From positions 130,006-194,005 of the forward strand of contig FIZJ01000011.1 of assembly GCA_900019385.1 (NCBI GenBank): a DNA stretch of 64,000 nt. The letters are read 5' to 3'. The DNA comes from an uncultured Clostridia bacterium. Lineage in GTDB: Bacteria; Bacillota; Limnochordia; Darwinibacteriales; DTU012. Shown in pieces: positions 1 to 64,000 of this stretch (positions are counted from its first letter, which is position 1; each line of letters begins with the position of its first letter). The position numbers and the translations under genes are program-made. Under the pieces are notes generated by a model. The model was not told the origin of the DNA and ran no database searches. It saw nothing but the letters and a program-made list of their open reading frames with translations.

Positions 1-2
1 CC

Positions 3-425
3 AACGGGCCCGGCGACCCGCGTGACGCCGGTTTCGCCGCAGATACGGTGAAGAAGCTCATTGGTCTTAAACCCCTTTTTGGCATCTGTCTGGGGCACCA
101 GCTGCTGAGCTTGGCTTTGGGAGCGGATGTTTTTAAGCTCAAGTTCGGCCACAGGGGCGGGAATCACCCGGTGAAAGATCTCAGGACTGGAAGAGTCCTC
201 ATCACATCACAAAACCACGGCTATGCGGTGGATGCCCAGTCGATCGATCCCCGCGCAGCCTATGTGACTCATGTCAGCCTGAATGACGGGACGGTTGAGG
301 GGCTGCGGCACCGTTCGCTCCCGATCGCCTCAATCCAGTACCATCCTGAAGCGTCGCCGGGGCCTCATGACACAAGGTTTATCTTTGATGAGTTCATGGC
401 TGCCATTGTCCAGTCTGCGTCTTAG
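3..425 (+). CDS. carA: Carbamoyl-phosphate synthase small subunit, 3' part (5' end outside window)
   Basis: Open reading frame from base 3 reads [18 protein letters not shown]...[15 protein letters not shown]...[10 protein letters not shown]; class I glutamine amidotransferase motifs; directly followed by carB. Confidence 0.95.
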
Positions 426-440
426 GAGGAGTGACGAGCT

Positions 441-3400
441 TTGCCGCTGAAGCGTGGCATCAATACAGTGATGGTAATAGGATCCGGGCCGATCATTATC
501 GGTCAGGCAGCCGAGTTTGATTATGCCGGGACTCAGGCTTGCCGCGCATTGCGAGAGGAAGGGATCAAGGTAGTCTTGGTGAACAGCAATCCGGCGACCA
601 TTATGACTGATCCCAACCTGGCCGACCGAGTGTATCTTGAGCCGCTGACTGCGGAGATTGTGGCCCGGATCATCGAACGGGAGAGGCCAGACGGCCTGCT
701 GCCCACCCTCGGCGGCCAGACAGGGTTGAACCTTGCCGTTGAGCTGGCTGAAGCGGGAATACTGGATCAGTACGGAGTGACGCTTCTGGGCACTCCGCTG
801 GAAGCGATCCGCAAGGCCGAGGACCGGGAACTGTTTAGGGCAACCATGCAGGAGATCGGCGAGCCAGTCCCAGAGAGCACAATTGCCCACAACCTGCAGG
901 AGGCTCTGCAGTTTGCCCGCGCTATCGGATATCCGGTGATTGTGCGGCCGGCCTACACCCTCGGCGGGACAGGAGGAGGCATTGCCGAAAACGAGGAACA
1001 GCTGGTGGATATCGCGATCCGGGGTTTGAAAAACAGCCGCATCCATCAGATTCTGCTGGAACGGAGTGTGGCAGGCTGGAAAGAGATCGAATATGAAGTG
1101 ATGCGGGATGGGGCCGGTAACTGTATCTCAATCTGCAGCATGGAAAACATGGATCCGATCGGTATCCATACCGGTGACAGCATCGTGGTGGCTCCGACCC
1201 AGACCTTGACGGACAAGGAACACCAACTGCTGCGGGGCGCCGCTTTCAAGATCATCAAAGCTTTGGGCATCGAGGGCGGCTGCAATGTTCAATTCGCCCT
1301 GAACCCCAACAGCCTCGATTACTATGTGATAGAAGTCAATCCGCGTGTGAGCCGGAGCAGCGCGCTGGCGTCCAAGGCCACGGGGTACCCGATTGCTCGA
1401 GTGGCGGCGAAGATTGCCGTCGGCATGCACTTGGATGAAATCGTCAATTCGGTGACCGGAGAGACGCTGGCCTGCTTAGAACCGGCACTCGACTATGTAG
1501 TGACCAAAATACCGCGCTGGCCGTTCGACAAGTTCAACTCCGCCGATCGGGCGCTTGGCACTCAGATGAAGGCCACCGGCGAGGTCATGGCTATTGACCG
1601 TACATTCGAAGGCAGCCTCCTGAAGGCGGTGCGGTCGCTGGAGACCGGTATTGACTGCCTTACCCTCAAAGGGATCGAAACATGGTCAGACGCGCAGCTG
1701 ATGTCCAGGCTGCGCAAGGCGGATGATCAGCGGCTTTTCTGCATTGCGGAATGTCTGCGCCGGGGATACTCCGCGGCTGACGTAGCCAGAGAATCCCAGG
1801 TCGACCGCTGGTTCATTCAGCGGATCCAGAGCATTGTCGAGCTGGAGGCGGCTTTGGCGGAGCGGTTCAGGCAAAGGCCTTTACAGCTGCCTCTGGATGC
1901 GGAAACCATGGAATTGGTCCGCCTGGCCAAGGCCAAAGGGATTGCCGATGCCCACATCGCCCGCATGGCCGGCCTTTCTGAGCTTGAGTTCCGTTCGCTC
2001 AGAAAGAAGATAGCCGCGCCGGTGTACAAGACAGTTGACACTTGCGCCGCGGAGTTCGAGGCATCGACACCGTATTTCTACTCTACTTATGAATACGAGG
2101 ACGAAGTGACGGCCTCACAGCGAAAAAAGGCTCTGGTATTGGGGTCCGGGCCAATCCGCATCGGCCAAGGCATCGAATTCGACTACTGCAGCGTCCATGC
2201 CGTCTGGGGCCTGAAGGAAGCGGGTGTGGAGGCGGTGATCATCAACAACAACCCGGAAACGGTGAGCACCGATTTTGACACTGCCGACCGTCTTTATTTC
2301 GAACCGCTGTCTCTGGAGGATGTCCTAAATGTGGTGGAAAAAGAGCAGCCCGAGGGGGTTATCGTCCAATTCGGCGGGCAGACCGCCATCAACCTGGCAG
2401 AGCCCCTCAAGGCAGCCGGGGTCAGAATCCTGGGCACTGCCGTCGAAAGCATCGATCTCGCCGAAGACCGGGAGCTCTTCTCCGAACTGCTGCGCTCCAT
2501 CGGCATCCCCCAGGCGGAGGGCAGGACAGCGACAAACATCAATCAAGCCATAGGCATTGCCCAGAAGATTGGTTTTCCTGTGCTGGTGCGGCCTTCATAC
2601 GTACTCGGCGGCAGAGCGATGGAGATCGTCCACGACACAGAAGAATTGTACCGCTATATGCGGTACGCAGCTGAAGTGTCGCCCAACCACCCGATTCTGA
2701 TCGACCGTTATTTAAGCGGCAAAGAGATAGAAGTCGACGCCATCTCCGATGGAGAGGACGTGTTCATACCCGGAATAATGGAGCACATCGAGCGGGCGGG
2801 AGTTCATTCAGGCGACAGCATGGCGGTGTTTCCTCCATATACCCTCTCGGAGCGGGAAGTGGAAACAGTGGTGTCTCACACCGTCAAAATAGCCCGGGCG
2901 CTCAAGGTAAAAGGCCTACTGAACATCCAGTATGTGCTGCACGAAGGTAAACTCTACTGCCTGGAAGTCAACCCCCGGGCCAGCAGGACAGTCCCGATTC
3001 TGAGCAAAGTGACCGGAGTGCCAATGGTCCGCTGTGCGGTCAAAATCATGCTGGGAGCGAGCTTGAAGGAACTGGGATACGGCACTGGTTTACTGGCTCC
3101 ACCGGACTATGTCACGATCAAGGCGCCGGTGTTTTCCTTTGAGAAGCTCGGCCTCGTGGATACGTCTCTAGGGCCGGAGATGAAGTCCACCGGAGAAGTC
3201 TTAGGGATCGGATCCACATATGAAGAGGCGCTGTACAAAGTGATTCTGGCTGCCGGCATGCGCCTGCCGCGCGGGGGAAGAGCACTGATTTCCGTGGCGG
3301 ACAAGGACAAGGAAGAGGCCATATCTCTGGCTTCAGACTTGGCCCAACTGGGATTCGAGCTGATGGGCACCCATGATACAGCTCATTTTGTCGGAGAGGC

Positions 3401-3707
3401 GGGAATCCCGATCACAGAGGTCTACAATCCGGGAGAAGGTGTGCCTAATGTGATCGACTTGATCCGCCAGGGTGAGGTCAGCTTGATCGTCAACACCCCT
3501 ACCAGAGGCCGAAGTTCGGGAACGAACGGCTTTCTGATCAGACGGGCTGCCGTCGACTACCAAGTGCCGTGCCTGACATCCCTGGACACAGCCCGGGCAG
3601 TGATCTCGGTGATGACAGCCTGGCGGGAAGGATACCCGGCGGCGTGTTCACTCAACGAGTATATTGACAACTTCAACAGATTGAAGGGAATGATCGGATC
3701 ATGCTGA
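441..3707 (+). CDS. carB: Carbamoyl-phosphate synthase large subunit
   Basis: 1088 aa, duplicated ATP-grasp halves ([48 protein letters not shown]), TTG start with upstream SD. Confidence 0.97.
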
Positions 3708-4669
3708 AAAACAGCCATTTGCTCGCAGATAAACTCGCTTTGGGAATGCGAGGCCGGGATCTCCTCTGTGTGCGGGATTTGTCTGTGGATGAGATCTACA
3801 GGATCTTTGACCTGGCGGCGGCTTTGAAATCCGAACTGCGCCAAGGCGTTGGCCATCCGCTGCTTGCCGACAAAAGCCTGGGAATGATCTTTAGAAAGTC
3901 GTCCACCCGCACCAGAGTCTCCTTCGAAGTGGGGATCTGGCAGCTGGGAGGGCACGGCTTGTATTTAAACACCGACGACATCCAGCTCGGCAGGGGCGAG
4001 AGCATCAAAGACACTGCCGAGGTCTTGTCCAGGTACCTGGATGGCATCATGATCCGCACCTACGGGCACGAAGAGGTGATCGAACTGGCCCAGTACGCCA
4101 GTGTGCCTGTGATCAACGGGCTCACCGATCTGTTCCATCCGTGCCAGGTTCTGGCGGATATGTTCACGGCCTATGAAAAGAAAGGAATACTGACAGGGTT
4201 GAAACTGGCGTTCATCGGCGACGGCAACAATGTGGCCAACTCACTTCTGTGCGTCTGCGCCAAGTTGGGAGTGCACATGAGCCTGGCCTGTCCGAAAGGC
4301 TATGAACCTCCGCAGGTGGTGGTCGAGATGGCTGCCGCCGACGCCGCCGGCACCGGCGCCAGGCTGGAGATTGTCCGCGAACCCCTGGAGGCGGCCGCAG
4401 GGGCGGATATTGTTTACACAGACGTCTGGGCCAGCATGGGGCAGGAACAGGAGAAGGCTGAGCGGGAGAAGCATTTTGCCCAGTACCAGGTTAACAGCAG
4501 GCTGATGGCGGCCGCGAAGCCCGACGCCGTTGTCATGCACTGCCTGCCCGCCCACCGGGGTGAGGAGATCACGGACGAGGTGATCGACGGCAAAAACTCG
4601 GTGGTATATGACGAGGCTGAAAACAGGCTCCATGTCCAAAAGGCCATCATGGCTCTTCTAATGGCGTGA
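3701..4669 (+). CDS. argF: Ornithine carbamoyltransferase
   Basis: [36 protein letters not shown] motifs; overlaps carB stop. Confidence 0.95.
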
Positions 4670-4713
4670 TTGCGTTCAGTGTTTCCTTTTTCCCCTGCTT
4701 TTGATACAATTGA

Positions 4714-6831
<2,118 letters not shown>

Positions 6832-6852
6832 GGTAACTAGATATGCAAAAGG

Positions 6853-7674
6853 ATGGGTGATGATGGTATGGACAACGTCCTGTTCTATTTTGCCGGTATG
6901 CCTGTGTATGTTTATGGGTTCCTTGTCAGCCTGGGGCTTTTGTTCGGCGCGGTGTCAGCCTTGAGTGCCGGCCGGCGAAAGGGATTCGGCTGGTGCAAGA
7001 TGTTCGATTTCATCTTGGGAACGGCAATCGTGTTCCTCGTGGCCGGACGCTTGGCGGTCCTGCTTCAGGAGTATGGGGCAGCGGTTTTGACTAAGCCCTG
7101 GAAGATCATCACCGAAATCTCGGACGGTGTCGATTTAAGGATCGGCCTCATCTTCGCAGTGCTTTATGGTTTAATCTCGGCGAAACGAAATGGTATCCTC
7201 GGTGTCGAACTGCTGGACGCCATCACACCGGGCATTCTTTGGATCAGGATCTTTTCGTCCCTCGGTTCCCAGGTGTTCGGCAAGAGCACCAACCTGCCCT
7301 GGGCGGTGCAGTTGGGCGAGTTCAGGCTGCATCCACTGCCCTTGTATTCGGCAGTGGGGTATTACCTGATCCGGTTTGTGGTCAAACAGATCCGCTGGGC
7401 ACAGCGGTTCGACGGGCAGGTCTTCATCGCCACAGTGACATTGGCGGTATGGCTGCAGTGGCTGTTGTTGTTTGTTTCGGAGGGAAGCAAGGCCTTCGCT
7501 TTCTGGCTGTATCCGATCATAGGTTTGATTGCCGGAGCTGTCTGGAGTTTCGGGCATGTCAACTCCCCGCCTCGAACAAAGAAGACCGGCGCGGCTTATT
7601 GGGTGGTGCAGTCTATAATACTAGTGATTGTGGTGTGCGCTATGGCCTGGTTCTTCTACTCCCGTTTTGAGTAA
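6853..7674 (+). CDS. Lgt-like (prolipoprotein diacylglyceryl transferase family) membrane protein, degenerate
   Basis: Polytopic; GKSTNLPWAVQLGEFRLHPLPLYS resembles the Lgt G-x-x-T-x-LPW...HP-x-x-LY segment; the HGG motif is absent. Confidence 0.6.
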   Translation: MGDDGMDNVLFYFAGMPVYVYGFLVSLGLLFGAVSALSAGRRKGFGWCKMFDFILGTAIVFLVAGRLAVLLQEYGAAVLTKPWKIITEISDGVDLRIGLIFAVLYGLISAKRNGILGVELLDAITPGILWIRIFSSLGSQVFGKSTNLPWAVQLGEFRLHPLPLYSAVGYYLIRFVVKQIRWAQRFDGQVFIATVTLAVWLQWLLLFVSEGSKAFAFWLYPIIGLIAGAVWSFGHVNSPPRTKKTGAAYWVVQSIILVIVVCAMAWFFYSRFE

Positions 7675-7685
7675 AGAGGTGGATC

Positions 7686-8141
7686 ATGGATAAGCAGCAG
7701 AGTTTCACCGAGATTCAAGAGCAGTTGGAGGCCAATGACCTGCGGTTGACACCGCAGCGGGCGGCCGTGATCAAGGTGCTGCTGGATCATACCGACACAC
7801 ATCTGCGCACCGAGGAGATTTTTCTCTTGGCTAAAGAATTCGCCCCTGACATCGGCCTGGCCACTGTGTACCGGACTTTGGAGGTTTTAGAGAAGCTGAA
7901 TATCATCAACCGTTTCGACTACGGAGACGGCCAGAGCCGCTATGAAATGGGGCGGGATACAGAGGAGCATTACCACCACCATCTGATCTGTCTCGGGTGC
8001 GGCGAAGTCAGCGAATTTAAGGATGATCTCCTGGAAAAGCTGGAAGAGAAAATAGCGGCCAAGTGCCAGTTCAAGATTGTGGACCACAGTCTGCGGTTTT
8101 TTGGGTACTGTAAGCAGTGTCAAGATAAGGACTGTGATTAG
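7686..8141 (+). CDS. Fur-family transcriptional regulator (Fur/PerR type)
   Basis: LTPQRAAVIKVL, GLATVYRTLEVLEKL, HHHLICLGCGEVSEF, CKQC metal-site motifs. Confidence 0.9.
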   Translation: MDKQQSFTEIQEQLEANDLRLTPQRAAVIKVLLDHTDTHLRTEEIFLLAKEFAPDIGLATVYRTLEVLEKLNIINRFDYGDGQSRYEMGRDTEEHYHHHLICLGCGEVSEFKDDLLEKLEEKIAAKCQFKIVDHSLRFFGYCKQCQDKDCD

Positions 8142-8234
8142 CAATAGAATAAGCAGAGGTGTGGAACAAAGGCGCTTTTCATGGACAGCTCACCCCAGCC
8201 AGTTGACAACACATATATTCTGGAGTATCATAAA

Positions 8235-8502
8235 AGCAATCTCAAGCAAAGGCAATGACCGGGAGGAGTAGCCGCGCACCGCTTTTCAGAGAGGGGAACA
8301 CCTGGTGCAAGTTTCCCAAGCAAGGGCCGGTGAAGGTCGCCCGGGAGCTGTTGGGGTGAAGGTGGGGTGTCCTGCGAGTAGTCCCAGCCGTCCGGTGCGT
8401 TAAGCCGATCGAGAGCTCGACAGCAAGTCTCTCCCTGCTGTTTGAGAATAAAGGTGGTACCGCGGAAGTCTTTTCGTCCTTTAGGCGAAAAGGCTTTATT
8501 TT
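8235..8502 (+). promoter_or_regulatory. T-box leader (tRNA-responsive) of valS
   Basis: AAAGGTGGTACCGCGG T-box motif at 8450-8465 followed by terminator hairpin CTTTTCG-tcctttagg-CGAAAAG plus T-run, immediately upstream of valS; 5' boundary approximate. Confidence 0.9.
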
Positions 8503-8520
8503 TTTGGAGGAGTGAAAACG

Positions 8521-11164
<2,644 letters not shown>

Positions 11165-11172
<8 letters not shown>

Positions 11173-12454
11173 CCAACCTTTCGGAGAACGGCAGCGGTTT
11201 ACAATCCACACTGGGCTTCAGAGGATTGCCGAGCTTTGTGCAAGGCTCGGCAATCCTCAGCGCCAGTTTCGGTCCATCCACATTGCCGGGACCAACGGAA
11301 AAGGCTCGACTGCAGCCCTGATCGCCGGCGCGCTCCAGGCCCAGGGATGGAAAGTGGGGCTGTTCACTTCACCCCATTTGATTGATTACCGTGAACGCTT
11401 TCGCATCAATGGGCGGAAGATCTCCCCGGAAGACCTTGCCCGCATCAGTGCTGTGGTCAAAACACAGATAGACCTGATCGAAGAAACTCATTCCGAATAT
11501 GGGCCTTTCACTCAGTTCGAAGCTGCCGCCGCTCTCGGTTTTTGCTATTTTGCCCAGGAACGAGTGGATTATGGGGTGATCGAGGTTGGCCTTGGCGGGC
11601 GTCTTGACGCCACCAACATCCTGGTGCCGGAAATCTGTGTCATCACACCCATCGGCCACGACCACCTGGAACGCCTGGGGCCGAGCCTGATCGATGTCGC
11701 CCGCGAAAAAGCGGGGATTATCAAAACGGATGTGCCGGTGGCCGCTTCAGTGCAGCTTCCAGAGGTGGAACAAGTGCTGCGGGCTGCCGCCGCTGAACTT
11801 AAGGCGCCGTATCACTCCCTCGCAGATGTTTCGTGGCAGCCGCTGCGGTGGGATCTGGAAGGCGGCGAGCTGATATTCCCAGCTTTAGGCGGGGCTCCGT
11901 TCAAGATCCAGCTGATAGGCCGGCATCAACTGGCCAATGCCGCGACTGCTCTGCTTGCCCTGAAAGTGCTGCAGGACGGCGGACTCAAGCTGGATTTACA
12001 GTTGGTTCACAGGGGTATGGCCGAGTGCCGGTGGCCGGGAAGGCTGGAAGTTGTCTCCAGGGAGCCCTTGGCTATCTTGGACGGCGCTCACAACCGGGAA
12101 GGGTTTCTAGCCTTGGCCCACACCCTGCGCAGTCTCACAGAAGAGCGGTTCACCTTTGTACTGGGCCTTTCAGCCAACAGGGAAGTGGAGATCATTGATC
12201 CGCTGCTTCCTTTGGCCAGGCAGGTTTTTGCGGTGGAATCCCAGAACAGCAGGAATGGAGTGATACCGGCCGCTGAATTGACAGAATACGTCAGAAGCCG
12301 GGGAATCTTGGCGGAATGCGCCGAACTGGCGCAGGTTCCAGCGCTTCTTAAATCGTTCGGCCCGGTCTGTGTCTGTGGTTCTTTGTACCTGATTGGTGAT
12401 GTGCAGGCACTAATTATGGGCGGAGACGAAGGAAATCGCCCGACAAAAGCCTAA
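11165..12454 (+). CDS. folC: Folylpolyglutamate synthase / dihydrofolate synthase
   Basis: IHIAGTNGKGSTAALI, VGLGGRLDATN, DGAHNREG motifs; overlaps valS stop. Confidence 0.94.
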
Positions 12455-12495
12455 ATATATCCATAGTCTTGCAAGCGGCAAGGAGGCAAGTAAAC

Positions 12496-13005
12496 GTGGG
12501 AGAACGGCATGCAAAAGGCCAGCGGGGAGTTTTGGCAAGAGAAGGCGTTTCCTTTGTGATTTCTTTGATTTGTGTCAGTGCGATCTGCATTTTTGTCGGT
12601 TATCTGTTGGGCCAGTATGCGCTGCAGTGGCTGAACAATCCGTTTGCGCCTGTTAACCAAGCTCAGATCGATGAGCTGAACGATTCCATCGATCAGCAGT
12701 TGGCCAACATGAGCCAACCGAGTCAGCAGCCTGAATCGTCCACAGCGGGTGAGGAAAGCCCGGCAGTTCCTGCTGCCGCGGCTCAGGCATCGGGTTTGTA
12801 CCGGGTTCAGGCTGGAGTTTTCTCACAGCTGAGCAATGCCCAGGCGCTAGCCAGCTTGTTGAAGGAAAAGGGGTTTGATGCTGTGATCAGCACCGGGCCG
12901 CCCTACCGGGTGCAGACCGGCGCCTTTTCCAGTCTGGAGAATGCCCAGGCTTACGCCGATGAGCTGCGGGCCAAGGGTTTCGATGCGGCTGTGATCAGAC
13001 CTTGA
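12496..13005 (+). CDS. SPOR-domain membrane protein
   Basis: N-terminal TM helix and C-terminal YRVQAGVFSQLSNAQALASLLKEKGFDAVI / YRVQTGAFSSLENAQAYADELRAKGFDAAVI repeats. Confidence 0.85.
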   Translation: MGERHAKGQRGVLAREGVSFVISLICVSAICIFVGYLLGQYALQWLNNPFAPVNQAQIDELNDSIDQQLANMSQPSQQPESSTAGEESPAVPAAAAQASGLYRVQAGVFSQLSNAQALASLLKEKGFDAVISTGPPYRVQTGAFSSLENAQAYADELRAKGFDAAVIRP

Positions 13006-13065
13006 CATGCCAGGAACAGTGTGATAGATTTTACAAGGAACTGGGGGAGGAAGGAGGTAGGCATA

Positions 13066-13236
13066 ATGGCTCATGTGATCAGTGAAGAGTGCATCAAGTG
13101 CGGCGCATGCGAGGCTGAATGCCCAGTTAACGCCATCAGTGAAGATACTGATCAGTTCGTGATTGATCCCGATGTTTGCACCGACTGCGCGTCCTGCACC
13201 GAGGTTTGCCCGGTTGGCGCAATCAGCGAGGCTTAA
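13066..13236 (+). CDS. 2[4Fe-4S] ferredoxin
   Basis: CIKCGACEAECPVNAI and CTDCASCTEVCPVGAI; AAGGAGG upstream of ATG. Confidence 0.95.
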   Translation: MAHVISEECIKCGACEAECPVNAISEDTDQFVIDPDVCTDCASCTEVCPVGAISEA

Positions 13237-13263
13237 TTCCTCCGTACTTATATTACCCAAGCA

Positions 13264-13307
13264 AGAGAAAAGCCGCAGGAGAGCCGCAGATGCGGCTTTT
13301 CTTTTTT
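13264..13307 (+). terminator. Rho-independent terminator
   Basis: AGAAAAGCCGCA...TGCGGCTTTTCTTTTTTT hairpin after ferredoxin. Confidence 0.9.
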
Positions 13308-13372
13308 TAAAGGAGGACTCTTTGTTAAGCTGATGGAAAATCTTAGAAAAGACAACGGAAGGGGAGGCAGTA

Positions 13373-16300
13373 ATGAGGAGAACCAGTTTTTTGGCACTGC
13401 TGCTTGCTTTGGCCTGTTTGAGCCTGGCAGGCGGTGCAGCTCAAGAAGCTGTGCCGGTGCCAGATCCCAATCTGATTCTCTGGTACACGTTTGACGAGGC
13501 GGACGGGCAGAGAATTGCCGATCATTCGGGCCGCGGCTTTGACGGCGAACTGCATGGCGAAGCCAGGCTGGATGCAGGCCGCGAAGGGAATGCCTTTGTG
13601 TTTAACGGTGTGGACAACTACATCGCCATGGGCAGTCATCTAGAACTGCAGCCTGCTGATCTGACGGTCGCGTTCTGGTTCAAGAAGACTGCCAGCCTGG
13701 CCGGGCAGGAAGGGATCATTGTCTGGGCAAAACCAAACGGCCGCTGGGACGGGAACGGATGGTACCTGACCATCAAAGATCAGTTCCATGAGACCAACCG
13801 GCCGGTCCTGCTGATGACCGACGGCAGCGCTGCCGCCTATGTCAGCGGCGAGGTGGATCAGTTTTACCCGCTGAACGAATGGGTTCATGTCGCTGTCACC
13901 CTGGATTCGCGTTCCGGAACAGCCGCTGTCTACCGGAACGGCATACCTCAGGAAGTGTATCTGACGGGAGTGCCGAAGATCACAGCGGCCGCGGATCCCA
14001 AATGGTTCGGTTTCAACTCGCCTTCGTACGGCGGCGGGTACTTAAGGGGAGTGGTTGACGATTTCCGCATTTACGACATTGCCTTGTCTCCGGAAGCGGT
14101 GCGGGAATTGGCTGGGTTTTCGCCAGCAGACGTGGACGATGCTTCAGCCGCACGATTCCTTGCGCCTGCGGAAACTGTTCCGGAGACACTGCCAGAAGGA
14201 GGGATTGCTTTGAATTACAAGCCGTTTTCCTTGTCTCAGGTGAGACTGCTGGACGGGGTCTTTAAAGACATGATGGAGCTGAATGCCCAGTACCTGAAGA
14301 GCCTGGACTCAGACCGCCTGCTCCATATGTTCCGGGTCACAGCCGGGCTGCCATCCCACGCCCGCCCCTTGGGAGGCTGGGAAGCGCCCCACATGGAGAT
14401 CCGGGGCCATACCATGGGCCATTACCTTTCAGCCTGCGCTTTGCTTTACGCCAGCACAAACGATCAGGAGATCAAAGCCAAAGCCGACGCCATCATCGAG
14501 GAACTTAAAAAGTGCCAGGACGCCCTCGGCAGCGGCTACCTCTCCGCTTTTCCGGAAACACTGTTCGACCGCTTGGAAGCGGGGCAGAGTGTCTGGGTGC
14601 CCTGGTACACCATGCACAAGATCTTCGCCGGTTTGTATGACCAGTACGTCCACGCGGGAAATGAGACTGCCTGGGAGATACTGCTCAAGCTCACTGACTG
14701 GGCCAAGCGGCGCACCGACAAGTTGACCCCCGCCAAGATGACAGCGCTTCTCAATGTGGAATTCGGGGGCATGAACGAAGTACTGTACAACATCTACGCC
14801 ATTACCAAAGATCCTGCCCATCTGGAACTCGCCCACCGCTTCGATCACCGGGCAGTCCTCGATCCTTTGGCCAACGGCTGGGATAGGCTTGCGGGCCTGC
14901 ATGCCAACACCCAGATTCCCAAAGTGGTCGGCGCAGCCCGCCGCTATGAACTCACAGGAGATCCATGGGCATACGCCGCAGCCAAGAATTTCTGGGAACT
15001 GGTTGTGCATACCCGCAGCTATGCGACAGGGGGGAACAGTGTCAACGAGCATTTCGGGCCCGCCAACGAACTGGCCCATACCCTGGGAAACACCAATCAC
15101 GAGACATGCAACACCTACAACATGCTGCGCCTGACCCGCCATCTGTTCCAGTGGACTGGTGATCCGGCCTTCGCCGACTTCTACGAGCGGGCCTTGTTCA
15201 ACGGAATCCTTCCCACCATCAATCCCGAGACAGGGATGAAGATGTATTTTGTACCCATGGGCACAGGTTATTTCAAAGTGTTCCACACTCATGACAATTC
15301 CTTTTACTGCTGCACCGGGACCGGAATGGAATCCTTCGCCAAACTGGGCGACAGCATTTACTTCCACCAGGAAAAATCACTGTATGTGAACCTGTTCATC
15401 GCATCGAGGCTTGACTGGCGCGAGTTGGGAGTAGAGGTCGAGCAGAGGACTCAGTTCCCGGTGGAAGCAGGGACTTCGCTGGTGATCCACACTCAACAGC
15501 CGGTGGAGTTCGCCTTGAACATCCGAGTTCCCTATTGGGCGGTCAACGGGGTGACGGTGAGATACAACGGCCATGAACTGGAGTGCGAAGCGAAGCCTGG
15601 CGAATATCTCAAACTCGAGCATACTTGGCACGATCAAGACTGCTTGGAGATAGAAATGCCCATGTCGCTGCACATGTCGGCTTTGCCGGACAAACCGGAC
15701 CGAGTGGCCGTGATGTACGGGCCGCTGGTGTTGTGCGGCCTGCTGGGGAATGACAACATGCAAGTCTCGACCACCGGTGTCAGTGTCACCATTCCCAACC
15801 CTGGGCCAAAGCGCCGTTCGTACCTGAACATTCCGGAAGAGGAGAGGTATCAGGTGGACCAGTGGCTGCTGCCGGTGCCGGGCGAGGCACTGACCTTCAG
15901 GCTCAGGCCTGATCTGGGTGATCTGGTGTTCAAGCCGTTTTACCAGGTGTACCAGGAACGCTACGGCATCTACTGGGATCTGGGCGCGCCGGAACAGGTG
16001 GCCGTTCAGGAGCCGCAGCAGGAGCCGGTGGTGTGGTACAGGTTCGAGGCGGCTGAAGGCAGAACAGTGCTGGACAGCTCCGGCCGGGGCAACCACGGCG
16101 AGTTGGTGGGCGGCGCGTCCATCAAAACCGATGAGACAGGCATCAATTATCTGGAGCTGGACGGCGCAGGGGGCCATGTGCGTTTGCCCGGCGGGATCGT
16201 GAGCAGCATGGAACAGGCCACCATCAGCACCTGGGTGTACCTCTTTTCCAACCAGACTTGGGCTAGGATCTTTGATTTCGGCTCCGGCACCAACGTGAAC

Positions 16301-16684
16301 ATGTTCCTGACACCGGCAGCAGCTGGCAGTCCAGCACTGCGTTTTGCCATCACCACATCGGGAGCTGGGGGTGAAAGCCGGTTCGGGCGGCCGGCGAGGC
16401 TTGAGTCGAATCAGTGGGTGCATGTGGCCGTAACCATTGACCAGAATAAAGCCGAGCTCTATGTGAACGGCGCGGCGGCAGCCGTGTCCGAGCAAATCCA
16501 TACCTATCTGTGGGAGCTGGGGAACACAGCCCAGAATTATCTGGGCCGCTCTCAGTACTCGGCGGATCCTTATCTGCATGGGCGGCTGGCGGACTTCCGC
16601 CTTTACAACCGGGCTTTGAGTGCCGAAGAGATCAAGACCCTAGTCGACTCGACGGCGCCCGGTGCCGGCAGGGTTGAAGAGTAG
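13373..16684 (+). CDS. Secreted LamG - GH127/GH146 (DUF1680) beta-L-arabinofuranosidase-like - LamG protein
   Basis: Signal peptide; LamG-like domains at N-term (LILWYTFDEADGQRIADHSGRGFDGELHG) and C-term (VVWYRFEAAEGRTVLDSSGRGNHGELVG); central DUF1680 domain with HETCNTYN and FYCCTGTGMES motifs. Confidence 0.85.
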   Translation: MRRTSFLALLLALACLSLAGGAAQEAVPVPDPNLILWYTFDEADGQRIADHSGRGFDGELHGEARLDAGREGNAFVFNGVDNYIAMGSHLELQPADLTVAFWFKKTASLAGQEGIIVWAKPNGRWDGNGWYLTIKDQFHETNRPVLLMTDGSAAAYVSGEVDQFYPLNEWVHVAVTLDSRSGTAAVYRNGIPQEVYLTGVPKITAAADPKWFGFNSPSYGGGYLRGVVDDFRIYDIALSPEAVRELAGFSPADVDDASAARFLAPAETVPETLPEGGIALNYKPFSLSQVRLLDGVFKDMMELNAQYLKSLDSDRLLHMFRVTAGLPSHARPLGGWEAPHMEIRGHTMGHYLSACALLYASTNDQEIKAKADAIIEELKKCQDALGSGYLSAFPETLFDRLEAGQSVWVPWYTMHKIFAGLYDQYVHAGNETAWEILLKLTDWAKRRTDKLTPAKMTALLNVEFGGMNEVLYNIYAITKDPAHLELAHRFDHRAVLDPLANGWDRLAGLHANTQIPKVVGAARRYELTGDPWAYAAAKNFWELVVHTRSYATGGNSVNEHFGPANELAHTLGNTNHETCNTYNMLRLTRHLFQWTGDPAFADFYERALFNGILPTINPETGMKMYFVPMGTGYFKVFHTHDNSFYCCTGTGMESFAKLGDSIYFHQEKSLYVNLFIASRLDWRELGVEVEQRTQFPVEAGTSLVIHTQQPVEFALNIRVPYWAVNGVTVRYNGHELECEAKPGEYLKLEHTWHDQDCLEIEMPMSLHMSALPDKPDRVAVMYGPLVLCGLLGNDNMQVSTTGVSVTIPNPGPKRRSYLNIPEEERYQVDQWLLPVPGEALTFRLRPDLGDLVFKPFYQVYQERYGIYWDLGAPEQVAVQEPQQEPVVWYRFEAAEGRTVLDSSGRGNHGELVGGASIKTDETGINYLELDGAGGHVRLPGGIVSSMEQATISTWVYLFSNQTWARIFDFGSGTNVNMFLTPAAAGSPALRFAITTSGAGGESRFGRPARLESNQWVHVAVTIDQNKAELYVNGAAAAVSEQIHTYLWELGNTAQNYLGRSQYSADPYLHGRLADFRLYNRALSAEEIKTLVDSTAPGAGRVEE

Positions 16685-16712
16685 CGTCAAGCAGGCCGAG
16701 CTGCGCCAAACG

Positions 16713-16740
16713 TAAAGGCCGGGCAGCCGGCCTTTTTCTT
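16713..16740 (+). terminator. Rho-independent terminator
   Basis: AAAGGCCGGGCAGCCGGCCTTTTTCTT. Confidence 0.85.
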
Positions 16741-16754
16741 TTGCCTTTTTCAGG

Positions 16755-16784
16755 GCATAACCACCCCACCCTTGTTCATATGTA
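16755..16784 (+). promoter_or_regulatory. Candidate sigma-E-like promoter of spoIID
   Basis: GCATAAC-N15-CATATGTA against KMATATT-N14/15-CATACAHT; partial match only. Confidence 0.35.
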
Positions 16785-16807
16785 TGTGAAGTAAGGGTGG
16801 TGCTCAC

Positions 16808-17758
16808 ATGAGGCGGAGGAGCAGGCGGAAGAGGCTTACACTTCTGAAATTGATCGCGGCGGCGGTTGTGATCCTGATCGGCATACCGCTGTTGTTTGTC
16901 TATGGTGTCAAAGTGCCTTGGAAGGCCAGGAATGTGCCTATGGTCAAGCTTTGGGATGTGAAGAACTCCCAACTGCTTTCCATGACTCTGGAGGAATACG
17001 TCAAAGGAGTAGTGGCAGCAGAAATGCCCGCCCACTTCCATCTTGAAGCTCTCAAAGCCCAGGCGGTGGTGGCCAGGACATACGCCTATCAGCGGATTGT
17101 GAACGATGTGAGGGTTCCCGATCACCCGGAGGCCCATCTGTCCACAGATTACTCCACCGGCCAAGCCTGGGTTTCCAGCGATGAGCTCAAAGACAGGTGG
17201 GGGTTGGTAGACTATCTGATCAATTGGAAAAAAATCAGCCAGGCTGTGGCACAGACTCAAGGAATGATAGCCACCTACCAAGGCAAGCCTATCCTGGCGG
17301 TATATCATTCAACCAGCGGCGGAAGGACCGAAAACTCCGAGCACTACTGGTCGGAAGCGCTGCCCTATCTGTGCAGTGTGGCCGATCCTTACGGGAATCA
17401 TTCCCCATATTATTACACAACGGCATCCTTTTCCACGGCCAAGTTCCTTGAGCTGATGGAACTGGATTCATTGGGCAAGGTCCAGGTACTGGAGCGTTAC
17501 CCATCGGGGCGGGTCAAGACAATGGAAGCGGGTGAAAAATGGTTCAGCGGCCGCGACGTCCGGCAGCGGCTTGGTTTGCGTTCCACGTGGTTTACTGTGC
17601 ATGCTGAAAGCGATCAGATCCATTTTTCCGTGTGGGGCTATGGGCACGGCGTAGGCATGAGCCAGTACGGCGCCGACGGCATGGCCCGGGCCGGGTATGA
17701 TTACCGGCAAATCCTCCAATACTACTATCAGGGCATTGCGTTGGAAAAGCTTTACTGA
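16808..17758 (+). CDS. spoIID: Stage II sporulation protein D
   Basis: LEEYVKGVVAAEMPAHFHLEALKAQAVVARTYA and YHSTSGGRTENSE, GYGHGVGMSQYGADGMA. Confidence 0.93.
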   Translation: MRRRSRRKRLTLLKLIAAAVVILIGIPLLFVYGVKVPWKARNVPMVKLWDVKNSQLLSMTLEEYVKGVVAAEMPAHFHLEALKAQAVVARTYAYQRIVNDVRVPDHPEAHLSTDYSTGQAWVSSDELKDRWGLVDYLINWKKISQAVAQTQGMIATYQGKPILAVYHSTSGGRTENSEHYWSEALPYLCSVADPYGNHSPYYYTTASFSTAKFLELMELDSLGKVQVLERYPSGRVKTMEAGEKWFSGRDVRQRLGLRSTWFTVHAESDQIHFSVWGYGHGVGMSQYGADGMARAGYDYRQILQYYYQGIALEKLY

Positions 17759-17777
17759 TGGTGGAGGAGGGATATGG

Positions 17778-17993
17778 TTGCCTTACCGCAAGAAGCATGA
17801 TTACGAGCTGTACAAGCGGGAATTGGAGGAACAGCTCGATGCGATCCTGGATTGGGATGATTATGACCCCGAGCACTATGGGTGGGGGCAGGATTCCCGC
17901 ACAAGGCACATCCGCCGGGCCAATATGGAGCTCGCCAAGGAGTTAGCCATGGTTTCCATCCCCCACAAGACAAGGCGCTTTAGAAAACCTTGA
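17778..17993 (+). CDS. Small hypothetical charged protein
   Basis: TTG start after GGAGGAGG; PYRKKHDYELYKRELEEQLDAILDWDDYDPEHYGWGQDSRTRHIRRANMELAKELAMVSIPHKTRRFRKP. Confidence 0.6.
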   Translation: MPYRKKHDYELYKRELEEQLDAILDWDDYDPEHYGWGQDSRTRHIRRANMELAKELAMVSIPHKTRRFRKP

Positions 17994-18039
17994 CAACTGC
18001 ACGGCGGTAAACCTAAAATAGCCTAAAGGAGGGAGAGGA

Positions 18040-18960
18040 ATGCGAGCAGTCAACAGTATTCTTGATCTGGTAGGGCAGACTCCCTTGGTCAGGCTAAACC
18101 GAATGGGCCAGCCTGGTTCGGCCGAAATCTGGGCTAAGTTGGAATCGTTCAACCCTGCCGGCAGTGTCAAGGACAGGATTGCCTTAAGCATGATCCGCGC
18201 CGCTCTTGCAGAGGGAAGGCTTAAACCGGGCGGCGTGGTCGTGGAGCCTACAAGCGGCAACACCGGTATTGGGCTGGCGATGGTCTGCGCCGCCTTAGGC
18301 TACAGGCTGATCCTGTGCATGCCCGACACCATGTCGGTGGAACGGAGGAAGCTTCTGCAGGCGTATGGGGCGGAACTGGTCCTCACCCCCGGCAGCGAAG
18401 GTATGCGGGGCGCCATCAGCCGCGCGGTGGAAATAGCCGCCAAAACTCCCGGCGCATTTATGCCGCAGCAGTTTGAGAATCACGCCAATCCCCAGGTCCA
18501 CCGGGAGACTACAGCGGTGGAGATTCTGGAGCAGACGGAAGGGAAACTGGATGCCTTTGTATCCGGGATCGGCACCGGCGGCACTATCACCGGCGTAGGG
18601 GAGGTCATCAAGGAAAAGATTCCCCATGTGAAGGTGATTGCCGTTGAGCCTGACAACTCGCCGGTATTGTCTGGAGGCCAACCTGGGCCTCACCGGATCC
18701 AGGGCATCGGCGCCGGATTTGTGCCGAAGGTCTTGAACACATCGGTGTATGATCAGGTTATTCGTGTCAGAGACAGTGACGCTCTTGCCACAGCCGGCCG
18801 CTTGGCCAAAGAAGAAGGGATTCTGGCCGGCATTTCTTCGGGAGCTGCCGTTTTCGCGGCGCTTAAGGTGGCTCAGGAACTGGGCACCGGGAAAAAGGTG
18901 GTTGTCGTCCTTCCCGACACGGGAGAACGCTACTTGAGCATACCGGACATGTTCAGCTAG
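18040..18960 (+). CDS. cysK: Cysteine synthase A
   Basis: [20 protein letters not shown] lysine motif, [22 protein letters not shown]. Confidence 0.95.
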
Positions 18961-18976
18961 ACAAGAGGGAACCGAG

Positions 18977-19004
18977 GCAAGAGGGAACTGGTTCCCTCTT
19001 TTTT
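18977..19004 (+). terminator. Rho-independent terminator
   Basis: AAGAGGGAACTGGTTCCCTCTTTTTT. Confidence 0.85.
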
Positions 19005-19021
19005 GTGTTTCTGTCATTTCT

Positions 19022-19050
19022 TGGAGGAAAACCTGCCTGGACCAGGAAAT
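19022..19050 (+). promoter_or_regulatory. Candidate sigma-H-like promoter (maf operon), imperfect
   Basis: GGAGGAAAA-N11-CAGGAAA vs RNAGGAWWW-N11/12-RNNGAAT. Confidence 0.35.
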
Positions 19051-19086
19051 TTAACAAGAGGCTGCAAAACAAGAGGTAATGAAATT

Positions 19087-19671
19087 ATGAAGATAGTTTT
19101 GGCATCCCAATCGCAGCGGCGGATTGATCTGCTCAAGCAGTTCGGTTTGGACTTCAAAGTGTGCGCCGCGGACATCGCGGAAGCGGCATGCGGGAGCCCA
19201 GAAAAAACAGCAGTCAACAACGCGGTCCTTAAAGCCAAGGCGGTTCTTGCCCAATATCCCGAGTGCCTGGTAATCGGAGCTGACACGGTGGTGGTCGCCA
19301 GGAATCAAATCTTGGGCAAACCCCGGGACAGGGACGAAGCCTTTGCCATGCTCCGCATGTTGAGCGGCGCGAAGCATCAGGTTTTGACCGGGGTGGCTCT
19401 GCTTACTGCCGATAGAGAAAAGTGTTTTTATGTGGCTACCGATGTCTGGATTCGCGAACTCGCCGCTTACGAAATTCGCACATATATAGATACGGGAGAA
19501 CCATTTGATAAAGCTGGCGGGTATGCCATTCAAGGAATCGGCGGTGCGTTTGTCGAATCTATATCAGGGTGTTACTACAATGTGGTAGGCTTGCCGATGC
19601 CGCGGTTATTGGTTGAACTGCGCGGTTTTGGAATCGATGTCTTTGCCCGGGGGAGCTGCAAGGAGGAATAG
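19087..19671 (+). CDS. maf: Maf-family nucleotide pyrophosphatase
   Basis: IVLASQSQRRIDLL, GADTVVV, GEPFDKAGGYAIQGIGG. Confidence 0.94.
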   Translation: MKIVLASQSQRRIDLLKQFGLDFKVCAADIAEAACGSPEKTAVNNAVLKAKAVLAQYPECLVIGADTVVVARNQILGKPRDRDEAFAMLRMLSGAKHQVLTGVALLTADREKCFYVATDVWIRELAAYEIRTYIDTGEPFDKAGGYAIQGIGGAFVESISGCYYNVVGLPMPRLLVELRGFGIDVFARGSCKEE

Positions 19672-19672
19672 T

Positions 19673-20359
19673 GTGAGTTTCAAGGTCATGATCAAGGACT
19701 TGCCTGTTCAGGAACGCCCGCGGGAAAGACTACTGCAGTACGGCCCGGAACAATTGTCCAACCGGGAACTGTTGGCAATTCTGCTGCAGACAGGGACACA
19801 GAACCAATCGGTGTTCGGCCTGGTGGATCAGCTCATGGCGCATTTTGGGTCGTTGCGGGACCTGGCCTGTGCCACTTACGAAGAGATGACGGCCATCAAA
19901 GGCATCGGGCCGGCAAAAGCCGCCCAGGTGCTGGCTGCTTTTGAGCTGGCCAAGCGGTTGAGCAACACTGGCCTCGAAGTGCGGGAAGTGATTCACAGCC
20001 CGCAGGATGCGGCCGAGATCGTCATCAACGAAATGAGCCTGCTCGATAGGGAGCATTTTGTAATTCTGATGCTGAACACCAAGCATGCGGTGATTGCCAG
20101 GAAAATCGTCTCCATCGGCCATCTCAACGCTTCCCTGGTGCACCCGCGGGAACTGTTCAAAGATGTGATCAAAAAAAGCAGCGCGGCAGTGATTCTGGTT
20201 CACAATCACCCCAGTGGGGACCCCACCCCCAGCGACGAGGACATCCGCGTCACAAAAAGACTGTGTGAAGCCGGGGAGCTTTTGGGGATCAAGGTCCTGG
20301 ACCACATAATCGTGGCGGGCGGACGCTATTTGAGCTTTCGCGAGCAGGGTTTAATCTAA
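19673..20359 (+). CDS. radC: RadC/JAB-domain DNA repair protein
   Basis: [14 protein letters not shown] metal-binding motif; upstream of mreB. Confidence 0.95.
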
Positions 20360-20393
20360 GTTCAATAGGGACAAGCTGAAAGGAGATAAAAAC

Positions 20394-21413
20394 ATGTTTG
20401 GTCGCTTAGGAAGAGATATCGGCATCGATTTGGGAACTGCCAACACACTGGTTTATGTGCGGGGACGCGGCATTGTGATCGACGAACCATCTGTGGTGGC
20501 CCGGGACCAGGAAACCAAGGACATCCTGGCTGTCGGCAACAAAGCCAAGGAAATGGTAGGACGCACGCCTGGGAATATCGTTGCCATCAGGCCGCTGCGG
20601 GATGGAGTGATCGCCGATTTCGACACCACCGAGCGGATGCTCAGGGACTTTCTCAACCGGGCAAACCGGAGAATGGGCTGGGTGCGGCCGCGGGTTGTCA
20701 TAGCAGTCCCGTCCGGAGTCACAGAAGTGGAGAAGCGGGCGGTGATTGACGCAGCCATCTCTGCGGGAGCCAAGGATGCCAGGGTGGTGGAAGAACCCAT
20801 GGCGGCGGCCATTGGTGTCGGCCTGCCGGTGCAGGAACCAACGGGCAACATGATTGTGGATATCGGCGGCGGCACGACGGAAGTGGCTGTGATCTCCCTG
20901 GGCGGCATTGTTGTGCACCGTTCCATCAGGATCGGCGGCGATGAGATGGACGATTCCATCATCCAGTACATCCGCCGTCATTACAACCTCCTGATCGGCG
21001 AACGGACAGCGGAGATCATCAAGAAGACCATCGGTACAGCTTGTCCCCAGGAGACGGAAAGTTCACAGGAAGTGCGGGGCCGCGATCTGGTGACGGGGCT
21101 GCCGAAGACGATCACCATCACCTCCGAGCAGGTGCGGGAAGCTTTGGCAGAACCCATAGCCGCCATTGTGGAAGGTGTGAAGGTGACCCTGGAGCAGACG
21201 CCGCCGGAATTGGCGGCGGACATCATGGACCGGGGTATCGTGATGGCAGGCGGAGGCGCCCTTTTGACCGGTCTTGATCAGCTGATCGCCAGCGAGACCG
21301 GGATGCCGGTTCACGTGACCGAAGAACCGCTGAAAGCGGTGGTGAAAGGTACAGGTATTGTTTTGGAGCACTATGATTTGCTGAAGCGGATCATGATTGG
21401 GCCAAAGAAATAA
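20394..21413 (+). CDS. mreB: Rod shape-determining protein MreB
   Basis: [45 protein letters not shown]. Confidence 0.97.
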
Positions 21414-21440
21414 GTTTAGAAGCGGCTGTAAGGAGGTGAA

Positions 21441-22271
21441 GTGGTCTTGTCCCGAAAATCCAGACGCTTGCGGGCGATCGTGATCCTGATCATGATTGTC
21501 GCCGTTGCCGGGAGTATCCACTTCACTTCTCGCTCCCGCCCTCAGGCTACTGTCGCCGAACAGGCAATCCGCGATCTTCTGGCGCCTCTGCAGACACTGT
21601 TCATGCGTCTTTCCCAGATGGTTCACGGCTTCTTCGCTTCGTTGGGGCAGATCGGCAATCTGCAGCAGGAGAATGCCCGGCTGAAGGCAGAGATTCTGGA
21701 GCTCGAGCGGCAGCTGTACGAAATGGCCGACTACAAGCGGGAAAACGAATGGCTCCGGGAAGCACTGGAGTTTAAGAAACAGGAATCATACCAGATGCTG
21801 GTCTGCGAGGTGATCGGCAGGTCGCCCACCAACCTCTTCAACACGATTACCATCAACCGCGGCAGCAGCAGCGGTGTGGCCCAGGGAATGGCGGTTATGT
21901 CCGGGAACGGCGTTGTGGGCACAGTGCAGAGTGTCACAGCCACTACCGCCACAGTGATTCTCGCCACAGACGCCCGCAGTGCGATTGGCGGCATGGTCCA
22001 GCATTCCGGCGATTTGGTGCTGATCGAAGGCGATCCTGAGTATTCGGGCATGCTTCTGGCCAAGCCGCTGTCTAAAGATGTGCAGCTTGAGGTGGGAGAT
22101 GTCCTTGTCACATCCGGGCTGTCCCAGTATTTCCCCAAAGGGCTGCCCATAGGCAAAGTGGCGGAAATCGTACCCAGCCGCTATCAGCTGTCGTTCACGG
22201 CATATATCGAGCCTTTTGTGGATTTCAGCAGGCTGGAGTACGTTTTCATTTTGCTCGGGGAACCGAAGTAG
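21441..22271 (+). CDS. mreC: Rod shape-determining protein MreC
   Basis: TM + coiled coil + beta domain; follows mreB. Confidence 0.93.
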   Translation: MVLSRKSRRLRAIVILIMIVAVAGSIHFTSRSRPQATVAEQAIRDLLAPLQTLFMRLSQMVHGFFASLGQIGNLQQENARLKAEILELERQLYEMADYKRENEWLREALEFKKQESYQMLVCEVIGRSPTNLFNTITINRGSSSGVAQGMAVMSGNGVVGTVQSVTATTATVILATDARSAIGGMVQHSGDLVLIEGDPEYSGMLLAKPLSKDVQLEVGDVLVTSGLSQYFPKGLPIGKVAEIVPSRYQLSFTAYIEPFVDFSRLEYVFILLGEPK

Positions 22272-22793
22272 GTGCAGCGGATGGCAGTCTTGATTTACAC
22301 AATCATTATTATCCTCGCTTTGGTGATACAGACAACCGTCTTCGCCGCATCGTCCGTTTTCGCAGTCGTTCCCGATTTGATTCTGGTACTGGTTGTCTTG
22401 TTTAGTTTGATCAACGGGCCGGGTTTTGGGGCCAAGTTCGGCTTTCTGGCTGGTTTGGGATTGGATCTGTTCGTAGGCCAGATGATTGGGCTTAACGCCG
22501 TGACCAAGATGATGATCGGCGCTGTGGTAGGTCTAATGGCGCTGCGGTTCTACAAGGAGAATTATGTCGTGCCGCTGGCCAGTGTCCTAGTGGCCACCCT
22601 TGCCGATCAATTGCTGTACGGGTTGGGGATGGCTTTCTTTGGCGTGCCTGTGCCCGTGCGATACCTCCTGGAACAGGTTTTGCTCCCTCTACTTTTATAC
22701 AACGGAATTTTGAGCCTGCTGCTGTACGTACGCCTTTATTATTTCAACAAGAAGATTTTTTATTGGGACGAGATTTTCAGGCGATCGAGGTGA
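22272..22793 (+). CDS. mreD: Rod shape-determining protein MreD
   Basis: Polytopic 173-aa protein between mreC and PBP2. Confidence 0.88.
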   Translation: MQRMAVLIYTIIIILALVIQTTVFAASSVFAVVPDLILVLVVLFSLINGPGFGAKFGFLAGLGLDLFVGQMIGLNAVTKMMIGAVVGLMALRFYKENYVVPLASVLVATLADQLLYGLGMAFFGVPVPVRYLLEQVLLPLLLYNGILSLLLYVRLYYFNKKIFYWDEIFRRSR

Positions 22794-22803
22794 ACACAGA
22801 ATC

Positions 22804-24651
22804 TTGGCAGAGAAGACTCTAGAGCAGCGCCTTCGCATATTTTGGGCGGTGATGATCATCATCATCCTGATCATCTGCGGCCGGCTGTGGGAACTTCAGA
22901 TCCGCCGAGGAAGCTATTTCGCCGGCCTGGCCGACGGCAACCGGATGCGCCGGATCCGAGTCATGCCCACCAGAGGTGTGATCTACAGCCGGGACGGCAC
23001 AGAGCTTGTCCGCAGCCGCCCTGCTTTCACCGTGGCTTTGGTGCCGGGCGGGATCCCGCAGAACGCCGAGGAAGTGCTGGAGTACTTAAGCCAGATTCTG
23101 TGCCTTACCAGTGAGGAACTGCAGACCGCAATCGCCAAAGGGCGCCAGAACCTGTACGAACCGGTGCGGATCGCCCGGGATGTGGATTTGAGCACTGTCG
23201 TGGCCATTGAGGAAAACCGGCTGTGGCTGCCGGGGGTTTTTATCGAAGAAGAGTGGGTGCGGGATTACCTTTATCCCAGTTTCGCCAGCCACCTCATCGG
23301 CTATCTGGGTATCGTCAGCGAGCAGGAACTGCAGCAGTTGGGCCCGGGATACGCCAGTTCGGATCTTGTGGGCAAAACCGGGCTGGAAGCCATTTACGAG
23401 CGGGAGCTCAGGGGCGAGCTCGGCTCGGTCACGGTAGAAGTGAACGCTCTGAGCCGGCCGGTGCAGACCGTCAGCTACGTGGAGCCGGTTCCCGGCCACA
23501 GCCTGGTGCTCACCATAGACAAGGAACTGCAGGAGGCTGCCCGTGAAGCATTCATCTCCCATACCGACACTCTCCGCGAGGAGGGCGACCCGCCGTTTAG
23601 AGGGGCGGTGATTGCCCTCGACCCGAAAACCGGTGAAATCCTGGCCATGGTCAGCCTGCCGGATTATGACCCGGCACAGCTTTTGGACGCCAGGCAGCGC
23701 AGCAGCTACTACGCAAGTCTGATCGGAAATGCGCATCGGCCTTTGTTCAACAGGGCGGTGCAAGGCCAATACCGCCCTGGTTCTGCTTTCAAGCCGTTCA
23801 TTGCCGTAGCCATGCTTGAAGAAAAGGTGGTCACTCCCGATCAGGTGTTCAATGCCACCGGCACCAGTGAATCCGGCATTCGGGATTGGGTGATCACACA
23901 GGGGGCGGCGCCCTTTGGCCCGATCACATTTTTCGACGCTCTGGCGGTGTCCAGCAATCACTATTTCGCCGAGTTCGGCAGGCAGGTGGGGATCGACAAG
24001 CTTTCGGTCTGGCTGCGGGAGTTCGGGTTTGGCTCTCCCACCGGGATGATTGGTGTCGCCCAGGAAGCGTCGGGCTTGGTGCCGGACCGGGAATGGAAGC
24101 GGAAGCAGTACGCCTCTTACCCTGTTTATGAACAGGCTTGGTATCCGGCGGAGACAGAACTGCTGTCCATCGGGCAGGGCCCTGTGGATGTGACCCCGAT
24201 TCAGCTGGCTTTGGCTTACAGCGCCATCGCCAACCGGGGTGTGATTTATCAGCCGACAGTGGTGAAACAGATCATCGATCCGGAGGGCCGGGTAGTATAT
24301 GAACACACCCCCACCGTCAAGGCCGCTCTCGATGTGTCCAAAAGCACCTGGGACGCGGTGATCAAGGGTATGGAAGCAGTGATCACCCATCCCCGGGGGA
24401 CAGCCCGGCGAGTGTTCGAGGGTTTCCCCATCCCCATCGCCGGCAAAACCGGAAGCGCGGAAGTGACAGGCCAACCTTCTCACGGCCTGTTCGCCGCTTT
24501 TGCACCAGTGGATGATCCGGAACTGTTGGTGGTTGTGATCGTGGAACACGGCGGCGGCGGGTCCTCCAGCGCGGCACCTATCGCCCGCATGGTGTTCGAG
24601 GCCTATTTTGGCATAGACGGCAGGAATACGATGGGTGAAGGCGAACTGTAA
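22804..24651 (+). CDS. mrdA: Penicillin-binding protein 2
   Basis: RPGSAFKPFIA (SxxK), SSN, AGKTGSAEV (KTG) motifs. Confidence 0.94.
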   Translation: MAEKTLEQRLRIFWAVMIIIILIICGRLWELQIRRGSYFAGLADGNRMRRIRVMPTRGVIYSRDGTELVRSRPAFTVALVPGGIPQNAEEVLEYLSQILCLTSEELQTAIAKGRQNLYEPVRIARDVDLSTVVAIEENRLWLPGVFIEEEWVRDYLYPSFASHLIGYLGIVSEQELQQLGPGYASSDLVGKTGLEAIYERELRGELGSVTVEVNALSRPVQTVSYVEPVPGHSLVLTIDKELQEAAREAFISHTDTLREEGDPPFRGAVIALDPKTGEILAMVSLPDYDPAQLLDARQRSSYYASLIGNAHRPLFNRAVQGQYRPGSAFKPFIAVAMLEEKVVTPDQVFNATGTSESGIRDWVITQGAAPFGPITFFDALAVSSNHYFAEFGRQVGIDKLSVWLREFGFGSPTGMIGVAQEASGLVPDREWKRKQYASYPVYEQAWYPAETELLSIGQGPVDVTPIQLALAYSAIANRGVIYQPTVVKQIIDPEGRVVYEHTPTVKAALDVSKSTWDAVIKGMEAVITHPRGTARRVFEGFPIPIAGKTGSAEVTGQPSHGLFAAFAPVDDPELLVVVIVEHGGGGSSSAAPIARMVFEAYFGIDGRNTMGEGEL

Positions 24652-24686
24652 GTGGTGAGGATTGAAAGCCTGAGGAGAGACCCGTA

Positions 24687-25325
24687 ATGAGCAAGGAAGC
24701 ATGTATCATCAAAGGTACCAAACACGGACTATCGATTTTGATTCCCAGCGGGCTGGATTTTTCGGAAGTACTGGCACAACTGCGGGCACGGCTGGCTTCG
24801 GCTCAAGCTTTCTTTTCCGGTGCGACAGTGTATGTTTCAGCAGCAGATCGGGAGCTGAAACCAGAGGAAAAGCGGCTGTTAGAGCAAACAGTGGAAGAAT
24901 TCGGCATGGTGATCAGCGAAGGCAAGGTTCCGGAACCGCAAACTCAAGCGGTGGAGCGCAGAGAGGATTCGCGAAGCGAGGACGGCGAAAACACTCTGCT
25001 GGTGCGCCGCACCATCCGTTCCGGCCAGCGCATCTGGTATGATGGAAATGTGGTTATTATCGGTGATGTGAACCCGGGAGCGGAAGTGGTCTGCACCGGA
25101 GATATCCTGGTGCTCGGCTGCCTCCGGGGAGTCGCCCATGCCGGGTGCAACGGCAATGTCAGCGCTACAGTGTTTGCTTTCCGCCTGGAACCGACCCAAC
25201 TGCGCATCGCCAGCTACATATCACGCTCCCCTGATGAAAAAATGCCTAAACCGCTTGAACCGGAAATAGCGCGTGTTTGTGACAACGTGATTCAGATTAG
25301 TGCTTACCAGAGCAGTCAGAGTTGA
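24687..25325 (+). CDS. minC: Septum site-determining protein MinC
   Basis: VVIIGDVNPGAEVVCTGDILVLGCLRGVAHAG; upstream of minD. Confidence 0.93.
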   Translation: MSKEACIIKGTKHGLSILIPSGLDFSEVLAQLRARLASAQAFFSGATVYVSAADRELKPEEKRLLEQTVEEFGMVISEGKVPEPQTQAVERREDSRSEDGENTLLVRRTIRSGQRIWYDGNVVIIGDVNPGAEVVCTGDILVLGCLRGVAHAGCNGNVSATVFAFRLEPTQLRIASYISRSPDEKMPKPLEPEIARVCDNVIQISAYQSSQS

Positions 25326-25348
25326 GGGTAACTAGGGGAGGTGTTTCC

Positions 25349-26152
25349 ATGGGAAAATCCATTGTGGTAACAAGCGGCAAAGGTGGTGTCGGCAAGACGA
25401 CCGCTGCGGCCAACATCGGGACAGGGTTGGCTCAGATCGGAAAGAGAGTGTGTTTGGTTGATGCCGATATCGGGCTGCGCAACCTGGATGTGGTCATGGG
25501 ATTGGAGAACCGGATTGTTTACGACTTGATCGATGTGGTCGAAGGGCACTGCCGGGTGCGTTCAGCTTTGATCAAGGACAAGCGATTCGACAACCTGTTC
25601 CTGCTTCCGGCGGCTCAGACCCGGGAAAAGGACGCGGTCAAGCCGGAACAGATGAAAGCGCTGGTCGACGAATTGAAGAAGGAGTTTGACTATGTGCTGG
25701 TGGACTGCCCTGCCGGCATTGAACAGGGATTCAAGAATGCCATTGCCGGCGCGGACATGGCGATTATCGTCACCACACCGGAGGTTTCGGCGGTAAGAGA
25801 CGCAGACCGCATTGTGGGTTTGCTGGAGGCAAGCGAGTTGTATGAGCCTCAGCTGATCATCAACCGGATCCGCCCCGACATGATCCGCAAAGGGGATATG
25901 ATGACCACGGAGGATGTCATTGACATCCTGGCTATCAAACTGTTGGGCATAGTCCCAGATGACGAGAGCATAATCGTATCCACCAACCGGGGAGAACCGG
26001 CTGTCCTGGACAAAAAATCTCTGTCGGGCCAGGCGTTCCGCAATATCGTCCGTCGGTTGGAAGGGGCATCCGTCCCGTTCCTGCCGTTGGAAGAAACCTC
26101 CAGGTTCAAACGATTGCTGCGCCTGTTCAACCTTTCCGGCAGTAAAAGTTAG
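25349..26152 (+). CDS. minD: Septum site-determining protein MinD
   Basis: VTSGKGGVGKTTAAANIGTGLA deviant Walker A; C-terminal amphipathic helix. Confidence 0.97.
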   Translation: MGKSIVVTSGKGGVGKTTAAANIGTGLAQIGKRVCLVDADIGLRNLDVVMGLENRIVYDLIDVVEGHCRVRSALIKDKRFDNLFLLPAAQTREKDAVKPEQMKALVDELKKEFDYVLVDCPAGIEQGFKNAIAGADMAIIVTTPEVSAVRDADRIVGLLEASELYEPQLIINRIRPDMIRKGDMMTTEDVIDILAIKLLGIVPDDESIIVSTNRGEPAVLDKKSLSGQAFRNIVRRLEGASVPFLPLEETSRFKRLLRLFNLSGSKS

Positions 26153-26163
26153 GAGGGTCGGCC

Positions 26164-26427
26164 GTGTTAGAATGGTTGTCAAGGTTGTTTGGTAGCGCGG
26201 AACACAGTAAGGACAAGGCTAAAGAACGGCTGCGCCTGGTTTTGGTTCAAGATCGGGCGACACTCGCCCCCGGTCTGCTGGATGCCTTGAAGGAAGAAAT
26301 GATCAATGTGCTGTCCAAATACATGGAAATCGATGTGCAAGGCCTTGAGGTAAACTTGGAGAGCAGCGACGATCAGGTGGCGCTGGTGGCCAACATCCCT
26401 GTGCGAAACGTGAAGCGGAAAGTATAA
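26164..26427 (+). CDS. minE: Cell division topological specificity factor MinE
   Basis: SAEHSKDKAKERLRLVLVQDRATLAPGLLDALKEEMINVLSKYMEID. Confidence 0.92.
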   Translation: MLEWLSRLFGSAEHSKDKAKERLRLVLVQDRATLAPGLLDALKEEMINVLSKYMEIDVQGLEVNLESSDDQVALVANIPVRNVKRKV

Positions 26428-26492
26428 CTTTTCCCGTTCTGAATCGCTCCCGCGGCTAATATATTTTTACAAAAGCCGAGGGAGGTGAAGCA

Positions 26493-26735
26493 ATGGCCGC
26501 CCGTTCGCCCAACGGCATGATCACAGCGGTCCTGCTCTTTGTGATCATTGGCCTGATCTCTGAAAGCCAGCTTCCATTCGGAGCAGAAGTCGCCAGGTAT
26601 TTGGAGTTTGTTTTGACCACCGATTTTGATCTGCACTTTGCCACCAAACCTATAGAGCAGCTGCGGCAGGCCTTTGCAGATTTTGACCTTGCGGTTCTGA
26701 CGCAGGCGCTGCCCCGTGTGCCAACGGGTTGGTGA
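26493..26735 (+). CDS. Small membrane protein in the SpoIVFA position; possible truncated SpoIVFA-like protein
   Basis: GGGAGGTGAAGCA SD; N-terminal TM; 80 aa; sits between minE and spoIVFB, 4 bp before spoIVFB ATG. Confidence 0.65.
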   Translation: MAARSPNGMITAVLLFVIIGLISESQLPFGAEVARYLEFVLTTDFDLHFATKPIEQLRQAFADFDLAVLTQALPRVPTGW

Positions 26736-26739
26736 GCCT

Positions 26740-27639
26740 ATGAAAGTCGGCTCGTTTTGGGGGATTGTATTCAAAGTCAATCCCTTTTTTTTGATGCTGC
26801 TTGTGCCGGCCGCGATCAGCGGACAGCTGCTGCCGGCGCTGACGCTTTTCATGATTGTCCTATTCCATGAACTGGCTCATACTGCCGCCGCAGCCGCCTG
26901 TGGGCTGCGGGTTGTTGAGGTGGAACTGCTTCCCTTTGGTGGTGTCGCCCGCATGGACAACCTGCTCGAGTTCAACCCCAGGGTGGAACTGCTGGTAGCC
27001 CTGGCGGGGCCCGCTAGCAATCTTCTCCTGTTGGCCGCGCTCTGGATCGGCCGGGCGCACAGCTTGCTCGATCCCGACTGGTTTTTGTTCTTGGCCAGGG
27101 CAAACGTGCTGATGGCCGCCTTTAACCTTCTGCCGGGGCTGCCCCTGGACGGAGGGCGCGTTTTGCGGAGCCGCTTGATCTACTGCTGCGGTTTGCAGGA
27201 AGCCACGGTAAAGTCTGCCAGGATGGGCCAGTTTTTGGGCATTGGGCTGGTGGTGTTGGGCCTGGCCGGCGGCTTGGCCTCCCGGAACGCCGGCGGTGTT
27301 TTCCCAGCGGCAGTTGGAGTTTTCCTTTACTTTGAGGCAAGAAGGGAAGCTGCTCAGGCTAAGTTTGTGTTCCTGCGCTTTTTAACCCAAAAGCAGCTGC
27401 AGCTAAAGCTGAGAAAGGTGATTCCCGCCAAAGGGCTGGTCGCCACCGGCGAAACCACTTTGGGAGAAGTCCTGCGCCATATCACGCCTGCATACTGTCA
27501 CATGGTGTGGGTGGTCGATTCCCAGGGCAGGCCGGTTGGAGTCCTGTCTGAGCTGGAATTGATCGAGGGCTTGCTGGAACAAGGGATTCATGGTAAACTT
27601 ATAAAATTGATTAAGCGACGTTTTTGGCCGCCGGAATGA
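26740..27639 (+). CDS. spoIVFB: SpoIVFB-like site-2 protease (M50) with C-terminal CBS-like region
   Basis: FHELAHTAAAAACGLRV (HExxH), NLLPGLPLDGGRVLRS. Confidence 0.88.
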   Translation: MKVGSFWGIVFKVNPFFLMLLVPAAISGQLLPALTLFMIVLFHELAHTAAAAACGLRVVEVELLPFGGVARMDNLLEFNPRVELLVALAGPASNLLLLAALWIGRAHSLLDPDWFLFLARANVLMAAFNLLPGLPLDGGRVLRSRLIYCCGLQEATVKSARMGQFLGIGLVVLGLAGGLASRNAGGVFPAAVGVFLYFEARREAAQAKFVFLRFLTQKQLQLKLRKVIPAKGLVATGETTLGEVLRHITPAYCHMVWVVDSQGRPVGVLSELELIEGLLEQGIHGKLIKLIKRRFWPPE

Positions 27640-27664
27640 GCGGCGGTTGTGAGAGGTGTCAAAA

Positions 27665-29524
27665 ATGAAACAAGAATTGCTGAGGATTCTGCCGGAAGTG
27701 TCCAAACCGGCTCGCTATACAAACCAAGAACTGCATGCAGTCCACAAGGACTGGGAGCGGACAGCGGTGCGCATGGCCCTGGCTTTTCCCGATACTTATG
27801 AGATCGGGATGGGCAACCTGGGCTTCAAGATACTGTATCATATCATCAATCAGCGCCCGGACGCACTGGCGGAACGGGTGTACATGCCCTGGGTGGATAT
27901 GCAGCAGAAGATGAAGGAACAGGACCTGCCCCTGACCGCTTTGGAATCAGGGAAGCCTCTGGCTGATTTTGATATTGTCGGCTTTACCCTCCAGTATGAG
28001 CTCAGCTTCAGCAACATCGTCAAAATGCTCGATCTGGCCGGGATTCCACGCTTAAGCGCGGAAAGAGGGAGCAGCGACCCTCTGGTGATCGCCGGGGGCC
28101 CCTGCGCCTACAACCCGGAACCGCTGGCTGATTTCCTTGATTGTGTCGTCTTGGGCGACGGGGAAGAGGTCATCAATGAGCTTTTGGATCTGGTCAAGCA
28201 CTGCAAGGAGCAGGGCATTGGTCGGCAGGCGGCGCTTTTGAAGCTGGCGCAGATTCCAGGGGTCTATGTGCCCCGGTTTTATGAAATAAAGTATACAGAT
28301 CAGGGAACGATCAAAACGATCTTGAAGACCGAGGACTCAGCGCCGGATCGGATTCAAAAGCGCGTCGTCGCTGATTTGGATCAAGCGCCGTTCCCCGACA
28401 CGATGGTTGTGCCTTATCTGCAGACGGTGCACGACCGGGTGATGGTGGAAGTGATGCGCGGCTGCACTCGGGGCTGCCGGTTTTGCCAGGCCGGCATGAT
28501 ATACCGGCCGGTGCGGGAACGCAGTGTGGAGACTGTGAAAAAACAGGCGCTTGAACTCTTGGACAAAACCGGGTATGAGCAGGTATCCCTCACTTCATTG
28601 TCCACCGGCGACTACAGCAAAGTGGAGCGCCTGGTGACGGAACTGGCGGCCGAATGCCGCATGCGGGGCGTTTCCGTATCCCTGCCATCCCTCAGAGTCG
28701 ATTCCTTTTCCGTGAAGCTGGCTGAGGAAATCGAGAAGTTCAAAAAGACAGGGCTTACATTTGCCCCGGAGGCTGGCACTCAGCGCTTGCGGGATGTGAT
28801 CAACAAAAACGTTCGGGAAGAGGACCTCTACGAGGCGGTGGAGGCGGCTTTCTCCTCCGGCTGGCACCTGATCAAGCTGTATTTCATGATCGGGCTGCCC
28901 ACTGAGACTTACGAGGATTTGGACGGGATAGCCGCTTTGGCCAGAAATGTGCTGGAGATCGGCAGGCGCTCTATGCCCACAAGCGGAAAGCGGCCGACGG
29001 TCAACATCAGCGTCGCTTCGTTTGTGCCCAAACCAGGCACTCCCTTCCAATGGGAAGCGTTCAACGATCAAGAAGTCCTCTTGGCCAAGTTCAGCTATCT
29101 GCGGAAGCGTTTGAAACACCCAGGGATTAAATTCAACACCCACGACGTGCGCACCAGTTACCTGGAAGCCGTGTTCTCCCGCGGGGATCGCCGGCTGGGC
29201 AGAGTGCTGGCCCGGGCTGTGGATTTGGGATGTCAGTTTGACGGGTGGAACGAGCACTTCCGCTATGACCTCTGGATGCAGGCATTTCGAGATGCGTGTG
29301 TCGACAGTGAATTCTACGCCTACCGCAGGCGCGGGGCGGATGAGATCCTGCCGTGGGAACATCTCTTAAGCGGTGTCAGCAAGAAGTTCCTCTGGCTGGA
29401 GCGGGAACGGGCCTATCAGGGCATCACTACCGACGACTGCCGCTTCAGTGGGTGCACCGGCTGCCGCGTGTGCCAGGATCTGGGCGTTGCCAACAGGCTG
29501 CAGGGCGGTGAACAGATTGAGTAA
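27665..29524 (+). CDS. TIGR03960-type B12-binding radical SAM protein
   Basis: MRGCTRGCRFCQAGMIYRPVRERS radical SAM Cys motif. Confidence 0.92.
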   Translation: MKQELLRILPEVSKPARYTNQELHAVHKDWERTAVRMALAFPDTYEIGMGNLGFKILYHIINQRPDALAERVYMPWVDMQQKMKEQDLPLTALESGKPLADFDIVGFTLQYELSFSNIVKMLDLAGIPRLSAERGSSDPLVIAGGPCAYNPEPLADFLDCVVLGDGEEVINELLDLVKHCKEQGIGRQAALLKLAQIPGVYVPRFYEIKYTDQGTIKTILKTEDSAPDRIQKRVVADLDQAPFPDTMVVPYLQTVHDRVMVEVMRGCTRGCRFCQAGMIYRPVRERSVETVKKQALELLDKTGYEQVSLTSLSTGDYSKVERLVTELAAECRMRGVSVSLPSLRVDSFSVKLAEEIEKFKKTGLTFAPEAGTQRLRDVINKNVREEDLYEAVEAAFSSGWHLIKLYFMIGLPTETYEDLDGIAALARNVLEIGRRSMPTSGKRPTVNISVASFVPKPGTPFQWEAFNDQEVLLAKFSYLRKRLKHPGIKFNTHDVRTSYLEAVFSRGDRRLGRVLARAVDLGCQFDGWNEHFRYDLWMQAFRDACVDSEFYAYRRRGADEILPWEHLLSGVSKKFLWLERERAYQGITTDDCRFSGCTGCRVCQDLGVANRLQGGEQIE

Positions 29525-30182
29525 AAATGTGCGCTTGCGTTTCAGTGTTGGTGAACCGGGAAGATTCATCTCGCATCTAGACGTGCTCCGCCTGATGAGC
29601 AGAGCGGTGCGCCGGGCAGGGCTTCCCATCGCCTATTCCCAGGGTTTCAGCCCCACACCTAGACTGGCCTTCGCTTCGTCGCTGCCGGTCGGTGTGACCA
29701 GCGCGGCGGAGTATGTCGATCTACAATTGAACACTCCCGTGGAATGGGAACAGGTGAAAAACCGGTTGAACGATGTTTTGCCCGACGGGTTCCGGATCCT
29801 GGCCGGTGCTGCCCTGCCTGAAAAGTATCCACCCCTGATGTCTTTGATCACCACCGCCCGGTATCAGATCAAAGTACTGGGGGAGGCGCCTGATCTGGAA
29901 AAAAAGACTGCCGATCTCACAGCCAGCGGGCAGATTTTGGCATCGGTCAAGCGAAAAAATAAAGAAGAGCAGGTGGACGTTCGCGGCTTGATTGATTCCT
30001 TGGCTTATGATCCGCTGCAGCGCCTCATTGAGCTGCAGTGCGCCAGCGGCGTGCAGGCAAACCTTAGGCCAATGGATCTCCTGCCCCTGTTGGGGCTGGA
30101 ACTTCGAGATGTTTTGATCCACAGGACGGATCTGCTGATCAAGGCCGGCGCCGGCAGACTACTGACGCCGTTCGATGTTTAA
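29517..30182 (+). CDS. TIGR03936/DUF2344 family protein
   Basis: RLRFSVGEPGRFISHLDVLRLMSRAVRRAGLPIAYSQGFSPTPRLAFASSLPVG; overlaps radical SAM gene. Confidence 0.9.
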   Translation: MSKNVRLRFSVGEPGRFISHLDVLRLMSRAVRRAGLPIAYSQGFSPTPRLAFASSLPVGVTSAAEYVDLQLNTPVEWEQVKNRLNDVLPDGFRILAGAALPEKYPPLMSLITTARYQIKVLGEAPDLEKKTADLTASGQILASVKRKNKEEQVDVRGLIDSLAYDPLQRLIELQCASGVQANLRPMDLLPLLGLELRDVLIHRTDLLIKAGAGRLLTPFDV

Positions 30183-30197
30183 AGGGGAAAAGAACCT

Positions 30198-31634
30198 ATG
30201 TTGAGGAAGGTTGTCATATCTTCGTTTTTGAATCAAGTGCTGGTTGGTATTGTCGAAAACGGCCGACTGGCGGAGTTTTTCATGGAAAGGGACGAGACCA
30301 GCCGAATTGTGGGCAATATTTACAAGGGCAAAGTTGAAAATGTCCTGCCGGGGATGGCGGCGGCGTTTGTGGATCTGGGGCTGGAGCGGAACGGATTCTT
30401 GTATGTCGCCGATCTGCCGGGAGAAAGGGATCGGCCCATCAATGAACTGGTGAAAAAAGGGCAGGAGATCCTGGTGCAGGTGGCAAAAGAACCGGAAGGC
30501 TCGAAAGGCCCCAGGGTCGAGGCGAACATTTCACTGCCGGGCCGGTTTATGGTCCTGATGCCCCAAGAGGACACCATCGGTGTTTCCCGCCAGATCCCCG
30601 ATCCCCAGGAGCGGAGCCGGCTGCGGGAACTGGCCGGGCAGCTCAAGCCGGAGGGAATGGGTTTGATCGTGAGAACGGCAGCCTGCGGCCGTTCCGCGAA
30701 AGAATTGGAAGAAGAGCGGAACAAGCTTGTGAAATTGTGGCGGCAGATCGAGAAACAAGGCCGCAAGCGCTCGGCACCGGCCCTGCTCTACCGCGATCAC
30801 GATCTGATCTACCGCATCATGCGGGACGTTGTCACCGACGATACTCAGGCAATTATCGTCGATCAGCCCTGGATCTATGACCGGATCATCGATATCCGCT
30901 CCAAACTGCATATTTCGCCGTCGATCAAAGTGGATCTGTACCAAGGCGAGGTGGCTTTGTTCGATCAGCTGGGCCTGTCCCGGGATTTGGAGAAAGCTAC
31001 GCACAAACGGGTTTGGCTGAACAGCGGCGGCTATTTGATCATTGATCAGACAGAAGCCCTGGTCAGCATTGACGTCAACACCGGCAGATACACCGGCAGC
31101 AAAAACTTGGCGGAAACGGTGCTGCGCACAAACCTGGAAGCGGCCCATGAGATTGCCAAGCAGCTCAGGCTGCGGAACATCGGCGGAATTGTGATTATCG
31201 ATTTCATAGACATGGAGAGCGCTCGTGACCGCCAGCTGGTCCTGGACGCCCTCACCAAAGCGTTGGCTGCCGATAAAACCAAGAGCCATGTCTTGGGCTT
31301 TACCCAGTTGGGTTTGGTGGAAATGACCAGAAAGAAAGCTAAGACCAGGCTGAGCCATTTACTGGAAACACCCTGCCCCCAGTGCGGCGGCGCCGGAAGT
31401 GTTCTGTCCTGCGACACAATCGCCATCAACACTGCCCAGAAGATTTACTCCACGGCCAGGGAGCCCGGTGTGAAATCGGTTCATGTGTCCTGCCATCCTT
31501 TGGTGGCTGCGGTTTTGATCGGCAAGAACCGCGAGAATCTCAGGTTGATGCGGAAACAGACGGGGAAAAAGATCACCATAACCGGCTGCGAGGAGTTTGA
31601 GCTGGATTATGTTGAAATCAGCTGTCAGCGTTGA
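30198..31634 (+). CDS. rng: Ribonuclease E/G family
   Basis: S1-like N-term (GNIYKGKVENVLPGMAAAFVDLGLERNGFL), IDVNTGRYTG, CPQCGGAG Zn-link. Confidence 0.95.
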   Translation: MLRKVVISSFLNQVLVGIVENGRLAEFFMERDETSRIVGNIYKGKVENVLPGMAAAFVDLGLERNGFLYVADLPGERDRPINELVKKGQEILVQVAKEPEGSKGPRVEANISLPGRFMVLMPQEDTIGVSRQIPDPQERSRLRELAGQLKPEGMGLIVRTAACGRSAKELEEERNKLVKLWRQIEKQGRKRSAPALLYRDHDLIYRIMRDVVTDDTQAIIVDQPWIYDRIIDIRSKLHISPSIKVDLYQGEVALFDQLGLSRDLEKATHKRVWLNSGGYLIIDQTEALVSIDVNTGRYTGSKNLAETVLRTNLEAAHEIAKQLRLRNIGGIVIIDFIDMESARDRQLVLDALTKALAADKTKSHVLGFTQLGLVEMTRKKAKTRLSHLLETPCPQCGGAGSVLSCDTIAINTAQKIYSTAREPGVKSVHVSCHPLVAAVLIGKNRENLRLMRKQTGKKITITGCEEFELDYVEISCQR

Positions 31635-31639
31635 CAAGT

Positions 31640-31755
31640 GCACTTTTGGGTGCTAAAATGAATAAGCGGGTTTGCATCCGTTGTGAAACCGCGCGGCACA
31701 GGCTTTTCTAAACACGGTTGTGTGCCTGGAGCCGGCGAGTCCGAGCAAGGAGGTG
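31640..31755 (+). ncRNA. Candidate ribosomal protein L21 leader
   Basis: Structured spacer upstream of rplU including GGCACA...TGTGCC hairpin (31695-31726); assigned by position and hairpin only. Confidence 0.4.
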
Positions 31756-31760
31756 GAGCA

Positions 31761-32072
31761 ATGTACGCCGTTATTGAAACAGGCGGGAAGCAGTACAAAG
31801 TCGCGGAAGGCGATGCGATTTACGTTGAGAAGTTAGACGCGCCCGTCGGAGAACAGGTAGTGCTGGATCGAGTGCTTCTGGTGAGCAAGGATGGTGACGT
31901 GGTGGTAGGCACACCGACTGTGGCCGACGCCAAAGTCACAGCCAAGGTAGAGGATCACGGCAAGGGCGAGAAGATCATTGTCCTTAAGTACAAGCCCAAA
32001 AAGAACTACCGCAAGAAAACCGGCCACCGCCAGCCCTTTACCAAGCTGGTTATCGAAAAGATTGAGGCTTAA
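31761..32072 (+). CDS. rplU: 50S ribosomal protein L21
   Basis: [36 protein letters not shown]. Confidence 0.97.
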
Positions 32073-32404
32073 TGACTAGAATCAGGATTATCAAGGCTGG
32101 AGAAGATATCGTTGGTTTTGCTGCCGCAGGCCACACAGGCTATGCCCCGCACGGCGAAGATATTGTCTGCGCAGCGGTGTCGGCCCTCACCCAGACAGCG
32201 GTGATCGGGCTCCGCGAAGTGCTGGGCGTGGCAGCGGACGTGGAGATTAAAGACGGATTTTTACAATGCTTTTTACCGCAGGAACTACCGGAACCGCTGA
32301 GGCGGCAGAGCCAGTTGATCCTGCAGGTGATGTGTGCAGGCTTGAGAGCGGTGTTCCAGGAATACGGAGCTAAGTACCTGGAAATTGAGGAGGTGGAACC
32401 ATGA
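32072..32404 (+). CDS. prp: Ribosomal-processing cysteine protease Prp
   Basis: [23 protein letters not shown] His/Cys catalytic motif; between rplU and rpmA. Confidence 0.94.
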
Positions 32405-32694
32405 GAATCAATCTGCAGCTGTTTGCCCAGAAGAAAGGCGCGGGCAGCACCAAAAACGGCCGTGATTCGATTGCCAAGCGGCTGGGTGTCAAGAGTCACG
32501 ATGGACAATATGTCAGTGCCGGCAGTATCATTGTCAGGCAGCGCGGCACCAAGATCAGGCCGGGCCTGAATGTGGGCATTGGCAAGGACGATACACTGTT
32601 CGCCAAGATAGACGGGTACGTTTCTTTTGAACGGAGCGGCAAATTCCACAAGCGGGTAAGTGTCCGGCCGGAAAAGGAAACCGTTACAGCGTGA
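32401..32694 (+). CDS. rpmA: 50S ribosomal protein L27 with Prp-cleaved N-terminal extension
   Basis: [23 protein letters not shown]. Confidence 0.97.
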
Positions 32695-32704
32695 GCGAAA
32701 GGCC

Positions 32705-32739
32705 AAACCCTTTTGTACAGAAGTGCAAGAGGGTTTTTT
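32705..32739 (+). terminator. Rho-independent terminator
   Basis: AACCCTTTTG-tacagaagtg-CAAGAGGGTTTTTT. Confidence 0.8.
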
Positions 32740-32798
32740 CATGATTTGCCGGAAAACCTATGTGTTGACGGCATATTTGGGGAACGACGGAGTGATGA

Positions 32799-34094
<1,296 letters not shown>

Positions 34095-34132
34095 GGTGTG
34101 ACAGGTCACCGTCCCCTGTCACACCCCGTCAC
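34095..34132. repeat. Short inverted-repeat element, copy 1
   Basis: GGTGTGACAG-gtcaccgtccc-CTGTCACACC (10-bp perfect stem) followed by CCGTCAC; shares 25 bp with copy 2. Confidence 0.85.
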
Positions 34133-34133
34133 A

Positions 34134-35498
34134 TCACACATCAATGATGTCTGCTTTCGTAAGACGGGGCACTACTGCTGTTAAGTCTGGAGCTGCCGCC
34201 AGGCAGCCGTATTTTCGCACAATAGGCTTGATGGCGGTGAGGAATGGGGCGTCTCTGCCAGCTGTGTTGATGATCAGTCGTCCGTTGTAGATGCGGGCGG
34301 CTTTTTCAATTACTTCCGGATTGGAACTGCTGATCATCAGGGGGAGTTTGACGATACCCTGTATCGCTTTGACAACGTCGACCACAGCCGCTTTCTCATC
34401 GATTCCAGGCACGGCCACATTCACATCCAGGATGGCAGCGCCATCGTCTTGCTGGTCGAGGGCTTCCTGGATCAGGCAATCGAGATCGCCACGGCACAGG
34501 GCGTCCGCCAACTGCTGGTCGGTTCCAGGATGGATCCGGCCGCAAAGGAGTGTGGCCTCGTCCTCGAAAGTGACGGTTGTTCTGCCGGAGCTTGCCATCT
34601 GCAGCCGGGGAACTGTGATCGACACCGATTTGGTACCGGCCAGTGCATGCTTCAATGCTTCGATGTGGGCTGGGGTAGTGCCGCAGCAGCCGCCCAAAAT
34701 CCGCGCTCCCTTGGCGGCCATGCCGCACCCATAGGCGGCGAATTCAGCGGGCATAACGGGAAAAACCGTTTCGTTCCCAAGCAATTGGGGTAAACCTGCA
34801 TTAGGCTGGACCATGATCGGGACTTGAGCGTACCTGAGCATGGCTTCCATCAGCGGCGCAACCTCTTCAGGGCCCAGAGAACAGTTGATCCCCAAAGCAT
34901 CGACGCCGAGGCTCTGCAGCACATTGACCACAGTCATGGGATCGGCGCCGGTTAGGGTGCGGCCGTTCGCTTGGAAGGTCATGGTGCAGAACACGGGCAG
35001 ATCCGTGTTTTCCCGGGCGGCGAGGACAGCGGCCTTCGCCTCGTAAAGATCAGACATCGTTTCAACCAGGACCAGATCGGCACCGGCAGCGGCGCCGGCG
35101 CGGATCTGTTCCGCAAATGCTTCATACGCCGTCTCAAAGCTCAGCGTCCCGTATGGCTCCATCAGCTGCCCCAGCGGGCCCACATCCAGGGCCACCAGCC
35201 GATCCGCCGCCGCCTTCCGGGCGATCTCCACCGCCGCTTTGATCACAGCGGCCAAGTCCAGCCCTGATCCGGCCAGTTTGAAGCGGTTGGCGCTGAAAGT
35301 GTTGGTGGTGACAGCCTGAGCTCCAGCCTCGACATATGCCCGGTGGATTCCGGCAATGACTTCAGGCCTTTCCAAGTTGTACTTCTCCGCCAGATCTCCA
35401 CCTTTCAAGCCCAGACCCTGCAGCATTGTCCCCATGGCACCGTCGAAGATCAGGAGCTGTTCGCATAAAAGCCGTTCAAGTTTTCCTCTGCCGTTCAT
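34134..35498 (-). CDS. Homocysteine S-methyltransferase domain plus truncated/degenerate pterin-binding domain (MetH-like)
   Basis: LIFDGAMGTMLQGLGL, VTTNTFSANRFKL, LGGCCGTTPAHI (Zn Cys); C-term resembles start of MetH pterin domain but ends at 454 aa. Confidence 0.85.
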   Translation of the reverse strand: MNGRGKLERLLCEQLLIFDGAMGTMLQGLGLKGGDLAEKYNLERPEVIAGIHRAYVEAGAQAVTTNTFSANRFKLAGSGLDLAAVIKAAVEIARKAAADRLVALDVGPLGQLMEPYGTLSFETAYEAFAEQIRAGAAAGADLVLVETMSDLYEAKAAVLAARENTDLPVFCTMTFQANGRTLTGADPMTVVNVLQSLGVDALGINCSLGPEEVAPLMEAMLRYAQVPIMVQPNAGLPQLLGNETVFPVMPAEFAAYGCGMAAKGARILGGCCGTTPAHIEALKHALAGTKSVSITVPRLQMASSGRTTVTFEDEATLLCGRIHPGTDQQLADALCRGDLDCLIQEALDQQDDGAAILDVNVAVPGIDEKAAVVDVVKAIQGIVKLPLMISSSNPEVIEKAARIYNGRLIINTAGRDAPFLTAIKPIVRKYGCLAAAPDLTAVVPRLTKADIIDV

Positions 35499-35660
35499 AC
35501 TCTCTGCCGTCCTTTCCGCTGCGGCACACTACATGCCGCGGCTGGCCGCGGCCAGCCAATAGGCCTGCCGAATCTCTGCCGCCAGCCTAGATGCTAATAT
35601 AGTACACATTTTATGCCGCAAAAGCAAGGAGAGGGTCCTTCGCCTGAAAGATCAGGAGCC

Positions 35661-35692
35661 GGCAGGAAATTGCCGGTTCTTTCCAGAACAAA
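35661..35692 (+). promoter_or_regulatory. Candidate sigma-H-like promoter upstream of xylA, imperfect
   Basis: GCAGGAAAT-N12-CCAGAAC. Confidence 0.35.
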
Positions 35693-35736
35693 TAGATGAA
35701 ATTATCAAAGAAAAAATCAAAGAAAGGTGGTTGAAT

Positions 35737-37056
35737 ATGAGCGAGGTTTTCAAAGGTATAAATCGGATCCAGTACGAAGGTCCGGAGTCAAAGAATCCAA
35801 TGGCCTATAAACACTATAATCCAGCCGAGATGGTCGGCGATCGGACCATGGCTGACCACCTGCGGTTCGCGGTGGCGTACTGGCACACGTTCACCGGCAA
35901 AGGCGTGGATCCCTTCGGCGCGGCCACCATGTTCCGCCCCTGGGATCAGCCGAGCAATCCGCTGGATCAGGCTAAAGAGCGGATGATCGCGGCCTTTGAG
36001 TTCATGAGCAAGCTCGGTGTCAAGTATTTCTGCTTCCATGACCGGGACATCGCCCCGGAAGGAGCGACCTTAAGGGAAACCAACAAGAATCTTGATGTGA
36101 TTGTCGACCTGGCCAAGCAGCTGATGAAAGATACCGGCATCAAGCTTTTGTGGGGCACCGCCAATCTATTCGGCCATCCCCGCTTTGTCCACGGCGCCGC
36201 CACTTCGTGCAACGCCGATGTGTTCGCCTATGCGGCGGCCCAAGTCAAGAAAGCCCTGGAGATCACCAAAGAGCTCGGGGGAGAAAACTATGTATTCTGG
36301 GGCGGCCGGGAAGGCTATGAGACTTTGCTCAACACCAACATGCAGCTCGAGCTGGACAACTTCGCCCGCTTCCTGCACATGGCGGTGGATTACGCCAAGG
36401 AAATCGGATTTACCGGCCAGTTCCTGATCGAGCCGAAGCCAAAGGAGCCAACCAAGCATCAGTACGATTTTGACGCCGCCACAGTCCACGGGTTCCTTTT
36501 GAAATACGGCTTGGATAAACACTTCAAGCTGAATATCGAAGCTAACCATGCTACTCTGGCCGGCCACACCTTCCAGCATGAACTGCACTATGCACGGATC
36601 AACGGGCTTCTGGGCAGTGTCGACGCCAATCAGGGCGACCTGCTGCTCGGTTGGGATACGGATCAGATGCCGACAGACATCTACACAACCACCCTGGCTA
36701 TGTACGAGATCCTGAAAAACGGCGGCCTTGCGCCCGGCGGGCTGAACTTCGACTGCAAAGTCCGGAGAGGCTCCTTCGAACTCGAGGATCTGTTCATCGG
36801 CCATATTGTCGGTTTTGATGCCTTTGCCTATGGCCTCAAAGTCGCCTACAAACTTCTGCAGTCGGGTGAGCTGGAGCAGTTTGTGGAGGAACGCTATGCC
36901 AGCTACACCAAGGGCATCGGTAAAGAGATAGTGGACGGAACAGCCGACTTCAAGAAATTGGAAGCCTATGCGCTTGATCTGCCTGAAATTACCAATAAGT
37001 CAGGGCGCCAGGAAGTGCTTGAATCAATCATCAACCGTTACATGCTTCAGGGCTGA
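35737..37056 (+). CDS. xylA: Xylose isomerase
   Basis: [77 protein letters not shown]. Confidence 0.97.
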
Positions 37057-37070
37057 CTAATCTCCATCCT

Positions 37071-37098
37071 GACAGGAACCGGCTAGTCTGTGCAGAAT
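37071..37098 (+). promoter_or_regulatory. Candidate sigma-H-like promoter upstream of nadD
   Basis: ACAGGAACC-N11-GCAGAAT; -10 exact. Confidence 0.45.
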
Positions 37099-37176
37099 AT
37101 ATAACGTAAGGCTTGGAACCCACCGAGCCGGAGCCCTTGGTGGGTTCGGCCTATTAATTTCCAGAACGGAGCGGCC

Positions 37177-37842
37177 ATGATTACACAGTCCAAGCTTTGC
37201 AGAATTGGGGTTATGGGCGGTACATTCGACCCGATTCACTATGGGCACCTGGTGACCGCGGAAGTGGTCCGCGGCGAGTTTGACATTGACCTGGTGCTTT
37301 TCGTGCCGTCGGGCCTGCCGCCGCACAAAGATCCGCGCCTGGTCAGCCCCAAGGAGCACCGTTACCTGATGACGGTGTTCGCTACTCTGACCAACCCATA
37401 CTTCGAAGTGTCCCGGGTAGACATTGATCGGGAAGGGGAAACCTATACCATCGACACACTCCGGGACTTGAGAAAGCTGTATGGGGACGAGGTTGAACTC
37501 TATTTTATCACAGGAGCCGACGCCATCGCCGAAATCTGTGAATGGAAAGACGCGGCGGAGCTGGTGAAGCTGGCGGAGTTTGTCGCCGCAACCCGTCCGG
37601 GCTATCAGTTTGATCAGAGGATCCCGGAATGGTTTGAACAGCAAGGAAGCCAGCTGCATTTGCTGCAGGTGCCGGCTATGGCCATATCCTCAACAGATAT
37701 CCGCAGGCGTGTCGAGGAGCAGAAATCGATCCGCTATTTTGTGCCTGAGGCTGTCGAGCACTACATCCGCAAGAACTGCCTGTACATGCCGAAACACACC
37801 CACACTAACGATGCAGGCAGCGAAGTTTTTAGGTGCAGATAG
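37177..37842 (+). CDS. nadD: Nicotinate-nucleotide adenylyltransferase
   Basis: GVMGGTFDPIHYGHL, SSTDIRRRV. Confidence 0.95.
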   Translation: MITQSKLCRIGVMGGTFDPIHYGHLVTAEVVRGEFDIDLVLFVPSGLPPHKDPRLVSPKEHRYLMTVFATLTNPYFEVSRVDIDREGETYTIDTLRDLRKLYGDEVELYFITGADAIAEICEWKDAAELVKLAEFVAATRPGYQFDQRIPEWFEQQGSQLHLLQVPAMAISSTDIRRRVEEQKSIRYFVPEAVEHYIRKNCLYMPKHTHTNDAGSEVFRCR

Positions 37843-37862
37843 GAGATACGGGGGGTTAAAGG

Positions 37863-39131
37863 GTGCTTAGTCCCGAAGAAATCGCCAGAAAGCAGCAAGA
37901 ACTCGAAGCAAAGCGGGCCTGGAAAAAGAGGCGGAAGCACAAGACAATCATCTCCACCATATTCTTGTGCCTGATTGGCATATGCCTGCTCTTCGGCTCG
38001 GCCTATTTTAGCTACCAGCGCGGGCTGGCTGGCAGACGCATTTCCGATCCTTACGGAGTGATCTCCTGGGAGACCCCGGAGTATCAGCGCACTCATATTT
38101 TGTTTCTCGGCACCGACAGCTCCGAGCAGGCGCCTTCCAGAACCGACACCATTCTCCTGGCGGCTCTCGATCCAAACACAGGCCACGCGGGGGTTATCTC
38201 CATTCCGAGAGACACCCGCGTTTATGTTCCTGAGCGGGAGCGCTGGGACCGGATTAACGCTGTCCATGTCTACGGTGGGCCGGAATTGACTGTCAAGACA
38301 GTCTCGGAGTTACTCGGCGTGCGGATTGATTATTACATCGAAACCGACTTTGCCGGTTTCAGCAAGATCATCGACACGCTGGGCGGAGTGGAGATCGACG
38401 TGGAAAAAGACATGCAGTACACTGACGTTGCCGGTGGCTTGTACATCGATATCAAGGCCGGCCGGCAGGTTTTGGACGGGGAGACGGCACTGGAATATGT
38501 CCGCTACCGCGACCACTTGGGCGATGTGGCCTTGGTGAATCCAAACTATGAAGTCTACGGCGGCCGGGTGGAAAGGCAGCGAAAGTTCATCCTGGCAGTG
38601 ATCAAAGAAATCCTGCAGCCCAGCACCATTTTCAAGCTCCCCAAACTTCTGAGCCAGATATGGGACGCGGTGGACACAAACGTCCCGTGGTCAACCGCCT
38701 TGAAACTTGCGTTTGCAGCTGAGCGTTTCACTGTGGACAAGGTGCAGACGGCCATTGTTCCCGGGAATTCAGAACAGATTGGCGGCGCCTGGTATTGGAT
38801 AGCCGATGCCGAGCGGACCAAACAGGTGGTGGATTGGATTATTCACGGGGCGCCCATGCCGTTGACCGCCGAGGTGTTGAACGGTTCAGGTGTCCAGGGT
38901 ATCGCCGCTGCCGCCGCCGAGTTTGTGCGCAGCCACAATGTTGATGTCAAGCGGATCGGCAATGCGGAGCACTTCAACTACCCTGTTTCCGAAATCAGAG
39001 TGAACTCCCAAGCCGAGGCCGACCGCGTGGCCGAGCTGGCGCAGTTCTTGCAGGCGGAAGTGCTGATTGATCCCTTCAGAGACCAGACCTTTGATATGAC
39101 GATCATTGTCGGAAAAAACTTCTCCAAATAG
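37863..39131 (+). CDS. LCP (LytR-CpsA-Psr) family protein with LytR_C domain
   Basis: TDTILLAALDPNTGHAGVISIPRDTRVYVP, ALEYVRYRD; C-term VLNGSGVQGIAA. Confidence 0.93.
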   Translation: MLSPEEIARKQQELEAKRAWKKRRKHKTIISTIFLCLIGICLLFGSAYFSYQRGLAGRRISDPYGVISWETPEYQRTHILFLGTDSSEQAPSRTDTILLAALDPNTGHAGVISIPRDTRVYVPERERWDRINAVHVYGGPELTVKTVSELLGVRIDYYIETDFAGFSKIIDTLGGVEIDVEKDMQYTDVAGGLYIDIKAGRQVLDGETALEYVRYRDHLGDVALVNPNYEVYGGRVERQRKFILAVIKEILQPSTIFKLPKLLSQIWDAVDTNVPWSTALKLAFAAERFTVDKVQTAIVPGNSEQIGGAWYWIADAERTKQVVDWIIHGAPMPLTAEVLNGSGVQGIAAAAAEFVRSHNVDVKRIGNAEHFNYPVSEIRVNSQAEADRVAELAQFLQAEVLIDPFRDQTFDMTIIVGKNFSK

Positions 39132-39143
39132 GGAGGCGGTTGT

Positions 39144-39509
39144 TTGAGCAAACTCTCTGGCAAAGAGATGGCCGTAGCCATAGCCCAGGCGATGGACGAC
39201 AAGAAGGCCGACGATGTACAGATTCTGCGCATGAGCGAGATGATGGTGGAGACCGATTATTTTGTAATCTGCAGTTGTGTGTCTTTCCCGCAGATGCAGG
39301 CCATAACCCAGTCTGTCCGGGAAAGGATGGATCAGCACGGTGTGCCCTTGTGTAGGCAGGAGGGGCGGGACAACAACCACTGGATTCTGCTGGACTACGG
39401 TGAAGCTGTGGCGCATATCTTTTTGGAATCGGAACGCAGGTACTACAATCTGGAGAAGCTGTGGGCCGACGCAGAAAGGGTGCCGTTCAAAGAAGGAGCC
39501 GAGGCATGA
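39144..39509 (+). CDS. rsfS: Ribosomal silencing factor RsfS
   Basis: ADDVQILRMSEMMVETDYFVICSC, NHWILLDYGEAVAHIF. Confidence 0.94.
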   Translation: MSKLSGKEMAVAIAQAMDDKKADDVQILRMSEMMVETDYFVICSCVSFPQMQAITQSVRERMDQHGVPLCRQEGRDNNHWILLDYGEAVAHIFLESERRYYNLEKLWADAERVPFKEGAEA

Positions 39510-40273
39510 GCCGGGCCGATTCAGCCTACACCCATCTAGCCAAATATTACGATCGGTTGATGACTGTTGACTACCAGGCATGGGTCGGCTACCTGGCGAA
39601 GATTTGGACCAGGTTGGGGGTCCAGCCGAGAAGGATCTTGGAATTGGGAGCCGGCACCGGCGGCATCACCATCCCTTTGGCGCAGATGGGATATGAAATC
39701 GTGGCCGTGGACAGTTCGCCGGAGATGGCGGCAGTCGCCAGGGAAAAAGCGGCGGAAGCCCAGGTCGCGGTCGAGTTTATCATCCAGGCTATGGAAGATA
39801 TAGATCTAAGGCGTGAGTTTGACCTGATCCTCTGCTGCTGCGACGCTGCCAACTATCTCACTACTCGTGAGCAGTTCGGCCGGTTCATGCGCCAAGCCTG
39901 GCGCCATGCCAAGCCCGGCGGCCTGCTCTTGTTTGATTTAAACTCAGAACTGAAGTTGAAAGAGATCTACGGCAACAATTCATACGCCGAGCTCTTCGAC
40001 GATTTCGGGTACTTCTGGGACAATACTTTCGATGAAGACGCGGAGATTTGCACCATGCGCCTCACATTCATGATCAGGGAGCAAAACGGCTTGTACCGCC
40101 GGGCGAGCGAGATCCATCAAGAAAAGCTGTGGCGCCCAGGCCAGGTCTTTCAAATGCTGCAGGAGCATCAATGGGAACTGAAAGGGTACTGGCAGTTCCC
40201 CACATTCGCCGAACCAACCGGCGAAGCGGAACGGTGGCAGTTCGCCGCCCAAAAACCCATGGTTGAAATGTGA
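39506..40273 (+). CDS. Class I SAM-dependent methyltransferase
   Basis: YDRLMTVDYQAWVGYL, ILELGAGTGGITIPLA. Confidence 0.88.
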   Translation: MSRADSAYTHLAKYYDRLMTVDYQAWVGYLAKIWTRLGVQPRRILELGAGTGGITIPLAQMGYEIVAVDSSPEMAAVAREKAAEAQVAVEFIIQAMEDIDLRREFDLILCCCDAANYLTTREQFGRFMRQAWRHAKPGGLLLFDLNSELKLKEIYGNNSYAELFDDFGYFWDNTFDEDAEICTMRLTFMIREQNGLYRRASEIHQEKLWRPGQVFQMLQEHQWELKGYWQFPTFAEPTGEAERWQFAAQKPMVEM

Positions 40274-40305
40274 AAATGACGCCAGGAGATGTCCGGCGTC
40301 ATTTC
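40274..40305. terminator. Terminator between convergent genes
   Basis: AAATGACGCC-aggagatgtcc-GGCGTCATTTCTTTC, perfect 10-bp stem. Confidence 0.75.
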
Positions 40306-40318
40306 TTTCGGCCGTGAG

Positions 40319-40516
40319 TTATCGGCAGCAGCCCCTTTTGCCGTATCCCCGCTGTGCAAAGAACTGTGCCGCTTTGGCAGCCGAGGTTGTCAGTGTCAGC
40401 TGCTGATTGACCGGAGAAAGGGCTTTTTGCATGTGCGGCTGGTATCCTGCCATCTGGTGCCGCATCTGGGCAGCCGCCTGTTGAATCCACCGCTTATTGA
40501 CCCTTTGATATGCCAA
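40319..40516 (-). CDS. Small orphan protein, probably sporulation-associated
   Basis: 65 aa, TTG start 8 nt after GGAGGTG; bounded by terminators on both sides; sigma-K-like promoter upstream. Confidence 0.55.
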   Translation of the reverse strand: MAYQRVNKRWIQQAAAQMRHQMAGYQPHMQKALSPVNQQLTLTTSAAKAAQFFAQRGYGKRGCCR

Positions 40517-40546
40517 TGGTCCATCACCTCCGTGCTCTCCTTACTA

Positions 40547-40575
40547 TAAGATATGTAGGATCCGGGATAGCGGTG
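40547..40575 (-). promoter_or_regulatory. Candidate sigma-K promoter
   Basis: On minus strand CACC-N16-CATATCTTA; exact match to CATANNNTA -10 and AC -35. Confidence 0.5.
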
Positions 40576-40596
40576 CGGGGCTCCAAGGCAAAGAAA

Positions 40597-40624
40597 AAAA
40601 GGCTGTGCCGGGCACAGCCTTTGT
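40597..40624 (-). terminator. Rho-independent terminator of SASP gene
   Basis: AAGGCTGTG-cccgg-CACAGCCTTTTTTTC on minus strand. Confidence 0.9.
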
Positions 40625-40646
40625 TTACAGCCGTCAAACATCAATT

Positions 40647-40898
40647 CTACTGCTGGCGGAAAACACTCCCGAGCGCAGTCGCCTGACTGGCCAGCGCTTG
40701 CTCCGCCGAAGCGATCATTTTACGGACCATGTGCCCTCCGACAGCGCCGCACTCTCTGGAAGTGATATTCCCCCAGTAGCCGGTTTTGTATTCCGGGTTT
40801 ATATTCAGTTCTTGCGCCACTTCATATTTGAATTGGTTCAGTGCGTTGTATGCCTGAGGCACTAATTTTTGATTCGAAGAACTGGAACCAAGCGCCAC
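40647..40898 (-). CDS. Alpha/beta-type small acid-soluble spore protein
   Basis: LNQFKYEVAQELNI (GPR-site-like), GYWGNITSRECGAVGGHMVRKMIASAEQ. Confidence 0.92.
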   Translation of the reverse strand: MALGSSSSNQKLVPQAYNALNQFKYEVAQELNINPEYKTGYWGNITSRECGAVGGHMVRKMIASAEQALASQATALGSVFRQQ

Positions 40899-41025
40899 TG
40901 GTCAACACCCCTTTTCTCTAAAAATGATTTGCTTTGTGCTTATATATTGCCCGCAACGCAGGTTTTATATCACTGTTTGTATTGGCAAAACCGGTAAATT
41001 CTTGTATCAGCCCAGGCAAATCTGA

Positions 41026-41053
41026 GGCAGGAAAAGGAGTGGATGTGTTGAAC
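41026..41053 (+). promoter_or_regulatory. Candidate sigma-H promoter of rnf-like operon
   Basis: GCAGGAAAA-N11-GTTGAAC; -35 perfect, -10 one mismatch. Confidence 0.5.
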
Positions 41054-41153
41054 AATATAACGTGCGTTAGCTCCAGGTTATTTAGTTAAAATGATTGTGA
41101 AAGGATTCTTAAGTACAAATCAAATCCGCGACTGCGAGAAAGGGTGTGTAAAG

Positions 41154-42464
41154 TTGTTGGTCAAATCATTCCCCCGTGGTGGTGGCCATATTCCGCACCG
41201 CAAGGATGCGACAAAGAATAAACCGATTATGGTCATGCCCGCTCCCAAATTGGCGGTAATCGCCTTGAGCCAGCATGCCGGGGCTCCCTGCAAACCGCTG
41301 GTCCAGGTAGGGGATCGGGTCAAACTGGGGCAGAAGATCGGCGACGCCGAGCCGTATATTTCCGCACCGGTCCATGCCAGTGTGTCAGGCCAAGTGGTGG
41401 AGATTGCCGAGAAGACACTGCTGGACGGCACCAAAGCATTGTGCGTGGTTATCGAGAACGATGGGCTCGACGAAACCGAAGAGCAAGCTGCGCAGGATTA
41501 TTCCCGGCTGTCCCCGAGCCAAATCGCCGGTTTGATTAGGGAAGCGGGAATTGTCGGATTGGGAGGGGCCGGGTTCCCCACCCATGTCAAAACTGAACCA
41601 AGAAAACCGGTTGACACGGTGCTGATCAACGGGGCTGAGTGTGAGCCGTATCTGACCTGTGATCACCGGTTGATGATCGAACAACCGCAGAAGCTGATCG
41701 AAGGCCTGAAGATCCTGATGCAGGCTGTAGGTGCCGGCCAGGGCATTATTGGCGTTGAGCTGAACAAGCCTGACGCCATCCGCGTTCTGGAGCAAGTCTG
41801 CGCTGAGCAGTCCTATATCCGGGTTGTGGGCCTTAAGGTCAAGTACCCGCAGGGTGCGGAAAAACAGCTGATCAAAGCGGCTCTCGGCAGGGAAGTGCCT
41901 TCCGGCGGCCTGCCGGCCGATGTTGGGTGCATCGTCCAGAATGTCCAGACGGCTGTCGCAGTCGCCGACGCGGTGGTGCGGGGCGTTGGGCTCTATCAGC
42001 GGGTAATCACCGTAGCCGGAGCGGCTGTGTACGATCCCCGCAATGTGTTGGTGCGGGTAGGCACTCCTATTCAAGAAGTGATTGATTACTGCGGCGGAAT
42101 GGCGAATCCGGCCGCGATTGTGGCCGGCGGGCCCATGACCGGCAAGCTGATCCAGGACTTGACAGCGCCGGTGACCAAGCCTCTGTCCGGTATTCTGGTA
42201 TTGTCTAAAGACGAAGTTGATTACGAGTTGAACCTGCCGTGCATCCGGTGCGCCCGCTGCGTCGATCACTGCCCCATGGGCCTGCAGCCGAATTATCTGG
42301 CGGATTGGAGCAGCAAAGGGCTGTATGATCAGGCCAAGCGGAACCATATCATGGACTGCATCGAATGCGGCCTCTGCTCGTATGTATGCCCGGCCAAACG
42401 GGGACTGTGCAGGTCTATTCAAGCGGGGAAACAAGCTGTAAGAGCTGGTAAGACAGCAGTTTAG
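41154..42464 (+). CDS. rnfC: RnfC-like electron transport complex subunit
   Basis: SLBB/NADH-binding GLGGAGFPTHVK, INGAECEPYLTCDHRLM; CIRCARCVDHCP and CIECGLCSYVCP clusters; start codon uncertain (TTG 41154/41157). Confidence 0.9.
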   Translation: MLVKSFPRGGGHIPHRKDATKNKPIMVMPAPKLAVIALSQHAGAPCKPLVQVGDRVKLGQKIGDAEPYISAPVHASVSGQVVEIAEKTLLDGTKALCVVIENDGLDETEEQAAQDYSRLSPSQIAGLIREAGIVGLGGAGFPTHVKTEPRKPVDTVLINGAECEPYLTCDHRLMIEQPQKLIEGLKILMQAVGAGQGIIGVELNKPDAIRVLEQVCAEQSYIRVVGLKVKYPQGAEKQLIKAALGREVPSGGLPADVGCIVQNVQTAVAVADAVVRGVGLYQRVITVAGAAVYDPRNVLVRVGTPIQEVIDYCGGMANPAAIVAGGPMTGKLIQDLTAPVTKPLSGILVLSKDEVDYELNLPCIRCARCVDHCPMGLQPNYLADWSSKGLYDQAKRNHIMDCIECGLCSYVCPAKRGLCRSIQAGKQAVRAGKTAV

Positions 42465-42478
42465 CGGAGGTGGGTCAC

Positions 42479-44503
42479 GTGAATGCAAAACAGGAATTGT
42501 GGGCACCTGTAATCAGAGCAAAAGACACAATCCCCCGGATCATGTTCGATGTTGTCTTGGCCCTGATTCCGTGCTGGCTGGCGGGAATCATCTTTTTCGG
42601 TTTTCGTGCGTTCTGGATTGTGCTGCTGAGCGCTGTGACCGCAGTCTTGGCCGAGGCGCTGTTCATGCGCTACCCTCTGCGCCTGCGGAGTGTTTTCGGC
42701 GACGGCAGCAGCTTGGTGACAGGATTGATTGTTGGCTTGATTCTACCGCCGACAGTACCGTGGTGGATCCCGGTTGTGGGATCGGTTGTGGCGGTTGCCA
42801 TCGGGAAGCTGGTGTTCGGCGGCCTTGGGAATAATATCTTTAATCCGGCCTTGGTTGGACGGGCAGTCCTGCTTTTAGCCTTTACGGCTCCAATGGTCAA
42901 GTATGTCCGTCCGTTTGACGCTGTGACCGAGGCCACACCGCTGTTGACCATGCGGTCCTTCGATTGGGCGTTGATCTGGGGCAATGTCAGCGGCAGCATC
43001 GGCGAAACATCAGTTATCGCCATACTCATTGGGGCAGCTTACTTGCTCTACAGAAGAATTATTGACTGGCGGATTCCCGTCGGTTATGTGATCACTGCCT
43101 TTGCGGCAGCATATGTCTGGGATCTTGACCCTTGGGTTGCCGTAACAGCAGGGGGACTGCTGTTCGCGGCTGTTTACATGGCGACAGACATGGTTACATC
43201 CCCAGTCAACCCCATGGGCAGGCTGCTGTTTGGCTGTGGGTGCGGTCTACTCACCATTATGCTGCGGAAATACACTTCTTTTCCGGAAGGGGTCACTTTT
43301 GCCATTCTCACCATGAACGCCCTGGTGCCTCTCTTGGATATGCTGACTGTCCCCGTGATTTTCGGCGCCGAGCGCAGCAGGGAACAGCGGTTTGCCACGA
43401 CGGCCGCGGTGGCGTTGGTGATCATCCTGGCTTGGGGTGTCTTGTTCGCAATCAACAAGACCGTTCCGGAAGGAGTGCCGGTGACTGCGGAGGGAGTGTA
43501 TCTGCCGCTGGTGGAAACCTTGGGTACCGATGTCTATGAGACTGCCACCATCAATGACAAGGTCTACTACTTCACCGGCAGCCGGGAGGCTCCGGAGAAA
43601 GTGGCTGTGGTTGGCGCGGAACAAGGATACCACGGGCCGATTTACTTCTACCTGGTTTTGGACGGCAGCGGCCGGATCGAGCATCTGCAGATACTGACTC
43701 ACAGCGATGATCCGGGGCTGGGCAGCCTGATTACACGCCGTTCGTTCTTGGATCAGTTTATCGGGCTGGATACAGCCGAACTGGCTATGGATGTGGATAT
43801 TCAAGGCATCACGGGAGCCACCATCTCATCCCGGGCGGTGATCAGAGGTGTCACCGGCGAATTGGAGCGTTTCCAGGAGGCCTTCTACGGCGGAGAGGAA
43901 GCTGATGCCGGCGCAGGCTACGCAGATGGTGTCTACACGGCTGAAGCCTCTGGTTTTGGCGGGCCGGTCAAAGTAGAAGTCACCATCGATCAGGGCAAGA
44001 TACTCGCTGTCGCGGTGTTGAGCCACAGAGAAACGCCCGGGATTTCCGACGAAGCGATCAGGCTGATGCCGCAGCGGATTACAGCCGCCAACAGCCCAGA
44101 TGTGGATCTGGTGAGCGGAGCGACGCTTACCAGCCGGGCAATCAGCGAGGCGGTGAAAAAAGCTTTGGCTCAGGCAACCCGGACGGAAGAGAATGGTGCC
44201 AATGCAGAAGAACCGGCTGTTGATATCTCCAGCATTCCCGATGGTGTCTACCGCGGAACTGGAACAGGCTTCGGCGGCACTATCGTGGTTGATGTGACCG
44301 TCTCTGGCGGCAAGATTACTGCGATAGACATAGTTGAGCACGCCGACACGCAGTTTATAGCCCAAGCGGCCTTCAGCCAGATGATCCCGGCCATGATTGA
44401 ACAGCAGACTATCGCTGTCGATGTGCGCGCCTCTGCCACACTCAGCAGCAAGGGGCTGTTGGAGGCCGTGGAAGCTGCCCTGACCGGAAAGGAGGCCAAA
44501 TAA
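42479..44503 (+). CDS. RnfD-RnfG fusion with three FMN-binding domains
   Basis: RnfD polytopic domain (FDAVTEATPL) continuous in frame with RnfG-like FMN_bind (GITGATISS), second FMN_bind (DLVSGATLTS) and third, degenerate FMN_bind (DVRASATLSS). Confidence 0.88.
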   Translation: MNAKQELWAPVIRAKDTIPRIMFDVVLALIPCWLAGIIFFGFRAFWIVLLSAVTAVLAEALFMRYPLRLRSVFGDGSSLVTGLIVGLILPPTVPWWIPVVGSVVAVAIGKLVFGGLGNNIFNPALVGRAVLLLAFTAPMVKYVRPFDAVTEATPLLTMRSFDWALIWGNVSGSIGETSVIAILIGAAYLLYRRIIDWRIPVGYVITAFAAAYVWDLDPWVAVTAGGLLFAAVYMATDMVTSPVNPMGRLLFGCGCGLLTIMLRKYTSFPEGVTFAILTMNALVPLLDMLTVPVIFGAERSREQRFATTAAVALVIILAWGVLFAINKTVPEGVPVTAEGVYLPLVETLGTDVYETATINDKVYYFTGSREAPEKVAVVGAEQGYHGPIYFYLVLDGSGRIEHLQILTHSDDPGLGSLITRRSFLDQFIGLDTAELAMDVDIQGITGATISSRAVIRGVTGELERFQEAFYGGEEADAGAGYADGVYTAEASGFGGPVKVEVTIDQGKILAVAVLSHRETPGISDEAIRLMPQRITAANSPDVDLVSGATLTSRAISEAVKKALAQATRTEENGANAEEPAVDISSIPDGVYRGTGTGFGGTIVVDVTVSGGKITAIDIVEHADTQFIAQAAFSQMIPAMIEQQTIAVDVRASATLSSKGLLEAVEAALTGKEAK

Positions 44504-44504
44504 C

Positions 44505-45101
44505 ATGTCACTGAGAAGGACTTTTATCAAGGGGCTTTGGCGGGAGAATCCCATACTGCGGCTGGCGATCGGCCTGGTCCCGGCTTTGGGAATCACCCAT
44601 CTGGCTCTCAACGGTGTTTATCTCGGCCTGGCCACCACCATTGTGCTGCTGGCCGCTGTCTTAGTGAAGATTCTTGTGTCTGAGTTCGTCTCTAAAGATG
44701 TGGGCGTCTTTGTCGATCTCGCCTCCTTGACCATATTCACCACTTTGTTGTACCGGCTGACAGGGAACTATCAGCCTGAGCTTCTTGTTCAGTTGGGTAT
44801 CTATTTGCCGCTGGTCGCGGTGAACGGATTTGTGCTGCAGAGGCTGTCGGTGGACCAGCCGCCGTCGGCCCGGATCATGGATGCTTTGGGCATGGGGTTG
44901 GGCTACACCGCTGTCCTGACCGTGATTGGAATTATCCGGGAGTTTGTCGGTTTGGGACAGTTCTTCGGCACAGCGGTCCTGAACGGATCCCTGACTCCGT
45001 TTTCTCTCGCGGCTACCGTGCCCGGCGGATTTGTCATCGTTGGCTTGCTGATCGCTCTCTACAATGCTTTGAGCGGAAGAGGAGGGGAAATCGATGAATG
45101 A
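44505..45101 (+). CDS. rnfE: RnfE-like membrane subunit lacking cluster cysteines
   Basis: ENPILRLAIGLVPALGIT, LGIYLPLVAVNGFVLQRLS, MDALGMGLGYTAVLTVIGIIREFVG. Confidence 0.85.
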   Translation: MSLRRTFIKGLWRENPILRLAIGLVPALGITHLALNGVYLGLATTIVLLAAVLVKILVSEFVSKDVGVFVDLASLTIFTTLLYRLTGNYQPELLVQLGIYLPLVAVNGFVLQRLSVDQPPSARIMDALGMGLGYTAVLTVIGIIREFVGLGQFFGTAVLNGSLTPFSLAATVPGGFVIVGLLIALYNALSGRGGEIDE

Positions 45102-45645
45102 CGGGCTGAAGCTGTTGGCAGAGGGTGTGATCACCCACAACCTGATTTTGTTCCAAGGCCTGGGCATTTATGCCCTGCTGCGTTTCACCAAATCGATCTG
45201 CACTGCGGCCAAAGCGGCCTTGGTGATGCTGGCGGCGACAATGACGGCCTGCGCTCTGGTTTGGGGCACACATTCGCTGATACCGCACAATTACAGCATG
45301 CGCCTGCCGTTCGATCTGCTGATCGCCCTGGCGGCGGGGCTGTTTTGGCACAAGCTTTTGGCACCGGTTTTTGGCAAAGATGAATCGGTGGATCTGCGGG
45401 CAGCATTTTTCAACTCCGCCCTGGTCGGGGTCCTGCTGGCGGTGCCGGAAGGCCTGCCGGAAGGACCGGGAATCTTCAGCTACGGCATGGCCTATGCCGT
45501 GGGGTATGGTGTTGTGCTGATCATTATGGCGGGCATCCGAGCCCGTTTGGAATTGGTTAATGTCCCCAGACCGTTCAAAGGAGTGCCGATTCTGTTGATC
45601 TCCGCTGCGCTGCTGGCACTGGCTCTGATGGGGTATAGGCTGTAG
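45094..45645 (+). CDS. rnfA: RnfA-like membrane subunit lacking canonical cluster cysteines
   Basis: HNLILFQGLGIYALLRFTKS, AAFFNSALVGVLLAV, YGVVLIIMAGIRARLELVNVPRPFKGVPILLI. Confidence 0.82.
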   Translation: MNDGLKLLAEGVITHNLILFQGLGIYALLRFTKSICTAAKAALVMLAATMTACALVWGTHSLIPHNYSMRLPFDLLIALAAGLFWHKLLAPVFGKDESVDLRAAFFNSALVGVLLAVPEGLPEGPGIFSYGMAYAVGYGVVLIIMAGIRARLELVNVPRPFKGVPILLISAALLALALMGYRL

Positions 45646-45678
45646 GTTTCACTGATAATCTTGTGGTTTTGCTGGAAC

Positions 45679-45707
45679 AGTGTGGGGAGCAGTCCCCACA
45701 CTTTTTG
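45679..45707 (+). terminator. Rho-independent terminator of rnf-like operon
   Basis: AGTGTGGGG-agcagt-CCCCACACTTTTT. Confidence 0.92.
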
Positions 45708-45736
45708 ACAGATTAAATGTCAGAAAAATGTATAAA

Positions 45737-45764
45737 AGAAGGAATAAAACCGACAACGGCGAAT
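45737..45764 (+). promoter_or_regulatory. Candidate sigma-H promoter of comEA-comEC
   Basis: GAAGGAATA-N11-GGCGAAT: exact match to RNAGGAWWW-N11/12-RNNGAAT. Confidence 0.7.
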
Positions 45765-45802
45765 CCATACAATAAGGGAGACGGGGAAAGGAGCGGTCAA
45801 AA

Positions 45803-46399
45803 TTGAACGCACGGCAGCGCGTGCTGACTATGATCCTGATTTTCTTCGTCTTGTGCGGCAACTGCGTCAATCTGCTGATAGCCCGCCGGCAGGCGGTAAG
45901 GATTATCAGAGCCGCAGAACCTGACTACGGTGAACATGGCGCCGCCGACGCCGCAGCGGCTTCCGGCGCTGCTTCCGCCTCGACTGCCTCCACTTCCAGT
46001 GCCGCCTCTGCCGACACCATCGGAAATGGACAAACAGTATCACAGCAAAATCCAGATGATCCTGAGGCCGGTCCTCCCGGCATCGTCTTTCCCCATGCCG
46101 TGTTTGGCCTGGGCAGGCACCCGGGGGTTGAATTAGTGGTGGCCAAGGCTTACAACGCCGATGGTACCGAACATGATTTCCAGCAGTGCAAGCTTCTGCA
46201 CATCAATTGGGCGGACGGCAAAGAACTGCAGGAACTGCCGGGAATTGGCCCGGCACTTGCGGGAAGAATCATGGAAAAGCGGATGGAAAGGTTCTTTGTC
46301 GAGGTGAAGGATCTTTTGCTGGTGCCGGGAATCGGCGAGAAACGGCTGGCTCAGATTAAGCCGCTGATTTGTGTGGCAATCCCTTATGTTCCAGAATAG
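45803..46399 (+). CDS. comEA: ComEA-like helix-hairpin-helix DNA-binding protein
   Basis: INWADGKELQELPGIGPALAGRIMEKR...VPGIGEKRLAQIKPLI; upstream of comEC. Confidence 0.85.
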   Translation: MNARQRVLTMILIFFVLCGNCVNLLIARRQAVRIIRAAEPDYGEHGAADAAAASGAASASTASTSSAASADTIGNGQTVSQQNPDDPEAGPPGIVFPHAVFGLGRHPGVELVVAKAYNADGTEHDFQQCKLLHINWADGKELQELPGIGPALAGRIMEKRMERFFVEVKDLLLVPGIGEKRLAQIKPLICVAIPYVPE

Positions 46400-48686
46400 G
46401 ACTCGCCCGTTCCTGCCCGTGTTTCCTCTGCTGGCGCTGGGGATTTACCTGAGCCAGTTTGCCGCGGCTGCTTCCGCCGCCTGGGCAGGCGCCGTTTTGA
46501 CACCACTGTGGCTGTGGCTTGAATTCAAAGGCCGGGGCAGTGCCCGTTATCTCTTTTGGCTGCTGCTGATCGCCGCTGGCTGTCTGCTCGCGGCCACAGA
46601 TGCCGGTTATCTGCCGGAGTGTGATCAACCGCTGGCTTTAACCGGGCGTGTTTTGGATTGCCGCCCGTTGAGCTACAATCAGCGGGTGATCGTATTCGTT
46701 CCCGAACTCAAGGCCAGGCTCGCGCTCCATCTGCCGCTGGATCTGGAATTGATCCTCGGCGATAGGCTGTGGTTTCGCGGGCATCTAGAAAAACCGAGCC
46801 GTACCCGTAATCCCGGCGAATTTGATTACCAGGCATACCTGCGCAGCCAAGGCGTGTATGCGGTCATGGAACCATTTGCATGTGAGCTGCTGCCCAGGAA
46901 AGCATCGGCAGCCCTGGCGCTCGCATCCCTCCAGGCCCGATTTAAAGCCAACCTTGAGCGCCATATGCAGAATCCTGGGCTGGCCGCGGCATTGGTGTTG
47001 GGCGACCGCAGCGCCCTTAGCCCAGAGCAGTTGGAAGTGTGGGAACAGTTGGGGATTACCCACTTGCTCGCCGTCTCCGGGACACACATTGGGCTGTTTG
47101 CCGCCGCCCTCTGGCTGGCACTCAGGTGGGTGCCTTTTTCCAAGAATTCCAAGACGGTGGCAGTTTGTGCGGTTTTGCTGTTTTATGTGCTCCTAAGCGG
47201 CGCCAAACCTTCAGCCTGGCGCGCCTGGCTCGCCGCGGTGATCGCCGCTGGCGGAGCCGGCCGCAGGCAGCTCGATGGGCTCCATGTCTGGAGTTTGATT
47301 GGTACGGCGATGTTGGTTGCCAACCCTCTCTATCTCTGGCAGATCGGTTTTCAGTTGTCGTTCGCGGCAAGCGGCGGGATTATCCTCTGGCGGCCCCTGA
47401 TCAAGAAACTGGCTGCTTTGTTTCCCCAAAGGACGGTGGGCAGATGGCTTGGGCGGATTTTTTCAGCTATCGCCGTTTCCATTGTGGCGCAGTTGAGCCT
47501 GGTACCGCTGATTCTGCATTATTTTTCCCACATCGCTCTGCTGGCTCCTGCAGCCACTCTGCTGATGGTGCCGCTGGCGGCGGCCTTGATGGTAGGAGGA
47601 ATGTTCCTGGGTGTGTTTGGTTCTTTGGCGGCATATCTTGGTTCTGTCCTGGATGTGGTTGCCGGCCTTGCCGACTGGCTCTGCCGCCTGCTGGCAAGGG
47701 CGGACTGTAATGTTGCCGCGCCTCCCATGCCCGCGAACTGGGCTCTTGCCTGGTACTTGGCCTTTGCCGGGATCGGCTGGATCGGGCGCCGGCAGTATAT
47801 CCGCATCGGCGCGCCGACAGTGCGGCGGTGGGTGAACTGGGGCCTTGTGGCTATGCTCGCGGTCAGTGTGCCGCATCAATTTGCCCGGCCTCTGGAAATC
47901 ACTTTCCTTGATGTGGGCCAGGGGGACTGTATCTTGATCCGCACACCGTTTCGGCAGCACATTCTCGTCGACGGCGGCGGAGATTCGGTGTACTGGCAGG
48001 AGCGGGGCAGAAATGTCGGAATGACCACGGTTGTCCCCTATTTGAGGCACCGCGGTGTCCGTCACATAGATCTTGTCATCTCAAGCCATCCTCATGAGGA
48101 TCACCTCCACGGCTTGCTGGCGGTGTTGGAGCATTTTTCTGTGGGAATGATCATTGACAGCGGGCAGACCCACACTTCTCCGACATACAGGAAATACCTG
48201 GAGCTGATCATGGAAAAACGGATTCCATATCAGCGCCTTAGAGCAGGGGATCAAGTGCTTCTGAGAGGAGGGGTCTCACTTTCCATCCTGCATCCCCACC
48301 AGTTTCTATCAGGGACAGGTTCGGACCTGAACAACAACAGCCTTGTGATCAGGCTGGCCTATCAAGGGCGAAGTGTGCTGCTTACGGGAGATATCGACAG
48401 AGAAGGCCTGGAAGACTTGCTGAAAAGGGGAGGGCTTACGCCGGTGGACTTGGTCAAAGTACCGCACCACGGCAGCAGGGCGGCGCTGGTGCCCGAGTTT
48501 TATCAGGTTGTTCAGCCGAGGCACGCCGTGATCTCGGTTGGCCGGAATTCCTTCGGCCATCCCCATCCTGATGTCCTGGGCTTTCTTGAGCTGTCGGGGA
48601 TCACAGCATTAAGGACTGACCAGGAAGGAGCGGTGTCATTTTACATCTGGAATGGTCTGTTCGGCAGGTATTCACAGGCGCGGTAG
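46386..48686 (+). CDS. comEC: ComEC/Rec2 DNA internalization protein
   Basis: Competence domain HLLAVSGTHIGLFAAAL and MBL domain FLDVGQGDCILIRTP, SHPHEDHLHG. Confidence 0.95.
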   Translation: MFQNRTRPFLPVFPLLALGIYLSQFAAAASAAWAGAVLTPLWLWLEFKGRGSARYLFWLLLIAAGCLLAATDAGYLPECDQPLALTGRVLDCRPLSYNQRVIVFVPELKARLALHLPLDLELILGDRLWFRGHLEKPSRTRNPGEFDYQAYLRSQGVYAVMEPFACELLPRKASAALALASLQARFKANLERHMQNPGLAAALVLGDRSALSPEQLEVWEQLGITHLLAVSGTHIGLFAAALWLALRWVPFSKNSKTVAVCAVLLFYVLLSGAKPSAWRAWLAAVIAAGGAGRRQLDGLHVWSLIGTAMLVANPLYLWQIGFQLSFAASGGIILWRPLIKKLAALFPQRTVGRWLGRIFSAIAVSIVAQLSLVPLILHYFSHIALLAPAATLLMVPLAAALMVGGMFLGVFGSLAAYLGSVLDVVAGLADWLCRLLARADCNVAAPPMPANWALAWYLAFAGIGWIGRRQYIRIGAPTVRRWVNWGLVAMLAVSVPHQFARPLEITFLDVGQGDCILIRTPFRQHILVDGGGDSVYWQERGRNVGMTTVVPYLRHRGVRHIDLVISSHPHEDHLHGLLAVLEHFSVGMIIDSGQTHTSPTYRKYLELIMEKRIPYQRLRAGDQVLLRGGVSLSILHPHQFLSGTGSDLNNNSLVIRLAYQGRSVLLTGDIDREGLEDLLKRGGLTPVDLVKVPHHGSRAALVPEFYQVVQPRHAVISVGRNSFGHPHPDVLGFLELSGITALRTDQEGAVSFYIWNGLFGRYSQAR

Positions 48687-48771
48687 AGAAAAATCCCTAT
48701 TACAGGATGGATCGGGAGAGCCGGCAGCACCGGCATCCTGAACCACAGGCAGAAAACGAGGGAAGTTTGTG

Positions 48772-49764
48772 ATGTTCAAAGCCAAGCAGGCCATACTCAA
48801 TGAACCACTGCAGCGCCTCTATCTCGTCTACGGCGAGGATCAGTACCTGCAGAATGAGCTTTTCCGCGCTTTCCAGCAGAGAGCGGAACAGAGCGGCATG
48901 CCCGAGTGGAATTGGATCATGCTTACAGCCGGCGAGGAACTGCAGCCGGCGGAACTGACGCAAGAGCTGCTGACGCCCCCTTGGGGAGCGGGGCCGAGAA
49001 TCATCGCGCTGCGGGACGCCCATGCCCTGAATAAAGATTTCTTAACGGCAGTCGCGGGCCAAATAGAGAACATGCCGGACACCAACTGCTTGGCCATGTT
49101 CTTTGCCCGGCTGGACCGAAGCCTGAAGCCTGTCCAGCAGCTGCTCAAAATTGGGGTGGGCATTCCCTGTGAAAGCCCCAAAGGGGAGCGTTTGGTGCGC
49201 TGGGTGCAGGATTATCTCAGCCTGAGGCAGAAAAAGATGGCGCCTTTGGTTGTGCAGCAGTTTCTAAACAAAGTTGGCACTGATCTGCAGTTGATCATAA
49301 ACGAGCTGGAGAAGCTGATCGCCCTCACCGCCGAACAGTCTGCCATAACGGAGGACGATGTGGCGGCTGTCACTTCGCTGGCGCCCGGACAGTTGGAGCT
49401 TGGAGGCATTTTTGACTTGGTCAAGGCCATCTCCGCCAAGGATGTCAAGCAGGCGCTGGCGATTCTGACGCAACTGCTCGACGCCAAGGAACCGCCCCTG
49501 CGGATTCTGCCTGTGATTGAACGGCAGCTTTACTTGCTGATTGCCGCCAAGACAAAAGGCGGGGTAAGCACCAAGATAGTTGCCGAGGCATTGAACGAGA
49601 AGTCGGATTTTGCCCTGCGGCAGGCGGAGAAATATGCAAACAACTTTACCCTGAAGCAGCTGTATGCCGGTTTAAGCCAGATCCTGACCGCTGACGGCGA
49701 ACTTAAATCTGGTGCCGATCCCGGGCAAATCATGGAGCAGCTGATCATCAATATCTGTGCTTGA
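48772..49764 (+). CDS. holA: DNA polymerase III subunit delta
   Basis: LVYGEDQYLQNELFRAF, FARLDRSLKPVQQLLK; between comEC and rpsT. Confidence 0.92.
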   Translation: MFKAKQAILNEPLQRLYLVYGEDQYLQNELFRAFQQRAEQSGMPEWNWIMLTAGEELQPAELTQELLTPPWGAGPRIIALRDAHALNKDFLTAVAGQIENMPDTNCLAMFFARLDRSLKPVQQLLKIGVGIPCESPKGERLVRWVQDYLSLRQKKMAPLVVQQFLNKVGTDLQLIINELEKLIALTAEQSAITEDDVAAVTSLAPGQLELGGIFDLVKAISAKDVKQALAILTQLLDAKEPPLRILPVIERQLYLLIAAKTKGGVSTKIVAEALNEKSDFALRQAEKYANNFTLKQLYAGLSQILTADGELKSGADPGQIMEQLIINICA

Positions 49765-49786
49765 CAGACAGCCCTGGAAATGGGCA

Positions 49787-49828
49787 TAAAAAAGCGCCCT
49801 GCACTGCAAAGAGCGGGCGATTTTTTAT
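49787..49828. terminator. Bidirectional terminator between holA and rpsT
   Basis: ATAAAAAAGCGCCC...GCGGGCGATTTTTTAT. Confidence 0.75.
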
Positions 49829-49843
49829 TATGTCCTCTGGAAT

Positions 49844-50107
49844 CTAGCCTTGGAGGGCAGCGGCTTTCTTCATCAAGCGTGATTTTTTGCGCGCAGCTTT
49901 GTTTTTATGAATTAAGCCTTTGGCGGCAGCCTTGTCCAGAGACTTGATCATTGTTTGCAGATTGGCTTCGAGGTTGGGATCATTTTCGGCAATAGCCTGT
50001 TCAACACGCTTGACAGTGGTCTTGAGCGCGGATTTTTGCGAACGGTTCATTGCTCTTCTCTTGAGGCTGGTACGAACCCGCTTCTCTGCAGACTTGTTAT
50101 TGGCCAC
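49844..50107 (-). CDS. rpsT: 30S ribosomal protein S20
   Basis: (V/M)ANNKSAEKRVRTSLKRRAMNRSQKSALKTTVKR, GTG start after GGAGGTGA. Confidence 0.96.
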   Translation of the reverse strand: MANNKSAEKRVRTSLKRRAMNRSQKSALKTTVKRVEQAIAENDPNLEANLQTMIKSLDKAAAKGLIHKNKAARKKSRLMKKAAALQG

Positions 50108-50237
50108 TGAATTCACCTCCGTTAGATTGGTCACCGCCCGTTATTATATCACTATCTGTCCAGGATTTCAATACATGATTCGCAGGTTTAGCGGATATTC
50201 TATTCACACAAAGAGTTTGCGAAAGGAGACGCGTCAC

Positions 50238-51347
50238 ATGTACGAGGTGCCTGATGGATACCAGCAGGAGTTTCAAGATAAATATGGAGTAAGGACCGAT
50301 TTGGCGATTGAAGCCCATGAAGTGATCGTGGAACGGGAAGGACCGCCGGAGATCCCCGGTGTGATTATCGAAAACGAGCATACAGAGCACGCCAATATCT
50401 GCAGAGTTACCATAGAAAGTGAATTGGGCGCCAAAATGATGGGGAAGATGCCGGGCCACTATTCCACCATTGAAGCCCAAGCTCTGCGCCAGCACAACCG
50501 GGACATCCATCAGGAGATCGGGGGGCTGCTGGCCAACGAAATCAAGTGGTTTATCGAGCAGAGTGGGCTAGGCCCGGAGGCAGTGATTCTGGTCGTGGGC
50601 TTGGGGAACTGGAACGCCACTCCCGATGCCCTGGGGCCGAAAGTTGTGGGAGAATTGATGGTGACCAGGCACCTGATCCAGCTTTCACCGCCGGAGCTTC
50701 GGAAGGGGCTGCGGCCTATTGCGGCGATTGCGCCGGGGGTTCTGGGACTGACCGGGATCGAAACCGGCGAGATTATCCGGGGGATTGTCGGCGAAGTCAA
50801 GGCTGATGCTGTCATTTGCATCGATGCGTTGGCCAGCCGCAGTATAAACCGGCTGTGCAGCACGATTCAGATTTCAGACACGGGTATCAACCCTGGGTCC
50901 GGTGTGGGGAACAAGAGAATGGTGATCAATCAGGAAACGCTGGGCATTCCGGTGCTGGCCATCGGTGTCCCGACTGTGGTGCATGCCTCGACCATTGTTT
51001 CCGACGCTCTGGATATAATTGGCGGGGAAGACCCGGAGCGGAAGCTGCAGGCTGAGGAAATGCCGCAAAAAACCAGTTTTGCTGTGGATCCTCAGGCGAT
51101 CATGGGTTCAGCGGCGCAGCCAAATGCAGACGCCACAACGGCTCAGACAGCACCAGGCGCGATGTCCAGGGAACAAAAGCGGCAGATGATCAATCAGGTG
51201 CTTGAACCGTACATGGGCAGCTTGATTGTTACTCCAAAGGAGATTGATGAGCTGATCAACGATGTGGCCAATGTGATCGCCGGCGGCTTGAACAGTGCTT
51301 TTCACGAAGGCGTGGACTATGACGAGATCTTTAAGTACTTAAGTTGA
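50238..51347 (+). CDS. gpr: GPR spore protease
   Basis: RTDLAIEAHEVI propeptide region, VGLGNWNATPDALGPKVV, IDALASRSINRLCSTIQISDTGINPGSGVGNKR. Confidence 0.96.
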   Translation: MYEVPDGYQQEFQDKYGVRTDLAIEAHEVIVEREGPPEIPGVIIENEHTEHANICRVTIESELGAKMMGKMPGHYSTIEAQALRQHNRDIHQEIGGLLANEIKWFIEQSGLGPEAVILVVGLGNWNATPDALGPKVVGELMVTRHLIQLSPPELRKGLRPIAAIAPGVLGLTGIETGEIIRGIVGEVKADAVICIDALASRSINRLCSTIQISDTGINPGSGVGNKRMVINQETLGIPVLAIGVPTVVHASTIVSDALDIIGGEDPERKLQAEEMPQKTSFAVDPQAIMGSAAQPNADATTAQTAPGAMSREQKRQMINQVLEPYMGSLIVTPKEIDELINDVANVIAGGLNSAFHEGVDYDEIFKYLS

Positions 51348-51352
51348 TGATT

Positions 51353-51395
51353 GGGACGTGACAGGTCACCGTCCCCTGTCACGCCCTGTCACGCC
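51353..51395. repeat. Short inverted-repeat element, copy 2
   Basis: CGTGACAG-gtcaccgtccc-CTGTCACG then CCCTGTCACGCC; 25 bp identical to copy 1. Confidence 0.85.
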
Positions 51396-51404
51396 TTCAC
51401 CATC

Positions 51405-51890
51405 TCATGGAAGATGGTACTCGATCAAGACGTGGCCGGCAATTGACTCAACCCGTTCGCCTTCAATCAGGATCTCAATCTTTTCGATTTCAGGAAACTG
51501 AATCAAAGTCGAGACAATCGCGTCCACCAGGTGTCCTTCCAGCTGACTGCCTCCGACAAAGTTTGTCTGCAGCTCTTTCGAGAAGTTGGCGCTGGCCAAC
51601 CCGTCTGAAATCTTTAACCCCAAAAGTTTCGTCCCAACTGATACCGAAGGCCATAGATCCTGGTCTTTTTCCTCAGGTGTAGGACCCTCCAGCAATAATT
51701 CTAGGGCCTTTTCTGGAGTAGCCGGGCGAGGGCAGGAACGGACCACCGGCACCAACAAAAAATTGGTGGGTGTAGAACGGACAAAATAGACAACCAAATG
51801 ATCCTTTTGTTCGATAATCCGGAGCTGGTAGAACAAATACCCGGAAAAGGCCAAGCTCACAATCAACAACAGCGCAAGAACCTGCTTCAT
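51405..51890 (-). CDS. GerMN-domain protein
   Basis: Signal/TM N-term; VVYFVRSTPTNFLLVPVVR, ALELLLEGPTPEE, VSVGTKLLGLKISDGLASANFSKEL. Confidence 0.88.
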   Translation of the reverse strand: MKQVLALLLIVSLAFSGYLFYQLRIIEQKDHLVVYFVRSTPTNFLLVPVVRSCPRPATPEKALELLLEGPTPEEKDQDLWPSVSVGTKLLGLKISDGLASANFSKELQTNFVGGSQLEGHLVDAIVSTLIQFPEIEKIEILIEGERVESIAGHVLIEYHLP

Positions 51891-51967
51891 AAAAGCCCCC
51901 TTCTTTCTGATGGTGACAAGGGTGTCACACCTCACTCCCCCATCCGTCGACCCCCATCTATAGCTTA

Positions 51968-51996
51968 ACATATTTTGGTTGTTGGACAAATATAAT
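51968..51996 (+). promoter_or_regulatory. Candidate sigma-E promoter of spoIIP
   Basis: ACATATT-N14-AATATAAT (6/7 and 6/8 to KMATATT/CATACAHT). Confidence 0.4.
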
Positions 51997-52026
51997 GTGC
52001 TGTAGCCTACCAAAGAGGGTGGTAAA

Positions 52027-53079
52027 ATGCCGAGGCACCGCAGCCGCCGGCCGGCGGCTCCCATCCTGCCGTGGCTGTTTGTTGTGGCTCTGTGTGTGTT
52101 GATCGGGTATTTCAGCTATCATCTTCTTTTTGTTTATATCAGCCTCGATCACCGACTGGCCCGGACCGTGATCAGCCTGGGAATACCGATCGCCGGCGAA
52201 CGGGAGCAGTACAGCCCAGGATGGGAATACACACTCCGCTCATTTATATATCTGATCACCGATTTTGACTTAGGCAACCCCGATACACTGCTGAGAAACA
52301 CCATACCTTTCTTGGACTTGTTTGAGAGCAGGCAAACCTGGCAGGAGCGGCCTTTCGTCTTTATTCCTGAACTGACCTTCGATCCTGATCCAACCAAACC
52401 GCTGGAAACCAGAGTTCAACCACCCAGCCGAGCCACAGCCGCGGATCTAGCACCGCAAGTCCTGATTTACCACAGCCATTCTTCCGAGATGTACCTGGGC
52501 CCGGCAGCAAAGTCAGAGAATTACCAGAACGCCCACTATGTCTTCAGTTCTACCAGCGACAGGACAATCACAGGAATCATGGAAGTAGGCAACCACCTGG
52601 CGGAAGCGCTGCGCAGCCAAGGTATTGGTGTGATCCACTCCACCGCGATCCATGATTGGCCGACACTGAGCGGTGCCTACGTCAATTCCGAGCGGACTGT
52701 CAAAACCATCCTGGCCCAGAACCCCGGCATCCGCTTCGTCTTCGATGTCCATCGTGACGCCAACGTGCCTGATCGGACAGTGGTCATCGACGGCAGGCAG
52801 GTAGCCAGAGTGCTCTTGGTCGTGGCCACCGCCCAAAGTATTCCCCAGTCACATCCGCACTGGGAGAAAAACTATGAGTTCGCCCTGGATTTTTACCGTA
52901 CTGCCGAACGCATGTACCCGGGCTTGATGCGCCCGATGCAGATTCGCCGCGATGCCCGCTACAACCAGCATCTGCACCAAAACAGCATTCTAATAGAGAT
53001 CGGATCGGTGGAAAACACTATTGAAGAAGCACTGCTGGCGGCGGAATTGGTTGCCACTGTCATAGCAGAAATGCTATAA
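52027..53079 (+). CDS. spoIIP: Stage II sporulation protein P
   Basis: VLIYHSHSSEMY, FVFDVHRDANVPDRT, NSILIEIGSVENTIEEAL. Confidence 0.94.
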   Translation: MPRHRSRRPAAPILPWLFVVALCVLIGYFSYHLLFVYISLDHRLARTVISLGIPIAGEREQYSPGWEYTLRSFIYLITDFDLGNPDTLLRNTIPFLDLFESRQTWQERPFVFIPELTFDPDPTKPLETRVQPPSRATAADLAPQVLIYHSHSSEMYLGPAAKSENYQNAHYVFSSTSDRTITGIMEVGNHLAEALRSQGIGVIHSTAIHDWPTLSGAYVNSERTVKTILAQNPGIRFVFDVHRDANVPDRTVVIDGRQVARVLLVVATAQSIPQSHPHWEKNYEFALDFYRTAERMYPGLMRPMQIRRDARYNQHLHQNSILIEIGSVENTIEEALLAAELVATVIAEML

Positions 53080-53112
53080 TGAAATCTAGATTCGAGGCAA
53101 GGAGCAGGAAAT

Positions 53113-54729
53113 ATGCACGAAGAATCCAGTTCGGCACAACGGGTGGCCCGGGCTGCCGGGATTGTGATGTTTGCCATCTTCCTCAGCCGGGTGCTGGGGT
53201 TTGTCAGAGAACGGGCGATTGCGGCAGTCTTCGGCAGGACCGGGGCGACAGATGTCTTTTTTGCCGCGTTCGCCATTCCGGACTTGATGTATCAGCTGCT
53301 TGTGGGCGGCGTGATCAGCTCCGCTTTCATCCCGGTGTTTACTCAGTATCTGGCCCGCGATGACGAAAAGCAGGCCTGGTATGTGGCAAGCTCCTTTATC
53401 AATCTGGTTGGAATACTGCTGGTCAGCTTTACTCTGCTGGGGATCGTCTTCGCGCCTATTATCGCTCCTCTGGTGGGAATCGGTTTTGCCGGGGAACAGC
53501 GAGATCTGCTGATCAGCCTGATGCGGATCACTTTCCCGGCAGTGTTCTTCACCGCATTGTCCGGGATTTCCATGGGAATTTTGAACTCTTATCAGCGGTT
53601 CACGCTCCCGGCGGTGGGGCCGCTGGTTTACAACACAGCCCAGATTCTCAGCGCTTACCTGATCGGCCCTCTGCTGGGGATTGTGGGGATGGCCTACGGA
53701 ACGGTGGTCGGCGCCTTCGGCAGCGTTTTTGTCCAAGTACCGCTGGTGGCCCGCTTGGGGCGGCGCTACTACCGCGGCCTGATCGATCTGAAACACCCGG
53801 GGATTCGAAGAATCATCAAATTGATGATCCCGGCGATCATCGGCCTGTCCATTGCCCAGATCAACATGATCATCGGCCAAAACCTTGCATCTCTGCTCCA
53901 GACAGGTTCCATCGCCGCGTTGAGGCTCGCCAACCGGCTGATCAACTTTCCATTGGGCATCTTCGCCATGGGGCTGTCAACAGCGATCTTCCCAACCTTG
54001 GCCACTCATGCCGCCCGGAAAGAAATGGCCGAACTGAAGCAGACTTTTACCTTTGGGCTGCGGGTCGTCTTTTACATCACCCTGCCCTCGGCCGTGGGGA
54101 TGGCGGTGCTGAGAGTGCCCATCGTCAGGCTTTTGTTCGAGACCGGTGAGTTCACCAGCCGCGACACCGAAGTTACAGCATATGCCTTGCTGTTTTATGC
54201 CGCCGGGCTGTTCGCCCAGTCCGGGCTGCAGATCATTACCCGGGTGTATTACTCGCTGCAGGATACCATCACTCCGGTCAAGGTGGGGTTTGCGGCTGTT
54301 TTCGTCAATTTTGCGATCAGCTTGGCTTTGCTTAAGTGGACAAGTCTTGACATTGGCGGCCTGGCGCTGGCATTTTCCCTAACCAGCCTGATTCAGATGC
54401 TGATCCTGCTATGGGCGCTGCGGCGCAAGATCGGCGCTGTCGGCGGCCGCCGCATTCTGAGCACGGTGGCGCGATCCGCCGCGGCGTGCGCTGTCATGGC
54501 ACCCTGCACGCATTACACAGCTGTATTGGCGGCCAGGTACGTGAATCTCGCTTCCGGAACCGGGCGCCTGATTCAGACATTCAGCGCCATTTCTGTCGGG
54601 ATTGTGGTGTACCTGGTTTTGAGCCTGCTTTTGAGAATGGAAGAGCCGATATTTGTAGCCCGAGTGATCAAGCAGCGACTGAGGACCAAAAGCAGGGGCA
54701 GGTCCGGCACCGACCGGCAAAGCGGCTGA
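53113..54729 (+). CDS. murJ: Lipid II flippase MurJ
   Basis: SRVLGFVRERAIAAVFGRTGATDVFFAAFAIPDLMYQLLVGGVISSAFIPVF. Confidence 0.95.
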   Translation: MHEESSSAQRVARAAGIVMFAIFLSRVLGFVRERAIAAVFGRTGATDVFFAAFAIPDLMYQLLVGGVISSAFIPVFTQYLARDDEKQAWYVASSFINLVGILLVSFTLLGIVFAPIIAPLVGIGFAGEQRDLLISLMRITFPAVFFTALSGISMGILNSYQRFTLPAVGPLVYNTAQILSAYLIGPLLGIVGMAYGTVVGAFGSVFVQVPLVARLGRRYYRGLIDLKHPGIRRIIKLMIPAIIGLSIAQINMIIGQNLASLLQTGSIAALRLANRLINFPLGIFAMGLSTAIFPTLATHAARKEMAELKQTFTFGLRVVFYITLPSAVGMAVLRVPIVRLLFETGEFTSRDTEVTAYALLFYAAGLFAQSGLQIITRVYYSLQDTITPVKVGFAAVFVNFAISLALLKWTSLDIGGLALAFSLTSLIQMLILLWALRRKIGAVGGRRILSTVARSAAACAVMAPCTHYTAVLAARYVNLASGTGRLIQTFSAISVGIVVYLVLSLLLRMEEPIFVARVIKQRLRTKSRGRSGTDRQSG

Positions 54730-54778
54730 AGAGAACCGATAGAGGATAACGCTTGCGATAGAAGGACATGGTGTGGTT

Positions 54779-56575
54779 ATGGATCAAAAACTGGTTAGAA
54801 ACTTTTGCATCATCGCCCATATCGACCATGGCAAGTCGACACTGGCTGATCGGCTGCTTGAAGCGACCGGTACGGTCACGAAGCGGGAGCTTGCCGAGCA
54901 GATCCTGGATTCCATGGATCTGGAACGGGAACGGGGCATCACCATCAAGCTGACTGCCGTCCGCATCAATTACCGGGCTGCAGACGGGCAGGAGTATGTC
55001 CTCAACCTGATCGACACTCCCGGCCATGTGGACTTTTCCTATGAAGTGTCCCGCAGCCTGGCTGCATGTGAAGGGGCACTGCTGGTTATTGACGCGACGC
55101 AGGGCGTTGAGGCCCAGACACTGGCCAATCTATACCTGGCCTTGGAGCATGATTTGGAGATCATCCCGGTGATTAACAAAATCGATCTTCCCAGCGCTGA
55201 TCCGGACCGGGTCAAGCGAGAAATCGAGGATATCATCGGGCTCGACAGCAGCGAAGCGATCCTGGCCAGCGCCAAAACGGGCGCCGGGATCGATGAGATC
55301 CTGGAGGCGATCGTCAACCGGATTCCACCGCCGCAGGGAGATCTCGATGCGCATCTCCAAGCCTTGATCTTCGACTCCCATTACGACTCCTACCGGGGAG
55401 CGGTGGCCTATATCCGGGTTTTCAGCGGCACACTGAAAACCGGCGATCAGATTCAGATGATGAGCAGCGGCCGCACTTTCGAGGTTTCAGAACTGGCGGT
55501 GCTGTGCCCGATGATGACTCCTGTGGACAGGCTGCTTCCCGGTGAAGTCGGCTGTGTGATGGCAAGCATGAAAAACGTCAAGGACACAAGGGTGGGAGAC
55601 ACGATCACCCACGCCCAAAGGCCCGCCCCAAAACCCCTGCCGGGGTATCAGCCTGCCAAGCCGATGGTTTACTGCGGCCTTTATCCAGTGGATAACGAAC
55701 AGTATGTGGAACTGAGGGAGGCACTGGAGAAACTGCAGCTCAACGATGCGGCCCTAGCTTTCGAACCCGAAACCTCAGCCGCCTTGGGTTTTGGTTTCCG
55801 CTGTGGCTTTTTGGGGCTTTTGCACATGGAGATCGTTCAGGAGCGGATTGAGCGGGAGTTCAACCTCAACATCATCGCCACAGCCCCCAGCGTGGTCTAC
55901 CGGATCAGGCTCACAGATCAAACAGAGATTTACATCGACAATCCCGCGGCCTTTCCAGCGGTGGGGAAAATCGAGACGATCGCGGAGCCGTTTGTCACCG
56001 CCACCATCATGCTGCCCGAAGAATTTGTAGGCCCTGTGATGGAGTTGTGCCAGGAGCGGCGCGGAGAATTCAAGAACATGGAATATGTCACACTGGAGCG
56101 AGTGCGGCTCGAGTACGATATCCCATTGAGCGAGATCCTGATGGACTTTTTCGACAAACTCAAGTCCCGGACCAAGGGCTACGCGTCTTTGGATTATGAG
56201 TTCAGCGGCTATAGAGAATCGGATCTGGCCAAACTGGATATTCTCCTTAACGGCAAACCGGTGGACGCCCTTTCGTGCATCGTCCACCGCGACAAGGCCT
56301 ATGAGCGGGGCCGCAGTCTAGCCCGGAAACTTAAAGAACTGATTCCCAGGCAGCAGTTTGAAGTTCCCATCCAAGCCGCCATCGGCAGCAAAGTGATCGC
56401 CAGGGAGACCGTCAAGGCGCTGCGCAAGGACGTCCTGGCCAAGTGCTACGGCGGCGACGTCAGCCGCAAGCGGAAGCTGCTCGAGAAGCAAAAAGAAGGC
56501 AAGAAGCGGATGAAAAGCTTAGGAAGCGTCGATGTCCCGCAGGAAGCTTTCATGGCCATCCTTAAAGTGGAATGA
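54779..56575 (+). CDS. lepA: Elongation factor 4
   Basis: [43 protein letters not shown]-terminal LepA domain. Confidence 0.97.
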
Positions 56576-56593
56576 GAATGGGGAGCGGAGGCC

Positions 56594-57724
56594 ATGCTCG
56601 GTGTTTATGTCCACATTCCGTTTTGCGCTCGCAAGTGCGGTTACTGCGACTTCCATTCGGTTGTCGCCGCGCCGGCAGCGATCGAGCGATACCTTGAAGC
56701 TTTGTCAGGCGAGATTGGCTATTGGGCTCGGCAGATCGGCGGCGCCGCCTGTGCCACACTGTATGTCGGCGGCGGCACACCCACCATCCTCTCAGCCAAC
56801 CAGCTGGAGCAGCTGTTTACCAAGCTGTTGACCGCCTTCAACTTTGAACCAGGTTTTGAGTTCACGGTGGAAGCGAATCCTGGCACACTCTCCTCGGACA
56901 AAGCAAAAGTGCTTGCCGAAGCTGGGGTGAACAGAATCAGCCTCGGAGCCCAAGCATTTGACAACCGGCTGCTCAAGGCCATAGGCAGAATCCATACCGT
57001 CGATGACGTTTACGCAAGCGTGGAACTGATCAGGAAGGCCGGCATCGACAACATTAATCTAGACTTGATTGAAGGCCTGCCCGGCCAGACGCTCCGCAGG
57101 TGGCAGGAAACTCTAGCCAAGGCTGTTGAGCTTGAGCCGGCACACATTTCCTGCTATTCCTTGATTCTGGAAGAAAACACCCCGTTTTACCTGGCTTATC
57201 AGGAGGGGAAGCTGCGGCTGCCGCCGGAGGGCACGGCCGCCGCCATGTTCGCCCACACTCAGGAGTATCTACCTCAGCATGGCTACTGCCACTATGAAAT
57301 CTCCAACTATGCGAAACCTGGACGAGAAGCACAGCATAACCTGATCTACTGGCGGGCCGATCCCTATCTGGGCCTCGGCAGCGGCGCCCACGGCTTTTAC
57401 AATCAGATCCGCTACAGCAGTACCGATGATCTGGAGCAGTACATTCAGACCTGGCTCCGCCAACACCCGGCCTTCGCGTCTTGGGAGCCGGTGAGCCGGG
57501 AACAAGCCATGGACGAAATGATGTTTCTCGGGCTGCGCATGGTTCGCGGCGTGGATCTGCACCGGTTTTACCAGCGTTTTCAATGCTCGGCTCACGATGT
57601 GTATGGGGCAGAGATCAGGCAGTTGACAGAACGGGGCTTGATCGAAGAGAACGATGGCCACTTACGGCTGACCAAGTGCGGCAGAGCCCTAGGGAACATG
57701 GTTTTTTCGGCTTTTGTCCGCTAG
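56594..57724 (+). CDS. hemW: Radical SAM heme chaperone HemW
   Basis: VYVHIPFCARKCGYCDFHS; YVGGGTPTIL; between lepA and hrcA. Confidence 0.95.
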   Translation: MLGVYVHIPFCARKCGYCDFHSVVAAPAAIERYLEALSGEIGYWARQIGGAACATLYVGGGTPTILSANQLEQLFTKLLTAFNFEPGFEFTVEANPGTLSSDKAKVLAEAGVNRISLGAQAFDNRLLKAIGRIHTVDDVYASVELIRKAGIDNINLDLIEGLPGQTLRRWQETLAKAVELEPAHISCYSLILEENTPFYLAYQEGKLRLPPEGTAAAMFAHTQEYLPQHGYCHYEISNYAKPGREAQHNLIYWRADPYLGLGSGAHGFYNQIRYSSTDDLEQYIQTWLRQHPAFASWEPVSREQAMDEMMFLGLRMVRGVDLHRFYQRFQCSAHDVYGAEIRQLTERGLIEENDGHLRLTKCGRALGNMVFSAFVR

Positions 57725-57743
57725 ATGCGCCCCCTTTGCCATC

Positions 57744-57772
57744 TTGACAAACAAGTACCGTAGTGATAGTTT
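57744..57772 (+). promoter_or_regulatory. Sigma-A-like promoter of hrcA operon
   Basis: TTGACA-N17-TAGTTT; -10 imperfect. Confidence 0.5.
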
Positions 57773-57786
57773 ATGAATGATAGATG

Positions 57787-57813
57787 TTAGCACTCTAACT
57801 CGGCGAGTGCTAA
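57787..57813 (+). promoter_or_regulatory. CIRCE operator
   Basis: TTAGCACTC-N9-GAGTGCTAA, exact consensus. Confidence 0.98.
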
Positions 57814-57836
57814 GGAGGTGAAGGGAGGCGAGTTGG

Positions 57837-58859
57837 ATGCTGAGTGAAAGAAAGATCATGGTGCTGCATGCAATTGTCGATGATTATATTCGTTCTGCTG
57901 AGCCGGTTGGTTCCCGGACGATCGCTCGCCGCTACAATCTCGGTGTTTCTCCCGCTACTATCCGCAACGAAATGGCAGATCTGGAAGAAATTGGATATAT
58001 CATCCAGCCGCATATTTCAGCAGGCCGGATTCCTTCTGATAAAGGATACCGTTTTTACGTGGATGTGCTGATGGAGCCGTGGGTGATCCCGGAACAGCAG
58101 CGCAGCGACATCCAACGGCGCATGGAAACCCACAAGCACGAAATCGAGCTTCTGGTGCAGGAAGTGTCGAAGCTGCTCTCGGTGCTGACCAACTACGTCG
58201 CGGTGGTGCTGGCGCCGCAGATCGATCTCTGCATGCTGGAACGGGTGCAGCTGATGGCCTTGGACGATTACCGCGTCCTGGTTATCCTCGTGCTTCATCC
58301 AGGCTTGGTGCAGAACCGCATCATCCGCATGCCGGTGAAGTACGATCCCGAGGCTCTACCCAAGATTTCCCGGCAGCTGACCAAAAGGCTTCAGGGAGTC
58401 ACCTACCGTGACCTGCGAGCCACTCTGATCAAAGAAATACAAGGAGACTACGGGGAATTGGGAAGCGCCTTGCTTGAGGTGATCGCGAGCGAATTGGCCG
58501 ACACAAAGCAGGAAAAGGTCTTTTTAAGCGGCGCAATCAGCATTTTCGAGCAGCCTGAATTCAGGGATCTGGAGCGAGCCAAAGGCCTGTTGAGCTTGTT
58601 GGAGCAGAAAGAGACCGTGTCCAATCTGATCAACACTCTCAGCAGGTATTCAGGCGTTCAGGTCACCATCGGCCGCGAGAACCCCATCGAGGAAATCCAT
58701 GAGTGCAGCGTGGTCACTTCCACCTACTCCATAGGCGGTGAAGTGATCGGGGCGATTGGGGTGATCGGCCCTACCAGGATGGAGTACGCCAACACATACT
58801 CGGTTGTGGAAATGTTGGCCGATTCCATCAGCGAGATCCTATCAGAGCTGATTAAATAG
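57837..58859 (+). CDS. hrcA: Heat-inducible transcription repressor HrcA
   Basis: LSERKIMVLHAIVDDYIRSAEPVGSRTIARRY; CIRCE upstream. Confidence 0.97.
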   Translation: MLSERKIMVLHAIVDDYIRSAEPVGSRTIARRYNLGVSPATIRNEMADLEEIGYIIQPHISAGRIPSDKGYRFYVDVLMEPWVIPEQQRSDIQRRMETHKHEIELLVQEVSKLLSVLTNYVAVVLAPQIDLCMLERVQLMALDDYRVLVILVLHPGLVQNRIIRMPVKYDPEALPKISRQLTKRLQGVTYRDLRATLIKEIQGDYGELGSALLEVIASELADTKQEKVFLSGAISIFEQPEFRDLERAKGLLSLLEQKETVSNLINTLSRYSGVQVTIGRENPIEEIHECSVVTSTYSIGGEVIGAIGVIGPTRMEYANTYSVVEMLADSISEILSELIK

Positions 58860-58881
58860 GTGCCACCGAGGAGGTAGAGAC

Positions 58882-59544
58882 TTGAAAGATCGACAGCATG
58901 AACAAGAACAGGATCATCAACAGGATCATCAACAAAATCATCAGCAGGAAACGCCCGGCACTGCCGACATTGAAGGAGGGTCGCCGGCTGAGGGGCCGGC
59001 CTGTGAACCTGCTGTGGACGAAACAGAGCCCACCGCGGCGGAAAGCGGCGACGGCTCCGGGCCGCTGCAGGCCGAGCCAGAGCTTGAGCAGCTGAAACAG
59101 CAGTGGGAACAGGAACGGGCCGAGCTTGTCAGCAGGCTTCTGCGCTTGAAGGCCGACTTTGACAACTATAAAAGGCGGAATGAAGCCCAGATCGAAATGA
59201 TCAGGGCTACAGCCAACCAAAATTTGCTCACAGGGCTATTGCCGGTGATTGACAACTTTGAACGGGCCATTGCCGCCGGGGAGGAAGATTCGCCGTACCT
59301 GGCCGGTGTGAGAATGATTTTCAACCAGCTGATGGAATGCCTGCAGAAAGAAGGGCTGGCCCCGGTCGACGCCGTGGGAAAACCTTTCGATCCCACTGTC
59401 CATGAGGCTGTGAGCATGGAAGGTGGCCCGGGTGAGGACCTGATAGTCATCGAAGAACTGCAAAAAGGCTACTATTATAAAGACAAACTACTGCGGGCAA
59501 GCATGGTCAAAGTTGCCCCCAAACAGCAACATGAGGAGGAATAG
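58882..59544 (+). CDS. grpE: Nucleotide exchange factor GrpE
   Basis: [54 protein letters not shown]. Confidence 0.95.
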
Positions 59545-59546
59545 GT

Positions 59547-61382
59547 ATGGGAAAAGTGATAGGAATTGACTTAGGGACAACAAACTCTGTTGTGGCAGTA
59601 TTGGAAGGTGGGGAACCCGTAGTAATCCCTAATTCCGAAGGCAGCCGCACCACACCGTCGGTCGTGGCCTTCACCAAAGACGGCGAACGGCTGGTGGGCC
59701 AGGTGGCCAAGCGGCAGGCCGTAACCAATCCTGATCGGACGATTATGTCCATCAAACGGCACATGGGCACAGACCACACCGTGGCCATTGATGGCAAGAA
59801 ATATACACCCCAGGAGATTTCCGCCATGATTCTGCGCAAACTCAAGGAAGAGGCCGAAAACTACCTGGGAGAAACTGTGACTCAGGCTGTGATAACCGTT
59901 CCCGCCTATTTCACCGACTCACAGCGGCAGGCCACGAAGGATGCGGGAGCCATTGCCGGTTTGGAAGTGCTGCGGATTATCAACGAGCCTACCGCCGCGT
60001 CTCTCGCCTACGGCCTTGATAAGGAACAGGAGCAAACTGTGCTTGTATATGACCTGGGCGGCGGGACTTTCGACGTTTCCATCCTGGAGCTCGACAAAGG
60101 TTACATCGGCGTCAAGGCCACCAGCGGCAACAACCGCCTGGGAGGCGACGATTTTGACGAACGGATCATGCGCTACTTGATCGACGAGTTCAAGAAAGAG
60201 ACGGGAGTCGATCTGTCCAAAGACAAAATGGCCATGCAGCGGCTGAAGGAAGCGGCGGAAAAGGCCAAGATCGAACTGTCGGGCTTGATGCAGACCAACA
60301 TCAACCTGCCGTTCATCAGTGCCAGCGACGCAGGCCCGCTCCACATGGACATCAGTCTCACCAGGGCTAAATTCAACGAGCTCACCGCCGACCTGGTGGA
60401 AGCAACCATGGGCCCTCTGCACCGGGCATTGGAGGACGCGGGGCTGAAGCCTGGCGATATCGACCGCGTGATCTTGGTGGGCGGCTCCACCCGGATCCCG
60501 GCAGTCCAGGAAGCGATCAAGAAAGTCATGGGCAAAGAGCCGTACAAGGGGATCAATCCCGATGAATGCGTGGCCATGGGTGCCGCCATTCAAGCCGGTG
60601 TGCTTTCCGGCGAGTTTGAAAAGGGCCAAGGCTTGGTCCTGGTGGACGTCACTCCCCTCTCCCTGGGTATCGAGACATTGGGCGGCGTGATGACCACATT
60701 GATCAAGCGGAACACACCCATCCCCTGCCGGGAAACCAAGGTCTTCACCACGGCAGCCGACAACCAGCCGGCTGTGGATATCCATGTCCTGCAGGGCGAA
60801 CGGCCTATGGCCAAGGACAATGTCACTCTGGGAAGGTTTCAGCTGACCGGCATTCCGCCGGCGCCCAGGGGCGTGCCGCAGATTGAGGTCACTTTCGATA
60901 TCGACCGCAATGGTATCGTCAATGTTTCAGCCAAAGACCTGGGGACTGGCAAAGAGCAGAAGATCACAGTCACATCGGCCAGCGGCCTTACCAAGGAAGA
61001 TATCGAGAAAATGGTCAAAGAGGCGGAAGCTCACGCAGAGGAAGACAAGAAGCGCCGCGAGCTGATAGAGCTTAAGAACCAGGCGGACACCGCCATTTAC
61101 ACTATCGACCGCTCGTTGAACGAGCTTGGCGACAAGGTTGGCGAAGCGGAAAAGAAAGAGATTGAGGCGGCGAAGGAAGCGCTGCAGAAGGCTGTGGAAA
61201 GCGACGACGCGGAAGAGATCAAAGCCAAGATGAAGGCGATGGACGAGATCATGCACAAATTGTCCCAGAGGATCTACCAGCAGGCCCAGGCAGGACAGCA
61301 GAGTGGCGCCTCTTCCACCCAGACCGACGCGGGAGAAGATGTAGTGGACGCAGAATTCACCGATGAAACAGATCAGAAATAA
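59547..61382 (+). CDS. dnaK: Chaperone DnaK
   Basis: [38 protein letters not shown]. Confidence 0.98.
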
Positions 61383-61399
61383 CCGAAGGTGGTGGATTC

Positions 61400-62524
61400 A
61401 TGGCCAAAGATTACTATGAGATCTTGGGTGTGCCGCGCGATGCCTCTCAGGATGATATCAAAAAAGCATATCGGCGTTTGGCCCGGGAATACCACCCGGA
61501 CGTGAACAAAGAGCCGGGAGCTGAAGAACGGTTCAAAGAGATCAACGAAGCGTACCGGGTCCTTGGCGATCCCGATACCCGCCGCCAGTATGATGAGTTG
61601 GGCCATGCCGACTTCGAGAACAGCGGTTTCGGCGGGTTTGGCGACTTCGGCGATTTTGGTTTTGGCTTTGAGGATCTGGGAGATATTTTCGCCGACATGT
61701 TCTTCGGACGCAGTTCCACCCGCCGGGACCGGCGCCCCCGCAAAGGGGCCGATCTCCGGATGGATCTCACCCTCGAGTTTGAGGAAGCTGCGTTTGGTGT
61801 TGAGAAGACTGTGGAGATTCAGCGGACCGAAATCTGTTCCCACTGCCACGGCAACCAGGCTGAACCGGGTACTCCTCTGAAAACATGCCCTGACTGCGGC
61901 GGCACGGGACAGGTCCGTTCAGTCCAGCGCACCCCCTTCGGCCAAATTCAGACCAGCCGCGTCTGTTCCCGCTGCAGGGGCGAGGGCAAGATTTTTGAGA
62001 CCGCCTGCAAAGTGTGCGGCGGCAGCGGCAGAGTGAGTGCGTCCCGGAAAATCAACGTCAAGATTCCGGCAGGTGTTGACGACGGCACGGTTGTCCGGGT
62101 AGGAGGACAGGGGGAGGCCGGAAGCTACGGCGGGCCTTACGGTGATCTGCTGGTCGTCGTCACTGTGAAACCCCACCCGTTCTTCACCCGCCAGGGCAAC
62201 GATGTTATCTGCGAGGTGCCTATTTCCATCGTCCAAGCTGCTTTGGGCGATGAGATCGAGGTGCCGACTCTGGAAGGGGATCTGAAGATGCGGATCCCGG
62301 AAGGGACCCAAAGCGGCAAGGTGTTCCGCATGCGGGGCAAGGGCATTGCCGATGTCCGGGGTTTCGGTCGAGGTGATCAGCTGGTTAAAGTCAGGGTGGT
62401 CACACCCACCAAGCTGAACAACAAACAGAAGCAGCTGTTGAGAGAATTCGCCAAAGCCGGCGGCGATACGCTGCCGAACGAAACCAAGAGCTTCCTGGGG
62501 AAAGTCAGGGATGCATGGCGATAG
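61400..62524 (+). CDS. dnaJ: Chaperone DnaJ
   Basis: J domain with HPD, G/F region, four CxxCxGxG-like zinc repeats. Confidence 0.97.
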
Positions 62525-62582
62525 CGTGGCGGGAGACACCGCCACTTTTGCTCATTATATTCTTTAACAAGGGCGTGGCAGC

Positions 62583-63521
62583 ATGGAACATAAATGGCAG
62601 GAAGTGACAGCCAGAATCGGCGGGGAAGCGGCGGAAGCGGCAGGTGAAGTCATGCTGCGTCACGGAGCGCACGGAGTGGCTTTCGAAAGCGACGCCCTGA
62701 TCCTGGAAGCGGTGGCCAATCGGTGGGGAGATTATTTTCCACCGCTGACTGGCGACACCAGGGTAGTGGTCAAAGCGTACTTCCATCAGCCAAAAACCAG
62801 CCCTGAGCTTGACCTGATCCGCGGAGAAATCGAGGGTTTGGCCTCCTTTGGCCTCCAAGTTGGCCCGGTGGAGCTGACGGCCAGGATCATCGCAGAGTCA
62901 GACTGGGCTCAAGCTTGGAAGCAGCATTACCACCCCATCAAAATCGGCCGCGTCCTGATCGAGCCCAGCTGGGAACCGGCTGTGGAGCGCCATCCTGAAG
63001 ATGTGGTCATCACCCTTGATCCGGGCATGGCTTTCGGCACTGGGACTCATCCCACCACAGCCATGTGCCTCGAAGCCCTTCAGGAACAGATGCTTGATGG
63101 GCGGATCGTGTGGGACATCGGCACCGGGTCAGGGATCTTGGCTGTCGCTGCTGCCAAGCTCGGTGCGAAAGAAGTCCTTGCGGTGGATATCGATCCGGTG
63201 GCAGTGGCCGCCTGCCGGGAAAATTCCATAAGAAACGGAACCACTGTCATGTGCCTGCAGGGTTCGCTTGCGGATCTGGCCGGGAAGGCTGATTTGATCA
63301 TAGCCAACATCATCGCCGATGTAGTCATCGAACTGATGTCTGCGGCGGCTGAGAAACTAAACAGCGGTGGTACGTTCCTGGTTTCCGGGATCATCGAGAG
63401 CCGGGCCGGCGATGTGGCTGAACATGCCTTGAAACACGGCTTCGAGATTATCAACAGCTGGCGCCAGGGCGAATGGGTGTGCATGGAGCTGAAGCTCCGA
63501 GACAGGGCAGATAAGGGCTGA
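62583..63521 (+). CDS. prmA: Ribosomal protein L11 methyltransferase
   Basis: DPGMAFGTGTHPTTAMCLEAL, WDIGTGSGILAVAAAKLGAK. Confidence 0.95.
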   Translation: MEHKWQEVTARIGGEAAEAAGEVMLRHGAHGVAFESDALILEAVANRWGDYFPPLTGDTRVVVKAYFHQPKTSPELDLIRGEIEGLASFGLQVGPVELTARIIAESDWAQAWKQHYHPIKIGRVLIEPSWEPAVERHPEDVVITLDPGMAFGTGTHPTTAMCLEALQEQMLDGRIVWDIGTGSGILAVAAAKLGAKEVLAVDIDPVAVAACRENSIRNGTTVMCLQGSLADLAGKADLIIANIIADVVIELMSAAAEKLNSGGTFLVSGIIESRAGDVAEHALKHGFEIINSWRQGEWVCMELKLRDRADKG

Positions 63522-63542
63522 AAGCGGCAGGGAGCGGAACAA

Positions 63543-64000
63543 ATGGTCAAGGTTTTCATATCCGCCGAACAGATTAACCAAGGAAGAGCGGCCGTCACCG
63601 GCGGTGACGCCCACCATCTCCGGGCGGTCCTGCGGAAAAAGCCGGGGGACCGGGTTTTGATCGGGGTGAAGGACGGAGCGGCCGAGAAAGCTTACGAGAG
63701 TGTGATTGTATCGGTTGAGCCGGAACAGATCGTCTGCCAACTGCTGGATCCTGTCCAGGCCAGAACCGAATCGCCCCTTGAGACATACTTGTGCCAGGCA
63801 GTGGCCAAGGGGGACAAAATGGATTTGATCATACAAAAAAGTGTCGAGCTTGGGGTTACGGGAATCATACCTTTTTTCTCTCGCTATACTGTTGTTCAGC
63901 TCGACGGGGAGAAGGCGCGGCAAAGGCAGAAACGGTGGCAGAAAATCGCTGAAGCGGCGGCCAAGCAGTGCCGGCGCGGCGCAGTTCCCAAAGTGCATGA
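63543..64000 (+). CDS. rsmE: 16S rRNA (uracil1498-N3)-methyltransferase, 5' part (runs off window)
   Basis: Open frame from ATG 63543: MVKVFISAEQINQGRAAVTGGDAHHLRAVLRKKPGDRVLIG...QAVAKGDKMDLIIQKSVELGVTGIIPFFSRYTV; missing from ORF track because it has no stop in window. Confidence 0.93.
   Translation, partial: MVKVFISAEQINQGRAAVTGGDAHHLRAVLRKKPGDRVLIGVKDGAAEKAYESVIVSVEPEQIVCQLLDPVQARTESPLETYLCQAVAKGDKMDLIIQKSVELGVTGIIPFFSRYTVVQLDGEKARQRQKRWQKIAEAAAKQCRRGAVPKVH

Follow-up and report, generated by a model that had tools for sequence, protein, structure and literature searches.

A 64,000-nucleotide stretch of DNA from an uncultured Clostridia bacterium (the window) carries an rnf-type operon that has no rnfB and whose RnfA and RnfE subunits have lost the cysteines of their [2Fe-2S] cluster. 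We use x for this system together with its homologues in other genomes. Judging from comparative genomics, x is probably a one-way electron-export complex that descends from a duplicated rnf operon through loss of rnfB and of the RnfA/E cluster. We also lean slightly towards a fuller reading, in which x would form a third functional class beside RNF and NQR: a sigma-H-timed, one-way exporter of electrons from NADH to extracytosolic multi-FMN domains, with RnfA/E as a cluster-free scaffold, that arose from rnfB loss after duplication and kept the electron half opposite to that of NQR. All evidence on x rests on sequence, mostly from MAGs.

Organization of the window operon

The gene order given in the initial annotation, rnfC, an rnfDG fusion, rnfE and rnfA, was borne out by open reading frames and Pfam domains. 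The features are:

41027..41055, plus strand: sigma-H-type promoter-like element GCAGGAAAA-N11-GTTGAACAA, conserved in two congeners
41056..41153, plus strand: conserved leader, not translated, that includes a ribosome-binding site ahead of TTG 41154 (two-congener alignment)
41154..42464, plus strand: rnfC, RnfC-like subunit with a predicted NADH oxidation site (Pfam Complex1_51K, SLBB, RnfC_N; NCBIfam)
42479..44503, plus strand: rnfD-rnfG fusion with two extra FMN_bind domains (Pfam NQR2_RnfD_RnfE and three FMN_bind)
44505..45101, plus strand: rnfE, RnfE-like subunit with zero cysteines (Pfam Rnf-Nqr)
45094..45645, plus strand: rnfA, RnfA-like subunit with the cluster cysteines replaced (Pfam Rnf-Nqr, 53.9 bits)
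45679..45707, plus strand: intrinsic terminator between rnfA and comEA (fold energy)

The TTG at 41154 had been proposed as the start of rnfC, correctly so: in each of the two close relatives, single-base indels interrupt the longer frame from ATG 41091, and in the two-congener alignment these indels mark the leader (41056-41153) as noncoding. An Rfam search of the leader returned zero matches. The rnfD-G frame is open from 42470, and its likely start is GTG 42479, which aligns with ATG in relatives. The terminator predicted at 45679-45707 forms a 10-bp stem (-21.6 kcal/mol, z -3.7) and was not among the hits of a simple consensus terminator scan. Open reading frames and profile searches agreed with the claim that no RnfB frame lies beside the operon, and no gene for NqrF (FAD/2Fe-2S NADH dehydrogenase) or NqrA was found within or adjoining it.

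The NADH and outer-flavin modules are retained

RnfC had been credited with NADH/FMN motifs and two four-cysteine clusters, and both are present. The protein has the 51K-type FMN/NADH domain and the two [4Fe-4S] clusters that characterize RNF, and all eight cluster cysteines are kept in each of the 13 x copies (13/13). It scores 512 bits on the NCBIfam rnfC model (cut-off 246), far higher than on nqrA models, and its closest solved RnfC structures are 7zc6 and 9eri.

The RnfD part of the fusion keeps the DxxTxATP motif of RNF with its covalent-FMN threonine, T156, which is invariant in 13 aligned x copies. The FMN domain of RnfG is likewise retained, fused to RnfD, and is one of three FMN_bind domains in the window copy (two to six in relatives). 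Flavinylation-type threonines lie at residues 156, 451, 552 and possibly 657 of the frame, counted from 42470; two [S/T]GA[S/T]-like motifs are clear and a third, DVRASAT, is degenerate. The window fusion thus combines several FMN_bind domains with flavinylation motifs, as multi-flavinylated proteins do. A low-confidence AlphaFold model (mean pLDDT 67.5) places three FMN_bind folds after RnfD, connected by a helix; it matches RnfG, the RnfD of 7zc6, and the first domain of the multi-FMN protein CbFMN4. A 1289-aa D-G protein in genome G031 was dropped as evidence on fusion length, since a large part of it is a run of N.

RnfA and RnfE have lost the ligands of the [2Fe-2S] cluster

Loss of the cluster between RnfA and RnfE, already suspected from the window, holds throughout: all four ligand cysteines, a defining feature of RNF, are absent in every x copy. 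At the ligand columns, cysteines occur in 0/30 x-RnfE and 0/29 x-RnfA sequences, compared with 44/44 canonical or NQR-type homologues. The window RnfE is free of cysteine, and the two cysteines of the window RnfA occupy non-cluster positions. The canonical proteins encoded elsewhere in the source genome carry C25/C113 in RnfA and C26/C109 in RnfE, which correspond to the cluster ligand positions of the C. tetanomorphum complex (PMC9588780). In x-RnfA, one ligand position is taken by Tyr (27/29) or Phe, and the other by Ser, Thr or Gly. Replacement metal ligands were considered and rejected, as the 30 aligned RnfE and 29 aligned RnfA sequences show no conserved Cys or His in their place. The window RnfA is predicted to fold like Rnf/Nqr proteins, with a mean pLDDT of 71.6 and a TM of 0.72 to A. 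woodii RnfA.

A canonical rnf operon in the same genome

Elsewhere in the source genome, an assembly of 2.17 Mb in 71 contigs with 97.7% completeness, lies a full canonical operon, rnfCDGEAB-apbE (minus strand of a different contig, L006 5793-11751), so that the genome encodes a normal RNF plus x. The initial annotation had called for a genome search for rnfB and apbE: neither lies beside the window operon, so that x lacks the RnfB (FeS domain PF04060) expected in an RNF operon, but the genome holds one of each, both in the canonical operon. They are the sole FeS-domain RnfB and the sole ApbE found there.

RnfB is encoded in nearly all x-bearing genomes, and the canonical RnfB, together with ferredoxin, might still feed the x complex. 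We regard such a hybrid as very improbable: in every x copy the four ligands of the A/E cluster, to which RnfB delivers its electrons, are lost with no conserved Cys or His in their place, and the shortest distance between RnfB and RnfC carriers in RNF is 25 A (PMC9588780). The one RnfB present was accordingly rejected as a partner of x, the cluster that it would feed being missing. With RnfB and the A/E ligands absent order-wide and the constraint on A/E lifted, the proposal that x is not a ferredoxin:NAD oxidoreductase is well supported. In one genome (G034), x is present in an assembly without canonical RNF or ApbE, which missing contigs may explain.

Distribution and selection

The suggested survey of relatives, carried out by profile searches, recovered x in 30 of the 37 genomes of the order, which lies within the class Limnochordia, and in all five sampled families; the named records are Bacillota and Limnochordia MAGs. 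The same searches did not find x in the 36 genomes of the class that lie outside the order. With the RnfA profile, x copies score at least 222 bits in a 398-genome sample of the phylum and everything else at most 109. Every contig-complete x operon has the order C-DG-E-A, lacks rnfB and has intact frames; rnfC was seen in 14 of the 30 x genomes, several x copies being cut by contig ends. The neighbourhood is alike across families (nadD, lytR-type, rsfS, methyltransferase, x, comEA, comEC, holA, gpr). In G002 and G007, which belong to the same family as the source genome, these neighbours flank an empty site of ~0.4-0.7 kb, and absence in G004, G028, G030, G045 and G048 is weakened by fragmented contigs.

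Of the columns invariant in canonical homologues, all x copies keep 54/69 in RnfC and 29/48 in RnfD, and 11/55 in RnfE and 11/64 in RnfA. Between families, x copies of RnfC and RnfD resemble each other about as closely as the canonical proteins do, and those of RnfE and RnfA far less: identities between genomes G000 and G031 are 56% for x and 61% for canonical RnfC, 65% and 67% for RnfD, 42% and 63% for RnfE, and 41% and 67% for RnfA. The x clade receives 100/100 support in trees of E+A and of C+D; its stem measures 2.29 substitutions per site in the former and 0.85 in the latter, and neither tree settles its nearest canonical relative. All four x genes show dN/dS of 0.04-0.11, a sign of purifying selection. 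Taken together, the low dN/dS, the kept C/D columns and the diverged E/A columns indicate that x is under selection and that constraint has been lifted mainly from the ferredoxin-side membrane module, A/E. The operon is ancient, and the simplest account is that it was inherited vertically within one order, with some loss.

The initial annotation had named a second canonical operon as the finding that would expose x as a pseudo-operon. Such an operon exists, A/E diverged fast, and the clean empty sites of two relatives mean that x is dispensable, all of which would suit a decaying, functionless second rnf copy. This explanation is nonetheless barely credible, and we rejected it on the purifying selection and the conserved order and synteny across families; frames are intact in complete copies, the RnfC cluster cysteines are kept in all 13, and the promoter is conserved.

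A sigma-H-type promoter-like site often precedes x

A candidate sigma-H promoter had been noted upstream of rnfC. With the motif RNAGGAWWW-N10-13-RNNGAATWW and at most one mismatch (background ~0.01 per upstream region), a site is conserved in both congeners and precedes rnfC in 10 of 13 x operons, versus 1 of 12 canonical operons. The source genome encodes spo0H/sigH, scoring above the curated cut-off. Sites of this kind also lie ahead of comEA, both in several x genomes and in two that lack x; the x locus may therefore share a sigma-H regulon with DNA-uptake genes.

A putative route for electron export

In RNF, electrons pass from ferredoxin via RnfB, the A/E [2Fe-2S] cluster, the FMN of RnfG, the FMN and riboflavin of RnfD, and RnfC to NAD+, and NAD(H) and the outer FMN are connected through RnfC, RnfD and RnfG, a path that bypasses RnfB and A/E (PMC12174285). 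Since removal of RnfB and the cluster leaves just this part, and the outer FMN domains are multiplied, we infer that x exports electrons from NADH, as the initial annotation had proposed. NADH would reduce the FMN and [4Fe-4S] clusters of RnfC, and electrons would then cross the membrane via the riboflavin and FMN of RnfD to reach the outer chain of covalent FMNs, which would pass them to an extracytosolic acceptor. Without its cluster, RnfA/E would persist as a scaffold, a docking site or an ion gate, and the canonical operon's ApbE, the only one found in the genome, would attach FMN to x. Sigma-H would time expression, in transition phase, sporulation or competence.

The midpoint potential of NADH is -320 mV. 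For one multi-FMN protein that has been characterised, a midpoint of -184 mV is reported (PMC10339131), downhill from NADH, which can reduce it. Electrons could in principle also flow inward, with an extracytosolic donor reducing the FMN chain and NAD+ being reduced at RnfC, much as forward RNF runs from RnfG through RnfD and RnfC toward NAD+ (PMC12174285). We consider this quite unlikely, as the potential of about -184 mV, known from one measured case, is too high for NAD+ reduction without energy input, and a conserved outer low-potential donor is missing beside the operon. Further points against export are the G034 assembly without ApbE, the degenerate third FMN motif and the lack of a conserved acceptor. 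The source genome encodes a secreted fumarate-reductase-like protein with FMN_bind and FAD_binding_2 domains and a NusG_II neighbour (L195 1384-3138), which was rejected as a general acceptor for x because other x-bearing congeners have no match to it. A small FMN_bind protein is encoded near an RseC homologue.

Electron flow in one direction, outward, would run down the membrane potential rather than build it, unless RnfD or A/E also lets ions pass. In a rival explanation, NADH oxidation and outer FMN reduction would drive RnfD and the cluster-free A/E through conformational cycles, and Na+ or H+ movement would be the main product of a redox-driven channel or pump. Either RnfD or RnfA/E is proposed as the ion path of RNF (PMC12174285), and A/E is retained although cluster-free. 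However, the A/E ion model requires reduction of the cluster (PMC12174285), outward one-way electron flow opposes charge export, and the constraint on A/E is largely lifted; we thus judge ion movement unlikely to be the main product.

Relation to RNF, NQR and similar systems

Like RNF (RnfABCDGE), x has the RnfC cluster ligands and the RnfD flavin threonine, and its homologues follow the order C-D-G-E-A; unlike RNF, it lacks RnfB and the A/E ligands, and has a D-G fusion with extra FMN domains and a sigma-H-type promoter. Na+-NQR (NqrABCDEF) is proposed to have originated from a duplicated rnf operon minus rnfB, whose RnfC later lost its cofactors (PMC4014512). NQR keeps the cluster, gained NqrF, and has an NqrA without the NAD, FMN and FeS sites of RnfC, whereas x kept the opposite half: the RnfC sites are retained, the cluster is lost and NqrF is absent. 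As two defining features of RNF are missing and the NQR features tested were not found, x is filed as neither. It shows that losing rnfB can lead elsewhere than to NQR, and would be the mirror image of NQR's presumed origin.

The NQR/RNF-like systems are proposed to move electrons one way, from NAD(P)H to extracytosolic FMN via an NqrB/RnfD homologue (Meheust et al. 2021, PMC8238504; mSystems 2024, PMC11334425). In these two-subunit systems, the membrane subunit lacks the conserved threonine and is fused to an NAD domain of the NqrF type (PMC8238504, PMC11334425). In x, by contrast, NADH enters at RnfC, the threonine is kept, RnfE/A are retained, and RnfD is fused to FMN_bind rather than to PF00175. 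Its predicted parts fit the single one-way path from NAD(P)H to outer FMN, and we infer that x works most like these proposed systems, with different parts.

A search of the open-access literature gave no description of an RNF clade lacking both RnfB and the cluster. An order-wide clade without RnfB and the A/E ligands amounts to a naturally occurring knockout of the ferredoxin branch, in which one can test whether RnfC, RnfD and RnfG suffice for an NADH:extracytosolic reductase, and whether a cluster-free RnfA/E still has a role, such as scaffold or ion gate, a question relevant to the dispute over how ions cross RNF.

Clusters with multi-flavinylated RnfG, in which several FMN_bind domains are a proposed route to other extracytosolic acceptors, differ from x in that they are RNF clusters defined by the presence of RnfB (PMC8238504). 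Rsx, the SoxR-reducing complex of E. coli, resembles x as a relative of rnf that serves a purpose besides energy conservation, but it keeps RsxB and its acceptor, SoxR, is cytosolic (PMC12174285).

Redox loci in the source genome and its relatives

The RnfB-less operon (rnfC, an rnfD-rnfG fusion, rnfE and rnfA) is also present in a relative (G034; contig C33, locus L092), in whose 95% complete assembly no canonical RNF, RnfB or ApbE was found. Either contigs are missing from this assembly, or the genome depends on the RnfB-less operon alone.

FMN_bind proteins are encoded elsewhere in the window's source genome:

L193 1372-2450 (contig C7): single-FMN_bind protein and RseC/MucC homologue
L195 941-3138 (contig C49): FMN_bind and FAD_binding_2 reductase with NusG_II neighbour

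The L193 protein (119 aa) is membrane-anchored, and its one FMN_bind domain closely resembles the extra FMN_bind domains of the window's RnfD-G fusion. Its gene is adjoined by that of the RseC/MucC homologue; RseC is tied to Rsx/Rnf in other systems. The secreted L195 reductase (585 aa), whose gene adjoins that of the NusG_II protein, is of the flavocytochrome-c/fumarate-reductase type and has no match in the other congeners carrying the RnfB-less operon.

G002, a relative from the same family, carries an NQR-like operon between two rubrerythrin genes:

L038 6236-11859: nqrB-C-D-E-F

No nqrA adjoins this operon within the locus neighbourhood, and an nqrB-C-D-E-F-type core recurs in further genomes of the order (L037, L039 and L091). 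The operon is possibly an NqrA-less NQR tied to oxygen defence, with the absence of nqrA judged beside the operon only.

Sporulation and sigma-H-like signals

One ORF lies upstream of, and divergent to, the RnfB-less operon:

40647-40898, minus strand: small acid-soluble spore protein-like ORF

From this, the bacterium probably forms spores. Several genomes of the order also have sigma-H-like sites ahead of comEA-comEC: the sites lie in the rnfA-comEA gaps of eight RnfB-less loci, and at L217 and L219 in two genomes that lack this operon (G002 and G007).
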